64,000 nucleotides of DNA from an uncultured Gemmatimonadota bacterium (GTDB lineage: Bacteria > Gemmatimonadota > Gemmatimonadetes > Palauibacterales > Palauibacteraceae). This document shows positions 1 to 64,000 of this stretch, piece by piece. Positions within the stretch are counted from its first letter, which is position 1; the number at the start of each line of letters is the position of its first letter. The DNA lies in contig CAJWLK010000004.1 in the NCBI GenBank assembly GCA_913043255.1, positions 124,001 to 188,000 on the forward strand. Reading direction: 5' to 3'. Below the pieces are notes generated by a model. It ran no database searches, was not told where the DNA came from, and saw nothing but the letters and a program-made list of their open reading frames with translations. Both the position numbers and the translations under genes were made by a program.

Positions 1-36
1 TTTGCTGATTCAATCGGCACGACAGAAACCAAGGCT

Positions 37-1338
37 ATGAATAACAAGATCTGTCTCCAACGCAGACTCCAACAGGCACTGACCTGTGCTTGTTGTTTTA
101 TCGCATTCCCTGCAGCCGGTCAGGGAACTTCTTTGTCACTCGATTGTCCCGAGTTTTCGGGTGGACCGGGAAAACCGATCCAGACTGTCCGGTATCTAGC
201 AGCGGATGCCCTTGAGGGTCGATTCTCAGGTTCTGAAGGAGAGGCGTGTGCCGCTCAATACATTGCCGATATTTTTAAAATCCTCGGACTAAGACCAGCG
301 GGTAATTCGGGCTATTTTCAAGAGGTGCCGCTCGCGAGCGTGATGACACCCCATGCCCCGGTGGGAGTGGGCCGGAATGTGCTAGGGCTTCTTCCGGGTA
401 GTGATGAGCGTCTGGCAGAGACGGTGGTCGTCATTGGTGCGCATTACGACCACCTTGGTCTCGGGGAGTTCGGAAGCACGGGGAAAGCAGGTGCGATTCA
501 TAACGGTGCAGATGACAATGCTTCGGGTGTGGTCGCCATGATTGAGGCCGCGGAGCTTCTATCTCGTGGCCCGCGGCCGGGTCGATCGATCTTGTTCATC
601 GCGTTTACGGGAGAAGAATTAGGCCTCATCGGATCAGGTTTTTATACGCGTGAGCCAGCGTTTCCACTTGAGAACACGTCTGCTATGGTGAATTTGGATA
701 TGGTCGGCCGGCTGGAGGGGGACGCGATGATTCTCTACGGTACTGGTACTGCTCCGCAGTGGGAGGAGATCATTCCTTTGGCGAACGAGGGGCCAAGCAT
801 TCCGATGGTTTTTGAACCGTCAGGATTTGGACCCAGCGATCATACGTCCTTCTATACGCAGGACATTCCAGTACTACACCTGTTCACAAATGTGCACAGT
901 GACTACCACGGCGACACCGACGACTGGGATAAAATCGATGGTGACGGTTTGGTCAGAGTGAGCCAATTCACCGCGAATGTAACGCGTACAATTGCGAATT
1001 GGCCTACGCAATTGACCGTGGTGCCTGCCGTGGGAGAACAGGCGCCGCGAACAGGGGGTGGATCCGAAGTTTGGTTGGGAACGGTCCCCGACTTTACTCC
1101 AGTAGATTTCGGGGTGCTGTTAGCGGGCGTGACGGACGGATCTCCTGCGGAAGCGGCAGGATTGCAAAAAGGCGATATCCTTATACAGATCGGGCGGTTT
1201 GATATTGGAACACTCCAGGCATTTTCAGACGCACTAGCGGAACACAAACCAGGAGATGAAGTGCTACTACGTTACGTTCGCGATGGCCGAGTATTGGAGG
1301 CGAAAACTCGTCTCGGTGATCGGGCGGATCGCCCATGA
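37..1338 (+). CDS. Exported M28-family zinc aminopeptidase with C-terminal PDZ domain
   Basis: Probable exported aminopeptidase that trims peptides outside the cytoplasm. The first ~30 residues have a basic start, a hydrophobic stretch and a small-residue cleavage region, as in a signal peptide. All M28 di-zinc ligands are visible: H136 in HYDH, D159 in GADDNASG, the E193/E194 pair in TGEELG, D221 in NLDMVGR and H269 in SDHTSF. A PDZ-like domain covers about residues 350-430 (GSPAEAAGLQKGD), which may present substrates or partners. The end overlaps the next gene by four bases, so the two are probably co-transcribed. The family call is firm; the substrate is not known. Confidence 0.9.
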   Translation: MNNKICLQRRLQQALTCACCFIAFPAAGQGTSLSLDCPEFSGGPGKPIQTVRYLAADALEGRFSGSEGEACAAQYIADIFKILGLRPAGNSGYFQEVPLASVMTPHAPVGVGRNVLGLLPGSDERLAETVVVIGAHYDHLGLGEFGSTGKAGAIHNGADDNASGVVAMIEAAELLSRGPRPGRSILFIAFTGEELGLIGSGFYTREPAFPLENTSAMVNLDMVGRLEGDAMILYGTGTAPQWEEIIPLANEGPSIPMVFEPSGFGPSDHTSFYTQDIPVLHLFTNVHSDYHGDTDDWDKIDGDGLVRVSQFTANVTRTIANWPTQLTVVPAVGEQAPRTGGGSEVWLGTVPDFTPVDFGVLLAGVTDGSPAEAAGLQKGDILIQIGRFDIGTLQAFSDALAEHKPGDEVLLRYVRDGRVLEAKTRLGDRADRP

Positions 1339-2126
1339 TGAGTGGAATTGATCAGGTCTCGACATGTGTCGGCTGTGGGGCTGAGGCCACTGGGAATTTT
1401 TGCTCTGCTTGCGGAAGGTCATTGACGGCGGCGGCAACCTGTGGTGAGTGTGGTGCGCGACTTCGGGCGGGTGCGCTCTATTGTGCCGACTGTGGTAAAC
1501 TGGTGGCAACACGCCCGCCAAAACCTGCTTCGGCTCGTCTGCCTTGGATACTTTCGGCGGCTGCACTCGCAATATTCTCAGTGGCTATCGCATTGCTGGT
1601 CCAGCGACAGACGAGACCCCGAGTAGGAGATATGACCCTAACTGGCGGCATCCCGGGGCAGGAAGCAGAAAGCTCAAACATGCCCAGTATGGAGGAACTT
1701 GCCGCCATGACTCCACGTGAAGCGGCCGACCGCCTCTTTGAACGTGCTATGCGGGAACACGAAGCAGGCGACTTTGAGCGAGCTTCATTCTTCATCGATA
1801 TGGGGATTCAAGCGTACGCGGCTGTTCCTCCCGATGAAATCAATGCTGATGCACACTTCCACATAGGACTTCTCCGTTTACTCATGGGTGACTCGGCTTC
1901 AGCTCGAGCCAGAGCGGAGGCGATTTTGGCCGAAGAAGCGGAACACTTGCTTGGGCTTTTATTGGCCTCGCGTGCGGCGGACTTTGCAGGTGACGCGGTG
2001 ATCGCCGAAGAACTTCGGGAAAGAGTCCGTGAGTCGGTTAAGAGTTCGGGGGGGATCCCCGATCGACCTGAATATGTTTCCCACCGTGTGCTAATCGAAC
2101 GAGCATTGGAGGAAGAAAGCCGGTGA
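1335..2126 (+). CDS. Membrane-anchored double zinc-ribbon protein
   Basis: Function not known. The N-terminus carries two treble-clef-like zinc ribbons, with CxxC pairs at residues 11/14, 23/26, 36/39 and 50/53. One hydrophobic segment follows at about 69-90. The remaining ~170 residues are acidic, Ala/Glu-rich and probably helical, resembling TPR-like repeats (DRLFERAMREHEAGDFERA). This layout fits a cytoplasmic zinc ribbon tethered to the membrane with an outward helical domain. The start lies in an ATGATG at the end of the M28 gene, and the stop overlaps the M20 gene by four bases (GTGA), so it is the middle gene of a three-gene operon. A role in handling peptides or envelope proteins is inferred from context only. 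Confidence 0.75.
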   Translation: MMSGIDQVSTCVGCGAEATGNFCSACGRSLTAAATCGECGARLRAGALYCADCGKLVATRPPKPASARLPWILSAAALAIFSVAIALLVQRQTRPRVGDMTLTGGIPGQEAESSNMPSMEELAAMTPREAADRLFERAMREHEAGDFERASFFIDMGIQAYAAVPPDEINADAHFHIGLLRLLMGDSASARARAEAILAEEAEHLLGLLLASRAADFAGDAVIAEELRERVRESVKSSGGIPDRPEYVSHRVLIERALEEESR

Positions 2127-3286
2127 CCCTCGTCGATATTGAGCGCGCCGGTGAGCTGGCTGCTCAGTCTGTAAAATGTTTACGCGAGTGGCGAAGCGAC
2201 TTCATTGAGTTCGTCCAAACGCTTGCATTAGCCGAATCGCCGTCTACTGTCCCGGAATCCCAAGGCGATGTACGTGAGACCCTCCGGAGAGCCTTGCTTG
2301 ATCTTGGGTTCGAAGTCCAGCTCATTCCAGGAAAAAAATACGGTGACCATCTCCTCGCCCAAGTGCCCGGAACGTTCGCCGAGCAGATGCTTCTCGGGCA
2401 TTTGGATACGGTCTGGCCGTTAAATACTCTCGAGACTATGCCGGTCGAACTCGACAACGACATTCTCCGTGGGCCAGGCATTTTCGATATGAAGGGTGGA
2501 CTCGCCATCGGAATCTTCGCACTCCGGGCGCTTAAGACGATGGACTGCGTGCCACCGTTAGCACCTGGTTTTCTTATTACCTCTGAAGAAGAGATCGGAA
2601 GTCCAGAGTCAGAGCACTTGATCGTCGATCTCGCGAAGAAAGCGTCCCGCGTATTCGTTCTCGAGCCCGCACTTGGGGAACGAGGTAGGATCAAGACGTT
2701 CCGGAAGGGTGTGGGCCATTTTAGTGTTGAGGTGACAGGAGTCTCTTCGCATGCAGGACTCGCTCCCGATGCAGGCGCTTCGGCCATAGTCGAGTTGGCA
2801 AATGTGATACACTCACTGGCTGAGCTCGCAGACTCTAAGCGAGGGATCACGGTGAACGTTGGTGTCATCGAAGGAGGGACACGAGCCAATGTAGTTGCCG
2901 CACATGCGACTGCGGAGGTTGATGTAAGAGTGAAAACTGTTGAAGATGCCCGAAAGATCGAAGCCGAAATTGATCGTATAACGGCGTCAGTGCCTCGAAC
3001 GCATGTGACAATTGAGGGTACAGTAGCACGAGACCCGCTTGAGAGAACTCCGCGGAATCAGGCCTTATGGGAGAGTGCGCTTGGTATCGCGAGCAGCATC
3101 GGTGTGGATTTGGAAGAGGGAGATTCGGGAGGAGCGTCCGATGGGAATTTGACGAGCCAACACACCGCGACGTTAGATGGTCTCGGAGCGGTCGGCGATG
3201 GGGCTCATGCCGACCATGAGTTTCTGCATGTCGATCGATCGCTGGAGCGAGCTGCGATACTGGCGGGCCTCCTCACCCTCCCATAG
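2123..3286 (+). CDS. M20-family metallopeptidase, glutamate carboxypeptidase (CPG2) type
   Basis: Zinc-dependent exopeptidase of the M20A group, 387 residues and normal in length. The metal and catalytic motifs occur in order: GHLDTVWP (His and Asp), GPGIFDMKGG (bridging Asp), TSEEEIGS (catalytic Glu pair), VLEPA (Glu) and a C-terminal FLHVDRS (His). The dimerisation domain sits between about residues 185 and 295. No signal peptide is visible, so a cytoplasmic enzyme is expected, cleaving C-terminal glutamate or similar residues from peptides or conjugates. It starts with GTG in a GTGA overlap with the zinc-ribbon gene and ends the first operon. Substrate specificity cannot be read from the sequence. 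Confidence 0.85.
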   Translation: MTLVDIERAGELAAQSVKCLREWRSDFIEFVQTLALAESPSTVPESQGDVRETLRRALLDLGFEVQLIPGKKYGDHLLAQVPGTFAEQMLLGHLDTVWPLNTLETMPVELDNDILRGPGIFDMKGGLAIGIFALRALKTMDCVPPLAPGFLITSEEEIGSPESEHLIVDLAKKASRVFVLEPALGERGRIKTFRKGVGHFSVEVTGVSSHAGLAPDAGASAIVELANVIHSLAELADSKRGITVNVGVIEGGTRANVVAAHATAEVDVRVKTVEDARKIEAEIDRITASVPRTHVTIEGTVARDPLERTPRNQALWESALGIASSIGVDLEEGDSGGASDGNLTSQHTATLDGLGAVGDGAHADHEFLHVDRSLERAAILAGLLTLP

Positions 3287-3391
3287 CAAATCGAAATCCG
3301 GAAGAATTTGATCGATTTTCTATTCGGATGATTAGGTTTGCGCCTATCCGTCGGCTGGATAGCAGCTTCCGGCACCGATAAGCTCAAGCAC

Positions 3392-5068
3392 ATGTGTTCT
3401 GTATTGGGCATCTTCGAAAACGAGTCCGATCCTGAGGAACTGCGGCAAATCGCGTTGCGCCTCTCGCGTCGGCAAAGACACCGTGGTCCGGACTGGAGTG
3501 GTGTCTACGCCAGTGCGCGTGCGGTTCTTGCTCATGAGCGACTTGCGATTGTCGATGTCGAGAGCGGTGCCCAGCCACTCTTTGGGCCTCAGGAGACGAC
3601 GGTCCTAGCGGTCAATGGGGAGATCTATAACCACTTGGCTTTGAGGACGACTTTCAATGATTCCTATCCATTCCGGACTAAATCGGACTGTGAAATCATT
3701 CTCGCCCTCTACGACCAGAATCCAGAAAATCCTGTTGTATGGCTGAATGAGCTCAGTGGGATTTTTGCCTTCGCCCTCTACGACACAGTACAAGACCGGT
3801 ATCTGATAGCGCGCGACCCAGTTGGTGTGATGCCGCTGTACACTGGGCGTGACTCTCGTGGGCGCTTCTACGTAGCGTCAGAGATGAAAGCGTTGATCGA
3901 CGTCTGCTCTGAGATACACGATTTGCCGCCCGGTCACTATCTGGACAGTTCCAAAGGGGAAGCCCCGACACCGTACTATGAACCAGGGTGGCGTTCTTAC
4001 GAAGCGGTATCAGGTGGTCCGTGCGAACCTGAAATGATTTGTGAGGCACTCGAAAGTGCGGTCCACCGTCAGTTGATGTCGGACGTTCCATACGCGGTCC
4101 TCCTCTCAGGAGGACTCGACTCTTCGATTATTGCGGCTCTTACAAGCAAATTCGCTCGTAGTCGCGTTGAGACCGCAGATTTGGAAGAAGCATGGTGGCC
4201 GAGACTGCACTCGTTCGCGATCGGTCTCGAGGGATCTCCTGATTTAGCTGCGGCGCGCACAGCCGCTGATTCTTTGAGTACTGTGCACCACGAGATTGTC
4301 TACACGATCCAGGAAGGCATAGATGCTCTTTCTGACGTGATTTATCACCTTGAGACATTCGATGTGACGACCATCCGTGCCGCTACTCCTATGTACCTCC
4401 TGGCTCGAAGAATCAAGGCAATGGGTATCAAAATGGTTCTCTCGGGTGAGGGGGCGGATGAAGTGTTCGGGGGGTATCTGTATTTTCATAAGGCCCCTAA
4501 CAACCGTGCGTTTCATGATGAGACTGTCCGTAAGCTTGAACAGCTTCATAAGTACGATTGTTTGCGTGCCAACAAATCTATGGCGGCTTGGGGCGTGGAA
4601 ACGCGTGTGCCGTTCCTTGACCGCGAATTCTTGGATATCGCTATGTCACTCGATCCAGAAGTGAAGCGGCCACAAGATGGGCGCATGGAGAAGTCCATAC
4701 TCCGAGAAGCGTTTACGGGGATGCTTCCGGATGAAATCCTCTGGCGACAGAAAGAACAGTTCTCAGACGGTGTCGGCTATTCATGGATCGAAAGCCTAAA
4801 GCACTTTGGAGACAATCAAGTCTCCGATGAGGAACTTTCTTCTGCTTCTGTGCGCTACCCAATAAATCCTCCTCGTACAAAAGAAGCCTACCTCTATCGC
4901 TCTATATTTGCCTCGCATTTTCCGATCGACTCAGCTGCACTCTGTGTTCCTGAAGGGCCTAGCATCGCGTGCAGCACCCCCGCCGCGCTCGAGTGGGATT
5001 CAAGCTTCGCAAAGATGGCAGACCCTTCGGGTCGGGCTGTACAGGACGTACATCATGATAGTTACTGA
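3392..5068 (+). CDS. asnB: Asparagine synthetase B, glutamine-hydrolysing
   Basis: Makes asparagine from aspartate, ATP and glutamine in the cytoplasm. The ATG at 3392 is chosen over an upstream TTG at 3338 because it gives MCSVLGIF, and class II glutamine amidotransferases need Cys2 as the exposed N-terminal nucleophile after Met removal. The glutaminase domain fills about residues 1-200 (RHRGPDWSG, NGEIYNH). The synthetase domain carries the pyrophosphate loop LLSGGLDSS and SGEGADEVFGGY. At 558 residues it is close to E. coli AsnB. It is followed 96 bases later by an acyl-CoA synthetase gene on the same strand. The call is strong. Confidence 0.93.
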   Translation: MCSVLGIFENESDPEELRQIALRLSRRQRHRGPDWSGVYASARAVLAHERLAIVDVESGAQPLFGPQETTVLAVNGEIYNHLALRTTFNDSYPFRTKSDCEIILALYDQNPENPVVWLNELSGIFAFALYDTVQDRYLIARDPVGVMPLYTGRDSRGRFYVASEMKALIDVCSEIHDLPPGHYLDSSKGEAPTPYYEPGWRSYEAVSGGPCEPEMICEALESAVHRQLMSDVPYAVLLSGGLDSSIIAALTSKFARSRVETADLEEAWWPRLHSFAIGLEGSPDLAAARTAADSLSTVHHEIVYTIQEGIDALSDVIYHLETFDVTTIRAATPMYLLARRIKAMGIKMVLSGEGADEVFGGYLYFHKAPNNRAFHDETVRKLEQLHKYDCLRANKSMAAWGVETRVPFLDREFLDIAMSLDPEVKRPQDGRMEKSILREAFTGMLPDEILWRQKEQFSDGVGYSWIESLKHFGDNQVSDEELSSASVRYPINPPRTKEAYLYRSIFASHFPIDSAALCVPEGPSIACSTPAALEWDSSFAKMADPSGRAVQDVHHDSY

Positions 5069-5164
5069 TACAGTCTACCAAGAACAGCTAGGTGAGAGTG
5101 CCTGGTATTTGGATATGCTCCTCTCCAACCCCCAGTGCGTACAACTCAGCTTAGTAAAGGACCC

Positions 5165-6775
5165 GTGAGTATCTCAATCTTTGAACGTTCTGCGAAATTC
5201 GCCCGTCGTGTTGCCTTGCTCGCGAATGGGGAGAGCCGAACGTATGAGTGGCTAGAGGCTCAGTCTCGAGTTCGAGCAGAACAACTACTTCGCGGATCTG
5301 CAGACATTGAAGAAGCTCGAATTGGGTTTCTGATGAAACCAGGACTTGATTATGTGGTCACACAATGGGCTATCTGGCGTGCGGGTGGCATAGCCGTACC
5401 CCTGTGCCCCGAACACCCTGATCCAGAACTCACGTACATCATTGAGGATGCGGGTGTGTCACTGTTATTGGCTTCAGAGTTGCTTGACGAAAAGCTCCGA
5501 CCGATAGCACGGGCGCAAAACTTGTCTTTTCGCACTACAAGTGAATTGGGAGGTGAAGTTTCTCTAGAGGAGAACGAAACTGTAGAGTTGCCCACACTCA
5601 GCCTGGATCGTAGGGCTATGATCCTATACACGAGTGGTACCACAGGTCGCCCCAAAGGTGCTGTAAGCACACACGCGAATATGACTGCGCACATGGAGTC
5701 GCTCGTCGAAGCGTGGAACTGGGATAGCCAAGACCATATCCTTCATGTCCTACCACTGCATCACACCCATGGCGTTGTAAACGCGCTTTGTTGTGCACTC
5801 TATTCGGGTGCGACTGTCGAATTTTCTCGGCCCGAAGCTACACAATGCTGGGACCGTTTTGCCTCGGGCGAGGTCACCGTGTTCATGGCCGTACCAACAA
5901 TCTACTCAAAACTCCTTCATGCGTGGGAGCAGGCGGATGACTTTACCCGGGCTCGTTGGACCAAGGGGGCTGCGAAACTCAGACTAATGGTTTCGGGCTC
6001 GGCCGCTCTCCCCGTCAGTATTTTCGAGCGCTGGAAAGTGGCTACCGGACATGATCTCCTCGAGCGTTACGGGATGACGGAAATCGGGATGGGGCTCTCG
6101 AACCCCTACGCTGGAGAACGACGCCCAGGCACGGTCGGGCAGCCTCTTCCGTCCGTAGATCTTCGAATCGTCAATCCCGAGAGCCATAAAGTGCTGGCCG
6201 AAGGTCTCCACGCCATTGAGCAAGGTGCCTCCGGAGAGATTCAAGTGCGCGGTCCAATGGTATTCTCAGAATATTGGGGACGTCCCGATGATACGGCCGC
6301 ATCATTCGAAGATGGGTGGTTTCGGACGGGTGATGAGGCAGTCCTTGAAGAGGGCTACTACCGCATCTTGGGTCGACGGTCTGTCGATATCCTAAAGAGT
6401 GGTGGTTATAAGATTTCCGCCGTCGAGATAGAAGAGGTTCTTCGATCCCATCCCGCTGTTCAAGACTGTGCTGTGGTGGGTTTGCCTTGTGAGGAATGGG
6501 GTGAACGCGTAGCAGCTGCGGTTGTAGTTGAGCCGGGGGCTTTATTATTGCCGGATCGCATCCTCTCAGGCCAGGAAGGCCCCGATGCACGATCAAAGGC
6601 CGTGAAGTCTATCCTCGATGGGTGGACACGTGAGCGGTTGGCTCCATATAAGGTGCCGCGCGCCTGGTTGTGTTTGGATGGACTGCCAAGAAATGCAATG
6701 GGAAAAATCCAAAAGCCTACTGTACAAGATCTTTTCGCAGCCCATGGGGAAGGTCCGCTTGAAGTGAGCAGGTAG
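5165..6775 (+). CDS. AMP-forming acyl-CoA synthetase, malonyl-CoA synthetase (MatB)-like
   Basis: Adenylate-forming ligase that activates an acid with ATP and transfers it to CoA. The core motifs are YTSGTTGRPKG, ERYGMTEIG, DGWFRTGDE, LGRRSVDILKSGGYKIS and the catalytic lysine in NAMGKIQKP near the C-terminus. The short N-terminus and wording such as GGIAVPLCPEHP resemble MatB/ACSF3-type malonyl-CoA synthetases more than long-chain enzymes; that substrate is an inference. The GTG at 5165 is preferred to the GTG at 5135 because AAAGG lies just upstream at proper spacing. It is convergent with the DUF1295 gene, with 18 bases between them. Confidence 0.82.
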   Translation: MSISIFERSAKFARRVALLANGESRTYEWLEAQSRVRAEQLLRGSADIEEARIGFLMKPGLDYVVTQWAIWRAGGIAVPLCPEHPDPELTYIIEDAGVSLLLASELLDEKLRPIARAQNLSFRTTSELGGEVSLEENETVELPTLSLDRRAMILYTSGTTGRPKGAVSTHANMTAHMESLVEAWNWDSQDHILHVLPLHHTHGVVNALCCALYSGATVEFSRPEATQCWDRFASGEVTVFMAVPTIYSKLLHAWEQADDFTRARWTKGAAKLRLMVSGSAALPVSIFERWKVATGHDLLERYGMTEIGMGLSNPYAGERRPGTVGQPLPSVDLRIVNPESHKVLAEGLHAIEQGASGEIQVRGPMVFSEYWGRPDDTAASFEDGWFRTGDEAVLEEGYYRILGRRSVDILKSGGYKISAVEIEEVLRSHPAVQDCAVVGLPCEEWGERVAAAVVVEPGALLLPDRILSGQEGPDARSKAVKSILDGWTRERLAPYKVPRAWLCLDGLPRNAMGKIQKPTVQDLFAAHGEGPLEVSR

Positions 6776-6793
6776 AACAATTTTGTTTGTAGT

Positions 6794-7669
6794 CTAGTTC
6801 GCCCGTTTACTGATTTTTGGCAACAGCCTAGGTGTCGACGCCTTGTAGGCCTCGTATTCAGGGTCCCCCCCCCATTTGTGATCGGCAGCTGCTTCGAGCA
6901 TAGGTACTCCACTGATCTTCGTTAGGAGGATCCAAACAAAGATTGGGGAGATGAGAGTGATCAATGCCCAGCCACTGAGGGCGGGAAGAGCAACAACAGA
7001 TACGCCTAACCATAAGGTGATCTCACCTAAATAGTTGGGGTGTCGGCACAAAGACCACAGACCAGATCGAATAAACCTTCCGCGGTTTTCCAAAGACTTG
7101 CGGAACCGTCGTTTTTGCTCGTCTGCCGTGATTTCCAGAGTCAGTCCACCGGCCCAAATGATCAAGCCGACGGCTACAAAACCATCAAGTGTGGTTTGGT
7201 TATGACTCGTAATCGCTGCTATCGCGGAAGCCCCCGTCATCAGCACCCAAAGACCTTGAAGCGTCCAAGTCAGCAAGAACGATGGCAAACGATATTTCAT
7301 CTCGTCGAACCGAGAATCTGAACCTGCTGTTCTAACACGGGTGAAGAGGAATGTCCCAAGCCGTGTCGCCCAGACGAGGACCATCCCCCCCAATAAGTAA
7401 GCCCGAGGGTCCGGATCTCCTGTAGTGACGAGGGCCATGATTACAATGGCTATGAACGATAGTGAGCCTGTGAGATCAAAGAACTTTTCCGAGTGAGAAA
7501 ACCAGGCTGGAATAAACACGAGCCATTGGATAGCGAAGGCGACAATTGAGCACCAAGCAAAGACTGGAAGACCGGCCCAATATTTGCCAGAAACCCCTCC
7601 ACAAATGGTGATGATAATGGCCACCACCAAGGTCAAAATGATGGATGCGAATGCTCGTGCAGAACTCAT
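6794..7669 (-). CDS. DUF1295 integral membrane protein (steroid 5-alpha-reductase-like)
   Basis: Polytopic membrane protein of the DUF1295 family, which shares a fold with the C-terminal domain of steroid 5-alpha-reductases and isoprenylcysteine methyltransferases. About seven or eight hydrophobic segments can be read. The C-terminal signature is present: TADEQKRRFR, SGLWSLCRHPNYLGEI, then two more membrane spans. The family is suspected to act on lipids or polyprenyl/sterol-like substrates with NADPH or SAM, but the bacterial function is not settled. The gene is transcribed away from the serine hydrolase at 7910, and the 240-base shared upstream region holds a GATC-rich palindrome. Confidence 0.85.
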   Translation of the reverse strand: MSSARAFASIILTLVVAIIITICGGVSGKYWAGLPVFAWCSIVAFAIQWLVFIPAWFSHSEKFFDLTGSLSFIAIVIMALVTTGDPDPRAYLLGGMVLVWATRLGTFLFTRVRTAGSDSRFDEMKYRLPSFLLTWTLQGLWVLMTGASAIAAITSHNQTTLDGFVAVGLIIWAGGLTLEITADEQKRRFRKSLENRGRFIRSGLWSLCRHPNYLGEITLWLGVSVVALPALSGWALITLISPIFVWILLTKISGVPMLEAAADHKWGGDPEYEAYKASTPRLLPKISKRAN

Positions 7670-7792
7670 GAATAGGTTTTTACCATTCCTTCCTTAAACG
7701 TGCAAACGTAAAGATTGAACAAGATCGAATACCCAATTGTTGTTTGTTACTGACGGCGAAACCAGCCTGCACTCAATGATAACATCGCTTGC

Positions 7793-7812
7793 TTGATCGC
7801 GATCAATTGATC
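7793..7812. promoter_or_regulatory. Overlapping GATC-rich palindromes in a divergent intergenic region
   Basis: TTGATCGCGATCAA (7793-7806) is a perfect 14-base palindrome and GATCAATTGATC (7801-7812) a perfect 12-base palindrome sharing six bases with it. They lie between the divergent DUF1295 and serine hydrolase genes, where an operator would be expected. The bound regulator is unknown. The rest of the 7670-7909 gap shows no clear gene or RNA. Confidence 0.35.
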
Positions 7813-7909
7813 GTCAGGCATTGCGTACCCCGAAGGAAAGCTGAAGGATCGATCTGTAGGGTAGTGTTTCAGGCTAGATGCTTAAGCTGTAGCTCGCAAA
7901 AGTGGAACA

Positions 7910-9130
7910 ATGGAGAATCATATGCCGAACTTTTTCGCTAAATGTGTCATGCCTCCCATAAAACGATGGGTTGGGTGCGCAAGAAGAGATCTGTCTTTGG
8001 GCTTGGCATCATTTCTGGTGGTAACTGGGTCTATGACAGCCCCTTCGATGGTTGACGCCCAAGTCTCTCGCGATCAACTGCTCGACTACATGGAACAGGT
8101 CCGTAACGAGAATGATTTGCCGGGAATGTCAGTGGCTGTGGCTGTGGATGGCGAGATCGTGTTCTCGGAAGGGGTCGGTCACGCTGAACTGGACAATCAG
8201 GTCCCTGCAACTGGCCGGACGGTACACAACGTGGGGTCAGTTTCCAAGGTGCTTGCGGTCGTCGGACTTATGAAGTTGGTCGAAGAAGGAAAGGTGGATT
8301 TAGACGCAACGATCCAGACGTATATGCCCTATTATCCAGAGAAAGAGGTTCCGGTCACGGTTCGACAGACCCTGACTCATACTTCGGGGATCCGGCACTA
8401 CAACGGAGTAGAATTTGGGCCCTACGATCTGCTCTCCCTTCGCCACTACGATGATTTTGAGGAGGCAACGGAACTTTGGCGTGATGATCCGCTTGTATTC
8501 GAGCCCGGCAGCGCGTGGATGTACTCCTCACACGCACATAACCTGCAGCACGGGATTGTTGAGGCTGCATCGGGTATGGATTATGAAGAATACTTGAAAC
8601 GTTACGTGTATGAGCCTGCCGGTATGGGGGCTACACAATTCGACGTTCCCAGCCGCGTGGTCCACAACCGAGGTCATGGTTACGTCCGAGATGCGCAAGG
8701 ACATTTCATCCACCCCTCTCCGGAAGATCCGAGCTACAAATACGCGGGTGGCGGGATCATTTCGAACGTCGAGGACATGGTTCGTTTTGGACTCGCACTG
8801 AACGAAGGTCGTATCCTCGAACCCGAGACCATCGAGGAAATGTATCGGGTACAACTTGACCCATCGATCATGCAGTTCGTGCCTGACGGTTCGTCCCTTC
8901 CGCTAGGTCACGAACAGGCAATTGCCTGGTTTATTCGCACGGATCAGGCGGGTCGTAAGTACCCAAGCCATACTGGAACGGTGAAAGGGACGCGGTCATT
9001 CCTGGCTAACTTTCACCAATACGGCGTAGTGGTATCCCTCCAGGTCAATGCGCTGCCGTTCGACTCGGCAAGATACGGTGAGGCGATCGCGCAAATGTTT
9101 CTTCCGCCTGCAGCCACTGGAAACCACTGA
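7910..9130 (+). CDS. Exported serine beta-lactamase-like hydrolase (class C / esterase family)
   Basis: Member of the large class C beta-lactamase/D-aminopeptidase/esterase fold family, probably an exported peptidase or esterase rather than a resistance enzyme. A hydrophobic segment at about residues 24-47 ending near VDAQ fits a signal peptide. The SxxK motif appears as SVSK, the second motif as YSSH, where the usual Tyr-x-Asn is not kept, and the third as HTG in SHTGTVKG. The ATG at 7910 is used; an ATG four codons later is equally possible. The amidase gene follows after 24 bases and an M20 peptidase after that, so they may form one catabolic unit. Confidence 0.83.
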   Translation: MENHMPNFFAKCVMPPIKRWVGCARRDLSLGLASFLVVTGSMTAPSMVDAQVSRDQLLDYMEQVRNENDLPGMSVAVAVDGEIVFSEGVGHAELDNQVPATGRTVHNVGSVSKVLAVVGLMKLVEEGKVDLDATIQTYMPYYPEKEVPVTVRQTLTHTSGIRHYNGVEFGPYDLLSLRHYDDFEEATELWRDDPLVFEPGSAWMYSSHAHNLQHGIVEAASGMDYEEYLKRYVYEPAGMGATQFDVPSRVVHNRGHGYVRDAQGHFIHPSPEDPSYKYAGGGIISNVEDMVRFGLALNEGRILEPETIEEMYRVQLDPSIMQFVPDGSSLPLGHEQAIAWFIRTDQAGRKYPSHTGTVKGTRSFLANFHQYGVVVSLQVNALPFDSARYGEAIAQMFLPPAATGNH

Positions 9131-9154
9131 GTTCGTATCGATGAACGGTTAACA

Positions 9155-10597
9155 ATGAATGATAGAGGGATTAATGGAGGTAAAACTCTAGAAGACGTAG
9201 CACTCCTGCCGGCCCATGAGCAGGTGCGAAGAGTCCGGCACGGTCAACTTACAGCCACCGAGCTTCTTGAAGCGTGCATGGAGCGTACGAGGCGGCACAA
9301 TGAGTTCGTGAACGCCTTGGTGACGCTGAACGAAAATGCCGGGTCCGAAGCGGCTGCTGTCGATGTCAAGATCGCGAAGGGTGAAGATCCTGGTCCCCTC
9401 GCTGGTCTTGTGGTTGGTATCAAGGACGTGACGGAGACTGCCGGGATCCGGACCACGTACGGATCGAAATTGTTCGAAGACTTCGTGCCCGATCAAGACG
9501 CTACCGTTGTGAAACGGTTCCGCCAGGCAGGGGCCGTGATCATGGGTAAGACCAACACGCCCGAGTTCGCAGCCGGAGGGAACACTTGGAATGAGGTCTT
9601 TGGGTTTACCCGAAATCCGTGGGACCTGGAGCGTAGCGCTGGTGGCTCAACCGGGGGAGGTGCCGCTGCTCTCGCAACGGGAATGATTTCGATTGCTCAA
9701 GGGAGCGATCTTGGTGGGTCGTTGCGTATCCCTGCCTCGTTCTGTGGCGTTGTTGGATTACGCTCAACCGCCGGTCTGATCCCGACCTTCCCGTCTCCGC
9801 ACCTCTGGGATCACCTGCATGTAACTGGGGCGATGGCACGAACGGCTGCCGATATTGAGCTTTCACTTAGCGTGCTCGCTGGGCCGACGGACGAATCTCC
9901 CATTGTGGCGCCACCAAAAGGGAGGCCAGTCCTCACGGGAGGACTCGAATGGGGTGCCGCACAGGGGAAGCTTGCCTATTGCCCGAATATTGCTGGTATT
10001 GGGATTGATCCAACCGTTACTTCTGTGGCGGAAGGTGCGGTAGAAAGACTTCGTGACTCGGGCGTCGAAATCAGGCAGGTTGACTTGGATCTGTCTTACG
10101 GTCGTGACGCATTCATGGCACTCCGCGGATACTGGTTCCTCGCGCAGTTTTTTGAGCAGCTGGATCGGGTTGCGGAATTTGGCCCCAACGTATCGGCGAA
10201 CCTAACGTCTGGTCTCAAAGTGACTACACGAGATTTAGGTAGGGCGGAGAACACGCGCAGGGCCATGCGTGAGCAGTTCCTAGATCTTTTCAAGGAGTAC
10301 GATGCAGTTTTAACCCCCACCATGGCGATCCCTCCATTTTCGGTGGAGGAAAACTACCCAGAAACAATCGCAGGAAAGCCTATGGAGACGTATATCGATT
10401 GGATGGCGCCGACTTTTTTACTGTCACTTCCCAGTTTGCCTGTCGCGAGTGTACCAGTTGGGTTGGATTCGTCTAGGTTACCCGTTGGATTACAGGTTGT
10501 GGTACCACCATATAGAGAGTCGCGCGCTTTGGCCCTTGCAAGTCTTTTCGAGACTGAGTGTCCAATTGGTTTTCCGCCTCTAGTTACTATCGATTAA
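9155..10597 (+). CDS. Amidase signature-family amidohydrolase
   Basis: Hydrolyses amides to acid and ammonia with the Ser-cisSer-Lys triad. The lysine is in VVGIKDVTETAG, and the Gly/Ser-rich signature GGSTGGGAAALATGM is complete and followed by the nucleophile region QGSDLGGSLRIPA. At 480 residues it has family length. GatA is unlikely because no gatB or gatC is nearby and the neighbours are hydrolases. No signal peptide is visible, so it is probably cytoplasmic. It lies 24 bases after the serine hydrolase and 11 bases before the M20 peptidase, suggesting one operon for breaking down amidated or peptide compounds. The true substrate is unknown. Confidence 0.85.
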   Translation: MNDRGINGGKTLEDVALLPAHEQVRRVRHGQLTATELLEACMERTRRHNEFVNALVTLNENAGSEAAAVDVKIAKGEDPGPLAGLVVGIKDVTETAGIRTTYGSKLFEDFVPDQDATVVKRFRQAGAVIMGKTNTPEFAAGGNTWNEVFGFTRNPWDLERSAGGSTGGGAAALATGMISIAQGSDLGGSLRIPASFCGVVGLRSTAGLIPTFPSPHLWDHLHVTGAMARTAADIELSLSVLAGPTDESPIVAPPKGRPVLTGGLEWGAAQGKLAYCPNIAGIGIDPTVTSVAEGAVERLRDSGVEIRQVDLDLSYGRDAFMALRGYWFLAQFFEQLDRVAEFGPNVSANLTSGLKVTTRDLGRAENTRRAMREQFLDLFKEYDAVLTPTMAIPPFSVEENYPETIAGKPMETYIDWMAPTFLLSLPSLPVASVPVGLDSSRLPVGLQVVVPPYRESRALALASLFETECPIGFPPLVTID

Positions 10598-10608
10598 GGA
10601 GTATTGCG

Positions 10609-11787
10609 ATGCCTAGTACCGATAAATGTGTTGGCTTTTTACAAGAGCTCATTCAGACGCGGTCGATGTCAGGTGAGGAGGGAGAGATAGCGTCTCTCGT
10701 TGCGTCCCAAATGAGTGAACTTGGTTATGATGAAGTTTCATCAGATGATGCGGGCAACGTGATTGGGTTGGTCCGAGGATCAGGAACCGCACCCACGACT
10801 ATGTTCAATACACATTTGGATCATGTGGACGCGGGCGATCCAGCCGATTGGCCACACGATCCGTTTGGAGGCGAAGTCCATGACGGTGTGGTGTGGGGGC
10901 GAGGTGCTGTCGATATCAAAGGCCCACTCGCCGCTCAGGTATTCGGAATCGCGCGCCTGATCGAAAGCGGAGACCGTCCGCCCGGAGACGTCTACGTGAC
11001 GGGTGTCGTACAAGAGGAAGTCGGTGGTCTTGGAGCTCGGCACATGGCCGAGACGCTAGCGCCTGATCTCATCATGATCGGAGAACCGAGTCGGAATGAG
11101 GTGCGCCGCGGACACCGGGGGCGTGTAGAGCTTCAGGCTCATGTGCGTGGACGGATGGCGCATGCTTCGATGACAAGTATTGGGCGAAATCCGCTCGAAG
11201 TGATAGGCCGATTTTTATCAAAACTTAACGAAATTGAACTGCCCGACGATCCTAACTTGGGGCGTTCAACAGTTGCCCCAACACTAATCCGAACCGATCA
11301 AACGAGTGCGAATGTGATTCCGGGAGAAGTAGTCCTCACGCTCGATTGTAGGACGGTAGGTGGTCAAAACTCGAGGACTCTTAGCGACGCATTGGGACCG
11401 CTTCTTAGTGAGTGTGAAATTGAGGGTACTTCGAGTCAGATTTGTATCCCCGAGGAAGACAAGGTCAGCTATGCAGGTCTTGAGATGACCTATTCAGCAG
11501 AACACCCGGCACTCTCACTATCTGCAGATCACGTGGCAGTACAAACCGCAGTTCAGGCCTTGGCTGGTGCGCTAGGTTCTGAGCCGCCCGTAGGCGTATG
11601 GGACTTTGCGACTGATGGAGGTCACTTTGCTGAGGCTGGCAGGACGGTTGTGGGGTTCGGGCCAGGAGATGATCGGCTAGCGCATACAGTGAGCGAGCAT
11701 ATCCACATCCAAGAATTAGAGATTGGTATTCGTGGAAACGAGGCTCTGGCCCGGAACTGGGCTACCCAATTCGCTGCGGCAAACTGA
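10609..11787 (+). CDS. M20-family peptidase/deacylase (ArgE/DapE/YgeY-like)
   Basis: Zinc amidohydrolase of the ArgE/DapE/ACY1 group. The ATG at 10609 is chosen because AAGGAG lies eight bases upstream; an earlier in-frame GTG at 10558 falls inside the amidase gene. Motifs are FNTHLDHVDAG, GRGAVDIKG, the catalytic Glu pair in VVQEEVGG, IGEPS, and a C-terminal AHTVSEHIHI. The central domain starts with HRGRVELQAHVRGRMAHAS. It is 392 residues and cytoplasmic. With the amidase and serine hydrolase just upstream it probably completes breakdown of N-acyl amino acids, dipeptides or similar compounds; the exact substrate is inferred only as a class. Confidence 0.85.
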   Translation: MPSTDKCVGFLQELIQTRSMSGEEGEIASLVASQMSELGYDEVSSDDAGNVIGLVRGSGTAPTTMFNTHLDHVDAGDPADWPHDPFGGEVHDGVVWGRGAVDIKGPLAAQVFGIARLIESGDRPPGDVYVTGVVQEEVGGLGARHMAETLAPDLIMIGEPSRNEVRRGHRGRVELQAHVRGRMAHASMTSIGRNPLEVIGRFLSKLNEIELPDDPNLGRSTVAPTLIRTDQTSANVIPGEVVLTLDCRTVGGQNSRTLSDALGPLLSECEIEGTSSQICIPEEDKVSYAGLEMTYSAEHPALSLSADHVAVQTAVQALAGALGSEPPVGVWDFATDGGHFAEAGRTVVGFGPGDDRLAHTVSEHIHIQELEIGIRGNEALARNWATQFAAAN

Positions 11788-11819
11788 TCGTGTCGACTCC
11801 CTGATTTTGGATATAACGT

Positions 11820-13328
11820 CTATGCAGACGAAACCTGTGTGGTAGGGTGTGGAGCCGGAGTGGTCGAGAACTTTGCGACATGTGAGGCGTCCATCGGCGG
11901 TGTGCGCAGCGACACAATCGTCATCATGATCACGTTGCCCACCACACCATAGATGCCGGGGTGGATGTCACCCCATGCCAACGTTGGGAATACGTTGAGG
12001 ACGATCGTTATCAGCCCGCCCGTCAAGAGACCCCAAAGTGCGCCGGGCCGAGTGACTCGCGGCCACAGAAGCATCATGACGGTGAGGGGGAAGAGTTGCG
12101 AGATGAAACCGTAGCTGAGAAGTAGAAGCTCGACTAGGCTCAGACCGGGAATGAGCGCGAGGGCATATGAAATCGCGCCGACGATCACCACGAGCCGTTG
12201 AATCCAACGTCTCTGAGCGGCATCACTTAATGATCCTGGTCGGATATTCCCCCAAAAGTCCCGCACGGCCACCGCACCAGCTGCATGCAAGATCGCATCT
12301 CCAGTGGACATTGATGCGGCGAGCGCGCCAGCACAGAAAAGGCCCACGATGACCGGTGGTAAGGCGATCTGGGCTGATGTAACAATGGTGGGCAGGATCG
12401 TGTCCGCTGGAACCACGCCGGGGAATGCTAGGACACCAGAAAATCCAATGAACATGATTGGTACGAGGAACAACGCGAAGGTCGGGTAAAAAACCACAGT
12501 CTTTTTTAGCGTGTTATCGTCGCGCGCAGTGAAAATCTTCATGAAATAGTGCGGCCAAACGCTAAACCCGAGCGCTGAAATCGCGACAGAACTGGAATAC
12601 CCACCCCAGCTCCAGGGTTGTCCGTCTGCAGCGAGTCCTGGACCTCGCAGCATATCTGGCATTTCGGTTGCGATCGCTTCGAACATTGGACCGACGCCAC
12701 CATGGAGTCGATAGGGAAGGTACAGGCCCAGACCCCAAGCTAGCGCCATCATGAAAATCCCTTGGAACGTATTGGTCCACCCAACACCCAATACCCCACT
12801 CCGAAAGACATAGATGAGCACAACTCCATATGCGATGGCTGCTCCAGCCCATTCAGGCACCCGCCCCTCAGTTACGACGTTAAAGACATAACCTGCGCCT
12901 CTCATCTGAATGACCAGATAGGGTATAAATGCGAACACGGAGAGGATTGCTAGAATCGCTGGGATAGCCCGGCTATCGAAACGGTGAGCGAACATCTCAG
13001 CCTGGGTTACATACCCATGCCTGCGGCCTAGAGCAGCGACCTTTGGGCCAAAGAAGTACCATGGAACGAGCCCAACAGATGCATATGCGAGTATGTAGAA
13101 TGCTGCCGCTCCGCGACTGTAGGACCAACCAGGCCCTCCCAAGAACGCAAAGGCGCTGAAAACTGAAGCGCCCATGATGAAGTACAGAAGGATAAAGCTG
13201 ATCGATCTGTCACCCGCGACGTATCCCTCAGTGCTTTTCGAAGCTCCCCGCCCCGGTGCCAACCCGATCGCCAGCGAAGCGAATAGGTATCCAAGTGTGA
13301 TGAGGAATACGATCAGCCAAGATGGCAT
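11820..13328 (-). CDS. Sodium:solute symporter (SSS family)
   Basis: Sodium-coupled uptake permease in the inner membrane, 502 residues with about 13 hydrophobic spans. The family core is recognisable (GYVAGDRSISF near the N-terminus, GASVFSAFAFLGGPGW, CAGALAASMSTGDAILHAAG in the middle, typical of the proline/pantothenate branch). The ATG shares one base with the stop of the DUF3311 gene, the usual arrangement in which a DUF3311 partner precedes an SSS permease. It is convergent with the M20 peptidase. The substrate cannot be read from sequence; amino acids, acids or small amides would suit the neighbouring amidase and peptidases. Confidence 0.88.
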   Translation of the reverse strand: MPSWLIVFLITLGYLFASLAIGLAPGRGASKSTEGYVAGDRSISFILLYFIMGASVFSAFAFLGGPGWSYSRGAAAFYILAYASVGLVPWYFFGPKVAALGRRHGYVTQAEMFAHRFDSRAIPAILAILSVFAFIPYLVIQMRGAGYVFNVVTEGRVPEWAGAAIAYGVVLIYVFRSGVLGVGWTNTFQGIFMMALAWGLGLYLPYRLHGGVGPMFEAIATEMPDMLRGPGLAADGQPWSWGGYSSSVAISALGFSVWPHYFMKIFTARDDNTLKKTVVFYPTFALFLVPIMFIGFSGVLAFPGVVPADTILPTIVTSAQIALPPVIVGLFCAGALAASMSTGDAILHAAGAVAVRDFWGNIRPGSLSDAAQRRWIQRLVVIVGAISYALALIPGLSLVELLLLSYGFISQLFPLTVMMLLWPRVTRPGALWGLLTGGLITIVLNVFPTLAWGDIHPGIYGVVGNVIMMTIVSLRTPPMDASHVAKFSTTPAPHPTTQVSSA

Positions 13329-13666
13329 TATTCTTGCCCTTGGTTTGACTGGTAAAGCGGTTCTGGTTCGGTTGCTTTAATGTCATCATCCGATGCTTCT
13401 TCCCATAGGTAGAGTCCCCAAAGGGCGAGGAAGGATAGAACCAATCCGCCGATTACATATATCAGTGAGAAGGGGAGTCCGATCACTCTCGGTTCAATCG
13501 ACGCGAAGCGAGGATAGATGGGCCACATGAGCGCTAGAAACAGAAAGACGTAGAAGACTACGACTGCCTTGTATACGCTGGCTGGCACCCGGGAATTAGA
13601 TGCATGTTCAAGAGTATTCATAGACCCAAGAGGCCGGGTGGGTTCTTTGGAGTCAACCCGTCTCAT
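13328..13666 (-). CDS. DUF3311 small membrane protein, symporter partner
   Basis: Small two-helix membrane protein of the DUF3311 type. The spans lie at about residues 34-50 and 63-85, with a conserved P-x-Y-x-R-F between them (WPIYPRFASIEPRVIGLPFS). Proteins of this kind are regularly encoded just before SSS permeases and are thought to assist them. The coordinates use the farthest ATG; a second ATG at 13621 would remove a 15-residue hydrophilic leader and is equally plausible, as neither has a clear ribosome binding site. The gene diverges from the metallo-beta-lactamase lipoprotein at 13713 with only 46 bases between. Confidence 0.78.
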   Translation of the reverse strand: MRRVDSKEPTRPLGSMNTLEHASNSRVPASVYKAVVVFYVFLFLALMWPIYPRFASIEPRVIGLPFSLIYVIGGLVLSFLALWGLYLWEEASDDDIKATEPEPLYQSNQGQE

Positions 13667-13712
13667 GACTTAGCTGGTTGAAGCATAGTCGTTCGTATCC
13701 GATCTTAAACGA

Positions 13713-14723
13713 ATGAATAAGAGACCGTTGGACTTGGTGGCACGTAAATTTTGTCGACTGCAGGCAGCGTGTATTCACGGCGGGTGGGTTGGAGCTGTTA
13801 TTATCTTTCTGGGCGGATGTCTGGACATACGCTCAGCAGATCCTACCAATACCGTGTCAGCAGGCCAGGCTCGCGATTTGTCGACTGGAACGCACGTAGT
13901 TCTTCTCGGGACGGGCACTCCCAATGCAGACCCAAACTCCTCTGGCCCAGCAACGGCCGTAATAGTTGATGGACACACGTATCTGGTTGACACGGGTCCA
14001 GGGTTGGTGAGACGTGCCAGTGCGGCTGCATCCCACTATCAGATCGATGGCCTGACAGCAGCAAGTTTACAAATCGCCTTTTTAACACACCTCCATAGCG
14101 ACCATACCGTTGGACTTCCCGATCTTCTCCATACGTCCTGGGTGGCTGAGCGTGAGGAACCGTTGAAGCTGTTTGGGCCTGATGGGACGGTTGAAATGGC
14201 GGGGCACGTGACGGCTGCTTGGAGTGCTGACATTCAAAATCGACTGAACGGTCGTCAGCCTGCGACACCGGATGGATGGCGTATAGACGCTATCGATATC
14301 GATCCAGGTTTAATCTATGAGGATTCAAAAGTTCGAGTTACGGCATTTCTCGTACCACATACTGGTTGGCCCGAGGCATACGCATATCGGTTTGAGACCG
14401 CAGATCGCTCCATCGTCATCTCGGGTGATACGGCTCCTACTGAAGTCATTCTGGACGCATGTAACCAGTGTGACGTTCTCCTGCACGAGGTCTACTCGGC
14501 CCACACGTTTCGAGATAGACCGAACGAATGGCAGCGCTATCATGAGCAGGCGCACACGTCGACAATTGAGCTTGCTCAGCTTGCAATGCGGGCACAGCCA
14601 GGGGTCTTAGTGCTCTATCACCAGTTGTTGTGGGGTGCAAATCCTGACGAGGTGTTGGCCGAGATACGTGCGGCTGGGTACCAGGGACCGCTCGCTTACG
14701 GGCGCGACTTGGATGCGTATTGA
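13713..14723 (+). CDS. MBL-fold metallohydrolase lipoprotein (RNase Z/AHL lactonase-like fold)
   Basis: Exported metallo-beta-lactamase-fold hydrolase. The N-terminus has basic residues, a hydrophobic segment and the lipobox FLGGC, so it is predicted to be a lipoprotein. The fold begins with VVLLGTGTPN and continues with the zinc motif HLHSDHTVGL, the later ligands VPHT and ISGDTAP, and a final LYHQLL. This order is that of the RNase Z-like/arylsulfatase-like branch, but secretion argues against tRNA processing. Such exported enzymes may act on esters, lactones or phosphodiesters. It is single-gene and divergent from the symporter pair. Confidence 0.8.
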   Translation: MNKRPLDLVARKFCRLQAACIHGGWVGAVIIFLGGCLDIRSADPTNTVSAGQARDLSTGTHVVLLGTGTPNADPNSSGPATAVIVDGHTYLVDTGPGLVRRASAAASHYQIDGLTAASLQIAFLTHLHSDHTVGLPDLLHTSWVAEREEPLKLFGPDGTVEMAGHVTAAWSADIQNRLNGRQPATPDGWRIDAIDIDPGLIYEDSKVRVTAFLVPHTGWPEAYAYRFETADRSIVISGDTAPTEVILDACNQCDVLLHEVYSAHTFRDRPNEWQRYHEQAHTSTIELAQLAMRAQPGVLVLYHQLLWGANPDEVLAEIRAAGYQGPLAYGRDLDAY

Positions 14724-14872
14724 CGCAAGGAAGCTTCGTTTGTGTGGTGGTTTCTAGAGGTCAGGTGGCGCCCGATTCGGTTCAAACCCTAGTTTTATGA
14801 AATCGCTGACGGGTGTGGAGTAATGGTCCGGTCAGGCGATTCTACTTTAAGCTGTTACAATCGGAGGCCCTC

Positions 14873-15676
14873 GTGATATCGCGCTCTACCCGTTTTCTGG
14901 GCGGTTTTTTTGTTCTTATAGCTGTTGCGTGTGGCGATTCGAGTTCAGCTCCCCCCGCAGCAAACCTCGAACCGGACGAAGTCCTGGCCGATTCGCTGAT
15001 TGGTGCTTGGCTCGAAGCTGCTGGCGGGATGGATGCTTGGAACGACATCAGTTCAGCTCGCTACACGATTATGACGGTTTGGTTTGACTCTGCAGGCGAG
15101 ATACGCCGAATGCGTCCTAGGCGTGTGGAATACCGAAAGGTGGATGGCACAGAGCAAACTCGGATCGAACGTCCTGAAGCTGAGGGACTCTACGTCCAGA
15201 CCTTCACGGGGTCCGAAATGTGGGCTACCCTCAATGATCACCCTCTAGAGCCCGGTGTTCGGGCTTTCGATGAGTCCGAGTACGTGGGTAGGGATGTGGT
15301 GTATTGGTTTGGTCTCCCCTACAAGTTGTTTGACCCGGGGGTGCACCGAAAAGCAAGTGCAATGGATGAAACGGGTTACGAGGTCCGGGTTACATTTGAG
15401 AATGATGTTGGGCTTGGTTCAGGAGATCGTTGGTTCTACTACTTTCATGATGACGACCCCTTCCCGGAAGAGGTTCATTACATTTCAGAGGGTAGGGGAG
15501 AGGAAAGTCGTGCTCGAACTCGCTGGCACGGGTATGAAACAATTGGCGACTTTGTTTACGTGGTCGGTAGGACCTGGTTCAACTTGTCGTTGAACCCTAC
15601 CAAAGAACTCCGGGTCGATGATGTTCAGTTGAACCCGAGTTTGTCGGACTCACTGTTCACGGCTCCGAGCTACTAA
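14873..15676 (+). CDS. Lipoprotein of unknown function, LolA-like in general character
   Basis: Not recognised as a named family. The GTG at 14873 is chosen because CGGAGG lies just upstream and it gives a clean lipoprotein signal: ISRSTRFLGG, a hydrophobic core and the lipobox IAVACG. A longer reading from 14813 would put an odd hydrophilic stretch before it. The mature part contains AWLEAAGGMDAWNDI, then beta-rich segments (TRIERPEAEGLYVQTFTG), a pattern seen in exported proteins that resemble outer-membrane lipoprotein carriers. The gene stands alone between the MBL lipoprotein and the M42 peptidase. Confidence refers to it being a real exported protein. Confidence 0.7.
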   Translation: MISRSTRFLGGFFVLIAVACGDSSSAPPAANLEPDEVLADSLIGAWLEAAGGMDAWNDISSARYTIMTVWFDSAGEIRRMRPRRVEYRKVDGTEQTRIERPEAEGLYVQTFTGSEMWATLNDHPLEPGVRAFDESEYVGRDVVYWFGLPYKLFDPGVHRKASAMDETGYEVRVTFENDVGLGSGDRWFYYFHDDDPFPEEVHYISEGRGEESRARTRWHGYETIGDFVYVVGRTWFNLSLNPTKELRVDDVQLNPSLSDSLFTAPSY

Positions 15677-15876
15677 TCAAAGTAGGACTGGCGTTGCTAG
15701 TTTTTATCGTGAGGTCATCGTGAGAATTACGACTCTCTATTCCATCGCGTGCACTATCTTGCATCCTAACGATGGGAGGCTAGCTTCGCGCCGACCATCT
15801 ACGGAATGCCGTGCGCAGAAACGTGACCACGAATGAATTTTGACCCTTTAGGCCCTAATAGCCCCGCACTTTATTT

Positions 15877-16947
15877 ATGAGCCAAACACTCCGCGATACA
15901 CTCTATCGGTTGCTCGATGCGCCTGGCCCATCTGGTTTTGAGACTGAAGCCGCAGGTGTGTGGCGAGATGTCGCAGCCGATTTTTCATCTGAAGTGTGGT
16001 CAGATGTTCACGGGAACTCGTTCGCCTCGAATGGAGTGGAAAAAGGGCCGACCATTATGTTGGCCGGCCACGTCGATGAGATTGGTCTCATGGTCCATTA
16101 CATCGACGATGATGGGTTCCTGTTCGTCCGTGGTGTGGGTGGTTGGGACCCACAGGTTCTAGTAGGTCAGCGCGTACTAATCCTGACCAGCAAGGGCTCT
16201 GTGAGCGGAGTGATTGGACGTCGGGCCATTCACCTTCTGCAGCCCGATGAACGTAAAAAAGCCGTTAAAATGAAGGATCTGTGGGTCGACATAGGAGCGG
16301 CTAATGGCGATGCGGCTCGCGAACTGGTTTCTATCGGCGACGTCGGTGTTATAGCGTCGGAGACGATCTCACTAGGTGAGTCTGTTGTAGCCGGTCGTTC
16401 AATCGACGACCGTGCGGGAGCTACCGTAGCGCTTGAAGCGCTCAGACGTGTGGTTGCGCGAGGAAGTAATGTGCGCGTCGTCGCAGTCGCGACTGCGCAG
16501 GAGGAGATTAGTGGGAGGTCAGGTGGTGGGGCGCGAACGAGTAGTTTCGCGCTAGAACCGGATGCGGCCATTGTGATCGACGTTACACACGCAACGGATC
16601 ATCCTAACTCGAACAAGAAAGAATTTGGTGACGTGCGGGTTGGGGGAGGCCCAGTGCTAAGCCGAGGAGCGCAAATTAATGCGAGAATGGTTACTGATCT
16701 GACAGAGGCTGCGTTACGCGCAGGCATAGAGCCTCAGTGGCAGGCAGCCCCGTCGGGGACGGGCACTGATTTGGACGGAATTTTCACGACGCGTTCTGGG
16801 GTTGCGACTGCTTTGATCTCTCTCGCTAATCGATATATGCACAGTCCGAACCAGTTAGTTGATCTTAGAGACCTTGATGCGGCGGCAGAGATTATCGCCG
16901 AGTATATCACCGGGTTAAAGCCTGGTACGCCTTTCTTATCGAACTGA
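15877..16947 (+). CDS. M42-family (TET/FrvX-type) metalloaminopeptidase
   Basis: Cytoplasmic di-metal aminopeptidase of the M42 family, which assembles into large tetrahedral particles that chew up peptides. Motifs: the first metal His in LAGHVDEIGLM, the bridging Asp in GRSIDDRAGATVAL, the catalytic and metal Glu pair in ATAQEEISGRSGG, VIDVTHA, and the C-terminal His in ANRYMHSPNQLVDLRD. The length of 356 residues is standard. A 200-base gap without recognisable content precedes it. The DtxR-type regulator begins eight bases downstream, so the two are probably co-transcribed and the peptidase may be metal responsive. Confidence 0.9.
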   Translation: MSQTLRDTLYRLLDAPGPSGFETEAAGVWRDVAADFSSEVWSDVHGNSFASNGVEKGPTIMLAGHVDEIGLMVHYIDDDGFLFVRGVGGWDPQVLVGQRVLILTSKGSVSGVIGRRAIHLLQPDERKKAVKMKDLWVDIGAANGDAARELVSIGDVGVIASETISLGESVVAGRSIDDRAGATVALEALRRVVARGSNVRVVAVATAQEEISGRSGGGARTSSFALEPDAAIVIDVTHATDHPNSNKKEFGDVRVGGGPVLSRGAQINARMVTDLTEAALRAGIEPQWQAAPSGTGTDLDGIFTTRSGVATALISLANRYMHSPNQLVDLRDLDAAAEIIAEYITGLKPGTPFLSN

Positions 16948-16954
16948 CACTGGG

Positions 16955-17644
16955 ATGATGGATACCAACACAGAGTCGAATGTGTCAGGCCAGAGTCGGG
17001 CCGTTGAAGACTACCTCAAGGCAGTCTATAAACTCCAGCAGTCTGAAGACTCGGTGTCGACGACGTCTCTGGCAGAAGAACTTGGTCGTTCTGCTGCTTC
17101 GGTGACGAACATGGTGAAGGGACTCGCAGGGCAGGGATTGCTACAGCACACACCATATCGAGGGGTACGACTGACAGCTTTCGGTGAAGTCACCGCTTTA
17201 CGAATCATCCGACGCCATCGAGTTTTAGAACTCTACTTAATTGAAAAACTCGGTTTTCCATGGGATGATGTGCATGCCGAGGCCGAGCGACTGGAGCATG
17301 CGGCTTCCGATGGCCTGATTGACCGAATGGCGCAGGCACTGGGAGAGCCTTCCGTAGATCCTCATGGATCGCCGATCCCAACCCGTGATGGAGAGATCAT
17401 GGCCACCGAGTGGATCTCGTTGGGCGATCTCGAGCACGGGAGGCATGGGGTGGTGCGCGAAGTGTCTGACGGGGATGGCGAGACGCTGCGCAAACTGGCA
17501 CACCTAGGGTTGCTTCCTGGAACCCGGATTCGCCTGCTCGAGACAATGGCGGATGGGGGGGCGTATGTGGAAGTTGATAACCAGCACATGGACATCGAAA
17601 GTACACTAGCCCAAGCGGTATTTGTCGAGTTGGAAGATACGTAG
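16955..17644 (+). CDS. DtxR/MntR-family metal-dependent transcriptional regulator
   Basis: Iron- or manganese-sensing repressor. Residues ~10-75 form the winged helix (AVEDYLKAVYKLQ, TTSLAEELGRSAASVTNMVKGLAGQGLL), typical of DtxR, MntR and IdeR. The dimerisation and metal-site region follows (RRHRVLELYLIEKLGFPWDDVHAEAERLEHAASDGLIDRM split over the domain, with Glu and His ligands), and the C-terminus from about 150 is a FeoA/SH3-like domain (LAHLGLLPGTRI). The start is an ATGATG eight bases after the M42 gene. The three-domain plan is nearer DtxR than two-domain MntR. Whether iron or manganese is sensed is undecided. Confidence 0.88.
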   Translation: MMDTNTESNVSGQSRAVEDYLKAVYKLQQSEDSVSTTSLAEELGRSAASVTNMVKGLAGQGLLQHTPYRGVRLTAFGEVTALRIIRRHRVLELYLIEKLGFPWDDVHAEAERLEHAASDGLIDRMAQALGEPSVDPHGSPIPTRDGEIMATEWISLGDLEHGRHGVVREVSDGDGETLRKLAHLGLLPGTRIRLLETMADGGAYVEVDNQHMDIESTLAQAVFVELEDT

Positions 17645-17719
17645 ACTGGCACCACAAGTTTGTGGCACACGGTCGCGTGTCACGCAAACAGGAATTTTAG
17701 TGACAAGAAAAGAGGATTG

Positions 17720-17968
17720 GTGAGCGCGAAAATTAAAGCGGACGAAGATACATGGCGTGCAGAGCTTGCCGAAGATTCAACAGGCCCGATCGTTATCTTT
17801 TTCTGCACGACGACAAACCAGCGGCCTTATCGAGTGGTGGAGATTGAGTCGACCCAGGCCGAAAGTGATCTTGATCTTCAAGATTTTTCGGAAGAAGAGT
17901 TACGTACTCTATTTGACGCCTCGCGCTCGATGGGTGCTCCGAAGGACTATCCACGCTACGATTCTTGA
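17720..17968 (+). CDS. Small acidic protein of unknown function
   Basis: An 82-residue acidic protein with no recognised domain. The GTG at 17720 is preferred because AGAGGA lies just upstream; the open frame extends back to 17660 without a better signal. It reads as a short alpha/beta protein (GPIVIFFCTTTNQRPYRVVEIES) with an Asp/Glu-rich helix (SDLDLQDFSEEELRTLF). It overlaps the PHP-domain gene by four bases (TTGA), which supports its being translated. Possibly a lineage-specific accessory of the PHP phosphoesterase; that is inference. Confidence 0.6.
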   Translation: MSAKIKADEDTWRAELAEDSTGPIVIFFCTTTNQRPYRVVEIESTQAESDLDLQDFSEEELRTLFDASRSMGAPKDYPRYDS

Positions 17969-18843
17969 GCAATTTGAATCAGTCGTCAGAAGGTGGAGTT
18001 CCGGATTCTTCATTGCCCGTCGATCTGCATTTGCACTCAACGGCCAGTGATGGGATACGGCCGCCGGCTGAAGTCGTCAGGCTTGCAGTTGACGCGGGAC
18101 TCGCAGGTATATCATTAACTGACCATGATACGACTGATGGTCTTGATGAAGCTGAGCGTGAAGCTGAGGAGTTCGGCATACGCTTCATCGCGGGCGCAGA
18201 ACTTTCCGCAACTGAACCGGGCAGTTCCATTCATTTGCTAGCGTTTGGTTTCGATCGGAAAAATGAGAACCTCCGCGCATTCTTGAAAAATTACAGTGCG
18301 GATCGCCGCCGCCGTGCTCACGAAATCGTAGCTAAACTCATGAAAATCGGAGTTCACATCGAGTACGAAGACGTCGAAAAAGAAACGGGGAAAGCAGCGC
18401 CGGCGCGGTCTCACATCGCGCGTGCCCTCATCACCCGTAGGCAGGTATCTAATGCGCCAGAAGCTTTTCGTCGATATCTGTCTCGCGGGCGACCGGCATT
18501 TGTTGACAAGCAGGAAATTACACCTCCAACTGTATTCAAAGTTGTGCATGAAGCTGGTGGCGTTGTGTGTCTGGCACATCCGGGGCGCACACACGGAGTA
18601 GACGATGTCAGGCGTTGGGTTTCAGAGGGCCTCGATGGAGTTGAAGTGCTGCACCCATCCAACTCACCTACGGTTCGAAGTCAGATGAACGCTTTGGCTG
18701 CAGAGCTTGGTCTATTACGCTGTGGAGGGTCAGATTGGCATGGTCTACGGACGAGGCGCTCTAACCTAGGATGTGAGAATGTGCCACAACGCTGGATGGA
18801 CGAGATTGCTGCACGCTGCAGCATGAGTGGTGTCGGGACTTAG
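17965..18843 (+). CDS. PHP-domain phosphoesterase (RNase AM / 3',5'-nucleotide bisphosphatase type)
   Basis: Metal-dependent phosphoesterase of the PHP family. It begins with DLHLHSTASDG, giving the HxH pair, then ISLTDHDTTDG, GAELSA, a middle His in SHIARALI, CLAHPGRT and the C-terminal CGGSDWHG. This set and order match the YciV/RNase AM group, which removes 5' nucleotides from short RNAs and acts on 3',5'-bisphosphonucleotides. The start is a TTG overlapping the previous stop. It is 292 residues and cytoplasmic, and trxB follows after 17 bases. NrnA, another short-RNA/pAp enzyme, is encoded 3 kb downstream. Confidence 0.85.
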   Translation: MSNLNQSSEGGVPDSSLPVDLHLHSTASDGIRPPAEVVRLAVDAGLAGISLTDHDTTDGLDEAEREAEEFGIRFIAGAELSATEPGSSIHLLAFGFDRKNENLRAFLKNYSADRRRRAHEIVAKLMKIGVHIEYEDVEKETGKAAPARSHIARALITRRQVSNAPEAFRRYLSRGRPAFVDKQEITPPTVFKVVHEAGGVVCLAHPGRTHGVDDVRRWVSEGLDGVEVLHPSNSPTVRSQMNALAAELGLLRCGGSDWHGLRTRRSNLGCENVPQRWMDEIAARCSMSGVGT

Positions 18844-18860
18844 GACGAGACAGAGGAGCT

Positions 18861-19847
18861 ATGGAGGAACATAATCACGATCTCATCATAGTTGGTGCAG
18901 GGCCTGCGGGCCTCTGTGCTGCGTTGTATGCAGGTCGGTCAGAGTTAGATGTTGTGATGCTCGAAGCAGGGGTTCCGGGTGGTCAGCTTTTACTGACTGA
19001 GCTTGTGGATGATTACCCCGGTCTTGAGGACGTGGGTGGTTTTGAACTCGTCGAAAAAATGTCGAACCACGCGAAGAAGTTTGGTGTAGAAGCCACACCA
19101 GGACGTGTCGAGAAGATTACGCGCGATGATGATGGGTATTTCTTGATCGATATCGAAGGTGGTGCACGCTATCGGGCACCATCCGTAGTCTTTACCGCAG
19201 GGGGTACTCCGAAGCGGTTAGAGGTGCCTGGTGAAGATAAGTATATGGGAAAGGGTGTGACCTATTGTGCGATCTGCGATGGAGCTTTCTTCAAAGGTGA
19301 GAAGATTGCGGTTATAGGCGGTGGCGACTCCGCGGCGGAGGAGGGGGAGTTCCTCACCCGCTATGGGTCTTCAGTTACGCTGATCCATCGTAGAGAAGAA
19401 TTGCGGGCACAGGCTGTCCTCGCTAGGCGGTTTATAGAGCATCCGAAGACCGACGTCATCTGGAATACGGTTGTCGAAGAGATCCGCGGAGATGATAACG
19501 GCGTGACCGGACTAGCGCTTAAGAATGTCGAAACGGGTGAACAATCAGAGTTGTCAGTCACGGGCATATTTATTTTCGTCGGGTTTACGCCAAACGTGGA
19601 AACAGTTGGAATGCACGTGGAACATGACTCTGGAGGTTATATTAAAACTGATCGTGATATGAGAACGTCAATCCCCGGGTTTTTTGTGGCAGGGGATGTG
19701 CGGTCTCAACTAGTCCGACAGATTACAACGGCCGTGGGTGATGCCACTACGGCGGTTTTCTCTGCTGAGAAATATTTACAGGAACTGCACGATAAAACTG
19801 AAGCGAAGGTTCCACCCGACCTTGCCCAGGAGAGACAAGCGGTATGA
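18861..19847 (+). CDS. trxB: Thioredoxin reductase
   Basis: NADPH-dependent flavoprotein that reduces thioredoxin in the cytoplasm. The FAD-binding motif GAGPAGLCAALYAGR lies at the N-terminus, the redox pair is in TYCAICDGAFF, the NADPH site in AVIGGGDSAAEE, and the C-terminal FAD motif in FVAGDVR. Length (328) is standard. The start ATG has AGAGGAG upstream. It overlaps the Fe-S assembly gene by four bases (ATGA), a link between redox control and cluster delivery. The active-site spelling CAIC, rather than CATC, is a mild variant found in many bacteria. Confidence 0.95.
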   Translation: MEEHNHDLIIVGAGPAGLCAALYAGRSELDVVMLEAGVPGGQLLLTELVDDYPGLEDVGGFELVEKMSNHAKKFGVEATPGRVEKITRDDDGYFLIDIEGGARYRAPSVVFTAGGTPKRLEVPGEDKYMGKGVTYCAICDGAFFKGEKIAVIGGGDSAAEEGEFLTRYGSSVTLIHRREELRAQAVLARRFIEHPKTDVIWNTVVEEIRGDDNGVTGLALKNVETGEQSELSVTGIFIFVGFTPNVETVGMHVEHDSGGYIKTDRDMRTSIPGFFVAGDVRSQLVRQITTAVGDATTAVFSAEKYLQELHDKTEAKVPPDLAQERQAV

Positions 19848-20206
19848 GCGATACATCGAAATCAGCCACCGTAGCCTCTGAACCTCTTTTGACGCTAACA
19901 CCTGAAGCCGCAAGTAAGGTGAAGGAGTTCCAGTCCGAGTCTGACGGGTATTCAGTGTTGCGTGTAAGTGTGATTCCGGGTGGCTGCTCGGGCTTCGAAT
20001 ACGGCCTCGATATGGATACGGAAAGACGGGACGATGATTTTGTTTTTGATTCGGAAGGTGTCGAGGTTGTAATAGACCCGTTCAGTGCCCAGTACCTGAC
20101 GGGGCTGTCGATTGGATACCACAGCTCGTTCCAGGGAACGGGTTTTACATTTGAAAATCCAAACGCAACCGGCAGTTGTGGGTGTGGGACATCGTTTGCT
20201 GTTTAG
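19844..20206 (+). CDS. erpA: HesB/IscA/ErpA-type iron-sulfur cluster carrier
   Basis: A-type carrier that receives and hands on Fe-S clusters to apoproteins. Core motifs are LTPEAASKVKEF, SVIPGGCSGFEYG with the first cysteine, and GSCGCGTSF with the C-terminal cysteine pair, all three conserved. It is 120 residues and cytoplasmic. It is translationally coupled to trxB. Two more Fe-S factors, Nfu and Mrp, are encoded at 50.3-51.4 kb. The choice between ErpA, IscA and SufA cannot be made from this sequence alone; ErpA is favoured because no isc or suf genes surround it. Confidence 0.88.
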   Translation: MSDTSKSATVASEPLLTLTPEAASKVKEFQSESDGYSVLRVSVIPGGCSGFEYGLDMDTERRDDDFVFDSEGVEVVIDPFSAQYLTGLSIGYHSSFQGTGFTFENPNATGSCGCGTSFAV

Positions 20207-20299
20207 CGGTGCGCCTTGTGCCGGAGCGAGGTCTCAGGTTTGTCGAGCAGAGTATATATCCCCGACTGAAAAACTAGCTGCACGTTTTTCGAAGTGTTG

Positions 20300-21040
20300 A
20301 TGGGACCGAATTGTCTAACCGTTGGTGCATTCCAGTCCAATTGCTATGTACTTGGGCCAGGTTCAGATGGGACGGTACTCGTCATCGATCCCGGTGCTGA
20401 AGCTGAGCGGATCCGAGATTTCATCATTGAAACTGGAGGTACGCTCGCCGCGATCCTTCTAACGCACGCCCATTTGGATCACGTAGGTGCTGTGGCAATG
20501 ATCAAAAGGCAGTTTGACGCACCAATTTACCTGCACCCCAGTGATCTGCCTCTTTATAATAGCGCAGCAGCGCAGGGTGTCGCATTTGGTCTAGTGGTCG
20601 AACCTCCTCCTCCTCCGGATATTGAGTTTAGCCATGGCGACATAGTGAATTTCGGACCCTTCGAATTTGAGGTCCGACATACGCCAGGCCATTCGCCGGG
20701 GAGTGTAACCCTCGTGGCGGAGCGAAGTGCATTTGTGGGCGACTGTATTTTTTCTGGCTCTATTGGTCGGACTGATCTTGAGGGTGGTGACACCGAAACG
20801 CTACTCGCCGCGATTGTGCGCGAGATATTATCACTTCCCATGCAAACCAAGCTTTTTACGGGCCATGGACCCGCAACCACGGTGGCGGCTGAGGCCGCGA
20901 CAAATCCATTTCTAGCTGGACTCCTTGAGCCTTGTCAGCGTTGTGGTGCCCCACTCGCTCCCCGCCTTGCGGGTTGTAAGGGTGGTCATTGTGCGCACTG
21001 TGACCACCCTTATCCGCACGGTGACTGCTCAGATGTCTGA
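20300..21040 (+). CDS. Glyoxalase II-like MBL-fold hydrolase with cysteine-rich tail
   Basis: Cytoplasmic metallo-beta-lactamase-fold hydrolase. It opens with CLTVGAFQSNCYVLGPG and carries HAHLDHVGA, the later ligands TPGHSPGS and VGDCIFSGSIGRTDL, and TGHGP, all as in the YcbL/glyoxalase II-like branch that acts on thioesters. Unusually, the last ~35 residues add a cluster of six Cys with several His (from C212: CQRCGAP, CKGGHCAHCDHPYPHGDC), probably a zinc-binding tail. The ATG at 20300 is used; GTG at 20294 and TTG at 20297 are alternatives with no clear ribosome site. Possible detoxification of thioesters is inferred. Confidence 0.82.
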   Translation: MGPNCLTVGAFQSNCYVLGPGSDGTVLVIDPGAEAERIRDFIIETGGTLAAILLTHAHLDHVGAVAMIKRQFDAPIYLHPSDLPLYNSAAAQGVAFGLVVEPPPPPDIEFSHGDIVNFGPFEFEVRHTPGHSPGSVTLVAERSAFVGDCIFSGSIGRTDLEGGDTETLLAAIVREILSLPMQTKLFTGHGPATTVAAEAATNPFLAGLLEPCQRCGAPLAPRLAGCKGGHCAHCDHPYPHGDCSDV

Positions 21041-21164
21041 TGGTGGAAAACCAAAGGTAGAAAAATGACGATCTCCGATTATCGAACAGAGCTTTTTCGT
21101 GCGCTATGCGTGCGGTAGCGAAGGTCTCGAAGACCGCACAGAATCTGGCCGGTAGTCGAGTATT

Positions 21165-21806
21165 ATGAAGAGGCGTGGTGCATCGATCCGTCGGCCTATA
21201 TTCGTAGGATTGACCGGATCGGTGGTCGCTGGTAAAAGCGCCGTGGGCAAGTTGTTCGAGACGTGGGGAGCATGGCGAATTGACGCTGATCAACTTGCGC
21301 GGCGAGCGGTCGAACCTGGATCGTTACCTCTAGCACAAATCCAGCAGCGATGGGGTGATGTAGTTCTCCACCCAGACGGATCCCTTGATCGGGATGCTAT
21401 GCGCACACTTGTCTTTGAAGATGAAGATGAACGTGTCCAGCTTGAAATGATAGTTCACCCGGCGATCCGAGAGCTACGTAAAGCTGCTCGTGATGATGCG
21501 ATGAAAGCTGGGGCGCTCATAGTGCTTGAGGAGGTCCCACTTCTATTTGAGAGCAAGCTGGAGGGTGATTACGATGTGACGATCGTAGTCGATGCGCGTA
21601 CCGAAGTTCGTTCGGCACGGGCTTTTGTCACACGGAACTGGTCAGCGGAAGAGTTTCGTTCAATCGATTCAAGTCAAATGTCCAGTGACGATAAGCGAAA
21701 GCGGGCCGACTACGTGATTGAGAACAATGGAGATCTTGATCTGCTCGAACAGTCTGCACAACTCGTGTGGAATATTGTCGCTTCCAGCTCAGATTGTAAC
21801 GAATAG
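21165..21806 (+). CDS. coaE: Dephospho-CoA kinase
   Basis: Last step of coenzyme A synthesis: phosphorylates the 3'-hydroxyl of dephospho-CoA. The P-loop is GSVVAGKS at residues 18-25 (E. coli has GGIGSGKS), followed by DADQLARRAVEPGS, the IVHPAIRE helix, EEVPLLFES and the C-terminal RKRADYVIENNGDL, all typical of CoaE. Length 213 fits the family. It follows the MBL gene after about 120 bases and precedes nrnA. The P-loop spelling is a departure but keeps the GxxxxGKS pattern. Confidence 0.9.
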   Translation: MKRRGASIRRPIFVGLTGSVVAGKSAVGKLFETWGAWRIDADQLARRAVEPGSLPLAQIQQRWGDVVLHPDGSLDRDAMRTLVFEDEDERVQLEMIVHPAIRELRKAARDDAMKAGALIVLEEVPLLFESKLEGDYDVTIVVDARTEVRSARAFVTRNWSAEEFRSIDSSQMSSDDKRKRADYVIENNGDLDLLEQSAQLVWNIVASSSDCNE

Positions 21807-21866
21807 CGCAAATGCAGTGTTGACGCCTCCGCGATCTCTACCTAGGGTCTGCGCTATGCCAACTCA

Positions 21867-22916
21867 TTGCGTTTTCGTCCGCTGACTGTCCCCGCCCCCC
21901 CCGTATCTCGACTAGCAGCCCTACGAGAGATTCGCACTCGACTTCAGAACGCGTCCTCTGTCGTACTTACGACGCACGTAAATCCAGACGGAGATGGTCT
22001 GGGGAGCATGGTAGCGCTCGCGACGCGGCTGCGGAACAAGGGAGTAGAAGTCACGATTGTCACGCCAAGCCGTGCGCCAATGTCGCTCCAGTTTCTGCTT
22101 GCCGATGTTCCGGCTTTCATAACAGATGACCCTGCCTCCAGCGACCCACTTGAGCGGGCCGATGCAATCGCAGTATTAGACACAGCAGAACCGCAGCGAC
22201 TGGGAGGATTACCTACACATCTTGAACGTGTCGGGGGTGTTTTAATTGACCACCACCCAGTCGTTGGAGACGCATTGGTGGAGCCCTCAATTCGTGATCC
22301 GTCTGCTTGTGCGACCGGTGAATTGGTGTTTGATCTGCTTTCACTGGACGATTGTTCACTCAACTGTGCCGAAGCAGAGGCGATCTACGTCGCTTTAGTC
22401 ACCGATACCGGTTCCTTCCAGTTCTCTAATACGTCGAGCCGCACGCATGCGATCGTTGCTGAACTCATTGATGCTGGCGTGGATCCTGGGGCCATGTATC
22501 GAGCTTTATACGGAGGGTATACGCGTGGGAAGCTAGCTTTGGTCAGCCTGGCTTTAGAAAATTTGGAAGTGGATCCACTCACTCCCATCGCCTGGGTTGC
22601 ATTGGATCACCGTGCTTTGTTAGACACGGGAGCTACGGGCGAAGACATGGAAGGATTAGTGGAGTACCCACGCCGGCTAAAAGGGATTGAAGTCGGTTTG
22701 TTTTTCCGGGGACTTTCTAGAGATAGGACAAAGGTTTCACTGCGTTCAAATGACGGTGTAAATGTCTCTGAAGTGGCACAGTTGTTGGGCGGGGGTGGTC
22801 ATGCCAAGGCGTCCGGGATTGTACTTGATGTCGGACTCGATGAAGCGGTTCGTACGGTAGTAGAGGAGCTACGACCCCACGTCGATGTGCTAATCAGTTC
22901 AAAAGAGGCAGACTAG
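21867..22916 (+). CDS. nrnA: DHH-family nanoRNase / pAp phosphatase
   Basis: Bifunctional oligoribonuclease and 3'-phosphoadenosine 5'-phosphate phosphatase that clears short RNAs and pAp from sulfur metabolism. DHH motifs are TTHVNPDGDGLGS, AVLDTAEPQR, IDHHPVVGD, TDTGSFQFSNTSSRTH, and the DHHA1 domain ends with GGGGHAKASG. The gene has no ATG before residue ~20; the TTG at 21867 is the only sensible start and has a weak ribosome site. Length 349 is slightly long owing to the N-terminus. A perfect DnaA box lies two bases after its stop. Confidence 0.9.
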   Translation: MRFRPLTVPAPPVSRLAALREIRTRLQNASSVVLTTHVNPDGDGLGSMVALATRLRNKGVEVTIVTPSRAPMSLQFLLADVPAFITDDPASSDPLERADAIAVLDTAEPQRLGGLPTHLERVGGVLIDHHPVVGDALVEPSIRDPSACATGELVFDLLSLDDCSLNCAEAEAIYVALVTDTGSFQFSNTSSRTHAIVAELIDAGVDPGAMYRALYGGYTRGKLALVSLALENLEVDPLTPIAWVALDHRALLDTGATGEDMEGLVEYPRRLKGIEVGLFFRGLSRDRTKVSLRSNDGVNVSEVAQLLGGGGHAKASGIVLDVGLDEAVRTVVEELRPHVDVLISSKEAD

Positions 22917-22917
22917 C

Positions 22918-22926
22918 TTATCCACA
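22918..22926 (+). promoter_or_regulatory. DnaA box TTATCCACA
   Basis: An exact match to the consensus DnaA box TTATCCACA directly after the nrnA stop. Downstream a weak inverted repeat, GGTCCAA at 22934-22940 with TTGGACC at 22961-22967, may end the nrnA transcript. No second perfect box, dnaA or dnaN gene lies close by, so this is not an origin. A titration or regulatory site is possible, and chance cannot be excluded. Confidence 0.4.
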
Positions 22927-23045
22927 TCTTTTAGGTCCAACCGGATTGTCTAAAGGGGGCTTGGACCCTTATGTTCTAGAGGTCGTTAGCGTCTTAGTGC
23001 AGTAGCCTGCGGGTTACTGATGGGATTTGGTGTGGGGGAGGTGAG

Positions 23046-23474
23046 ATGGACGCAAACGTAGCAACCACAGAACTGCGGATCGAGAATGGCCATGTAGATT
23101 CGCAAAGCTCGCTTACCAATAGACTCGGTCATTTGGCGAAGCGGGTGCCCCCGCCTATGATCGCAGACGTATGGTTGTTTCCACCGCTTCCAGATGTGGA
23201 AAGTTCTTCGGAATTTCTTCTCTTTACTCGTATTCTCGAAGATGGTGCGCGCGGTCTCTACAGTGCGCGGTTAGTCCCGGAGAATGGAACGCCTGCGCAC
23301 CAGGTTGTCGTTGAGCACGGTCGTGCACCTGCCGACTCTGTAACCAAGCTAATCAGTGGTTTGCATCGTCGGTTGGGCCACGAAGTTCCTGCCAAACACA
23401 TAAGTATCGCTGGTGATCACGATCGATGGCAGGTTTTTGTCGATGAGACGCGCGAAGCCGAAGCCTCGGATTGA
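23046..23474 (+). CDS. Conserved-looking protein of unknown function
   Basis: A 142-residue soluble protein that I do not recognise. The ATG has a good ribosome site (GAGGTGAG). The sequence reads as a compact alpha/beta domain: VWLFPPLPDVESSSEFLLFTRI, then ARGLYSARLVPENG, HQVVVEHGRAP and a final DHDRWQVFVDE. No signal peptide or membrane span. It stands alone between nrnA and the fur-like gene with gaps of 129 and 175 bases; the second gap holds a small CCACG/CGTGG hairpin near 23508 and nothing else clear. No function is proposed. Confidence 0.65.
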   Translation: MDANVATTELRIENGHVDSQSSLTNRLGHLAKRVPPPMIADVWLFPPLPDVESSSEFLLFTRILEDGARGLYSARLVPENGTPAHQVVVEHGRAPADSVTKLISGLHRRLGHEVPAKHISIAGDHDRWQVFVDETREAEASD

Positions 23475-23649
23475 ACCAAGTTCGATAATATTAGGTGAGG
23501 ATAACCCACGTCCTTTGCGTGGCGCCTAATAGTGTAGACAGGATTTGAAACGTGTGTATCTTTACGGATCGATTAGGCAATGCGGTTTTACTTGGCTAGC
23601 CGTTAGCCATTCCAAATGCTTCCAACTTTAAAACATTCAAATCCTCCCT

Positions 23650-24072
23650 ATGCGTATATCTGAAAGTGAACTTCGACGTGCACTAGAAGGTGGTGGCCAT
23701 CGGTTTACCACTCAACGTTCAGCTGTGTATGGTGCGCTTGTTGAAACGTCGAGTCATCCGACGGCCGATGATGTTTTTACCGCGGTCCGGGCATATGTGC
23801 CCGACATTAGTCTGGCCACGGTCTACAAAGCCTTGGAAGCGCTCGTTAGCTGTGGTGTCGCTATCAAGCTTCCAATGGGCAGCGGGCCAGCGAGATATGA
23901 CGGACGAACAGACCAACATGAGCATATTAGGTGCCTGTCTTGCGGTTGTGTGCACGACATTGAGGGCTTGCAACCAAATGCTTGGACGAGAGGTATAGCC
24001 GAAATGACGCCATTCAAGATTGTTGGGTACCGTCTTGAACTCGAAGGCTATTGCCCGGACTGCGTGCACTGA
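23650..24072 (+). CDS. Fur/PerR-family metal-responsive regulator
   Basis: Transcriptional repressor of the Fur superfamily, 140 residues. The winged helix covers residues ~10-80 (HRFTTQRSAVYGALVETSSHPTADDVF split by family turns, then ISLATVYKALEAL, the recognition helix region). The dimerisation half has the sensory HEHIRCLSCGCVHDI and the C-terminal CPDC that completes the structural zinc site. Short length and the N-terminal form are closer to PerR than to ferric Fur, but the peroxide-sensing role is an inference. The speB-like gene begins inside its last codons, so the two are co-expressed. Confidence 0.88.
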   Translation: MRISESELRRALEGGGHRFTTQRSAVYGALVETSSHPTADDVFTAVRAYVPDISLATVYKALEALVSCGVAIKLPMGSGPARYDGRTDQHEHIRCLSCGCVHDIEGLQPNAWTRGIAEMTPFKIVGYRLELEGYCPDCVH

Positions 24073-25004
24073 CCCGTTTTGATCTGCCGGCGAAAATTGC
24101 CGACCATTCATGGGCGGACGCCTCAAATTTCCTGAACCTGCCCCCGTCCTTAACGACATGGGAGGGTGCCAGGGCAGTGATTCTTCCTATCCCTTACGAG
24201 GCGACGACTAGCTGGGGTACAGGAACTCGTTATGGGCCAGCGGCGATCATTGATGCTTCCAGGTATGTCGAGTGGTATGACGAAGAGCTAGACAGCGAAC
24301 CGTGTCAGTTGGGGATCCATACGTTGCCTGAGATCACTCTGACAATGCAGGGTCCACGGCTCGCTATCGCGGAACTCCGTACCCTGTATGATGATCTGCT
24401 AACCGTGGCAGGGGATCGTTTCATTGTTGGTCTTGGAGGGGAACACTCAATTTCGAGTGCTCCTGCATTAGCATGGGTAGATAGGCTCGAAGGTGATGTT
24501 TCAATCCTCCAATTCGATGCTCATACAGATGTTCGTCAGAGCTATCATGGTACTGAATGGAATCATGGATGCGTGACGCGGCGCATCCTTGAACACACAA
24601 CAGAGGTTGTGTTCGTGGGAATTCGAGCCCAGACAAACGAGGAGCGGAAAGTCGTTGTAGATCGAAATCTTACCTGCGTATACGCTCACGAGATGCGGAA
24701 ATCAGATTGGATCGATCGTGTACTTAATGCCCTCAAGAAGAATGTTTATATTACCTTTGACGTTGACTTCTTTGACCCATCGCTTATCCCGGCCACGGGC
24801 GCCCCTGAGCCGGGAGGCGGCGATTGGTGGGACGCAATGGACCTCCTCGCCGCCGTGTTCAATGAGTGTAATGTCGTGGGTGCGGATGTTGTTGAACTGT
24901 CACCGCGTAATGGAGAAGAAGCTTCCGCATTTACGGTAGCGAAACTCGTCTACAAGATGATCGGTTTCTCTTCTCAACATGGAAAGGCGACCGCAACAAA
25001 ATAG
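24051..25004 (+). CDS. Agmatinase/arginase-family ureohydrolase
   Basis: Manganese ureohydrolase that splits urea from agmatine, arginine or a related guanidine. All Mn ligand motifs are present: GGEHSIS, FDAHTDVR and DVDFFDPSLIPATG, plus the terminal Glu in VELSP. The start is uncertain: there is no ATG or GTG before the conserved region, and the TTG at 24051 overlaps the Fur gene by 22 bases. Length 317 fits agmatinase (SpeB) better than arginase, so agmatine-to-putrescine is the favoured reaction, not proven. It is convergent with the ABC exporter, 27 bases apart. Confidence 0.82.
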   Translation: MPGLRALTRFDLPAKIADHSWADASNFLNLPPSLTTWEGARAVILPIPYEATTSWGTGTRYGPAAIIDASRYVEWYDEELDSEPCQLGIHTLPEITLTMQGPRLAIAELRTLYDDLLTVAGDRFIVGLGGEHSISSAPALAWVDRLEGDVSILQFDAHTDVRQSYHGTEWNHGCVTRRILEHTTEVVFVGIRAQTNEERKVVVDRNLTCVYAHEMRKSDWIDRVLNALKKNVYITFDVDFFDPSLIPATGAPEPGGGDWWDAMDLLAAVFNECNVVGADVVELSPRNGEEASAFTVAKLVYKMIGFSSQHGKATATK

Positions 25005-25031
25005 CTTTGCGCGGGTCGTTGAGATTGTCTC

Positions 25032-26816
25032 CTAGTTCTTGGTAGCCTTTCGCCGATGTTCGATACTCTCGAGTTCCTCGGATAGCAGTTGGCGTTCGAG
25101 CAGACGCGCATAAGTCTTTCCCGCGGCAATGAGGTCATCGTGGACGCCATGTTCGACGAGGAGTCCATCTTCTAGTACTAGGATTTGGTCAGCTTCTCGG
25201 ACGGCTGACACTCGATGAGAAACAATGATTGATGTACGTCCCGTCATATATTCTCGCAGTGCTGAAAGAATGGCAGTTTCGGTCTCCGAATCGACGGATG
25301 ACAGTGCGTCGTCGAGGATGAGGATTGGTGCATCTCGATATATGGCGCGGGCTAGAGTGGCGCGCTGTTTTTGGCCGCCAGATAAGTTGATGCCCCGTTC
25401 ACCAAGGCGGGTATCAATACCTTCAGGGAGGACAGGAAGTGTCTTCGCGAGTTGTGAGACTTGGAGTGCTCTTTCCAGTTCTCTGCTCGCCACCGTTCCA
25501 GGGTTACCCTGCAAGTTTTGAAGTTCTATGTTTCGTCGCAGTCGCATGCTGAATAGAAACGGTTCTTGGGGCACAAATGCGATTGCATTGCGAAGCTCGG
25601 CGAGGCGGAATTCACGGATGTCGACTCCATCGATCTTAATTGTACCTTCCGACACGTCGTAGAGCCTCGGAATCAATTGTGCCAAGCTCGATTTCCCGCT
25701 CGCGGTCCCTCCCACAATTGCCACGGTTTGCCCGGGTTCAATTTGGAAGGAGACATTAGTTAACACGTTTCGTGACGTTTCGGGGTACTTGAACGAGACA
25801 TTATTGAACTCGATGGTGCCGCTCACATGTTGCAATGGACGTGTAGTTCCTGAATCCGATATGGCTGGAGCAATGTCAAAAAGTTCGTTTAAGCGGCCCA
25901 TAGAGGCTGCCCCACGCTGGAAGAGATTTGTCACCCAACCGAGTGCAATCATTGGCCACATTAATAACGTCAGATAGAAAGAAAAGGCGACGAAATCACC
26001 TAGCGTTATCGTCCCGCGGATCACCTGGCCGCCACCATACCAGAGAACTGCCACGGCTCCTATGCCAGTGAAAAACGTCAGGCTGGGATGAAACATCCCC
26101 CACACACGAGCGAGCGAGAGGTTACGCGATCTATACTCAGTGTTGAGGCTTTCAAATTGATGTGCCTGCGAGGCCTCCCGTGCGTATGCCTTAACGATTC
26201 GAGCACCCGCAATGTTTTCTTGTGCAAAATTCGAGAGCTCGGAGAACTGAGCCTGGATCTGTTCAAAGCGATGATGAATTTGCTTTCCAAATACAAATAC
26301 AGCGGGGGGAAGGGCGGCCATTGGGATCATGGCAACGAGAGTCAGTTTCGGATCAATCCAGATCATGAGTGCCAACGCAAAAGTCGCAACGGTAGCGGTG
26401 TTGACGGTATACATGATTGCCGGACCTGCGGCCATACGAACAGCTTGAACATCATTAGTGGCTCGGCTCATCAGGTCGCCGGTACGCCATGAATCGAAAA
26501 ATTCTGGAGACAATCGTAAGAGATGCTCGAACAACGCATCTCTGATGTCCGTCTCCATCCGGCGACTAATACCGTTCAAGAGTTCTCGCATCCAATACCG
26601 ACCGGCTCCACCGAGCAGAGCTATTGCGACCAATAGAAGCGCGTACTGAAGAACGATCACGGGTCGAGTCTGCTGTCCCAGGGCGTCTATGGCTATCTTG
26701 ATAACGTACGGAGCTGCAACAGTTGATAGATTGCTCAGAACAACAAGGATGAGCCCGATTGCCATCCCGCGCTTGTAGGGTATGAAATATGGGATTAGCG
26801 TTCGAAGCGATTTCAA
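25032..26816 (-). CDS. ABC exporter half-transporter (MsbA/multidrug type)
   Basis: Single-chain half-transporter, 594 residues: an N-terminal six-helix membrane domain (residues ~15-310) fused to an ATPase domain. Walker A is GGTASGKSS, the signature is NLSGGQKQR, Walker B ends ILILDDALSSVD, and the switch His is in IIVSHRVSA. It should work as a homodimer exporting lipid, drug or peptide. The start is a TTG with CCCCGGAG five bases upstream; no ATG is available nearby. It diverges from the lipoprotein at 26996. Substrate unknown. Confidence 0.9.
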   Translation of the reverse strand: MKSLRTLIPYFIPYKRGMAIGLILVVLSNLSTVAAPYVIKIAIDALGQQTRPVIVLQYALLLVAIALLGGAGRYWMRELLNGISRRMETDIRDALFEHLLRLSPEFFDSWRTGDLMSRATNDVQAVRMAAGPAIMYTVNTATVATFALALMIWIDPKLTLVAMIPMAALPPAVFVFGKQIHHRFEQIQAQFSELSNFAQENIAGARIVKAYAREASQAHQFESLNTEYRSRNLSLARVWGMFHPSLTFFTGIGAVAVLWYGGGQVIRGTITLGDFVAFSFYLTLLMWPMIALGWVTNLFQRGAASMGRLNELFDIAPAISDSGTTRPLQHVSGTIEFNNVSFKYPETSRNVLTNVSFQIEPGQTVAIVGGTASGKSSLAQLIPRLYDVSEGTIKIDGVDIREFRLAELRNAIAFVPQEPFLFSMRLRRNIELQNLQGNPGTVASRELERALQVSQLAKTLPVLPEGIDTRLGERGINLSGGQKQRATLARAIYRDAPILILDDALSSVDSETETAILSALREYMTGRTSIIVSHRVSAVREADQILVLEDGLLVEHGVHDDLIAAGKTYARLLERQLLSEELESIEHRRKATKN

Positions 26817-26995
26817 TATGGCTCCGGGGAGTGGTGTCGAGGAAACTCAGTTTTGGACCGACTAGCACCGAGGTTATCGTTCCCGTAACCGTGGAACTGG
26901 TTTAACGATCTTGGTATGCGATTTTGAGGGGTGCTTATGAAACCTAAGGATAGGACCCGAGGCGTTCAAACGAACTGGGAAGATAGGGGAGTATT

Positions 26996-27757
26996 GTGAA
27001 AGAGAGATCGGTGAGACAAAAATTTACAATGGCATTGAAGCTTATATGTACTGCTTTTGGGTTTTGGTTTGCGGCTTGCGGATCCAATAAAGTGGATCTG
27101 GGGAACGTGGAGTCGGCTCCCGAAGTTGAAGCTGCTAACATTAATGACACTCAGCCGAAGACCAGCAGCGAAGCTCAAACAGAAGAGCTGCCTGAGACAG
27201 TAACAGAGACTGATCGATCCATGCTTTCAGGTAATTCTGAAGTGCAGATCGTATATATAACAAAGGCGGTTCGGCCTGGTGCGGAACTTTCCGTCGAACT
27301 ACTCGAGGATTTAAGCCCCACGAGCCATCGGCCTGGAGATATGTTTAATGCCGCGGTTACGGTTCCTTTAATAGAGGACAATACGGTCCTGGTGCCGGTA
27401 AACTCATTGGTTCGTGGAGAGGTCACCGCCGTACAGGCTACGGGGGGATCGGATCAGGAAACAATCATCAAGGTTCACTTCATCGATGTGATGTTCAATG
27501 GCGAGTATTTCCCCATTTCTGTTTCAGTAGTTGAAGCGAATCCCGCCGGTCTTGATGTGAATACGGACCGCACCTTGGGCCGCGTGATTGGAGGTAACAC
27601 GTACGAAACCGTTGTCGGTGCAGCCGTTGGTGCCGCCGAAGGAACTGCGATAAGCCTGGCAACCACTGAGTCCACCCCAGTTTTACAGGAAGGTTCAGTT
27701 CTGAGACTTCGCTTAAATGAGAGGTTGGTGGTCAGGTTCCCCCAAGGTGGTGCTTGA
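26996..27757 (+). CDS. Lipoprotein with TrbI/SLBB-like glycine-rich C-terminus, function unknown
   Basis: Exported lipoprotein: after a basic N-terminus comes a hydrophobic run ending in the lipobox FAACG near residue 29. A linker rich in Glu, Thr and Ser spans to about 90. The C-terminal domain (PGDMFNAAVTVPLIEDNTVLVP, SLVRGEVTAVQATGG, VVGAAVGAAEGTAI) resembles the barrel-like domains of TrbI/VirB10-type and related outer-membrane-associated proteins, with a Gly/Ala-rich segment. That likeness is from pattern only. The gene starts with GTG and its last 45 bases overlap the oppositely oriented nth gene. Confidence 0.65.
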   Translation: MKERSVRQKFTMALKLICTAFGFWFAACGSNKVDLGNVESAPEVEAANINDTQPKTSSEAQTEELPETVTETDRSMLSGNSEVQIVYITKAVRPGAELSVELLEDLSPTSHRPGDMFNAAVTVPLIEDNTVLVPVNSLVRGEVTAVQATGGSDQETIIKVHFIDVMFNGEYFPISVSVVEANPAGLDVNTDRTLGRVIGGNTYETVVGAAVGAAEGTAISLATTESTPVLQEGSVLRLRLNERLVVRFPQGGA

Positions 27758-28438
27758 ATCCGAAACGCTGATCTTCGGGCAAGTCTCTACCAAGGGACAC
27801 TCATCGCACTTCGGAGAGCGTGCTAAACACACGGTGCGACCATGAGCGATCAGCAACATATGCATCAAGAAACGATCTATTGGGTCCACTCGATCGGCGA
27901 GCAATGCGTGAGCCTTGTCTGCAGTCGCCTTCAGTGGAATCCACCCTAATCGGCGGGCAATGCGAAAGACATGCGTATCAACTGGTAAGACCGGTCGGTG
28001 TAGTGAGAAGCAGAGCACGCAGGCTGCGGTTTTAACACCAACCCCCTTAAATGAGGTTAGGTAGTCAATTGCTTCGTTGTCATCCATAGAATTGAGGTGA
28101 TCGAGCGTCAACTCGCCGACCTCGACTGCTAGCCGGTCTAGTGCCGCATGGATCGTGCCGGCCTTTTGACCAGCCAAGCCCGCGACCCGAATCAAATCCT
28201 CTAACTTCTCTCGCCCCAACTGACGAACCTCTTCCCATGCGATCTGGACTCCTGCCTGCTTGTTTGGGTTGGGAAAATGTTCCAATAAAGTTTCCCACGC
28301 ACGGTCACGATTCGCGTCGGTCGTTGATTGACTAAGCACGGTCAGCACGAATTCATCGAGAGGGTCGAGCTGCGGCTTGTCGGGTTGACCAAAGTGTGCC
28401 GCTAGCTTCCTAAGTACTGTCCGTGCCTCTGGAGCCAC
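27713..28438 (-). CDS. nth: Endonuclease III family DNA glycosylase
   Basis: Base-excision repair enzyme for oxidised pyrimidines. It has the helix-hairpin-helix with catalytic lysine (SFKGVGVKTAACVL), the catalytic aspartate in PVDTHVFR, and the four-cysteine Fe-S loop CLARSPKCDECPLVETC. The N-terminal DEFVLTVLSQSTTDANRD replaces the usual LSAQTTD, the variant seen in a diverged Nth subgroup. The 241 residues are slightly long at the C-terminus. It starts with GTG and its 3' end overlaps that of the lipoprotein gene on the other strand. Confidence 0.88.
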   Translation of the reverse strand: MAPEARTVLRKLAAHFGQPDKPQLDPLDEFVLTVLSQSTTDANRDRAWETLLEHFPNPNKQAGVQIAWEEVRQLGREKLEDLIRVAGLAGQKAGTIHAALDRLAVEVGELTLDHLNSMDDNEAIDYLTSFKGVGVKTAACVLCFSLHRPVLPVDTHVFRIARRLGWIPLKATADKAHALLADRVDPIDRFLMHMLLIAHGRTVCLARSPKCDECPLVETCPKISVSDSSTTLGEPDHQPLI

Positions 28439-28686
28439 TCCACTAATGCGGCACCTCCATGAACATGAACAACTGTCTGCAGTTTGAGCCCGATAAGCTT
28501 GTGTCTATTACTAATATACCCAGTGCTCTATACTGGCAGCAACGAATTATGTAAGACGCCCAGATTCCTGAACGGTGACGTGCCAAATCGAACAAGACTC
28601 TTACCAGCATACCCTCTGAGGCTACAGGAGCGGGATGGCAACGGCTCTGAAAAGTTCTCTATAATGCGATCTATGTCAGCTGCAAT

Positions 28687-29814
28687 ATGACATATTGGGT
28701 AGGTGTCATGTCTGGGACCTCCCTTGACGGGATCGATGTCGCAATTGTCGAACTTACAGGAGACGCGGAACTCTTTGAATCTTGGGAGGTGTTGACCTTC
28801 CATACTGAGCAGTACACTCCGCAGCAAAGGGCAATGATTCGGGCGGTGATTAATTCGGGTTCCGCCGCCGCCATCTGTGATCTTGATTTTGAATTGGGAA
28901 CTCAGTTTGCGAAGGCTGTCCTTAGTGCACTGAAACTGGCCCCCATACCTTCCGATGCTATAGAAGCTATCGGGAGTCACGGCCAAACCATTTGGCACCG
29001 TCCGCCGGGAGAAGGTCGGTCTGGGGCCACCTTACAGTTGGGTCAACCAGCTGTGATCGCTGAGCAAACAGGGCTCCCAGTTGTATCGAACTTTCGCGCG
29101 CGTGATATGGCTGTCGGAGGGGAAGGGGCTCCGCTCACAGCCTACACAGACGAACTTCTCTTTCGCGGCTCTGAGGCTCTTGCAATCCAGAACATTGGAG
29201 GTATCTCCAATGTGACTGCACTCCCAGTGCACGGAACCGATAAGCAGGCGATCGCTTTTGATCCGGGCCCTGGTGTAGCACTGATTGATGCGGCTGTCGA
29301 GCGGTTAACTGATGGTGCCCAAACATATGACTGGAATGGGGAATTGGCTTCTCGTGGAACTGTGTCGGAGGATGCCTTGAACGAGTGGCTCGGCGACCCA
29401 TACTTCCAACTTGCCCCTCCAAAATCGACAGGGAGAGAAAGATTTTCAGAATGTCGATTGTGGGAGTGGCTTTTAATACATGCCGATCTGTCTGTGGAAG
29501 ATCTTATTGCCACTCTAACGGAGCTTACGGTACGAACCATAGCTGATAGCTATCGTTTCATCGAATTTGATCTTGCAAGTTGCTATCTGTGCGGTGGTGG
29601 GGCACGTAACCCGAGCCTTGTTAGGCGTCTCCGTGAACATCTGGACCCTCTCCCAGTACGGAACCTCGCCGAACTCAGTCTGGATCCAGATGCCCGTGAG
29701 GCAGTGGCTTTTGCAATTCTCGCTCGGCAACACATCCTAGGTATCCCGAGTAGTGCTTCGTGGGCTACGGGTGCCCGTACTTCATGTGTACTTGGGGACC
29801 TGACTCCAGCGTGA
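28687..29814 (+). CDS. anmK: Anhydro-N-acetylmuramic acid kinase
   Basis: Opens the 1,6-anhydro ring of anhydro-MurNAc and phosphorylates it, feeding recycled wall sugar back to metabolism. The N-terminus VGVMSGTSLDGIDVAIVEL is the family signature; SHGQTIWHRPPG, NFRARDMAVGGEGAPLTAY, NIGGISN and FDPGPG follow as in AnmK, with YLCGGGARNPSL near the end. It is 375 residues. It overlaps the next gene by four bases (GTGA), which encodes a NagZ-type enzyme, the step that supplies its substrate. The upstream 248 bases show no clear regulatory site. Confidence 0.95.
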   Translation: MTYWVGVMSGTSLDGIDVAIVELTGDAELFESWEVLTFHTEQYTPQQRAMIRAVINSGSAAAICDLDFELGTQFAKAVLSALKLAPIPSDAIEAIGSHGQTIWHRPPGEGRSGATLQLGQPAVIAEQTGLPVVSNFRARDMAVGGEGAPLTAYTDELLFRGSEALAIQNIGGISNVTALPVHGTDKQAIAFDPGPGVALIDAAVERLTDGAQTYDWNGELASRGTVSEDALNEWLGDPYFQLAPPKSTGRERFSECRLWEWLLIHADLSVEDLIATLTELTVRTIADSYRFIEFDLASCYLCGGGARNPSLVRRLREHLDPLPVRNLAELSLDPDAREAVAFAILARQHILGIPSSASWATGARTSCVLGDLTPA

Positions 29815-31283
29815 ATGGTGTGCCACCGACTGCACGTCTCGTAATAGAAGCGTTACGGTTGGACCAATGGTCTTCTGCTCAAGTTCAGGATCGTGTACAC
29901 CGTGCGCTTGCCCTGGGCGTCGGCGGATTCGTGATTTTTGGAGGAGAGGCAGATGCCGTAAAGTCGCTAACCGACCGTATAAGACGCGAGGCTGGCCGCC
30001 CCTTATTGATTGGAGCGGATCTCGAACGCGGTGCAGGTCAACAGATTCGAGGGTTAAGTGAACTGCCTCCACCGGCCGCGCTTGCAGTACATCCTGATGC
30101 GGAAGCGGCAGCGGCAATTGCTGGAGAATTGACGGGACGTGAAGCACTTTCTGTAGGTATCAATTGGGTGCTGGCTCCTGTTCTGGACCTCGATCTCGAA
30201 TCCACAAATCCCATCATCGCCACGCGGAGCTTTGGTTCTAATCCGGAGATTGTCGGACGGCTTGGCAGTCGATGGATATCTGCCTGTGAGGGTGTCGGTG
30301 CGATTACTTGCGCAAAGCATTTCCCTGGACATGGGCGGACACGTGAAGATTCTCACGTGGGACTCCCGACCGTTGCTGCGGGTGCAGAAGATCTGGAGGC
30401 AGACTTGGCCCCATTCGCTGCAACTCTTCCGAAAGCGAGCACTGCAATGGTAGCTCATGTCGCCTTCCCTGCGTTGGGAAGCAATCGCCCTGCCACGTTA
30501 GCTCACTCAGTCGTGACAGACATACTTCGAGATCGTTTTGGATTCGACGGTCCAGTTGCAACGGACGCAATGATTATGGGGGCAATCGATGCCGATGATG
30601 CATCCGCAGCGGTTGAGGCACTCCGAGCAGGGTGTGATCTGATCGTGTATCCGAGTGATGTGAAGGCAACGGTTGATGCGCTGGAACGAGGTGTGCGCGA
30701 AGAGAGCACGGCGCGTTTAGCTCGTGCGGCTCATCGCCGTCTTGAACAACTTCTTGAGTGCTCTGAATTTGAATATGCAGTCGATTCAGTAGCCCAGAAC
30801 GAAATACAGGCTTCGGGTATGTCATCAGGGTTTGACACTATGGAGCTTGCGATCGCAACCCTCGTTGATGGAACCGGCGGATTGCCTGGTTGGAGGTCAT
30901 CTGTACCAACCAGCGTTATAGGAGTGTCAGACGACTTAAAGGTTACTCCACCTGCCACCCATGATGCCTTACTCTCAACTATAGTCGTTGAAGAACTTCA
31001 AAGAGCTGGTTGGACGATTACCCCTCACGTTAATGATGCTGAACAACGGATTGTTGTTCTGGCAGCAACACCAATGGGCTGGAAAGGTCATAGTGGCCCC
31101 TCTGCTAGCGTGGTGCATGAAGCCAAGGCACATCTGGAGGGTGCGAAACGGAGTCTCGTTGTGTTGCTAGGACATGCTCGCTGGCTCGACATCATAGGGG
31201 TGCCCAGTATTTGCGCTTGGTCTACCGAGACAGTTATGGAACGAGCTGCGGGACGTTGGATTGTCTCCACCGCGGGTCTGTAA
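29811..31283 (+). CDS. nagZ: NagZ-type beta-N-acetylglucosaminidase (GH3)
   Basis: GH3 glycosidase that releases GlcNAc from anhydro-muropeptides. The start is the GTG at 29811, which overlaps the anmK stop; the open frame extends 17 codons further back but only inside anmK. The NagZ loop KHFPGHGRTREDSH carries the Asp-His acid/base pair near residues 180-182, and the nucleophile Asp is in GPVATDAMIMG near residue 251. At 490 residues it is longer than E. coli NagZ (341), with an added C-terminal domain of about 150 residues of unknown role, as in many GH3 proteins. No signal peptide is seen, so recycling in the cytoplasm is likely. Confidence 0.88.
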   Translation: MNGVPPTARLVIEALRLDQWSSAQVQDRVHRALALGVGGFVIFGGEADAVKSLTDRIRREAGRPLLIGADLERGAGQQIRGLSELPPPAALAVHPDAEAAAAIAGELTGREALSVGINWVLAPVLDLDLESTNPIIATRSFGSNPEIVGRLGSRWISACEGVGAITCAKHFPGHGRTREDSHVGLPTVAAGAEDLEADLAPFAATLPKASTAMVAHVAFPALGSNRPATLAHSVVTDILRDRFGFDGPVATDAMIMGAIDADDASAAVEALRAGCDLIVYPSDVKATVDALERGVREESTARLARAAHRRLEQLLECSEFEYAVDSVAQNEIQASGMSSGFDTMELAIATLVDGTGGLPGWRSSVPTSVIGVSDDLKVTPPATHDALLSTIVVEELQRAGWTITPHVNDAEQRIVVLAATPMGWKGHSGPSASVVHEAKAHLEGAKRSLVVLLGHARWLDIIGVPSICAWSTETVMERAAGRWIVSTAGL

Positions 31284-31314
31284 TTATGAGGTGTTACCAG
31301 TTTAGCAGCGAAGC

Positions 31315-33051
31315 ATGAGTTTAATTGATTGGTGGGTTGTAGGTGTATACCTCGGACTGACGTTGGCAGTAGGTCTCTGGCTCTCTCGGCGGGCGCGTTC
31401 TGGGGTAGAGGATTTTTTTGTAAGTGGTCGTACACTTCCGTGGTGGCTCGCTGGCACTTCCATGGCTGCAACGACTTTCTCCGTAGACACCCCTCTGTAT
31501 GTGTCTGCACTTATAGCGCGACGAGGGATCGCCGGAAATTGGGAATGGTGGTCATTTGGCTTTTCCCATGTGCTCCTCATTTGTTTGTTCGCGCGTATGT
31601 GGCGCAGGGCCGGTGTTGTAACCGATGTCGAACTCACCGAGTTACGCTACGGAGGCCGTCCTGCTGCGGTTCTCCGTGCTTCACGGGCTTTTCTCTTCGC
31701 GGTCCCTATAAATTGCATCTCTATCGGTTTCGTAATGCTTGCAATGCGCAAAGTTGTCGAGGTGTTAGGGCTATTTCCCGAAATGCCAGAATGGGTACCT
31801 GGTGACGAACGTCTTTGGGCCGTTGTGGTGTTGTCTATTTTCGTGTTGATCTATGCAGGGGTGGCTGGCCTATGGGGTGTAGTGGCGACGGATTTCTTCC
31901 AGTTCTTTCTCGCGTTGTCAGGGGCAATCCTAGTGGCAGGTTTTGCCCTCTCAGATATTGGTGGCATCATGGAACTGAAGCGTCAACTGGCCATTTTGGG
32001 TCGATCTGAGGTATTAGAGATGGTACCTCGACCAGGCTCCCAATCGCTTCCATTTAGCACTTTCTTAGCTTACCTAGGTATACAATGGTGGGCGTTCCGT
32101 CGCTCCGATGGCGGCGGTGAATTCGTACAGCGACTTCTCGCAAGTCGGTCAGAGGCCGACGCTGAACGGGCTGCGTGGCTGTTCGTATGGCTCCACTACG
32201 TCATCAGAGCATGGCCTTGGATTTTAGTCGGGTTGGCGGCAATTGTTGTATTCCCGGACCTTTCGGACCCAGACCTTGGATACCCCATGTTAATGATGCG
32301 GTATCTTCCGACTGGTCTACTTGGGTTAGTCGTCGCCTCGTTTTTCGCAGCCTTCATGTCGACCGTATCCACCCAAATCAATTGGGGGGCCAGCTACCTG
32401 GTTAATGATCTCTACGGACGCTTTATAAAACCTGAAGCCTCACAAGAAGAGCTTGTGAGGTGGGCAAGATTAGCCTCGGTATTGATCACCGGACTCGCTG
32501 CTATCGCGGCGTTTTTCGCGGATGACATCGCAGCGCTCTTCAGGTTCATGATTGCGATAGGCACGGGGCCTGGTGCAGTTCTGATTCTTAGGTGGTTTTG
32601 GTGGCGTGTGAATGCGTCGACAGAACTTGCCTCAATGTTAGCAGGATTTGCGATTGCGATTGCGTCCTACCTGCCCATATTCGGAGAGTTGGAGTTTGGA
32701 ACGCGACTTGCGGTGACGGCGTTTGGTTCAGCCGCTGTGTGGCTCCCCGTGTTGTGGTTTACAAGACCTGAGGAAGAAGCGACTCTCCTCTCTTTCTATC
32801 GTCGAGTTCGTCCTGGTGGGCCGGGTTGGAAACATATTAGACGGTCCGCAGGGATCGAGCCTGATTTTGGGATGACGCACGCACTCGCACGAACAATCGC
32901 GGCTACGTTGTTTTTATTCGGGATTATGTTTTCTCTAGGGAATGCTCTTCTCTTTGAAATGAACACTTTAGCGATCTCGCTTGTGGTTACGATCGTGGGA
33001 GGTAGTGGCTTGGTCATCCTCCGCCGTCGGATGGCGTTGGGAGCGTCTTGA
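31315..33051 (+). CDS. Sodium:solute symporter (SSS family), candidate wall-sugar importer
   Basis: Polytopic sodium symporter, 578 residues with about 13-14 membrane spans. It starts with DWWVVGVYLGLTLAVGLW and has DFFVSGRTLPWWLAGTSMAATTFS, the core of the sugar/inositol branch of SSS permeases, and SFFAAFMSTVSTQINWGASYLVNDLY in the middle. It lies 31 bases after nagZ and 42 bases before the cell-wall amidase, so import of peptidoglycan fragments such as anhydro-MurNAc or GlcNAc-anhydro-MurNAc is a fair guess from context. The amino acid sequence alone does not show the substrate. Confidence 0.85.
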   Translation: MSLIDWWVVGVYLGLTLAVGLWLSRRARSGVEDFFVSGRTLPWWLAGTSMAATTFSVDTPLYVSALIARRGIAGNWEWWSFGFSHVLLICLFARMWRRAGVVTDVELTELRYGGRPAAVLRASRAFLFAVPINCISIGFVMLAMRKVVEVLGLFPEMPEWVPGDERLWAVVVLSIFVLIYAGVAGLWGVVATDFFQFFLALSGAILVAGFALSDIGGIMELKRQLAILGRSEVLEMVPRPGSQSLPFSTFLAYLGIQWWAFRRSDGGGEFVQRLLASRSEADAERAAWLFVWLHYVIRAWPWILVGLAAIVVFPDLSDPDLGYPMLMMRYLPTGLLGLVVASFFAAFMSTVSTQINWGASYLVNDLYGRFIKPEASQEELVRWARLASVLITGLAAIAAFFADDIAALFRFMIAIGTGPGAVLILRWFWWRVNASTELASMLAGFAIAIASYLPIFGELEFGTRLAVTAFGSAAVWLPVLWFTRPEEEATLLSFYRRVRPGGPGWKHIRRSAGIEPDFGMTHALARTIAATLFLFGIMFSLGNALLFEMNTLAISLVVTIVGGSGLVILRRRMALGAS

Positions 33052-33093
33052 ATGAGTGAAACGCAACAATGTGCTTAAGGGCAAGGGCCTAAG

Positions 33094-35100
33094 GTGGTGA
33101 GTATCTGGTCATTGAGGTGGTGTCAAAGCCTGATGGTGACGTGTCTAGGGGTCGTGTTTATGGGAAGTGTGGGTGACCTCTGGTGTCAGTCCGTAGCGAA
33201 AGCCCCCGCAATTATTGTTCGGTACCCGGTACCCTCGCAATTAGTATCTTCCGACTCAAATTTTCTATTCGGATCTGTTGGCAATCCGAAGGCCAAACTC
33301 CAAGTCAATGGGATTCCGGTTCATGTCCATCAGGATGGTGCATTTCTTGCTTGGATGTCGGTCCCCGAAACAGTGCATGGTGACACCGCAGTCTATCATT
33401 TTCGTGCGAGCGTGGGGTCGGATACAGTTGCCTTAGATCATGTGATCCGGCGCCCGCTTGTCTCGCGGCCATTGGGTAGCGAGCCAACGTGGGTTGATCC
33501 GCGAGGGCTTGGTGAACGTCCCGAGCGTTGGACGCGGCCGGGTGAGATGGTTTCGTTTCGGTTTGTGGCTGAGCGCGGCGTAATGCTCCAGTTGATAGCG
33601 GGCGATCTCAGAATATCAGTCCCCCCGCTTCGCCACCTTCGTGGAACCTTGGACCAATACGGAGTTGAGATTGACCTCTCGTTGCTTCGAGATGCTGCTT
33701 GTGAGGCGGGACATTGTAGCCGAACTGTTGGATCGTGGCCTTCTTCCGCGCCCGTATCAGGCTTGCAACTTGACACCGTAAAATTTGAGCTATTGGCGAG
33801 CACTATGGGCTATGAACGTCACCATGTGCTTAAGATCCCTATCGCAGTCTTGAGAAAAGATGCGGGCACAGTGAAGCTCATTGAAGCGCACGACCCAACG
33901 AATGGACAGAGTGGTGTAATCTTAGCGCGCCCCAGTCCGTTTGGTCCTAACCGGTGGCGCTTTCCAAATGGTACTACTGCTCGTGTGACAGGACGCTTCA
34001 GTGACCGATTCCGTATAGAACTGACAAATGGACTGGAAGCGTGGGTTGTAGAGGAAGATACAGAGTGGACCGATCCTTACATGGGATCGGCTGTGACTTG
34101 GGATGCACGTTTCCAGCTTGCCGCGTTGGACCTCCGCAGTCGCCCCCATCTGGATGATGTCCACGGCGTAGTAAGTCTGCGCATTGGGGTCTCCCAACCC
34201 GTCCCTGCCGTTGTTAGCGTGATCGGAGAACGCTCAGTTTCACTTACGCTCTATAACATGGTTGGACAATTTGATCGAATAGCTCATGGAGTGGATACGG
34301 GAGTCTCGTCGGTAACCTGGACTCAGATGGAGGGACCGACCACTAGGCTCGAAATCGAATTCGACTGGCCCGTCTGGGGCTATGATTTAGCCTATGAATC
34401 TGGGAACGCGTCTTCATATGAGGGCCCACGTGCTAGCCGCCCTTTTTCAGATCTGCCTGGTAGTGGAGAAGGCTTGGTGCTCCGTTTGGATCTGCGGCCA
34501 CCACCGCAAATCGAAAAATTGAATCCATTGGCAGGTCGCCGGATTGCAATTGATCCTGGGCATCCCGGGGCCGGAAGCTATGGTCCGACTGGCCTATTTG
34601 AAGGAGATGCCAACCTGGCTGTGGCTCGAACACTTTTCGATTTACTAAAAGAGGCAGGAGCAGAACCTGTTCTCATTCGTTCCAATGGGCTTGCGATGGG
34701 GTTATACAGGCGTACTGAGCGTGCTAGGGAAGCAGGAGCAGAACTGTTCGTTTCCATTCACAACAACGCACTTCCGGATGGCATCAACCCCTTCGAACAC
34801 GCTGGAACAAGTACGTATTACTATCATCGGCACGCTGTGAATTTGGCCAGCTACATCCAAGCGGGAATTGTGACGCGTCTAGGACTCAAGGATCTCGGAG
34901 TGGTATGGGGTGATCTTGCCGTTGTTCGAGAACCTTGGATGCCATCGGTCTTAGCAGAAGGTGCATTTATGATGGTTCCACAGCATGAGGCGGCACTCCA
35001 AACTGAGCGATTTCAAACCGATTATGCCTTGGGGGTAATGGACGGTATAGAGGCGTATTTTGCTGATGTCGGCAAGATGGAAGGAGTAGAGAGACGATGA
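33094..35100 (+). CDS. Exported N-acetylmuramoyl-L-alanine amidase (AmiC-like catalytic domain)
   Basis: Exported zinc amidase that cuts peptide stems from glycan chains. The GTG at 33094 (or 33097) has AAGG upstream and leads into a signal-like stretch ending near MGSVGDLWCQS. A long N-terminal region of ~450 residues is beta-rich and may bind peptidoglycan. The Amidase_3 domain spans about residues 480-660: IAIDPGHPGAGS (zinc His), EGDANLAVARTL (Glu), VSIHNNALPDG (His) and VVREPWMPSVLAEGAFM with the catalytic Glu. It overlaps the carbonic anhydrase-like gene by four bases. It would supply fragments to the upstream recycling genes. Confidence 0.85.
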   Translation: MVSIWSLRWCQSLMVTCLGVVFMGSVGDLWCQSVAKAPAIIVRYPVPSQLVSSDSNFLFGSVGNPKAKLQVNGIPVHVHQDGAFLAWMSVPETVHGDTAVYHFRASVGSDTVALDHVIRRPLVSRPLGSEPTWVDPRGLGERPERWTRPGEMVSFRFVAERGVMLQLIAGDLRISVPPLRHLRGTLDQYGVEIDLSLLRDAACEAGHCSRTVGSWPSSAPVSGLQLDTVKFELLASTMGYERHHVLKIPIAVLRKDAGTVKLIEAHDPTNGQSGVILARPSPFGPNRWRFPNGTTARVTGRFSDRFRIELTNGLEAWVVEEDTEWTDPYMGSAVTWDARFQLAALDLRSRPHLDDVHGVVSLRIGVSQPVPAVVSVIGERSVSLTLYNMVGQFDRIAHGVDTGVSSVTWTQMEGPTTRLEIEFDWPVWGYDLAYESGNASSYEGPRASRPFSDLPGSGEGLVLRLDLRPPPQIEKLNPLAGRRIAIDPGHPGAGSYGPTGLFEGDANLAVARTLFDLLKEAGAEPVLIRSNGLAMGLYRRTERAREAGAELFVSIHNNALPDGINPFEHAGTSTYYYHRHAVNLASYIQAGIVTRLGLKDLGVVWGDLAVVREPWMPSVLAEGAFMMVPQHEAALQTERFQTDYALGVMDGIEAYFADVGKMEGVERR

Positions 35101-35648
35101 GTGATGAAAAGTGGGAAAGAAAGGAACCCTTGAACAGCATTCCCGCCATCGACCCCACCGCGTTTGTAGCGCCATCTTCTGATGTCCTAGGGGATGTGAC
35201 GATTGGGGCAGAATCAAGTGTGTGGTACCAGTGTGTGCTCCGAGGGGACATCGCCCCAATTGTGATTGGTAAACGAACCAATGTTCAGGACCTTACGTTG
35301 ATTCACGTGGATCGAGGATTGTCTACGCGGGTAGGAAACGAAGTGGGTATTGGACACCGGGCCATCATTCACGGCTGTACAATTGAAGACCACGTACTTA
35401 TCGGTATGGGAGCAATAGTGCTGTCCGGGGCAATCATTGGAGAAGGAAGTGTAGTCGGTGCAGGATCGCTGATTACGGAGGGGATGGTGGTGCCACCGGG
35501 GCAACTGGTCATGGGAGTTCCGGCACGAGTGGTCCGACCTGTAGATGATGATTTGCGGAAAAGAATTGCGATGACGGTTGATAACTATACAAGGCTTAAG
35601 GAGCACTATCGACAGGGTCGATTCTCTGGGGTCAACGACTCTCACTAG
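35097..35648 (+). CDS. Gamma-class carbonic anhydrase-like hexapeptide protein
   Basis: Left-handed beta-helix protein of the YrdA/PaaY group, 183 residues. Repeated hexapeptides are clear (DVTIGAESSVWYQCVLRGDIAP, then IGKRTNVQDLTLIHVD). The three zinc histidines are present in LIHVDRG and GHRAIIHGC. True carbonic anhydrase activity varies in this group. The ATGA overlap with the amidase gene makes it the last gene of the wall-recycling run; the functional link, if any, is unknown. Confidence 0.88.
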   Translation: MSDEKWERKEPLNSIPAIDPTAFVAPSSDVLGDVTIGAESSVWYQCVLRGDIAPIVIGKRTNVQDLTLIHVDRGLSTRVGNEVGIGHRAIIHGCTIEDHVLIGMGAIVLSGAIIGEGSVVGAGSLITEGMVVPPGQLVMGVPARVVRPVDDDLRKRIAMTVDNYTRLKEHYRQGRFSGVNDSH

Positions 35649-35766
35649 AGTGCACTCTGTAAGTTCTAACTTAAAATAAATGAAATGAATTTCGCATACT
35701 TTTTTGAGCCCAGCTCATACAACTGGTCGGTTTACAGGGATTTTGGGATCGTATTTTACTCAGTTT

Positions 35767-35803
35767 GGTGACTTTTCCGCCGTGAATTATACGAAAAGTC
35801 ACC
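35767..35803. promoter_or_regulatory. 10-bp inverted repeat, possible operator
   Basis: GGTGACTTTT at 35767-35776 is the exact reverse complement of AAAAGTCACC at 35794-35803, with 17 bases between. No T-run follows, so it is not a standard terminator for the preceding operon. It sits in the long A+T-rich region before nrdJ and could bind a regulator or end transcription by another route. Confidence 0.4.
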
Positions 35804-35814
35804 CAAAAGCTTGA

Positions 35815-35862
35815 CCACAATATCTGGTGTTATTACCTTCCTATAACCACAATATATTGCGT
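35815..35862 (+). promoter_or_regulatory. Tandem NrdR-like boxes upstream of nrdJ
   Basis: CCACAATATCTGGTGT (35815-35830) and CCACAATATATTGCGT (35847-35862) both resemble the known NrdR consensus ACACTATATATAGTGT, with the central A/T-rich core and outer CAC/GTG halves kept in part. Their start-to-start distance is 32 bp, three helical turns, which is the usual spacing of paired NrdR boxes. NrdR represses ribonucleotide reductase genes when dATP is high; the first downstream gene is nrdJ, about 350 bases away. The nrdR gene itself is not in this window. Confidence 0.7.
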
Positions 35863-35866
35863 TTTA

Positions 35867-35898
35867 TGTGGAAAAACGGCTGGATTTTATGTGGAAAA
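35867..35898 (-). promoter_or_regulatory. Two DnaA-like boxes (TTTTCCACA)
   Basis: TGTGGAAAA, the complement of TTTTCCACA, occurs at 35867-35875 and 35890-35898, each within a longer shared TTTTATGTGGAAAA. TTTTCCACA is an accepted DnaA-box variant in several phyla. They start only five bases after the second NrdR-like box. DnaA control of ribonucleotide reductase is known in E. coli, so joint control of nrdJ is plausible; binding is not shown. Confidence 0.5.
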
Positions 35899-35910
35899 CC
35901 AGTCACTATT

Positions 35911-36208
35911 CGTTGAAAATCGGCTCCCCAACAAGCCGTCAACGAAAATATCAGTTGATTAGGGGTCGTGAGACGCCGTTTCTCACTTCTGAGGATGACT
36001 TACCGGCGTAGGCCGGCATTCGACTCGCGAGGTACGCGCGGTATGTCGATTCCCAGCCGAAACCGGTTTTTGGCCCCTTGGATTTTGTCGCAGCCCGGCT
36101 GCTTCGGGCATGGAGAGTAGGATATTTGTCGCCCGATTAGAACTCGGGCATACACAAACTGGTGCTTGTCGCTAGTTGATCACTGGGTTGAGGGAACGAG
36201 GGAAGGGC
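35911..36208 (+). other. Long nrdJ leader region with three hairpins, no gene
   Basis: This 298-base stretch holds no convincing coding sequence. A bulged hairpin lies at 35911-35944 (CGTTGA with TCAACG enclosing CGGCT/AGCCG). Two short related hairpins follow, GCCCG/CGGGC at 36093-36109 and GCCCGA/TCGGGC at 36131-36149, each preceded by TTTGTCG and followed by AT. I looked for a cobalamin riboswitch, expected for a B12-dependent reductase, and did not find its conserved core. A ribosome site, GGAAGGG, closes the region before the ATG of nrdJ. Confidence 0.5.
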
Positions 36209-38836
36209 ATGAATCCACCAGACGTAGCGGTTCAAGGAAAGGTGTCGAGCAAGGCTGGTGTGGGGTTGGGAACCGATGCGAACACGGTGGAACTGCCTGA
36301 ACCCAAACTTACTGATAACGCAAGAATCGTTCTGGAGCGAAGGTACCTCAAGAAGGATGAAGAGGGACAGCCGGTTGAGGAACCTATTGATCTCTTCTGG
36401 AGGGTTGCTTGGGAGATTGCCAAGGCGGATCAACTCTACGGCGTTTCGGATGAAGCAGTAAAAGAGACGGCAATCCAGTTCTACAAGTTGATGGCCGAGG
36501 GCGTGTTCGAACCCAATAGCCCGACCCTCATGAATGCAGGAAGACCCTTGGGCCAACTCTCCGCCTGCTTCGTACTTCCCGTGCCAGATAGCCTCGCTGG
36601 TATCTACGAGACACTCCGAGACATGGCGCTCATTCATCAGAGTGGCGGTGGTACCGGATTTGGCTTTAGTCGACTACGCCCCAGTGGTGACGTCGTAAAG
36701 TCAACCATGGGTGTTGCGAGTGGTCCTGTCAGCTTTATGGAGGTCTACGACGCCTCGACTGAGGCAGTGAAACAGGGAGGCACACGTCGTGGAGCCAACA
36801 TGGGTATTCTCCGTGTTGACCACCCGGATATTCTTGGGTTTATCGACTGTAAGGCCGATAAGAACAAGATCACCAACTTCAACATATCGGTTGGTGTAAC
36901 GGACGCCTTTATGAAGGCGCTTAAGAATGGTGAAGATTATAACTTACTTAACCCACGCACCGGTGACCCGATAGGCGAGCTTAACGCGGAGGCCGTGTTC
37001 TCAAGTGTTATCGAAGGAGCGTGGCGTAATGGTGAGCCTGGAGTCTACTTCATAGATGAGGCAAATCGTTACAATCCGGTACCGCACCTTGGCAGTTATG
37101 AGGCGACCAACCCATGCGGCGAGCAGCCATTGCTCGCCTACGATGTTTGTAACCTTGGCTCAATTAACGTCGGGGCCTTCGTCAATCAAGAAGGAACTGT
37201 CGACTGGGATGGGCTCGGAACTTCTGTCCACGAAGCCACGCATTTTCTCGACAATGTCATCGATGCTAATAGGTATCCGCTAGAAAAGATTGATGACCTG
37301 TCAAAGCGAATTCGCCGAGTTGGATTGGGTGTGATGGGTTGGGCAGATCTTCTAGTTAAGATTGGGGAACCGTATGGCTCTCCTCGGTCGATCGAGCTGG
37401 GACGAGAAGTGATGTACTTCGTGGATGAACAGTCTAAAGTGGAGTCGGAACGATTGGCTTCCGAGCGAGGTGTGTTTCCTGAGTGGGAGCAGTCGATCTG
37501 GGGACCAGATTCCACTTGTGCCAGGAACGATGATGGTGATCGGATTAGACCGGAACGCCGCTTGAGGAACTGCAATGTGACCACGGTTGCTCCAACGGGG
37601 ACGATTTCGATCATTGCCGGTTGCTCAAGCGGAATCGAACCGCTGTTCGCAGTAGCGTTTATGCGAAATCAAGCTGGCGTGCTGATGCCGGACGTGAATC
37701 CGGATTTCGTGCGCCGTGCGGAGGAAGGGGGTTGGTGCTCGGATGAGCTGATGAAGCGAATCGCAGATGAGGGCCATATCCACTTCGATGAAGTGCCGGG
37801 GGACGTACAGGGGATCTTCGTCACGGCGCACGATGTTACACCTGAACAACACATTCGAATGCAGGCAGCCTTCCAAGAACACACAGACTCGGCAATATCG
37901 AAGACGTGCAATTTTCCCTCATCCGCGACCGAAGAAGATGTCCGAAAAATCTACGACCTTGCTCATGAACTCAAATGCAAGGGGGTGACGGTTTATCGGG
38001 ATGGTTCGCGTGACGAACAGGTATTGTCGACTGGAGAGACAGCTAAAGAAGTACAAAGACAGACGGAACAAAGTGGTTCGACTGTTTCACTTGAAGACGA
38101 GATTCTCGAAGCAGTCGAAACAGATTCTACGTTTGCGGATGATATGGCGGAGACCTTGGCTCGACTCGCCGCAATCGAAGCACAAAACCAAGAGCTGGAA
38201 CAAGACAATAAGAAACTTGAGACGACAGTAGAGGAAGGGAAGCGGCGGATTGCGGAACTTGAAGGCGCACGGATGCGGCGGGTCGGTAAGCGGCAGCGAC
38301 CTCGTGTGCTACGGGGACATACAAGGCAGATTGAGTCACCTCTTGGGCAGATGTATGTGACTATTAATGAGGATGAACAAGGTCGTCCATTCGAAGTTTT
38401 CGTATCACTAGGCAAAACTGGCGGTTCCGCTATGGCCGATGCTGAGGCCATTGGCCGATTGTGCTCCCTGGCTCTGCGATCAGGGATCACGCTTAAAGAT
38501 GTCCATAAGCAACTACGCGGGATCTCTTCGGATCGCTCTGTTGGGCTCGGTCCTAGTAAAGTCCTGTCCGGTCCAGACGCCATCGCCCAGGTGATAGAAA
38601 AATATCTGGACGATAAGGATGGAATCCAGCAAGATCTTGCAATACAAGAGGTTAGCAAAGCAAAAAAGAAAAACGCGAATGGTGGTGTACGTACGGCAGG
38701 GCGCCCTGTTATTGAACGGTATCAAGAGTCTGCGGCACGGTTATTTATAGGAGTGTGTCCGGAATGCGGTAGTAGCATGGCTTTTGAAGAAGGCTGTGCA
38801 AAATGCTACGCCTGCGGTCATAGCGAGTGCGGATGA
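36209..38836 (+). CDS. nrdJ: Adenosylcobalamin-dependent (class II) ribonucleoside-diphosphate reductase
   Basis: Makes deoxyribonucleotides using vitamin B12 as radical source, so the cell needs cobalamin. The ATG at 36209 follows GGAAGGG at good spacing and is preferred to an upstream TTG at 36176. The active-site barrel shows LSACFVLPVPDS, SGGGTGFGFSRLRP, GGTRRGANMGIL, NPCGEQPLLAYDVCNLGSIN and NVTTVAPTGTISIIAGCSSGIEP. After the barrel come a charged coiled coil (about residues 650-690), a TSCPD-like domain (FEVFVSLGKTGGSAMADAEA) and a terminal zinc ribbon (CPECGSSM, CAKCYACG). It is 875 residues. NrdR-like and DnaA-like boxes lie upstream. Confidence 0.95.
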   Translation: MNPPDVAVQGKVSSKAGVGLGTDANTVELPEPKLTDNARIVLERRYLKKDEEGQPVEEPIDLFWRVAWEIAKADQLYGVSDEAVKETAIQFYKLMAEGVFEPNSPTLMNAGRPLGQLSACFVLPVPDSLAGIYETLRDMALIHQSGGGTGFGFSRLRPSGDVVKSTMGVASGPVSFMEVYDASTEAVKQGGTRRGANMGILRVDHPDILGFIDCKADKNKITNFNISVGVTDAFMKALKNGEDYNLLNPRTGDPIGELNAEAVFSSVIEGAWRNGEPGVYFIDEANRYNPVPHLGSYEATNPCGEQPLLAYDVCNLGSINVGAFVNQEGTVDWDGLGTSVHEATHFLDNVIDANRYPLEKIDDLSKRIRRVGLGVMGWADLLVKIGEPYGSPRSIELGREVMYFVDEQSKVESERLASERGVFPEWEQSIWGPDSTCARNDDGDRIRPERRLRNCNVTTVAPTGTISIIAGCSSGIEPLFAVAFMRNQAGVLMPDVNPDFVRRAEEGGWCSDELMKRIADEGHIHFDEVPGDVQGIFVTAHDVTPEQHIRMQAAFQEHTDSAISKTCNFPSSATEEDVRKIYDLAHELKCKGVTVYRDGSRDEQVLSTGETAKEVQRQTEQSGSTVSLEDEILEAVETDSTFADDMAETLARLAAIEAQNQELEQDNKKLETTVEEGKRRIAELEGARMRRVGKRQRPRVLRGHTRQIESPLGQMYVTINEDEQGRPFEVFVSLGKTGGSAMADAEAIGRLCSLALRSGITLKDVHKQLRGISSDRSVGLGPSKVLSGPDAIAQVIEKYLDDKDGIQQDLAIQEVSKAKKKNANGGVRTAGRPVIERYQESAARLFIGVCPECGSSMAFEEGCAKCYACGHSECG

Positions 38837-38903
38837 AGAAAGCCGTCTAATAGAGAATTCCTTTTTTCATTGTACTTGGATGTGCTCGGTGAACAATTGG
38901 TTG

Positions 38904-38930
38904 AGCCTCGACCATCTGGTTGAGGCTTTC
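38904..38930 (+). terminator. Intrinsic terminator after nrdJ
   Basis: AGCCTCGACC (38904-38913) pairs with GGTTGAGGCT (38918-38927) through ten base pairs, one of them G-T, around a four-base loop, and is followed by a short T-rich tail TTCTCGT. It lies 68 bases after the nrdJ stop and before ispG. The weak T-run makes efficiency uncertain. Confidence 0.65.
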
Positions 38931-39031
38931 TCGTATCTATGCCAGATAGGACCTAGTTTCCAGAACGGTTAGTGGTGGGGCCATCGCAATATCGTTTATG
39001 CGCACCCGACGCAACGTGTGCTGACCATGAC

Positions 39032-40282
39032 ATGGATTTAGGAGCAGAGACGCACTTGAACCCTCGCGCGTGGAAGAGACGAAGCACCACGACAGTGACT
39101 GTTGGGGAAGTTCTAATCGGCAGTGCTCACCCGATAGTCATTCAATCGATGACAAATACCGATACAGCGGATGTTGAAGCCACCGCAAATCAGGTTGAAG
39201 AGTTGTGGGCTGCAGGATCTGAACTTGTCCGACTCACCGTAAACACATCGGCGGCGGCGGATGCGGTTCCTCGTATCGCTGATGCTTTGGCTACACGAAA
39301 TGTTGAAGTTCCACTTATCGGAGATTTCCACTTCAACGGTCATATTCTTCTTCCAGGGCACCCCGATTGTGCAAAGACGTTAGCGAAATACCGAATCAAT
39401 CCTGGCAACGTTGGAAAGAAGACTTGGGACGAACATTTTGCGACCATTGTTCGCTGTGCCATCGAACATGAGAAAACGATACGTATAGGGGTTAATTGGG
39501 GTTCGTTAGATCAAGCTCTACTCACGCGTATGATGGACGACAATGCGAGTCTCGCCCAACCGTTGGACGCGCACTCCGTCATGCTGGCGGCGATTGTCGA
39601 AAGTGCTCTCTCATCAGCAGCTGTGGCCGAAGAGATTGGTCTTGGACGCGATCGAATTGTTTTGAGTGCAAAGGTGTCTAGGGTTCCAGATCTTGTACGA
39701 GTCTACCGAGAACTTGCAAGCCGGTGCGAATATCCGCTCCACCTCGGTCTTACTGAGGCTGGGATGGGCCGTAAGGGTACGGTAGCCTCTAGCTCTGGGT
39801 TGTCGATCCTACTTAGCGAAGGTATAGGTGACACAATTCGCGTCTCGCTCACACCGGAGCCAGGTGCAGATCGTGCAGAAGAGGTGCGAGTAGCTCAGCA
39901 AATTCTTCAGTCACTGGAACTCCGCAGTTTCAAACCACAGGTAACGGCATGCCCTGGATGTGGACGAACAACAAGCACTTTTTTTCAAGAACTCGCGCTT
40001 GATGTGGAGCGCCATATTACTGACCGGTTAGTTCACTGGAGCGAACAGTATCCGGGGGTCGAAGAACTTTCGGTGGCGGTTATGGGGTGTGTCGTCAACG
40101 GGCCGGGTGAATCCAAACATGCCGATATTGGTATATCACTCCCAGGGGCGTCTGAAGCGCCCAGCGCTCCAGTGTATGTCGATGGTGAACACCACACCAC
40201 GCTTCGTGGGGACGGAATAGTTGAGAAGTTCTTAACAATTCTCGATGACTATGTGTCGCTTCGCTTTGGTGGGTCCCACTGA
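39032..40282 (+). CDS. ispG: 4-hydroxy-3-methylbut-2-enyl diphosphate synthase
   Basis: Fe-S enzyme of the MEP isoprenoid pathway that converts MEcPP to HMBPP. The N-terminal barrel begins with [30 protein letters not shown] split over its first strands, and includes [10 protein letters not shown] and RINPGNVG. The [4Fe-4S] domain has CPGCGRTTS and [20 protein letters not shown], supplying the cysteines and the NGPGE motif. The ATG at 39032 is used; an open frame from a GTG at 38972 adds 20 unlikely residues. At 416 residues it has family length. It is convergent with rpsU, and presence of ispG means isoprenoids are made by the MEP route. Confidence 0.92.
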
Positions 40283-40332
40283 CTCACACAATTTATGAGA
40301 TCGGTGGCCGCGGATTTTTTAGGTGGGAAACC

Positions 40333-40533
40333 TCATCGGCGTGATTGTTGCCGCCGCCGTCGTCGCCGTCGTCGCCGCTCAGCCGCCTTCATCTTTCGAC
40401 GTCTTGCCTCGCTAGGCTTTTCATAGAATCGATGTTTTTTAACATCACGAAAGATGCCGGCCCGTTGTACTTTTCGCCGAAACTTTCGGAGTGCACGATC
40501 TAGCTGTTCATTGTCGCGTAACGTGTACTGCAA
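40333..40533 (-). CDS. rpsU: 30S ribosomal protein S21
   Basis: Small basic protein of the 30S subunit involved in translation initiation. The N-terminal half matches S21 (LRDNEQLDRALRKFRRKVQRAG, GIFRDVKKHRFYEKPSEARRRK by segments), and the C-terminus is a long arginine tail typical of the family. It starts with TTG, supported by a strong AGGAGG seven to ten bases upstream. A good promoter, TTGACT and TAAACT with 18-base spacing, lies just before it. It stands alone and diverges from the gene at 40836. Confidence 0.95.
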   Translation of the reverse strand: MQYTLRDNEQLDRALRKFRRKVQRAGIFRDVKKHRFYEKPSEARRRKMKAAERRRRRRRRRQQSRR

Positions 40534-40565
40534 AGAACTTCCTCCTCGTTAATTATGGTGGCTTA

Positions 40566-40595
40566 AGTTTACTGAAGGCGGGTTCATTGAGTCAA
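40566..40595 (-). promoter_or_regulatory. Sigma-70-type promoter for rpsU
   Basis: On the minus strand TTGACT (40595-40590) and TAAACT (40571-40566) are separated by 18 bases, matching five of six and four of six consensus positions. The transcript would start near 40558, giving a leader of about 25 bases that includes the AGGAGG before the TTG start. Confidence 0.65.
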
Positions 40596-40689
40596 ACTCA
40601 TTGGGAAAACGGCAATTTCAGTCCGGCAGCTTTTCCCTCGCCGTAAGAGCCATTGGACTGATTTTTTAAGCTTAAGGATGCACTAGGGT

Positions 40690-40719
40690 TTGCATTTTTG
40701 GTAATGCTGGCTCTATAGT
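40690..40719 (+). promoter_or_regulatory. Sigma-70-type promoter upstream of a structured leader
   Basis: TTGCAT (40690-40695) and TATAGT (40714-40719) are 18 bases apart, so transcription should begin near 40726, ahead of the hairpin at 40737 and the gene at 40836. An 11-base direct repeat AAGCTTAAGGA occurs at 40668-40678 and 40728-40738; the first copy is part of a perfect TTAAGCTTAA palindrome. Both could be regulator sites flanking the promoter. Confidence 0.55.
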
Positions 40720-40736
40720 GGGTGCGGAAGCTTAAG

Positions 40737-40801
40737 GACCGTGTGGCTTGTGGAAAGGGATTGGGGAGATTGTCCATCCTTCCAGCGACACGGTCTTTTT
40801 T
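40737..40801 (+). terminator. Large terminator-like hairpin: attenuator or small RNA 3' end
   Basis: GACCGTGT (40737-40744) pairs with ACACGGTC (40788-40795) and is followed at once by six T (40796-40801). Inside, TGGAAAGGGAT can pair with ATCCTTCCA, so most of the 59 bases fold. With the promoter at 40690 the product would be a ~75-base RNA. Readthrough would express the gene at 40836. It is not SRP RNA, 6S RNA or tmRNA by their known cores. Confidence 0.65.
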
Positions 40802-40835
40802 AGTCTCTAGGTCCCAGATGTAAGGAGACTGACGT

Positions 40836-41159
40836 ATGCCGTTTGCCATTTCGACCGAAGGGTCCTTCGAAGTTGGAGGGCACTCTTATTCAATCCCCAA
40901 TGAGTTCTCTGCCCGAGAGGTCTACAGCTACCGACGACTGCTAGAGCCGATCCCTGATATTCCGGGGGGAACAAGCCTCAACGACGAACAGCGTGCACAG
41001 CAACGCGCATACTTTCTCCGTCGAGCCGCTGCCTGTATCATCCCGGGCTTACAAGTGAAATCATTGGAGGGGCTCAAACTCGGTCAGCTGAAGACCATAC
41101 ACGAGTGGATAGTAGCCCACCGACCTGACCTTTCGGAGACCGCTCAGTTCCCTGCGTAG
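40836..41159 (+). CDS. Small soluble protein of unknown function
   Basis: A 107-residue protein that I cannot place in a family. The ATG has AAGGAG at good spacing. The sequence opens with two short strands (GSFEVGGHSYSIPNEF), then becomes helical (REVYSYRRLLEPIPD, DEQRAQQRAYFLRRAAACIIPGL), loosely like phage tail-assembly chaperones, but no phage gene is near and I do not press this. It lies behind a promoter and terminator-like hairpin and 31 bases before the ruined pyruvate kinase gene, so it may once have been co-transcribed with pyk. Confidence 0.65.
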   Translation: MPFAISTEGSFEVGGHSYSIPNEFSAREVYSYRRLLEPIPDIPGGTSLNDEQRAQQRAYFLRRAAACIIPGLQVKSLEGLKLGQLKTIHEWIVAHRPDLSETAQFPA

Positions 41160-41190
41160 CGATTGCGGCCTCCCCTGATTTGGGCCGTGG

Positions 41191-41407
41191 ATGAGCGCTG
41201 GTTTTCGTAGGGCAAAAATTGTAAGTGCGATCGGTCCGGCCACATGGGAACCGGAGGTTTTCCATCAGATGGTCGAGGTCGAGATGGATGCGGTCCGCCT
41301 TAATCTCTTCCACACTTCGAATGACCGTGCAGCGATTCGTGATCACTGCGAAAGTCCCCTTTTACGTCGCTGGGGCAATAAACATGATGCACATCGAGGA
41401 ATTCTGA
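41191..41407 (+). pseudogene. pyk: Remnant of a pyruvate kinase gene: first and last codons only
   Basis: The frame from ATG 41191 reads FRRAKIVSAIGPATWEP, then MVEVEMDAVRLNL, which is the start of pyruvate kinase (typically RRTKIVxTIGPAS ... AGMDVARLNFSH). From about 41340 the frame shifts by one, and a second reading, VITAKVPFYVAGAINMMHIE, ends at a TGA at 41407; this matches the C-terminal tail of the same enzyme (VVTAGVPxxVxGTTNMM). About 400 internal codons, including the catalytic barrel, are gone. It cannot encode a working enzyme. Whether another pyk exists in the genome is not visible here. Confidence 0.85.
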
Positions 41408-41436
41408 TGTGCTATCTAGCGCGCTGATTTCAACTC

Positions 41437-42213
41437 GTGCGAGTTCGCTTCCTCGGAACTGGAACTTCCTTTGGAGTCCCGGTGATCGGCTGCAAATGTC
41501 CGGTGTGTAGGTCGGACGATCTACGAGATCAACGAACTCGCCATTCACTTATCATAGAATCAGGCGGAACTCGATTGCTCGTTGATACCCCCCCCGAATT
41601 GCGACTACAACTTGTTAAGGAAGGGATAGATTCTATTGATGCGGTGTTTCTATCTCATGAACATGCGGATCATACCCACGGCCTTGATGACCTACGCATT
41701 TTTTCAGGAGGTGGTAGAGAACCTCTCCCATTCTATGTGGCCCAGGAATTTGAGAAGGAACTCAAACAGCGATTCGACTATATTTGGGGTGAGGGAGAGC
41801 AGACTCAACCGGGATCAGTGGTTCCGGATCTCGATATGATTACGTTTGTCGACGGTGAGCCAATTTCGCCTGCTGGGTTTGAGGTGATCCCTATCGCTTT
41901 TCCACACGGAGTGTACCGGAGTTACGGTTTTCGTGCAGGGGCACTCGGTGTGATAATTGATGGAAAGAGTGTCACACCTGATGCTGCTAAGATGTTATCC
42001 GGCATAGAGGTTTTGATCATTAATGCGTTGTGGTTTGGCGATCCACACCCGGGCCATTTTTCGATCGAAGAGGCTGTGAAAGTCGGTCGTCGGCTTGGAG
42101 CGTCCCGAACTTATCTGACACATATCGCACATCGCGCGACTCATGTGGAAATTGAAGCAGGCGTCCCGAGCGGTGTATCTCCAGCATATGATGGCTTGGT
42201 CATTGACCTGTGA
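41437..42213 (+). CDS. PhnP-like MBL-fold phosphodiesterase
   Basis: Cytoplasmic metallo-beta-lactamase-fold hydrolase. It starts [20 protein letters not shown], and the Cys pair plus GTGTS are typical of the PhnP/phosphoribosyl cyclic phosphodiesterase branch. The zinc motif is [15 protein letters not shown], with later ligands [11 protein letters not shown] and LTHIAHR. No phosphonate genes are nearby, so a general cyclic phosphodiesterase or lipoate-related role remains open. The GTG start has no strong ribosome site, and the stop overlaps the lepA start (GTGA), so it is translationally coupled to lepA. Confidence 0.85.
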
Positions 42214-44012
42214 ATACCGCTCAGATCCGTAATTTCTCGATTATTGCTCACATCGACCATGGTAAATCGACCCTCGCCGATCGCCTTCTTGAGCGAACTG
42301 GTGCGGTCGATTCTCGCAAAATGAAGGCACAGATCCTCGACTCGATGGATCTGGAGCGTGAGCGTGGTATCACGATCAAACTCAATGCGATTCGGATGAC
42401 GTACCGTGCCGATAGCGGTCCCGACTATCAACTCAATCTAATTGACACGCCAGGACACGTTGATTTCACATATGAGGTTAGTCGTAGTCTCGCGGCGTGT
42501 GAAGGTGCGCTCCTGGTTGTCGATGCGACCCAAGGTATTGAGGCGCAGACAATAGCAAATTTATTTCTCGCGATTTCGGCGAACCTCAAAGTTGTCCCGA
42601 TCATTAATAAAATTGACCTGCCTGCAGCTGATCCTGACCGGGTTGCGGAAGAGTTGGGTGACTTGCTTGAGAGTGATCCGTCTGAGGCTATCTACACGTC
42701 CGCTAAAGAGGGTGTGGGTATCGATGACGTTTTGCGGGCAGTGGTCGATCGTATCCCAGCCCCGACGGGTGTTCCAGACGGTCCACTGCGCGCACTCATC
42801 TTCGACTCACATTACGACCGATACCGAGGGGCAACACCGATGATTCGAGTTGTTGACGGTGAGGTTCGAAAAGGGATGCGGATTGGATTCGGTCGCCACG
42901 ATGCCGTTTACGAAGTGGATGAGGTTGGTTTCATGCAGTTAGGATTGAAGCCAGCCAAGGTGTTAAGAAGTGGCGAAGTCGGATACCTGACAGCGCAGAT
43001 CAAAAAGGTAGGACATACTAGGGTTGGGGACACTCTCCTAGATGCAGAGTGCCGTGCAGGAGAGGTTTTACCGGGTTACCAAGATGCGAAACCGATGGTA
43101 TTTGCCGGTCTTTATCCCACAGACTCTGACCAGTTTGAAGAGCTTCGTGATGCGCTAGAGAAATTGCAGCTGAATGACGCCAGTTTACACTATGAGCCAG
43201 AGACATCTACTGCTCTTGGTTTCGGGTTTCGCTGTGGCTTCCTCGGACTACTTCATATGGAGATCATTCAGGAACGACTCGAACGAGAATTCGATCTTGA
43301 TCTGGTTACGACGCTTCCAAATGTGGAATACCAGGTCACTCTAACGAATGATGAAGAACTCCACCTTGAAAATCCATCGAAGATGCCAGATAGGGGACAC
43401 ATAGCTGAAGTGCGGGAACCGTTCGTGCGCATTCGAACCGTGAGTCCGGCCGATTACATTGGAGCTATACAGAAATTGTGTCACGATCGACGTGGCGAGT
43501 ATGTGAATATGAAATACTTGGATCCGCAGAGAGTCGAGATAGTGTACTCGATTCCGCTCGCCGAGATCGTTCTCGACTTCTATGACAAGCTGAAGTCGGT
43601 TTCACGGGGTTACGCATCACTAGACTACGAAATTTCTGGCTATGAACCGTCTGATCTCGTCAAACTGGATGTTCTTCTTAATGGTGATCCAGTTGATGCG
43701 CTGAGCGTGATTGTTCACCGCGATCGGTCATATGAGTTCGGACAAAAAGTCGCGAGAAGACTCAAGGAACTCATCCCTCGTCAACTATTTGATGTGGCTA
43801 TTCAAGCAGCAATTGGTAGGGATGTGATCGCTCGTACGACCGTCAAAGCGCTTCGGAAAAATGTGACGGCAAAATGTTACGGTGGGGATATCACTCGAAA
43901 ACGGAAACTCCTCGAGCGCCAAAAAGAGGGGAAACGGCGAATGAAACAGGTGGGTAGCGTGGATATCCCACAGGAGGCTTTTCTCGCAGTCTTACAGGTA
44001 GGGGATGAATAG
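42210..44012 (+). CDS. lepA: Elongation factor 4 (LepA)
   Basis: Ribosomal GTPase that moves stalled ribosomes back and helps 30S assembly. G motifs are [20 protein letters not shown] (G1), RGITIK (G2), DTPGHVDF (G3), NKIDLP (G4) and TSAKEG (G5). EF-G-like domains follow, then the LepA C-terminal domain ending with [19 protein letters not shown] and [10 protein letters not shown]. Its 600 residues are standard. It begins with GTG in a GTGA overlap. The 202-base gap after it shows no clear terminator. Confidence 0.96.
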
Positions 44013-44214
44013 TTCGCGATCGGTACAACGGGGGAATCCAATTGAAGTCCTGGTTGGAAGGGAAATTTCGTAAGCCCTAGTTAGCCCTATTTTGATTGAA
44101 ATCTTGAACGCAAACGAATTGTGATCGAAGACGTATTAGGATTTTGATCAGAGGATAGGAGGGTGGCTGAGGCTGCGCTCGGAGATCTAATACTCGGTAG
44201 TTGTTGAGGTGTCC

Positions 44215-45207
44215 ATGGAGGGAAACCACTACATCCTCGGTGTGGATATCGGAGGCACATCGATTAGCGTTGGGGCTGTTCCTACGGGGGGTGGTCCTGT
44301 GATAGGGATGCGCTCTATGCCTACTGATGCGCATGAGGGTGGAGAATTTGTTTTCAACCGGATCGTGAATATGGTTCGCGATATCCTTACTGATGAGGCA
44401 CACCGCGAACATTTTCGTCAAGAAGATGTTATCGGTATAGGGCTTGGGTCACCCGGTCCTCTGGATCGCCGAATGGGCGTGGTGTTCGAGACGATCAACT
44501 TAGGTTGGTCTAACTTCCCTCTCCGCGACGAGATTGCTGAAAAGCTGGGTTTAGAGGCTGAACTCGACAACGATGCAAACGCTGCAACACTCGGGGAATG
44601 GTGGCAGGGCGCAGCACGAGGGTTTGATCACGTTCTTGGGGTCACCATAGGGACAGGTATTGGTGGCGGAATCGTTCTCGCTGGCGAGGTCTACCATGGG
44701 GCTTCGGATGTCGCTGCTGAGTTTGGTCACATGACGATTGACTCGGCGGGACGAAAATGTGGGTGTGGTAACCATGGTTGCCTGGAGGCATATGCCTCAG
44801 GTCCCGCCATCGCCGCACGGGCAGTTGAAGGGATCGAGGCTGGTGCAACGAGTCTCATGTTGGGAATGGTTCATGGTGACCTGAAGTTGATTACCGCAGA
44901 AAAGGTCTTTGAGGCGATCATCGCAGGTGATAGATACGCGAATGAAGTTATGCTTGAGACCGCGAGATTGTTGGGAGTTGGACTGGCAAATTTGATCAAC
45001 ATTCTCAACCCGGGAATCGTTGTATTGTCAGGTGGGGTGACACGAGCAGGTGACCATCTTCTGGTCCCGTTGCGAAAAGAGATTGAACAGCGTGCATTCG
45101 TGAGAGCATCCGAATCATGCCGGGTGTGCATAGGCGAGTTAGGTGATATGGCTGGGGTCATCGGTGCAGCTGCGATCTTCCATATCGCTCGACTTGGTCC
45201 TCTCTAG
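44215..45207 (+). CDS. ROK-family sugar kinase (glucokinase-like)
   Basis: ATP-dependent sugar kinase of the ROK family, 330 residues. It begins with YILGVDIGGTSISVGAV (ATP site), then GIGLGSPGPLD, LDNDANAATLGEWWQGAARG (catalytic Asp), TIGTGIGGGIVL and the zinc motif CGCGNHGCLEAYASG with its three Cys. Glucose or N-acetyl-amino sugar is the likely substrate. The ATG at 44215 follows GAGG at good spacing; a GTG six bases earlier is less likely. It leads a tight run with the PfkB kinase (12-base gap), two STAS proteins and a penicillin acylase. Confidence 0.88.
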   Translation: MEGNHYILGVDIGGTSISVGAVPTGGGPVIGMRSMPTDAHEGGEFVFNRIVNMVRDILTDEAHREHFRQEDVIGIGLGSPGPLDRRMGVVFETINLGWSNFPLRDEIAEKLGLEAELDNDANAATLGEWWQGAARGFDHVLGVTIGTGIGGGIVLAGEVYHGASDVAAEFGHMTIDSAGRKCGCGNHGCLEAYASGPAIAARAVEGIEAGATSLMLGMVHGDLKLITAEKVFEAIIAGDRYANEVMLETARLLGVGLANLINILNPGIVVLSGGVTRAGDHLLVPLRKEIEQRAFVRASESCRVCIGELGDMAGVIGAAAIFHIARLGPL

Positions 45208-45219
45208 GCACCCGTTACT

Positions 45220-46230
45220 ATGCCACGACTCGGAGTGGTCGGAACTCTGGTATGGGACACAATTTATGATCGTCCTGGCAATTGGGATGATCCGGTTGAA
45301 GAATGGGGTGGGATCGCTTACTCCTTGGCAGGTTTTGACGCCGCGTTACCCAACAATTGGTCATTGTTACCGATCGTCAAGGTTGGACAAGACATGCGTG
45401 ATTCGGCAGATACATTTCTTAAAGGTCTCGTGCACCTGGACTCACTAGATGGCATCCGCACTGTTGCTGAGCCAAACAATAGGGTGGAACTGATATATGT
45501 AGACGAAGCTCGTCGGCACGAGAAACTTAGTGGCGGTGTGCCCGGCTGGACCCTAGAGGAATTGTTGCCTGTAGTGAGGGCATGTGATGCTTTGTACGTC
45601 AACTTCATTGCGGGTTGGGAACTTGATCTCCAGACCGCTTCAGTTTTGCGCAACGCGATTGCGGGACCCACTTATATGGATCTCCATTCGCTTATGCTTG
45701 GTTTGGATGCGGATGGAGTGCGAAACTTGCGACCACTGCGCGAGTGGCGATCATGGTTGACTTGTTTTGATATAGTACAGCTAAATGAGGATGAACTGAC
45801 GATGCTGGCAGGTGGTAGTAACGACCCATGGGTACTGGCCGCTAAAGTGATCGGATCGGCCACTCGCGGGATACTCATAACCAGGGGAGACCGCGGGTCG
45901 ACTTGGGTGTCGACTCGCGACTTCGCAGAGTCTCCTCTGGAATGTTGCGGTTATGGACAGTTTCCAGGCCCTCTTGGACCGATAACTATGGGTAGGGTAC
46001 CGTCTGAGATGCGTGTTAGGGATGGCGATCCTACAGGGTGCGGCGATGTTTGGGGTGGAACCTGTTTTTCCCACCTATTGGCAGGTGCCAACCTGAATTC
46101 GGCGATGCGTGCGGCGGGCAAGGCGGGGAGCCGAAACGCTGGGTTCAGGGGTGCTTCTCGGCTGTCCGCATATCTACAGTCTTCCTCCGATATCTCAACC
46201 GGTGTGCTAGAAACCGGCAAGACACTGTGA
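45220..46230 (+). CDS. PfkB/ribokinase-family carbohydrate kinase
   Basis: Kinase of the ribokinase superfamily, 336 residues. The N-terminus GVVGTLVWDTI and EEWGGIAYSLAGFDAAL give the sugar site, and the C-terminal signature is DPTGCGDVWGGTCFSHLLAG, with the catalytic Asp. Cys replaces the Ala of the usual DTxGAGD, a permitted but less common form. Sugar, nucleoside or a similar alcohol may be the substrate. It overlaps the next gene by four bases (GTGA), so phosphorylation and the downstream STAS/HATPase protein are made together. Confidence 0.85.
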   Translation: MPRLGVVGTLVWDTIYDRPGNWDDPVEEWGGIAYSLAGFDAALPNNWSLLPIVKVGQDMRDSADTFLKGLVHLDSLDGIRTVAEPNNRVELIYVDEARRHEKLSGGVPGWTLEELLPVVRACDALYVNFIAGWELDLQTASVLRNAIAGPTYMDLHSLMLGLDADGVRNLRPLREWRSWLTCFDIVQLNEDELTMLAGGSNDPWVLAAKVIGSATRGILITRGDRGSTWVSTRDFAESPLECCGYGQFPGPLGPITMGRVPSEMRVRDGDPTGCGDVWGGTCFSHLLAGANLNSAMRAAGKAGSRNAGFRGASRLSAYLQSSSDISTGVLETGKTL

Positions 46231-47129
46231 GTAGGGTAGTCGAGGTTCCCCGCAACCTGGACGAAGTTGCATTTGAAACCCTTATCGCGGCCACTCGCGA
46301 GGAAGTCCAACCAAATACGCGACTACTACTGGATGCCCGTTCCGTATCGTGGGTTTCTCCGTATGGTCTGCTCGGCCTTCTGGCGATTGGACAGGAGGTA
46401 CGACAGAGAACAGGGCTCGCACCTCTTATTGAACCTCCTGAAGATGATGAGGTGCGCTCATACATCGACCGTATGCATTTCTGGCCAGCCGCTGCGGAGG
46501 TTTTTGAGTTGAAAGCTAAACCACCCAAACCTCACTCTGCGTCTGATGCGTTGCTGGAGGTGACAACAATCCGCTCGTATGAAGATGTGCACCGTGTTGT
46601 GGAAGGAGTTCGTGAACGCGCCCAGCAGATTCTCCATAATCGCCTTGGGTATTCAATGCCTGCGGTCATACACTTTTCGATTATGCTATCTGAGGTTTGC
46701 CAGAACATCCTTGAGCATGCAGACTCGATCGGGTGGGTGTGCGCACAGCGCTATCATTGGAAGCGACGGCTGGGACGCGATGTCGTTGTTCTCGCAGTGA
46801 TGGATGCCGGAGTGGGTTTCGAAGGATCTCTAGCCAGAGAACATGCGCGCACACATGGAGAATCATGGTCTGCGGGGGAAGCGCTCCAGGCTGCGTTTCT
46901 TCGCGGCGAATCCAGGTTCCCAGATCCAGGTCGGGGACAGGGTCTGCAGGCTGTTCGTAATCAAGTGGTGAAATGGGACGGTGCGGTGAGGATCAGAAGC
47001 GGTGATGCGACCATCGCGCACGTTCCAGAGTGGGATGACCTCAAACCGCTCCAGATTGAGCTGCCGCGCTTTCCTGGCGCGCAGGTGCTCATTGTGTTGC
47101 CGGAGCGCATTGAAGAAGAAGTCTCCTGA
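46227..47129 (+). CDS. STAS-HATPase fusion, anti-sigma-factor-like switch protein
   Basis: Signal protein of 300 residues. The GTG at 46227 overlaps the PfkB stop; the open frame extends upstream only inside that gene. Residues ~5-75 resemble a STAS domain (RLLLDARSVSWVSPYGLLGLLAIG). From ~120 comes a histidine-kinase-type ATPase fold: SEVCQNILEHADS (N box), VVLAVMDAGVGFEGS (D box) and GRGQGLQAVRNQV (G box). No transmitter histidine is visible, so it acts more like an RsbW/SpoIIAB-type anti-sigma or regulatory ATPase than a sensor kinase. The STAS-like gene four bases downstream is the obvious partner. Confidence 0.78.
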   Translation: MSRVVEVPRNLDEVAFETLIAATREEVQPNTRLLLDARSVSWVSPYGLLGLLAIGQEVRQRTGLAPLIEPPEDDEVRSYIDRMHFWPAAAEVFELKAKPPKPHSASDALLEVTTIRSYEDVHRVVEGVRERAQQILHNRLGYSMPAVIHFSIMLSEVCQNILEHADSIGWVCAQRYHWKRRLGRDVVVLAVMDAGVGFEGSLAREHARTHGESWSAGEALQAAFLRGESRFPDPGRGQGLQAVRNQVVKWDGAVRIRSGDATIAHVPEWDDLKPLQIELPRFPGAQVLIVLPERIEEEVS

Positions 47130-47133
47130 TCAA

Positions 47134-47703
47134 ATGAGGCCACGGATTGCGCATGTCGCGCTGTACAGTCAACTGATTACGCGTCCCACAGGTCGCACCC
47201 TCCGTACAAATATTGTGCGCCAAATTGCGGATCTCGACCACGCAGTCATGGCTGTTCTTAATTTTAGACACGTGCCGCTGATCGACGTTTCTTGTGCAGA
47301 TGAGATCGTCGCAGAGCTGGTCGAGTGGGTATCAGAGGAAACGCCACACCCTCGATTCGTGTGGTTCTGTGGTGTAGCTGAACACCACCTTGAACCAATA
47401 GAGGGAGTGCTGAAAAATCGGGACCTTGTGGCTGCAGCAGAGAATACCGATGGTGAGCCACTTTTGATGGGACGTTATACGACAGTAGTTGCACAGGCCT
47501 GGCGGGGAATATGCGATATGGGACGTGCCCGAGTTCCTGCTCTCGCTGAACGAATCCCAATGTCCCTAGACGATACTTCCAGTCTTCTTGACGAGATGGA
47601 ATCTCTATCATTAGTGATTCGGGATGATGATGAATATGTGTCGCTTAAATGCGCGTTTCAGGACACAGAAGTTTCCTACCCACTAACTCTTGATGGACAA
47701 TGA
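47134..47703 (+). CDS. STAS-like protein with C-terminal winged-helix-like segment
   Basis: A 189-residue protein. The ATG at 47134, four bases after the preceding stop, is chosen. An N-terminal half resembles a STAS/anti-anti-sigma domain (IADLDHAVMAVLNFRHVPLIDVSCADEIVAEL by segments: buried strand, then Asp-x-Ser-x-Ala-Asp at the turn where the phosphorylated Ser usually sits). The C-terminal half (PALAERIPMSLDDTSSLLDEMESLSLVIRDDDEYVSLK in pieces) looks like a winged helix. It could be the partner, antagonist or output of the STAS-HATPase protein. The assignment rests on pattern and context. Confidence 0.62.
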   Translation: MRPRIAHVALYSQLITRPTGRTLRTNIVRQIADLDHAVMAVLNFRHVPLIDVSCADEIVAELVEWVSEETPHPRFVWFCGVAEHHLEPIEGVLKNRDLVAAAENTDGEPLLMGRYTTVVAQAWRGICDMGRARVPALAERIPMSLDDTSSLLDEMESLSLVIRDDDEYVSLKCAFQDTEVSYPLTLDGQ

Positions 47704-50195
47704 ACGTCCGCCGTCGCCTCTCTATCTCATTGGGCTCCCTTGTCCTGGTTTTTTGTGTCATGATAGTGGTTGTGTTCTTCTATCTTCAAAGCTCACGTCA
47801 GGACCGCTCGGGCACTATCGATATTAAGGGACTTCATGGCCCCGTATTAGTGACCTTTGATGAGTGGGCCATCCCGACGATTGTTGCAACGACCGAACTC
47901 GATATTGCTCGTTCGCAGGGGTTTGTCCATGCCTCTGAACGTCTCTGGCAACTCGAACTGTTTCATCGTATAGCCCGAGGTCGACTTGCTGAGCTGTTCG
48001 GTCCAGCAGCCGTTTCAACAGATCACCTAATGCGAACTCTTGATTTGTGGGGAGCGGCTAAACGTGAACTGCAAATGATGGGTTCTTATGAGCGAGCGGT
48101 TTTAGAGGCGTTTTCTGAGGGAGTAAACGCTCGGATTGAAAGCTGGAGAGGTTCGTGGCCTCCTGAGTTCCTCGTTTTGGGGATTGAACCCCAGATATGG
48201 AGTCCCCAGGCATCCGTTGCCATTGGGCGAATAATGGCACTTGATCTCTCGGGTTGGCAGACGGAACTGTCACGCATGAATGCAGTGGCCAGATTGGGTG
48301 ACGAATATCACGAGGCGTTACTCCCCAGCTATCCCAATTGGGGACCAACCATCACACAAGATGAGGCTGAACCAGCTTTTAGCCTCAAGGGAATCGAGGA
48401 AGACAAGTCAAAGGACCGCACCGTCGTCCAGAGTGTCGTGTCATCATTCGTCCGCGCTACACATCGAGCAAGATTGCCAGGCCATGATGCTGAGTATGAT
48501 ACTCAGTCTGGTTGGGATCCCCTGAGCTTTCTTTCAGGATTTGGGTTCCATAGCTCCAACTCATGGGCACTCGGAAGATCTCGGACAAAAGATGGCCACC
48601 CGTTACTTGCAAATGACCCACACCTCGCTCTTCGAGCTCCGTCTACCTGGTACTTGAATACACTTCGCGTTGATGGCACTGAGTATGCGGTTACGGGGCT
48701 CTCAATCCCAGGAGCTCCCGGGGTCATTATTGGGATGAACCGACATATTGCATGGGCATTTACAAACGCCATGGTCGATGATGCCGATTTTGTGGTCGAA
48801 GCAGTCAACTTGGATCAATCAATGTATCGAGATGGGGACAACTGGCGAGCATTCGATGTGCGTTCGGAACAGATTGCGGTTCGCGGGTCCGATCAACCGG
48901 TAACGTTCACAATCCGAAGCACGGTCCGTGGACCCGTAATCACAGATGCTGTATCCACTGGAGGGCTGACGCTTTCTCTTCTCTGGACAGGCCGACAACC
49001 ATTCGGAGTAGTGGCTGCCTTGTTAGCAATGAATCGAGCTAGCAACGAAGAGCAGTTTCTGGCGGGTGTCAAACGGTTTCGATCTCCCCACCAGAACGTG
49101 TTGTATGCTACGACATCAGGTTCGATCGGATATCGCATGAGTGGCTCTGTTCCGGTCAGAGTCCCAGGTGAAGGTGCACTGCCTGTTTCTTTCGAACGGT
49201 TTCCAGATGGTTGGACAGGTTTTTGGCCATTCGATTCAATGCCTGCTATCCAGCACCCGAGTTCAGACTATCTGGTAACTGCAAACAACCTTCAGTCCCG
49301 ACGGGTTTTCGATCGTGTGGGTCGAGATTACCCAGCACCATTCCGTGCCCGTCGGATCGACGACGTGGTTTCACAGGCAGAAAATTGGACCGTCGAAGAT
49401 ATGCGAAAACTTCAGCTTGATTCCTACAGCTTGTGGGCAGAACGACTCCGTCCGCGGGCAGTGGCATCCGCTCGGCGAGCCGGTGAGGACGCATTGGCCA
49501 TCGCTTTAGAGTCTTGGGATCTGCGAACTGAAGTGGATGCCCTCGGGGCTGCCTCGTTTTATGTGTGGCTCTACCGACTTCGTGCGCTCATAGCATCCGA
49601 TGAGTTTGTGAGTGGTGACGCTTGGTTCCCTGATTTGGGCTTAATCCATGTACTTGAAAACCCCGATAGTCCTTGGGTCGACGATGTGAGGACTCCTGAG
49701 GTCGAGCGGATCGAAACGCTTGAAGAAGAGGCGGCGCGAACGGCCGCGGGTGTAGTGGGCCAGTCCTGGGGCGCTGTGCATAAGGAACGATCGGCACACC
49801 TTTTGGGTGAAGTGCGGATCCTGAATCAGTTACTTCGGTTCAACATCGGACCTTATCCTACACGTGGTGGTCGGCATACAGTTAGACCCGATAACCCCAA
49901 TATCAGTCTGACGACTGATTCTACGTTTTGGTCTCTACCAAACATTGGAGAATCTGGGCCGAGTGCTCGATTTGTGGCTCATCTGGATCCTGATGAACCC
50001 ACCGGATATTTTCTGCTTCCAACGGGCCAAAGTGGAAACCCGTTGGACAAGCACTACCGTGATATGAGTCAGGTTTGGTCCGAGAACCAGTTGATCCAGT
50101 TATCACCCCTAGGTTCGATCGAAAACTCCCGTGCCAAACTCGAGTTCGTCCCTTCAAATAGTAAGATCTTTGACGACGTTTTAAGAGAACGGTAA
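47700..50195 (+). CDS. Penicillin acylase-family N-terminal nucleophile hydrolase
   Basis: Exported or membrane-anchored acylase that cleaves amides such as N-acyl homoserine lactones, N-acyl amino acids or beta-lactam side chains. A single hydrophobic anchor lies at residues ~8-31. The precursor is self-cleaved before the nucleophile; the motif SNSW places Ser286 as the new N-terminus of the beta chain, followed by GRSRTKDGHPLLANDPHL. Later family motifs include PGVIIGMN, WAFTNAMVDDADF, TVRGPVI, SSDYLVTANN and RHTVRPDN. It overlaps the STAS-like gene by four bases (ATGA). At 831 residues it is of normal length. Confidence 0.88.
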   Translation: MNVRRRLSISLGSLVLVFCVMIVVVFFYLQSSRQDRSGTIDIKGLHGPVLVTFDEWAIPTIVATTELDIARSQGFVHASERLWQLELFHRIARGRLAELFGPAAVSTDHLMRTLDLWGAAKRELQMMGSYERAVLEAFSEGVNARIESWRGSWPPEFLVLGIEPQIWSPQASVAIGRIMALDLSGWQTELSRMNAVARLGDEYHEALLPSYPNWGPTITQDEAEPAFSLKGIEEDKSKDRTVVQSVVSSFVRATHRARLPGHDAEYDTQSGWDPLSFLSGFGFHSSNSWALGRSRTKDGHPLLANDPHLALRAPSTWYLNTLRVDGTEYAVTGLSIPGAPGVIIGMNRHIAWAFTNAMVDDADFVVEAVNLDQSMYRDGDNWRAFDVRSEQIAVRGSDQPVTFTIRSTVRGPVITDAVSTGGLTLSLLWTGRQPFGVVAALLAMNRASNEEQFLAGVKRFRSPHQNVLYATTSGSIGYRMSGSVPVRVPGEGALPVSFERFPDGWTGFWPFDSMPAIQHPSSDYLVTANNLQSRRVFDRVGRDYPAPFRARRIDDVVSQAENWTVEDMRKLQLDSYSLWAERLRPRAVASARRAGEDALAIALESWDLRTEVDALGAASFYVWLYRLRALIASDEFVSGDAWFPDLGLIHVLENPDSPWVDDVRTPEVERIETLEEEAARTAAGVVGQSWGAVHKERSAHLLGEVRILNQLLRFNIGPYPTRGGRHTVRPDNPNISLTTDSTFWSLPNIGESGPSARFVAHLDPDEPTGYFLLPTGQSGNPLDKHYRDMSQVWSENQLIQLSPLGSIENSRAKLEFVPSNSKIFDDVLRER

Positions 50196-50264
50196 CTTTC
50201 TACCCGTCACACAAGGCAAACCGCCATGTCACCGAGTGTGCCAATACTAGGATAGGATCCTGAG

Positions 50265-50516
50265 TTGAGTACCTTCACCGAGCTTGATTCGCCTAAGCAG
50301 ATCGAAGCGATATTGGACGAGATTCGTCCTGCCATCCGCGCAGACGGCGGCGATATTGAGCTTATTTCTTTCGATCGTGAAACCGGTCGTGTCGGTGTAC
50401 GACTGGTAGGAGCGTGTTATGATTGTCCAATGTCAGCGGATACCCTCCGGTTCGGAGTCGAGCAACAACTCCGCCAGGCCATACATAACGTACATTCTGT
50501 AGAAATAGTTGAATAA
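50265..50516 (+). CDS. NifU C-terminal-domain (Nfu) iron-sulfur carrier
   Basis: Small Fe-S scaffold or carrier of 83 residues. The Nfu domain is complete: IEAILDEIRPAIRADGGDIELISFD, VGVRLVGACYDCPMSADTL with the cluster cysteines at 51 and 54, and VEQQLRQAIHNVHSVEIVE. It begins with TTG with AGGA upstream. The mrp gene follows 20 bases later; Nfu and Mrp commonly work together in cluster transfer, so a two-gene Fe-S unit is likely. Confidence 0.9.
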   Translation: MSTFTELDSPKQIEAILDEIRPAIRADGGDIELISFDRETGRVGVRLVGACYDCPMSADTLRFGVEQQLRQAIHNVHSVEIVE

Positions 50517-50536
50517 CCCCTACTAGCCTTATCACC

Positions 50537-51436
50537 ATGTCAAAACCCACTGCTAGCGGTTCGCGACCGCTCCCAATAATGGATCGGTCTGCGAAGCAAC
50601 CGGCCCCGGCCCCGCGTGGCAGCGATCGGGAAGCGGCGAGTCGTCACCCTTCGGAAGCTCCTGTAATGCCGGGTGTGAGCCACGTTGTAGCCGTCAGTTC
50701 AGGTAAAGGTGGTGTCGGAAAATCGACTATCTCGGTCAATTTGGCTTCTACGTGGGCTCGAGAAGGAGCCCGTGTTGGTATCCTCGATGCCGATATCTAT
50801 GGACCAGACATCCCGACGATGTTTGGTGTCCATGAGAAACCGCGCATAGCTGATGAAGAGGTTGTGCCGATCGAAGCGCACGGCGTCAAGCTTATGAGCA
50901 TTGGCTTTTTGATCGAAGAAGATGCTCCGGCTATCTGGAGAGGCCCGATCATTATGGGTGTGATTCGGCAGTTTCTTCAGCAAGTTAAATGGGGGGAACT
51001 TGACTACCTCGTGATTGATCTCCCGCCGGGGACAGGTGACGCGCAACTTTCACTGTGTCAACTTGTACGCGTGGATGGTGCAGTGATGGTTACGACACCT
51101 CAAGACGTAGCTGTGGGTGGCGTGCTGCGTGGCATCCGGATGTTTGAAAAACTGGAAGTTCCGGTGCTTGGAATCGTTGAAAACATGCGAGGTTTCGAGT
51201 GCCCGGGCTGTGGTGAAAAACATGATATCTTTGGTACAGGCGGAGGAGAACGCCTTGCTGCCTCGATCGGTGTACCGTTCCTCGGTGCTGTGCCATTAGG
51301 AGTCGCAGTCCGAGAAGAAGGTGATCGTGGTGTTCCGACATCAATTGGGCGTCCCGAAGCACCAGAGGCTAAAGCGTTTCGTGAAGTGAGTGCTGTCGCG
51401 AGTTCGAGGCTCAAGGATCTTGAGAAATCGGGTTAG
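50537..51436 (+). CDS. mrp: Mrp/ApbC-type P-loop iron-sulfur carrier ATPase
   Basis: Cytoplasmic P-loop ATPase that carries Fe-S clusters to target proteins. The deviant Walker A GKGGVGKST is at about residues 56-64, then ILDADIYGPDIPTMFG, YLVIDLPPGTGDAQLSL, TTPQDVAVGGVLRGIRMFEK and the cluster cysteines in MRGFECPGCGEKHDIFG. The first ~40 residues are Pro/Ser/Arg-rich and look disordered; the usual N-terminal MIP18-like domain is absent, and the Nfu domain is a separate gene just upstream. Confidence 0.92.
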   Translation: MSKPTASGSRPLPIMDRSAKQPAPAPRGSDREAASRHPSEAPVMPGVSHVVAVSSGKGGVGKSTISVNLASTWAREGARVGILDADIYGPDIPTMFGVHEKPRIADEEVVPIEAHGVKLMSIGFLIEEDAPAIWRGPIIMGVIRQFLQQVKWGELDYLVIDLPPGTGDAQLSLCQLVRVDGAVMVTTPQDVAVGGVLRGIRMFEKLEVPVLGIVENMRGFECPGCGEKHDIFGTGGGERLAASIGVPFLGAVPLGVAVREEGDRGVPTSIGRPEAPEAKAFREVSAVASSRLKDLEKSG

Positions 51437-51584
51437 CCAACTGAAGCGTAGGTCCTCTACTGTCGTGTGTCGGACTAATCTCATGTTGCTCGACCTCGAA
51501 AACCTTCCTACATCGATGATGCAAGATGATGGGGTATAGGCAGTAGAAATAGCCATGTGAGCAGTAAGTTTCAGGAGGTATACC

Positions 51585-53144
51585 ATGATTGCTAAGCACG
51601 TCAGAGAATGTGCCAACACTCTTCGAATTTCTCTTTTGTTTGCCGGACTGATACTTGCTACTGCGCCCCCGGTTAGCGCCCTTCAGGCGCCTGACGCAGC
51701 TACTGCAATTGTCGGAGCCACTGTGATTGACGGAAACGGTGGAGTACCTCTCGCAAACGCTACCATTGTGATAGAAAGAGGGCGGATCACACAGATCGGC
51801 CCTCAGGCTGAAGTGCAGGTGCCACGAGGATCGACGGTCATCAACGCTGCGGGTAAGCATGTAACCCCAGGTTTCGTTGATACTAACGTTCACATGTCTC
51901 TCTCGTTTGGTAGCCGTTGGCGTGAGACAAATGCTCGTTACTGGGATCGGAATGCTGACCTCAACCTCCAAGCAGCACAGCTTCACCTCAAACATGGGAT
52001 TACGACAGTCCGAGATAGCTATGGTGCCCTCCTTCCCGGAATGCAGGTACGTGATGCCATCGAACGTGGGGAAGTGGTTGGCCCTCGCATGTATGTCGCT
52101 GGGAACATCGTCGGATGGGGAGGACCTTTTTCGGAAACTTTTTCCGGTGATTCTGAGTCAGGGTTGACGCTTTTCGAAGAGCAGATGAACGATTCGATCA
52201 CTTTAGGAAGTGGTGAAGAACTCCTACACATGATGCCAGAAGAACTCCGGGTTGCTATTAACGCCTATTTGGATTTGGGGCCAAATTTTATCAAATATGG
52301 TGGAACCCATCACTTTAACTATCCGACGCCTATCAGCTTCTCTCCCCGGGCACAGCGGATCATCGTTGAGGAAACGCAAAAAAGAGGATTAGTGGCAGAG
52401 ACCCACTCAACCACACCCGAGGGACTCAGGCTTTCCATCCTTGCAGGAGTCGATCTGATTCAGCATCCCGAGGTTGTGGCTATGCGGGAGATCAGCGATG
52501 AACTCGTGAATCTTATTGTGGATCGCGGCATTATCTGTTCGTTGCTCCCCAACAAGTACACCGGAGCGATTTGGGAAAAGCACCTCGAAGAACGGGAGAA
52601 GGCAATGGAACGGTGGTCCAAGCTCGAGCAGGAAAGAGCTGCTCCGCTCACCCTGGCTGAGGTTAGAAGGAAGGTTCAGGAGACAGGTGTCAAGGACCCC
52701 AGAACGTTAACGATCGGGAATTTGGAAATGCGCCAGATGAATGCCCGAAAGTTGATAGAGGCTGGATGTATTGTGTCAGTTGGGCCTGATAATGTTCTCT
52801 TCGGTACCGGTGGGGTTGCTCCTGAATTTATGAGAGAGAGGAGCCCCGTCGCTGAGCATCTCGAACCGGGCATAGGCACAATTATCGCGATTGAAGGCCT
52901 AGTGGAGTTAGGTATGACACCGTCGGAGGCGATTGTAGCTGCGACAAAGCATGGTGCGATGGCTTGTAAGGCGCTCGACGATTTTGGAACGCTGGAGGTA
53001 GGAAAGCTCGCCGACATTCTCATATTTGCAGCTGACCCGCTGGCTGACATCTCGAACATTAGAAAGCTAGAGGTAGTCATGAAAGAGGGTCAGACAATCG
53101 ACATTGGCAGTCTGCCAACCAATCCCGTAACGGATAGTTGGTAG
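51585..53144 (+). CDS. Exported amidohydrolase-superfamily protein with altered metal motif
   Basis: Exported metal-dependent hydrolase, 519 residues. CAGGAGG precedes the ATG, and residues ~13-37 are a signal peptide ending near VSALQA. The imidazolonepropionase/prolidase-like frame is clear: ATVIDGNGGVPLANATIVIERGRI by segments, KHVTPGFVDTNVHMS, NFIKYGG, AETHSTTPEG, DLIQHPEVV, VSVGPDNVLFGTGG, and a C-terminal GTLEVGKLADILIFAADPL. The first metal motif is D99-T-N101-V-H103, where HxH is usual, so the first His is replaced by Asn and metal binding may differ. Substrate unknown. Confidence 0.82.
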   Translation: MIAKHVRECANTLRISLLFAGLILATAPPVSALQAPDAATAIVGATVIDGNGGVPLANATIVIERGRITQIGPQAEVQVPRGSTVINAAGKHVTPGFVDTNVHMSLSFGSRWRETNARYWDRNADLNLQAAQLHLKHGITTVRDSYGALLPGMQVRDAIERGEVVGPRMYVAGNIVGWGGPFSETFSGDSESGLTLFEEQMNDSITLGSGEELLHMMPEELRVAINAYLDLGPNFIKYGGTHHFNYPTPISFSPRAQRIIVEETQKRGLVAETHSTTPEGLRLSILAGVDLIQHPEVVAMREISDELVNLIVDRGIICSLLPNKYTGAIWEKHLEEREKAMERWSKLEQERAAPLTLAEVRRKVQETGVKDPRTLTIGNLEMRQMNARKLIEAGCIVSVGPDNVLFGTGGVAPEFMRERSPVAEHLEPGIGTIIAIEGLVELGMTPSEAIVAATKHGAMACKALDDFGTLEVGKLADILIFAADPLADISNIRKLEVVMKEGQTIDIGSLPTNPVTDSW

Positions 53145-53173
53145 AACTCTCACCCCATCTTTATTAGCAATCG

Positions 53174-54025
53174 CTAGTGTTGGCAGTTCGGGCAGAAGAA
53201 AGAGCTTCTCCCAGCTTGGGTAGTCTGTTCAACGGTTCCGGAGCACCGCCTGCACATTCCACCTGCACGTCCGTAGACCTGGAGATCATTTTGAAATGAC
53301 CCGGAGTGGCCATTCAGTGCACGATAATTTCGTATGGTTGTACCCGACTTGTTAAGGGCAGCCGACAAGATGAATCGGATAGCATCTCGGAGCCGTCGTA
53401 TCTCTCCCTCATCCAGTGTCCCCGCCGGTCGGTGTGGGTCGATCCCGGCTTTGTAGAGAGCCTCACTGGCGTAGATGTTCCCGACTCCCGCCACCCGCCG
53501 TTGGTTTAATAGTGTATTTTTTATGGGTGCCCGTAGGGGAGCGAGGATCTCTGCGAACACCTTTACAGAGAATGCGGATGATAATGGTTCCGGCCCAAGT
53601 TGAGTCTCGAGTTGGCACCAGGCTTCAAGCGAGAGAAGATCAAAGCCACCAAGACGACGGATGTCATCGTAATAGAGTGTATTACCATCATCCAGCAAAA
53701 ACTCGACGCCCGGGTGCTGGAAATCCTCTGTGTTTGGTCGTGTCTTCTGGAGTGCGAATTGACCTGTCATTCGTAGTTGCACTCTCATCAGTCGCTCTGG
53801 AGGAGCGTTGAGGTTTGCTTCAGAATACAGAGGAAAGAGAAGGAACTTGGCTCGTCTTTCCGTTTTCCCGATTTGACGGCCCCGCACCTTCATTTGAAAT
53901 GCTCGTCTAGAAATACCTCCAAGGATCAGGTCATCGTGATAAACCCGAACTCGGCAGATTTCCCTGGAAAACAATGAAGTTTTGAGGTCACGCCGAATTG
54001 TCTCGACTTCGGGAAGCTCAGGCAC
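53174..54025 (-). CDS. mutM: Formamidopyrimidine-DNA glycosylase
   Basis: Removes 8-oxoguanine and FaPy lesions from DNA. The N-terminus PELPEVETIRRDL gives the catalytic Pro and Glu after Met removal; the start is GTG. VRLQLRMTGQFAL-like and NTLYYDDIRRLGGFDLL segments, NQRRVAGVGNIYASEALYKAGI (H2TH) and the zinc finger CRRCSGTVEQ with CPNC at the end are all present, 283 residues. It lies 15 bases downstream of purD on the same strand and is convergent with the amidohydrolase. Confidence 0.95.
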   Translation of the reverse strand: MPELPEVETIRRDLKTSLFSREICRVRVYHDDLILGGISRRAFQMKVRGRQIGKTERRAKFLLFPLYSEANLNAPPERLMRVQLRMTGQFALQKTRPNTEDFQHPGVEFLLDDGNTLYYDDIRRLGGFDLLSLEAWCQLETQLGPEPLSSAFSVKVFAEILAPLRAPIKNTLLNQRRVAGVGNIYASEALYKAGIDPHRPAGTLDEGEIRRLRDAIRFILSAALNKSGTTIRNYRALNGHSGSFQNDLQVYGRAGGMCRRCSGTVEQTTQAGRSSFFCPNCQH

Positions 54026-54040
54026 TTCGTCGGGGATTCT

Positions 54041-55351
54041 CTAGAAACCGGTAAGGAGCTGTTGATCTTTCACGCGCAAGCGTTCTGGCTCAAGCTCGTG
54101 CCAGCCAATGTCACGCCGGAAGTGTGCGCCTTGGAACGTGATTTGGCTTGCCGCATATTGACTACGGCGAGCTGCCACTTCGAGGTTTTCACCGAAGCCC
54201 GTTACCGCCAGTACCCGCCCACCTCCGGTTACAAGTTGTTTATTGCGTAGTGCCGTTCCAGCATGAAAGACCTGCACCTTCGTCGGATCTAATTCTGGCA
54301 ATTTGATCGTGCGCCCAGGGTCTGATTTTTCTGGGTAGCCCGCGCTCGCCATGACCGTAGTCAAGGCAGTTCGTGTATCGGCCTCAGCGTGCCAGCCGGC
54401 AAGGGATTCGCCGTGCGCCACCGCCAGCATAGGCTCTAGCAAACTCGAACGCGTCAAGGGTAATACGACCTGCGTTTCAGGGTCGCCAAATCGACAATTA
54501 AACTCGATGACTCGAGGTCCCGATTCGGTTAACATTAGCCCTGCGTAAAGGAAACCGTGGTAGGGTGTACCTGCCTCACTCATAGCATCAAGTACTGGTT
54601 GTGCGATCTCAGCTCTCACACGCTCTACAAAGGTCGAATTCGACGGTTCTGCTGGTGCGTATGCACCCATGCCTCCTGTATTAAGACCTACATCTCCTTC
54701 CGCTACACGCTTGTAGTCACGAGAGGTTAGAAGTGGAACAGCGTTTTCTCCGTCCGCAATGAAAAATACAGAGAGTTCCAACCCTTCCATGAACTCCTCT
54801 ATGACAACCTTATCTCCGGCTGTGCCAAATTGGGAATTGACCATCATTTCCGTGACCGCTGTACGCGCTTCGGCACGGGTCTCGCATACCACAGCACCTT
54901 TACCAGCTGCGAGTCCTGACGCCTTGACGACGAGTGGCTCAGCGTGACTCGAGATGTAGTCGAGTGCTTGGTTTGCGTCTTCGAACGTTTCATGTCCAGC
55001 GGTTGGTACCCCGCAGTCATTCATGAGCTGCTTGGCAAAAGCCTTTGAGGCTTCTAAGCGAGCCCCCGCTCGTGACGGTCCAAAAATAGGGAGTCCAAAG
55101 GCGTTAAAACGGTTCACGATTCCGTTGGCAAGCGGTGCCTCAGGTCCGACTACAGTAAGGTCTATGCGCTCTTCTTGAGCGAAACTCAGCAGGCCATCAA
55201 TGTCATCTGCAGGGATGGGGACGAGTTCTGCCGCTCCGATCATCCCTGGATTGCCAGGTGCCGCAAATAGCTTTGCCTCGGGGGCATCTCGTCTCAGGAT
55301 GTCCACGAACGCGTGTTCGCGCCCGCCACTTCCCACGATAAGTAGATTCAT
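54041..55351 (-). CDS. purD: Phosphoribosylamine-glycine ligase (GAR synthetase)
   Basis: Second step of purine synthesis: joins glycine to phosphoribosylamine with ATP. Family motifs are LIVGSGGREHAF at the N-terminus, VVGPEAPLANGIVN, FGPSRAGARLEASKAFAK, the ATP-grasp region VVKASGLAAGKGAVV, GLNTGGMGAYAPAEP and FNCRFGDPETQVVLP. Length 436 is normal. The ATG start is clear. The gene lies about 100 bases downstream of the cystathionine gamma-synthase-type gene and just before mutM, all on the minus strand. Confidence 0.95.
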   Translation of the reverse strand: MNLLIVGSGGREHAFVDILRRDAPEAKLFAAPGNPGMIGAAELVPIPADDIDGLLSFAQEERIDLTVVGPEAPLANGIVNRFNAFGLPIFGPSRAGARLEASKAFAKQLMNDCGVPTAGHETFEDANQALDYISSHAEPLVVKASGLAAGKGAVVCETRAEARTAVTEMMVNSQFGTAGDKVVIEEFMEGLELSVFFIADGENAVPLLTSRDYKRVAEGDVGLNTGGMGAYAPAEPSNSTFVERVRAEIAQPVLDAMSEAGTPYHGFLYAGLMLTESGPRVIEFNCRFGDPETQVVLPLTRSSLLEPMLAVAHGESLAGWHAEADTRTALTTVMASAGYPEKSDPGRTIKLPELDPTKVQVFHAGTALRNKQLVTGGGRVLAVTGFGENLEVAARRSQYAASQITFQGAHFRRDIGWHELEPERLRVKDQQLLTGF

Positions 55352-55454
55352 TTTCCCAGAATGTTGGTTTTCATTACTTGTCGCAATTGGCCTAGGTTTT
55401 GGGAGACTTCTCTCCGGTTACTTCACTTGTCATAAATTGCGTTCGAGATCTTGC

Positions 55455-56615
55455 CTACAGTGTTTCGAGCGCGCCTTCCAGATCTTCGACCAAGTCATCG
55501 ATGTCTTCAATACCTATGGACAGACGAACGAGTCCAGGGGTGATTCCGAGAGCAGCCTTTTGATCGGGAGGTACCGAGCCATGTGTCATGGTATATGGAA
55601 CTGAAACGAGACTTTCTACCCCTCCGAGACTTTCGGCCAATTGGAATACTTGGGTAGCCGTAACAAATTGGTTCGCCCGTTCGTGTGAACCGACATCGAA
55701 GCTCACCATAGATCCGAATCCCCGCATTTGCTTCTTCGCTAACTCATGTTGAGGGTGCTGAGGGAGCCCCGGAAATCGGACGCCTTCAACTTCCGAGTTT
55801 CGATCTAAAAGCCCAGCGATACGCTCTGCATTTGTGCAGTGAACCGGCATTCGAACATGGAGTGTTTTCGTGCCTCTAAGTACAAGCCAGCAGTCAAAAG
55901 GTCCCGGGACGCTTCCACTGGTTTTCTGCGAAAACGCGAAATCTTCTGAGAGTTTTTCCGAGTTTGTGATCAGAGCTCCGCCGATCATGTCACTATGTCC
56001 GTTTAGGAATTTCGTAGTGGAGTGCATCACAACATCTGCACCCATCTCCAGCGGATTTTGGAGGAAAGGTGTCGCGAATGTGTTGTCCACAGAGACTAAA
56101 GCCCCGGCTTCGTGGGCTAGTTTGGCACACGCCGCAATGTCTGTGACAGTGATTAAAGGATTGCTAGGCGTCTCAAGGTGTACTAGACGTGTGTTTTCCT
56201 GAATAGCGTTTTTAACCGCATCCAAGTTGGTCGTGTCGACGAAGTCGAACTGAATCCCGAATCGCGTCCACACCTGAGCCAGCATACGATACACGCCACC
56301 ATAGACATCAGCGCCACAGATCAGATGGTCTCCCTCGCTCAGGACAGTCTTTAGGAGCGTCTCCGTCGCCGCCAAGCCTGATGAGAAAGCTGCAGCATGA
56401 GCTGCGTTCTCAAGTGCTGCGAGGTTCCCTTGGAGTGCTTCCCGTGTAGGGTTTTTGACGCGGGCATAGTCGTAACCCTGGCGTGGTGACCCTATTGCAT
56501 CCTGGAAATAAGTAGATGTCTGAAATATCGGGGTCATGATTGCGCCTGTTGAGGCGTCGGGGCTTTGCCCCGCGTGTACTGCCCGTGTTCCGAAACGCTG
56601 TGTCGAGTGATCCAC
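55455..56615 (-). CDS. metB: Cystathionine gamma-synthase/lyase-type PLP enzyme
   Basis: PLP enzyme of sulfur amino acid metabolism. Core motifs: TRAVHAGQSPD, TPIFQTSTYFQ, DYARVKNPTREALQGNLAALE, SGLAATETLL, LETPSNPLITVTDI, SVDNTFATPFLQNPLEMGADVV and the PLP lysine in HSTTKFLNGHSDMIGG. It is 386 residues and starts with GTG. Whether it makes cystathionine (MetB) or splits it (MccB/CGL) cannot be settled from these motifs; synthesis is assumed for the symbol. It diverges from glmM. Confidence 0.85.
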   Translation of the reverse strand: MDHSTQRFGTRAVHAGQSPDASTGAIMTPIFQTSTYFQDAIGSPRQGYDYARVKNPTREALQGNLAALENAAHAAAFSSGLAATETLLKTVLSEGDHLICGADVYGGVYRMLAQVWTRFGIQFDFVDTTNLDAVKNAIQENTRLVHLETPSNPLITVTDIAACAKLAHEAGALVSVDNTFATPFLQNPLEMGADVVMHSTTKFLNGHSDMIGGALITNSEKLSEDFAFSQKTSGSVPGPFDCWLVLRGTKTLHVRMPVHCTNAERIAGLLDRNSEVEGVRFPGLPQHPQHELAKKQMRGFGSMVSFDVGSHERANQFVTATQVFQLAESLGGVESLVSVPYTMTHGSVPPDQKAALGITPGLVRLSIGIEDIDDLVEDLEGALETL

Positions 56616-56941
56616 GCTTTGACTGACTCTCTGTTTGATTGGTTTCTGATGACCCCAACTAGGTTCCCGTTGGATGGTTTTAGCAAGTTATTCCCGTGGT
56701 CGAAAGAGAGCGACCGTTGAGCGCGGTTTACGATTCTAACGTAGGATCCCCCCGCTAACTGATCAGCCGACCCATTAACTTGAGTGGAACTGTCCGGGTA
56801 CAACCTGGTCCAAGTGAGGTCCGGGAAATGAGTGAAATTGTTGTTTAAAGGAGGCCGATAGAGTTTGATCGATGCCACACAAAGGTAGGGCGAAAGGTGA
56901 CAAAGCGATGGTCAAACCACCTCTAATAAGGGGGACTGCTG
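56616..56941. other. Divergent intergenic region, no gene recognised
   Basis: This 326-base gap lies between the metB-like gene and glmM, which point away from each other, so it should hold both promoters. I found no convincing promoter pair, small gene or tRNA. I searched the minus strand for a SAM riboswitch, common before sulfur genes, and found no conserved core. An AAAGGAGG at 56848-56855 on the plus strand has only a short open frame behind it. Confidence 0.5.
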
Positions 56942-58351
56942 GTGTCTGAGTCTCTAATTGTGTCTGGTTCCGGGATCCGCGGTATAGTTGGACAAGGACT
57001 TACGAGTCAAGTCGTCGCTAGATACGGGGCTGCATTTGCCGACCATATACTAGAGTCGGGAAGTGCGGGAGATTTCGTCTTAGTTGGTCGCGATAGCCGG
57101 ACATCGGGAGCCATGTTTCTCGATGCGGTGTGCTCCGGTATTGAGGCTGTGGGACTTGAAGTGCGGGATATGGGGATCGTAGCCACACCCACGGGTTTGC
57201 TTGCTGTAGAGAATACACCAGAGGCCTCGGGGGGGGTGCTTGTTACGGCATCACACAACCCTGCCGAATGGAATGGTCTGAAATTGGTCAGCCCAGATGG
57301 GCGCTTTATTAGTCGTGAAGCGGGGCTCGACGTGCAGCGCCGTTTTGAAGAAGGCGCCTGGCGTATTTCAAGCCTTGAGCGTCGGCTTAAGACTGATTCA
57401 AAAAACCTTGGCCGGAATCGGATTGTCTTTGAGGGGGCCAACCGACTTCATCGAGAGAAGATACTTGCCCTCCCAATCGTTGATGTTGATCGCATAGTGG
57501 CTCGTAGATTTCGTGTTGCGCTTGACTGTGTGCGTGGAGCTGGCGGGTTAATAATGCCTCAGCTTCTGGAACAGCTTGGGTGTTCGGTGATCGGGCTTGA
57601 TATTGAAGCTGACGGGTGTTTCCCCCGGGCTCCAGACCCAGTGCCTGAAAACCTGGGCAGACTTGCTGAGATCGTGATTGAGGAGGAGGCAGACTTCGGC
57701 TTTGCAGTAGATCCCGATGTCGACCGCCTATCGTTAGTTGACGAACGGGGTCGGGCTATTGGAGAAGACTGGACGCTGAGTCTCGTCACCGAAATGGTTG
57801 CGGTACGTGAGCCCGGACCAGTAGTGACCAATCTTTCCTCGAGTCGCTCAATTGCAGATGCGGCGATGCGCGCCGGGGCCCCGTTCTACTACGCTCCTGT
57901 GGGTGAGGCGAATGTAGTAAAGCGCATGGTGGAGCTTGGGGCGACAATTGGTGGAGAAGGCAATGGAGGTGTAGTTTACCCTACACTCCATCTGACCCGC
58001 GATGCACCCCTCGCCGCTGCGTTGATCTTGCAATTCTTTGCAGAGCAAGATGCCACTCTTGGCGCCGTGATCGCGGAAAGGCCGAACTATCACATTATAA
58101 AGCGCAAAATTCCCCGCGGAGGTTTAGCTATTTCAGAGGTACTATCCGCAATTGAAGAAGCAGCCCCACCGGAGGCTGAAAGAAACTGGGAGGATGGTAT
58201 AAGGATCGATTGGCCAGACGGCTCGTGGATCAATGCTCGCCCTTCCGGGACTGAGCCGATTCTTAGAGTCGTGGCAGAGGCTGAACACAAAAACGATGCG
58301 AACATGCGGGCCGATTGGGTCGAGTCTCACGTTCGCGGTGAGGGAAAATAA
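56942..58351 (+). CDS. glmM: Phosphoglucosamine mutase-type phosphohexomutase
   Basis: Alpha-D-phosphohexomutase, here probably converting glucosamine-6-phosphate to glucosamine-1-phosphate. The phosphoserine is in VTASHNPAEWNG near residue 103; the metal loop is VDPDVDRLSLVDERG, the sugar loop GEGNGGVVYP and the phosphate loop RPSGTEPILRV. At 469 residues it is within range. Phosphomannomutase is possible from sequence alone, but the next gene, six bases downstream, is glmS, the preceding pathway step, so GlmM is favoured. The start is GTG. Confidence 0.85.
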   Translation: MSESLIVSGSGIRGIVGQGLTSQVVARYGAAFADHILESGSAGDFVLVGRDSRTSGAMFLDAVCSGIEAVGLEVRDMGIVATPTGLLAVENTPEASGGVLVTASHNPAEWNGLKLVSPDGRFISREAGLDVQRRFEEGAWRISSLERRLKTDSKNLGRNRIVFEGANRLHREKILALPIVDVDRIVARRFRVALDCVRGAGGLIMPQLLEQLGCSVIGLDIEADGCFPRAPDPVPENLGRLAEIVIEEEADFGFAVDPDVDRLSLVDERGRAIGEDWTLSLVTEMVAVREPGPVVTNLSSSRSIADAAMRAGAPFYYAPVGEANVVKRMVELGATIGGEGNGGVVYPTLHLTRDAPLAAALILQFFAEQDATLGAVIAERPNYHIIKRKIPRGGLAISEVLSAIEEAAPPEAERNWEDGIRIDWPDGSWINARPSGTEPILRVVAEAEHKNDANMRADWVESHVRGEGK

Positions 58352-58357
58352 GCTCAA

Positions 58358-60214
58358 ATGTGTGGAATTGTAGGGTATTTAGGTGCCGATGAGGCGACGC
58401 CTCTCCTCTTACAGGGGCTGAGACGTCTAGAGTATCGGGGTTATGATTCTTCTGGTATCGCGGTACAAAATGGCGCGGGTCTCGAGATTAGAAAATCTGC
58501 TGGGAAGATTGTAAATCTTGAACGCCTCCTATCTGAAGCACCGATGTTGGGTACTACGGGAATCGCACACACGCGTTGGGCAACCCATGGGGTCCCCAAT
58601 TATACAAATGCGCACCCCCACACTAACCACGATGGTGATATTGCTCTCGTGCACAACGGGATCATTGAAAATTACGATGTGCTGAGTCAGAAACTGCTGG
58701 AACTCGGACATACGTTTCGGACTGAGACCGACTCTGAAGTTTTGACCCATCTGGTTGCTGAGTGCTTTGAAGGCAACCTGGAGCAGGCGGTGGCGGCAGC
58801 GCTAACTCAGGTCGAGGGTACATTTGGCATCGCGGTCATGAGCGCCAGGGACCCTAATAAAATTGTCGTGGCTCGCCGGTCTGCCCCGCTCCTGATCGGT
58901 CTGGGCGAGAACGGAGATTCTGCTATCTGGGTAGCCTCCGATGTTGCAGCCATTCTTGGGCACACGCGCCGCGTCATTTACCTGGATGACGATGAGATTG
59001 GAGTTCTCTCAAACGGCGGATATAAGACGCTCGATCTCAAGAAAATTGACGGGTCTAATGGCTGGGTCCCAATCGATAAGGAAATCAGCCATGTCGATTG
59101 GGACCTTGAGAGCATCGAGCGTGCGGGCTACCCACATTTCATGTTGAAGGAAATCCACGAGCAGCCTAATACCGTTCAAAATGCGACACGTGGACGTCTC
59201 TTAGAAGAGGAAGGGACAGCTCGGTTGGGTGGGCTCGATCAAATTGCGGACGAGATTGCGGCAGCTGAGCGAATCATTCTTGTCGGTTGTGGAACCAGCT
59301 GGCACGCTTCGTTGGTTGGCGAGTACATGATCGAAGAGATGGCGCGGATCCCGACTGAGGTCGAATACGCATCAGAGTTTCGTTATCGCAGCCCAATCAT
59401 CCCACCCAATACGTTAGTAGGTGGGATTTCACAGTCGGGAGAGACCGCTGACACTCTTGCGGCGATCCAAGAAGCAAAGCGTCTTGGTGCAAGCACTTTT
59501 GGTGTGGTCAACGTGGTGGGATCAACGCTTGCCCGTGAAACTGATGCGGGTGTTTATACGCACGCCGGTCCCGAGATTGGGGTCGCCTCGACAAAAGCGT
59601 TTGTAGCGCAGGTAACCGCACTTGCAGTGTTTGGGCTTATGCTGGCGCGTCGGCGAGGAATGAGCCTTGAAGAGGGTCAGGAAATCATCCACGCTCTCCA
59701 GGAGTTACCTCGACTTATGGATGAGGTGCTCAATACTGACTCCCACATTATCAGTATCGCGAGGGAATTCGGCGAGTCAAGTAATTTTCTGTATTTAGGG
59801 CGCGGACCGAATTTCCCGATTGCTCTGGAAGGCGCACTCAAGTTGAAGGAGATTAGTTATATCCATGCGGAAGGGTATCCGGCGGCTGAGATGAAGCATG
59901 GCCCGATCGCATTGATCGATGATGATATGCCCGTCGTTTTTGTCGCGCCGCAGGATGCAGTTTACAAAAAAGTTGTGCTCAATATCGACGAAGTGAAAAC
60001 ACGGGGCGGGCGGGTGATCGCTTTGGTGACTAATGGAGATGAAAGTTTGGACGATAAGGTGGATCATCTCATCCGCGTACCTAAAACGCTGCCACTTCTT
60101 CAACCGATACTCAACTCGGTCCCACTTCAGCTTTTGGCATACCACATTGCGGTCCTACGCAACTGCGACGTCGATCAGCCGCGCAATTTGGCCAAAAGCG
60201 TTACGGTGGAGTAG
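58358..60214 (+). CDS. glmS: Glucosamine-6-phosphate synthase (isomerising)
   Basis: Makes glucosamine-6-phosphate from fructose-6-phosphate and glutamine, the entry to cell-wall and LPS amino sugars. MCGIVGYLG gives the N-terminal Cys nucleophile; TGIAHTRWATHGVPN, HNGIIENY and TDSEVLTHL complete the glutaminase. The two SIS domains have VGCGTSWHASLVGEYM, SQSGETADTLAAI and GPNFPIALEGALKLKEISYIHAEG by segments. The C-terminus LAKSVTVE is the strict family ending. It is 618 residues. Two further copies of the last codons occur just downstream. Confidence 0.97.
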   Translation: MCGIVGYLGADEATPLLLQGLRRLEYRGYDSSGIAVQNGAGLEIRKSAGKIVNLERLLSEAPMLGTTGIAHTRWATHGVPNYTNAHPHTNHDGDIALVHNGIIENYDVLSQKLLELGHTFRTETDSEVLTHLVAECFEGNLEQAVAAALTQVEGTFGIAVMSARDPNKIVVARRSAPLLIGLGENGDSAIWVASDVAAILGHTRRVIYLDDDEIGVLSNGGYKTLDLKKIDGSNGWVPIDKEISHVDWDLESIERAGYPHFMLKEIHEQPNTVQNATRGRLLEEEGTARLGGLDQIADEIAAAERIILVGCGTSWHASLVGEYMIEEMARIPTEVEYASEFRYRSPIIPPNTLVGGISQSGETADTLAAIQEAKRLGASTFGVVNVVGSTLARETDAGVYTHAGPEIGVASTKAFVAQVTALAVFGLMLARRRGMSLEEGQEIIHALQELPRLMDEVLNTDSHIISIAREFGESSNFLYLGRGPNFPIALEGALKLKEISYIHAEGYPAAEMKHGPIALIDDDMPVVFVAPQDAVYKKVVLNIDEVKTRGGRVIALVTNGDESLDDKVDHLIRVPKTLPLLQPILNSVPLQLLAYHIAVLRNCDVDQPRNLAKSVTVE

Positions 60215-60418
60215 AAGGAAACAGTGATTTAAAAGGAGATGATTGTGGGGATAAATTTTTACGTTTGGTTGATCCTCACGATTGCAGTGACAGCATATGT
60301 ATGGGTTTTGATTGCAAGATGGGCGAAGAAAAAAGATGCAAAAGAACAATCCCTCCAAAACTAATTCACTGTTTTGTTCAAGTCAGTAACAGTGGAGTAA
60401 TCAAGAACGGTCGAGTAG
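60194..60418 (+). repeat. Three copies of the glmS 3' end, likely attachment-site scars
   Basis: The glmS terminus AAA AGC GTT ACG GTG GAG TAG (60194-60214, KSVTVE-stop) recurs as AAG TCA GTA ACA GTG GAG TAA (60380-60400, again KSVTVE-stop, with only synonymous changes) and directly after as TCA AGA ACG GTC GAG TAG (60401-60418, SRTVE-stop). The third also shares 14 of 15 bases with ACGGTGGAGTAGAAG at 60203-60217. Between copies one and two is a 39-codon gene. The pattern suggests integration of foreign DNA at the glmS 3' end. Confidence 0.65.
60245..60364 (+). CDS. 39-residue single-span membrane protein in a foreign patch
   Basis: Small protein with one hydrophobic span (FYVWLILTIAVTAYVWVLIA) and a basic, lysine-rich tail (RWAKKKDAKEQSLQN). 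The GTG at 60245 is chosen because AAAAGGAG lies six bases upstream; an ATG at 60239 would sit directly on that site. G+C is near 39% against over 50% in neighbouring glmS. Its stop is 15 bases before the second glmS-like tail. Function unknown; a small membrane accessory carried by a mobile segment is possible. Confidence 0.55.
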   Translation: MGINFYVWLILTIAVTAYVWVLIARWAKKKDAKEQSLQN

Positions 60419-60430
60419 AAGAAGGCTACT

Positions 60431-60760
60431 GTGGAAATGTTTATTTTATATCTCACAGCAGTGATAATTTCTTTGGCTTATTTGGCACTTGGCTTTGGGA
60501 TTAATAAAGAAAATGCCAAATATCTTCTTGCCGGTTACAACACCATGGGAGAGGAACGAAGAAAGAAGTTTAATATAGATAAATACCTGGCTTTTTTTAA
60601 GCTATTTTTTAAGAGATTGGCATTTTTCCCTGTTCCGTCATTGTTAATATGTATCGCAGCATTTGAATTTAATGTTGCAATAGTGGCGTGGTCCTTGGTT
60701 CAAATGTTGCCTTTTTTGTTTTTTGCGAAAAAATCAATCTGGAATCAGTGGGAATTGTGA
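60431..60760 (+). CDS. DUF3784-type membrane protein, horizontally acquired
   Basis: A 109-residue integral membrane protein with a span at about residues 3-23, the motif KYLLAGYNTMGEERRKKFN and two closely spaced spans at 66-101. That central motif is the DUF3784 signature, known mainly from Bacillota and Bacteroidota; function unknown. GTG at 60431 is used with AAGG five bases upstream; an ATG two codons later is possible. Hand counts give about 35% G+C, far below the flanks, so recent transfer is likely. A 7-bp ACGAAAT/ATTTCGT hairpin lies just after the stop at 60767-60784. Confidence 0.75.
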   Translation: MEMFILYLTAVIISLAYLALGFGINKENAKYLLAGYNTMGEERRKKFNIDKYLAFFKLFFKRLAFFPVPSLLICIAAFEFNVAIVAWSLVQMLPFLFFAKKSIWNQWEL

Positions 60761-60904
60761 CGACAAACGAAATCGCCATTTCGTAAGTGTCCAGTGGGGG
60801 GTTGAGCTACAAACGGGGCATGGTATCTTGGGCCCGGGCCTTAGGCGACACTGAGATGGAAGCCTGGCAGCGCAAATAACTGTCACTGAATGGGAGTGAA
60901 GAGC

Positions 60905-61369
60905 ATGCGGAGCGTCTACCTCCAGCTTTTGCGGAAGCAAGTTGGGAAGTACGCAGGTACTCTCCGAGATGTTGTTATTCTCGCTCCTGTCTATGGCATG
61001 TTGATGTTCACCCTAATGAAGGATCCGAGGTTGTCGCGTGAGCAGCGGCTGCTGGTGGACGCTGCTATCGCTTATCTCGTGAGTCCAGATGACGTGATTC
61101 CGGAGGACGAAGTCGGTTCTTATGGATATTTGGACGACGTTTTCTGTTGTGCGTACGTCGCGCAACAGCTTGGAGAGGAACTTGGTTGGGAGGTTGTGCA
61201 GGAACACTGGACAGGTGAGCAATCCGTGCTCGAAGTGTCGCGAGGGCTATTGGCGCGTGAACGAGAACTCCTTGGGGATTCTGGAGATGACATTCTTCGA
61301 TTCGCGGGGTTACTAGATACCCATCGGGAGTGGGATGGAAAACCAGAGCTCATTCTGGAGCGCGTCTGA
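60905..61369 (+). CDS. DUF1232 (YkvA-like) protein
   Basis: Small protein of the DUF1232/YkvA family, 154 residues. The family core AIAYLVSPDDVIPEDEVGSYGYLDD is complete at about residues 53-80. A hydrophobic segment (VVILAPVYGMLMFTLM) precedes it, possibly membrane associated. The ATG at 60905 is preferred because GGAGTG lies eight bases upstream; an ATG at 60890 has none. The function of the family is unknown. Base composition returns to the local average here, so it belongs to the host backbone. Confidence 0.8.
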   Translation: MRSVYLQLLRKQVGKYAGTLRDVVILAPVYGMLMFTLMKDPRLSREQRLLVDAAIAYLVSPDDVIPEDEVGSYGYLDDVFCCAYVAQQLGEELGWEVVQEHWTGEQSVLEVSRGLLARERELLGDSGDDILRFAGLLDTHREWDGKPELILERV

Positions 61370-61385
61370 ATCGGTTCGAACACCG

Positions 61386-62024
61386 ATGAGGACCGTAGCG
61401 TTGCTTTTGACCGGGCTGGTTCTGACCCTCCAACCCCTAAACGCCCAGTACCAACTCGTAGCCCCATCGGGCACTGTGCTTGAGTTTGAACCTGGTCAAC
61501 TTCTTTCGTTTCGAGATCGTTTGGATTCCCTCCGAACAGATCTCGAGGAAGATCCCGAGGTCCTCTACTATCCCAGCTTCGGTCGTGATTTTGAAGTTGA
61601 AGACTGGTATGAGGTGTTACCGTGGAATGCAATCGAGGTTGTGACAGACTCGCTAGCGGCGCTGGTGATGCCAGGTAACCTTCGGGAAGCTCAGCGAGCC
61701 TATATTGGCTACGCCGTCCTTCGAATGCACGCGGTACGTCAGGATCCGGATGTGCCTTGTGAAGAATTGGCTGGGCGAGAGCTTCAGGCTGTCGAGGGGT
61801 TTGTCGACGGGTGGATTGTGACGCGCACCCTGTTCGGAGGGCCTCCATATGAACCACTGGATGAGCTGGTATTCGCGCGTGCGGCAGGAGTTCTTCCAGG
61901 TCTAATCATCGACCGGGCTGATAGGCAGCTCGCAGGCTGTCTAGATCTTTGGCGATCGGAAAGTGCAGATGAGATTGAGGCTTATCGAAACTGGCGAACC
62001 GAACGCTATTTAGAAGTTCCTTGA
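61386..62024 (+). CDS. Exported protein of unknown function
   Basis: A 212-residue protein with a clear signal peptide: RTVALLLTGLVLTLQPLNAQ. The ATG at 61386 is chosen because it starts this signal; the open frame extends to 61335 but overlaps the DUF1232 gene. The mature part is acidic, with two cysteines that could form a disulfide (VPCEELAG and LAGCLDLW) and segments such as FRDRLDSLRTDLEEDPEVLYYPS. No family recognised. It lies 16 bases after the DUF1232 stop and 16 bases before cysS. Confidence 0.65.
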   Translation: MRTVALLLTGLVLTLQPLNAQYQLVAPSGTVLEFEPGQLLSFRDRLDSLRTDLEEDPEVLYYPSFGRDFEVEDWYEVLPWNAIEVVTDSLAALVMPGNLREAQRAYIGYAVLRMHAVRQDPDVPCEELAGRELQAVEGFVDGWIVTRTLFGGPPYEPLDELVFARAAGVLPGLIIDRADRQLAGCLDLWRSESADEIEAYRNWRTERYLEVP

Positions 62025-62040
62025 AGAGACACGTCGGCGA

Positions 62041-63516
62041 ATGACTCTACGCTTCCATAATTCGCTTACTCGAAAGCTTGAATCCTTCGAGTCGATCGAG
62101 CCGGACAAGGTTCGCATGTATACCTGTGGTCCGACGGTGTATGACCGTGCGCATATTGGAAATTTTCGAGCGTTTCTATGGGAAGATCTGCTTCGTAGGT
62201 ACCTACGTTGGAAGGGGTTCGAAGTGGAACAGGTCATGAACCTCACGGATGTAGACGATAAGACCATTGAGGCAGCTCGTGAGCGTGGCGTATCACTTGA
62301 CGAGGTGACCGAACCAGTCATCCAGATGTTCCTCGATGATTGGACTACGCTTGGACTCGAAGAGGTTGAGTACCGACCACGAGCGACGGAACACGTGGAC
62401 GGTATGATCCGCCTGATAGAGTCTCTCCAGGAAAAGGGCCTAGCCTATGAAGTCGAAGGGTCGATGTATTTTCCGATCGCGCGCTTCCCAGGTTATGGGC
62501 AGCTTGTGAATCTTGCCCCGGATACGATCGGAAATGTTGGTCGAGTATCTGGGGATGAAGAGTATGATAAAGATGACCCGAGGGATTTTGTGCTCTGGAA
62601 GGGAAGCCAAGGAGAAGAGGGCCCAAAGGTTGCTGTTTGGGAATCCCCCTGGGGGCTAGGCAGACCGGGGTGGCACCTTGAGTGCTCAGCTATGGCAATG
62701 CAATACCTCGGCGAGACATTGGATATCCATACTGGTGGAGTAGACAACTTATTCCCACACCACACAAATGAGATTGCCCAGTCGGAGGGAGTGACGGGGC
62801 GTCCCTTTGCGAACTTCTGGTTACACGTCACCCACCTGCTGGTTGAAGGTCGCAAGATGTCTAAGTCGCTCGGAAATTGCTTTACTGTGCCAGACATACT
62901 CGAGAAAGGGTACGCTGCGTCGACGCTTCGATATCTTCTGCTTAGTGGACACCATCGGACCCAGCTCAATTTTACGTTCGACGGTCTTAATGCAGCTGCC
63001 AAAGCTATGCAGCGGTTATACGACTTCCGTCAACGCCTACGTGAGGCTCTCGCATTAGGGGTTGAGACGACCGTCGATATGCGAGCAGCTGTTGAAGCGA
63101 CGAAAAGTGACTTTGAGGCTGCTATGGATGAGGACCTCAACGTAAGTGAGGCGCTTGGTGCCGTCTTCAGGCTTGTCCGCGACACGAACCAATTTCTCGA
63201 TTCAACGGTTCCTAATGCCCCTATAGGTGCAAAAGACGCTCTTAGTTTTCTGGATGATTTTGAAGATGTATTTGGCGTGTTGAGTCTTATGGATGAAGAA
63301 ATATCAGGAGCCGGTGAAGCAGGGGAAGAAGTGATAGAGTGGGCCAAGAACCAACTTGTTGATCGCGAACGAGCTCGGGAAAAACGGGACTTCGAACAGG
63401 CAGACGCAATCCGTGCGAGTCTAGAGGCAAAGGGAGTAGTTGTAGAGGATCTGGCAGAGACTACGAGGTTGCGTTTTGGCTCACGGTCAGTGGTGGTCCC
63501 GAGAAGCCGCAGATAG
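62041..63516 (+). CDS. cysS: Cysteinyl-tRNA synthetase
   Basis: Charges tRNA-Cys with cysteine. The catalytic zinc Cys29 is in YTCGPTVYDRAHIGN, with HIGN at 38-41 as the HIGH motif. GWHLECSAMAMQYLG and IHTGGVDNLFPHHTNEIAQSE supply the other zinc and cysteine-site residues, and KMSKS is at 272-276. The C-terminal anticodon-binding helices are intact. It is 491 residues. The tRNA-Thr/tRNA-Tyr/tuf unit begins about 90 bases downstream. Confidence 0.96.
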   Translation: MTLRFHNSLTRKLESFESIEPDKVRMYTCGPTVYDRAHIGNFRAFLWEDLLRRYLRWKGFEVEQVMNLTDVDDKTIEAARERGVSLDEVTEPVIQMFLDDWTTLGLEEVEYRPRATEHVDGMIRLIESLQEKGLAYEVEGSMYFPIARFPGYGQLVNLAPDTIGNVGRVSGDEEYDKDDPRDFVLWKGSQGEEGPKVAVWESPWGLGRPGWHLECSAMAMQYLGETLDIHTGGVDNLFPHHTNEIAQSEGVTGRPFANFWLHVTHLLVEGRKMSKSLGNCFTVPDILEKGYAASTLRYLLLSGHHRTQLNFTFDGLNAAAKAMQRLYDFRQRLREALALGVETTVDMRAAVEATKSDFEAAMDEDLNVSEALGAVFRLVRDTNQFLDSTVPNAPIGAKDALSFLDDFEDVFGVLSLMDEEISGAGEAGEEVIEWAKNQLVDRERAREKRDFEQADAIRASLEAKGVVVEDLAETTRLRFGSRSVVVPRSRR

Positions 63517-63554
63517 GTAAGTTAAGTGCCCATTCCTCCAGCCCTTTTCCAAAG

Positions 63555-63583
63555 TTGACGTGATCAAAACGCGCGGATATGTT
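63555..63583 (+). promoter_or_regulatory. Sigma-70-type promoter of the tRNA-tuf unit
   Basis: TTGACG (63555-63560) and TATGTT (63578-63583) with a 17-base spacer give five of six and four of six consensus matches. Transcription should start about 63590, some 17 bases before tRNA-Thr, as expected for a highly expressed tRNA-tuf operon. Confidence 0.7.
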
Positions 63584-63606
63584 ATTCGACTGTTTACGGA
63601 AGGATC

Positions 63607-63679
63607 GCTGGCGTAGCTCAACCGGTAGAGCGTCGGATTTGTAATCCGGAGGTTGTGGGTTCGAGTCCCACCGCCAGCT
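63607..63679 (+). tRNA. tRNA-Thr (TGT anticodon)
   Basis: Complete cloverleaf of 73 bases: acceptor GCTGGCG pairs with CGCCAGC, D-arm TAGCTCAACCGGTAGAG, anticodon loop TTTGTAA with TGT at 63640-63642, and T-arm GTGGGTTCGAGTCCCAC. CCA is not encoded. It reads ACA and related Thr codons. It is the first gene of the tRNA-tuf unit. Confidence 0.97.
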
Positions 63680-63752
63680 CAGTGAGTCGGCGATAGAGGA
63701 GCCGCCCCGGAACGCTAAAACCAAAGCCATCAGTCGGACGTCGGGGGCCGAC

Positions 63753-63835
63753 GGTGGGGTACCGAAGCGGCCAAACGGGGCAGACTGTAAATCTGCTGGC
63801 TTATGCCTTCGGAGGTTCGAATCCTCCCCCCACCA
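63753..63835 (+). tRNA. tRNA-Tyr (GTA anticodon)
   Basis: Class II tRNA of 83 bases with a long variable arm. Acceptor GGTGGGG pairs with CCCCACC, discriminator A; anticodon stem GCAGA/TCTGC with loop CTGTAAA and GTA at 63787-63789; T-arm GGAGGTTCGAATCCTCC. CCA is not encoded. It follows tRNA-Thr by about 73 bases. Confidence 0.97.
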
Positions 63836-63858
63836 TGTTCTAAAGTCATAATTTTTTC

Positions 63859-63876
63859 GCGGGCGTAGCCCAAGCG
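63859..63876 (+). pseudogene. 5' fragment of a tRNA-Gly gene
   Basis: GCGGGCGTAGCCCAAGC matches the acceptor strand and start of the D-arm of a bacterial tRNA-Gly (TCC type begins GCGGGCGTAGCTCAA). No anticodon arm, T-arm or 3' acceptor strand (CGCCCGC) follows before tuf. In many bacteria tRNA-Gly sits exactly here, between tRNA-Tyr and tuf, so this is best read as a deleted copy. Confidence 0.6.
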
Positions 63877-63945
63877 TGTGAGTTCTAAATGAAGGAACGC
63901 ACCACAATTTAACGTGATGTCGAACAAGACCGGAGAATAGTCGCG

Positions 63946-64000
63946 ATGGCGAAGGAAAAGTTTGAGCGGACAAAACCGCATGTGAACGTGGGAACCATTG
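63946..64000 (+). CDS. tuf: Elongation factor Tu, 5' end only (cut by the window edge)
   Basis: The reading AKEKFERTKPHVNVGTI is the conserved N-terminus of EF-Tu, the GTPase that brings aminoacyl-tRNA to the ribosome. Only 18 codons are inside the window, so the G domain and the rest are not seen. GGAG lies about 10 bases before the ATG. The position behind tRNA-Thr and tRNA-Tyr is the classical tufB-type arrangement. Confidence 0.93.
   Translation, partial: MAKEKFERTKPHVNVGTI

Follow-up and report, generated by a model that had tools for sequence, protein, structure and literature searches.

Tn7 inserts beyond glmS and does not copy the tail of the gene. The 3′ coding end of glmS is recognised by TnsD (PMC11406308), and the tycheposon in the paper on Candidatus Methylopumilus ends at the same gene (PMC10872708). 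The nearest published layout that we found to the one described below is the Methylopumilus island with its repeated tRNA-Lys ends (PMC10872708). Among open-licence papers, we found no description of cassette arrays built on the glmS tail, although such arrays may have been described elsewhere. The locus considered here lies behind glmS in a stretch of 64 kb from an uncultured gemmatimonadote (hereafter the window). It looks like a piece of an undescribed gene-shuttling system that operates in marine bacteria of several phyla.

The host gene glmS (58358–60214; this and all further genes, cores and cassette ends of the window lie on the forward strand) is an open reading frame with Pfam SIS and GATase matches, and its 3′ end is the insertion site. 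Homologues with 70–82% identity occur in most same-genus genomes. The tail of the gene itself, core 1 (AAAAGCGTTACGGTGGAGTAG, 60194–60214), encodes K S V T V E and the stop. The original prediction described a foreign patch behind it with two further tails, both of which are present. The second, core 2 (AAGTCAGTAACAGTGGAGTAA, KSVTVE-stop, 60380–60400), is synonymous to the glmS end, and a degenerate pattern of the tail matched only these two places in the window and nothing in 100 shuffles. The serine codon of core 1 is AGC, the host type, whereas cassette cores carry TCN, and core 2 is of the cassette (SAR86-like) type. The third tail piece (ACGGTCGAGTAGAAG, 60407–60421) agrees with the glmS end at 14 of 15 positions, again with no match by chance; core 3 (ACGGTCGAGTAG, 60407–60418), 18 bp past core 2, has the sequence with which glmS ends in most same-genus relatives. 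The small membrane protein gene expected between the first two copies spans 60239–60364 and has 41 codons, or 39 if GTG at 60245 is the start, and is preceded by AAAGGAG. The gene that follows, at 60431–60760, encodes a DUF3784 small membrane protein (Pfam E=7e-10). G+C amounts to 37.2% in 60215–60394 and 35.5% in 60395–60760, whereas glmS has 52.7% and the DUF1232 gene 53.5%, close to the contrast of about 36% with about 53% that had been counted by hand. Host intergenic sequence with 55% G+C restarts at 60761–60889 and, from about 60793, aligns to the glmS–DUF1232 spacer of relatives. It leads to the DUF1232 gene (60890–61369), the host gene after glmS in insert-free relatives. The insert measures about 550 bp. 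The expectation that close relatives would lack it was borne out: the gap from glmS to the DUF1232 gene is about 150–180 bp in 14 of 16 same-genus genomes versus 675 bp here, and neither the DUF3784 gene nor the copy-2 site was found in any of the 16. No promoter above chance level was detected in the patch. A Tn7-like TGTGGG start at 60244 was discarded, having no matching end and no target duplication.

The patch probably consists of one complete cassette, one collapsed core and one truncated cassette, all belonging to a mobile cassette system at the glmS 3′ end. Cassette 1, which comprises 60214–60379 plus core 2, is the sole cassette in the window with both ends. Its left end (GAAGGAAACAGTGATTTAAA, 60214–60233) is the same as in the SAR86 loci L052 and L098 and the SAR202 locus L095; its right end (CTAATTCACTGTTTTGTTC, 60361–60379) is complementary to this left end, and the last 14 bases are identical to right ends in other host phyla. 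A weak homologue of the cassette 1 protein is encoded by the first ORF behind the Marinimicrobia junction (L097; 44% over 25 residues, E=9e-4). The DUF3784 gene appears to be the cargo of the second cassette, which is without a right end, host-like sequence being back by about 60793. The patch had been called worn, which holds for this DUF3784 part and for the third tail, which looks collapsed, but not for the first cassette, which has kept both ends. To judge from its sequence, core 3 is probably either the remnant of a collapsed cassette or a displaced host tail. Collapsed cores of similar appearance lie 24 bp from each other in L120 and L122, a left end there leading directly into the second core at CAGTGA; a displaced host tail is possible because the sequence of core 3 equals the glmS end of relatives. 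The host codon before the crossover region is kept (AGC in the window, ACC in SAR202) and the distal core carries TCA, which places the exchange within GTNACNGTNGARTAR.

Copy 2 forms part of a conserved site, TTAATTCACTGTTTTGTTC-AAGTCAGTNACNGTNGARTAR. When 84,980 species genomes were scanned for it, 22 loci matched, and 19 were judged convincing. Ten of these are labelled SAR86, and SAR202, Marinimicrobia, Nitrospina, Haliea, other Gammaproteobacteria, UBA3413 and the gemmatimonadote SP311 are also represented. Matches in L043 (Spirochaetia), L050 (Micrarchaeota) and L051 (Roseburia), without glmS and without continuation of the core, were set aside as chance, and L036 (G163) is a weak match with 3 mismatches. 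All or nearly all sites lie behind glmS wherever this gene is in view, and a search allowing up to 3 mismatches gave one or two sites per genome. The glmS end of SAR86 L094 (AAGTCAGTCACAGTGGAGTAA) matches core 2 at 20 of 21 bases, in agreement with the proposal that foreign DNA had entered at the glmS 3′ end with the tail of another species. Scans with the DUF3784 protein found no relatives in genome_contigs, viral_contigs or phages, and one 44% partial match in plasmids; the donor was therefore not reached through the cargo, and it was the common site that led to it. Within the phylum, DUF3784 occurs in 3 of 298 genomes, 2 of them above the cutoff. One is the gemmatimonadote G137, in which the homologue, 52% identical, likewise lies downstream of glmS; a stretch common to the window and the G137 locus, TCACTGTTTTGTTCAAGTCAGT, runs into the glmS tail in both. 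Four site patterns gave no matches in viral_contigs, and the 42-bp site gave chance-level matches only in phages and plasmids. Separately, many genomes of family f3 of the same class (G070, G105, G138, G171, G220, G232, G249, G388 and others) carry 2–4 glmS-type tails on different contigs, which suggests several glmS-like genes.

In the wider set of loci, small cassettes often stand in an array behind glmS, each closing with a copy of the glmS tail. Reading outward from glmS, a core is followed by a left end, then usually by a ribosome-binding site and a small gene, and lastly by a right end and the next core. Over 40 loci totalling 540 kb, the core GTNACNGTNGARTAR was found, with one mismatch allowed, 165 times on the glmS strand downstream of this gene, twice on the opposite strand and not once in 155 kb upstream of glmS. 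One or more extra cores are present in each of the 34 loci that show the end of glmS, the loci having been picked for having sites. In 107 SAR86-family genomes, a set not picked in this way, the pattern WSNGTNACNGTNGARTAR gave 251 matches versus 19 for the reversed control. At least two cores are present in 73 of the 107 and at least three in 41, with a maximum of 10, and one strand holds all cores in 68 of the 73. Variation among internal cores is almost confined to the third codon positions of S-V-T-V-E-stop, though these cores lie outside genes; the tail consensus at cassette ends is A-N-TCN-GTN-ACN-GTN-GAR-TAR. Cassettes (115, median 580 bp) mostly hold a single small gene or a few of them, in forward orientation and without space for a promoter: main ORFs are forward in 93 of 104 cases, with a median start 35 bp past the left junction. 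Fifty array ORFs that were searched encode DUF805, HTH, T5orf172, HNH, TM2, sulfotransferase and other cargo, and three arrays had no Rfam matches. Two array genes, at L101:15809-16414 and L102:12169-12927, have a T5orf172/GIY-YIG-type domain and an HNH endonuclease domain and may represent nuclease cargo. A cassette with an HTH regulator and a membrane protein, encoded on the reverse strand, recurs both in SAR86 and in one gemmatimonadote, at L110 (G137 C3, about 185–1000 bp behind glmS), L101, L128 and L100; this reverse-strand pair probably has its own promoter, since most other cassettes are forward. A first junction at +37 in L124 proved to be an alignment-end artefact. What looks like a terminator after SAR86 glmS is not host sequence but part of a cassette occupying the first place in L093 and L094 and the second in L092.

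Cassettes that are 97.6–99.7% identical occupy different positions in SAR86 genomes with glmS genes only about 68–82% identical. The first cassette of L114 and that at +1008 in L130 are 99.7% identical (glmS 70.2%), and there are five more such pairs, for instance the first cassette of L112 and that at +1899 in L130 (98.7%, glmS 69.3%) and those of L122 and L123 (98.4%, glmS 71.6%); in one pair the values are 94.2% and 67.8%. Across larger distances, a 42-codon cassette is 84% identical between SAR202 and the gammaproteobacterium PW2 (86% over the aligned part), and the HTH cassette of G137 is 79–83% identical to its SAR86 counterparts. Near-identical cassettes at differing positions behind diverged glmS genes imply that cassettes move between species. 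L093 and L094 have the same cassette directly behind glmS (83.9% identical there), and in L092 this cassette sits at +570, with one extra cassette before it; entry thus takes place next to glmS, and the idea that older material is pushed outward is realised in these SAR86 loci.

Within a cassette, the left end is an inverted complement of the right end, and the sequences of the ends differ between cassettes, as in the pairs GTTTCGTTTGCAGAATTAA with TTATTCTGCAAACGAAAAC and GATAAAGGTGTCTA with TAGACACCTTTATA. Over 115 cassettes the own-end score averages 9.70 versus 5.94 for other pairs (z=18.6), and the best of 20,000 permutations reached 6.86. The complementarity persists in 39 dereplicated cassettes (z=11.0) and in the 28 cassettes without the common ACAG[TA]GA-type motif (p=5e-5), and ends from different cassettes that meet at one junction score at background level. 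The folded site has −8.4 kcal/mol, versus −4.8 kcal/mol with swapped ends, and the joined site of a circle is predicted to form a hairpin that carries the core on its tip. Pairing is weak or missing (score below 12) in 65 of the 115 cassettes, either because the ends have decayed, or because junctions between them were missed, or because pairing is not required.

We infer from these data that cassettes most likely move as circles, by site-specific recombination at the core. The circle would recombine inside the core with the glmS end, and the incoming core would restore the last glmS codons; as the cores vary at wobble positions only, GlmS would remain intact. The new cassette would then sit first behind glmS, older ones would move outward, and the cassettes would be read by transcription from glmS. 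Since the arms are conserved in pairing and not in sequence, they may be recognised as a folded strand, or their pairing may join cores for excision.

Which enzyme might act on such a site was addressed in sixteen array-bearing genomes and in the survey of the 107 SAR86-family genomes. The SAR86-group array genomes have one or two PF00589 proteins each, and the pairs that were typed (three SAR86 genomes, G000 and G137) are XerC plus XerD by score. In these five array hosts XerC and XerD fall below the integron-integrase (IntI) cutoff, and the array hosts typed have no PF00589 protein beyond them. Serine resolvases (PF00239) and the Y1 transposase (PF01797) of IS200/IS605-type elements were absent from the 16 genomes, while controls were detected. 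Among the 50 array ORFs there is no integrase or transposase family. A 68-aa PF07508-like serine recombinase fragment in the Nitrospina array (L108:1627-1830) is too short to be the recombinase. In the SAR86 family, PF00589 matches are found in 103 of 107 genomes, mostly one or two; about eleven have three, the third tyrosine recombinase being present in G455, G479, G484, G493, G497, G514, G515, G531, G532, G544 and G547. As there is no dedicated recombinase among the genomes checked, the enzyme would lie outside the genome or be one of the host's. It would thus not reside in the element, and would either be supplied in trans by an outside agent or be a host enzyme; XerC and XerD are the sole tyrosine recombinases in most of these genomes. 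The chances seem to us about even that this is a cassette system of its own kind, with self-complementary ends, recombination of folded DNA at the glmS 3′ end by a putative trans-acting enzyme or XerC/XerD, and exchange of genes in the ocean among SAR86, SAR202, Marinimicrobia, Nitrospinota and Gemmatimonadota.

Alternatively, no dedicated recombinase may be involved, if donor DNA carrying glmS and its array is taken up and joined by the host at the short core, and cassettes are removed by replication slippage aided by the arms. This would fit with the lack of a recombinase gene in the genomes checked, with an arm placement that lets pairing bring two direct cores together, and with the CAGTGA microhomology at which the collapsed cores of L120 and L122 are joined. 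However, even where phyla are crossed, both junctions lie inside the core, which is about 20 bp long, and the window and SAR202 alike have kept the host codon immediately before it, so that long glmS homology was not used; nor would one expect so strong a limitation to glmS, in one orientation in all hosts. We regard this route as unlikely.

Quite improbable, too, is a series of eroded islands, in which successive tyrosine-integrase elements entered at the glmS 3′ end, left attL/attR direct repeats behind and in every case lost the integrase, much as the original prediction had supposed for a single island. Direct repeats of a tail and a rebuilt gene end are what such integrases produce, and for Methylopumilus an additive island is reported in which tRNA-Lys 3′ ends are repeated (PMC10872708). 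Yet the tails are boundaries of separate cassettes, and the longer loci, in which an integrase or Tn7-like genes were to be looked for, are cassette arrays of a family that carries no integrase wherever it was examined. No integrase is encoded by the 50 array ORFs, nor, beyond two Xer proteins, by most of the 107 SAR86 genomes, and at a median of 580 bp the cassettes are too small ever to have held one. Moreover, such islands would not be expected to have self-complementary ends of differing sequence, and near-identical cassettes recur intact in differing orders.

The array might also be a true integron array without an integrase (CALIN) that happens to lie behind glmS. The array layout, the putatively promoterless small genes and the palindromic sites conserved in structure are as in integrons (PMC8876359). 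Against this, the column composition of about 120 internal junctions does not show the attC R boxes RYYYAAC and GTTRRRY: the junction bases are those of the glmS tail, with C in 99% at core position 4, the arms are variable and come from both cassette ends to flank the core, and no IntI was found in the genomes checked, all of which makes this explanation very doubtful. That the cassettes are passengers of Tn7-like transposons sent to glmS by TnsD, a relationship raised by the original prediction, is scarcely credible, for although the core tolerates change at exactly the synonymous positions and TnsD reads the glmS 3′ coding end (PMC11406308), the ends differ in sequence between cassettes, the junction lies inside the glmS tail and copies it, and no transposase domain occurs among the 50 array ORFs.

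SAR86 are among the commonest bacteria of the surface ocean, have very small genomes and are mostly uncultured. Most sampled genomes hold the cassette system, and its single known address is behind glmS. For the question of how SAR86-like cells exchange genes, the system gives a concrete and testable locus, with cargo up to 99.7% identical between species whose glmS genes are 30% different. If its recombinase is found, this would be an integron-like system of separate evolution, with a recognition site tuned to a coding gene via synonymous positions.

Among the known systems, Tn7 and Tn7-like elements at attTn7 share the target, the glmS 3′ coding end, and the tolerance of synonymous change in it, but they are transposons of large size that carry tns genes, have fixed inverted ends and insert past the gene without copying its tail; here the 50 array ORFs include no transposase family and the ends differ. 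Tyrosine-integrase islands and tycheposons resemble the arrays in the direct repeats of the target 3′ end, in the rebuilding of the gene on insertion and in their marine hosts, but they encode a recombinase and are far larger, whereas the glmS cassettes contain no integrase gene. The fGI-2 island of Candidatus Methylopumilus (PMC10872708) also has the last 20 bp or so of a conserved gene repeated between small, variable insertions of mostly unknown genes; there, however, the target is a tRNA gene, the hosts are two related species and self-complementary ends were not reported. Like an additive flexible genomic island, the glmS array grows longer through insertions that recur in one place. Integrons differ in their integrase IntI and conserved attC R boxes; in the present arrays the platform is the glmS 3′ end, the core is the glmS tail with wobble-only variation, and arms from two cassette ends flank it. 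The system thus fails the integron's defining features, IntI and the attC boxes, and yet it works like an integron, with tandem, small, co-oriented and putatively promoterless cassettes, entry at the first position and sites conserved in structure more than in sequence.
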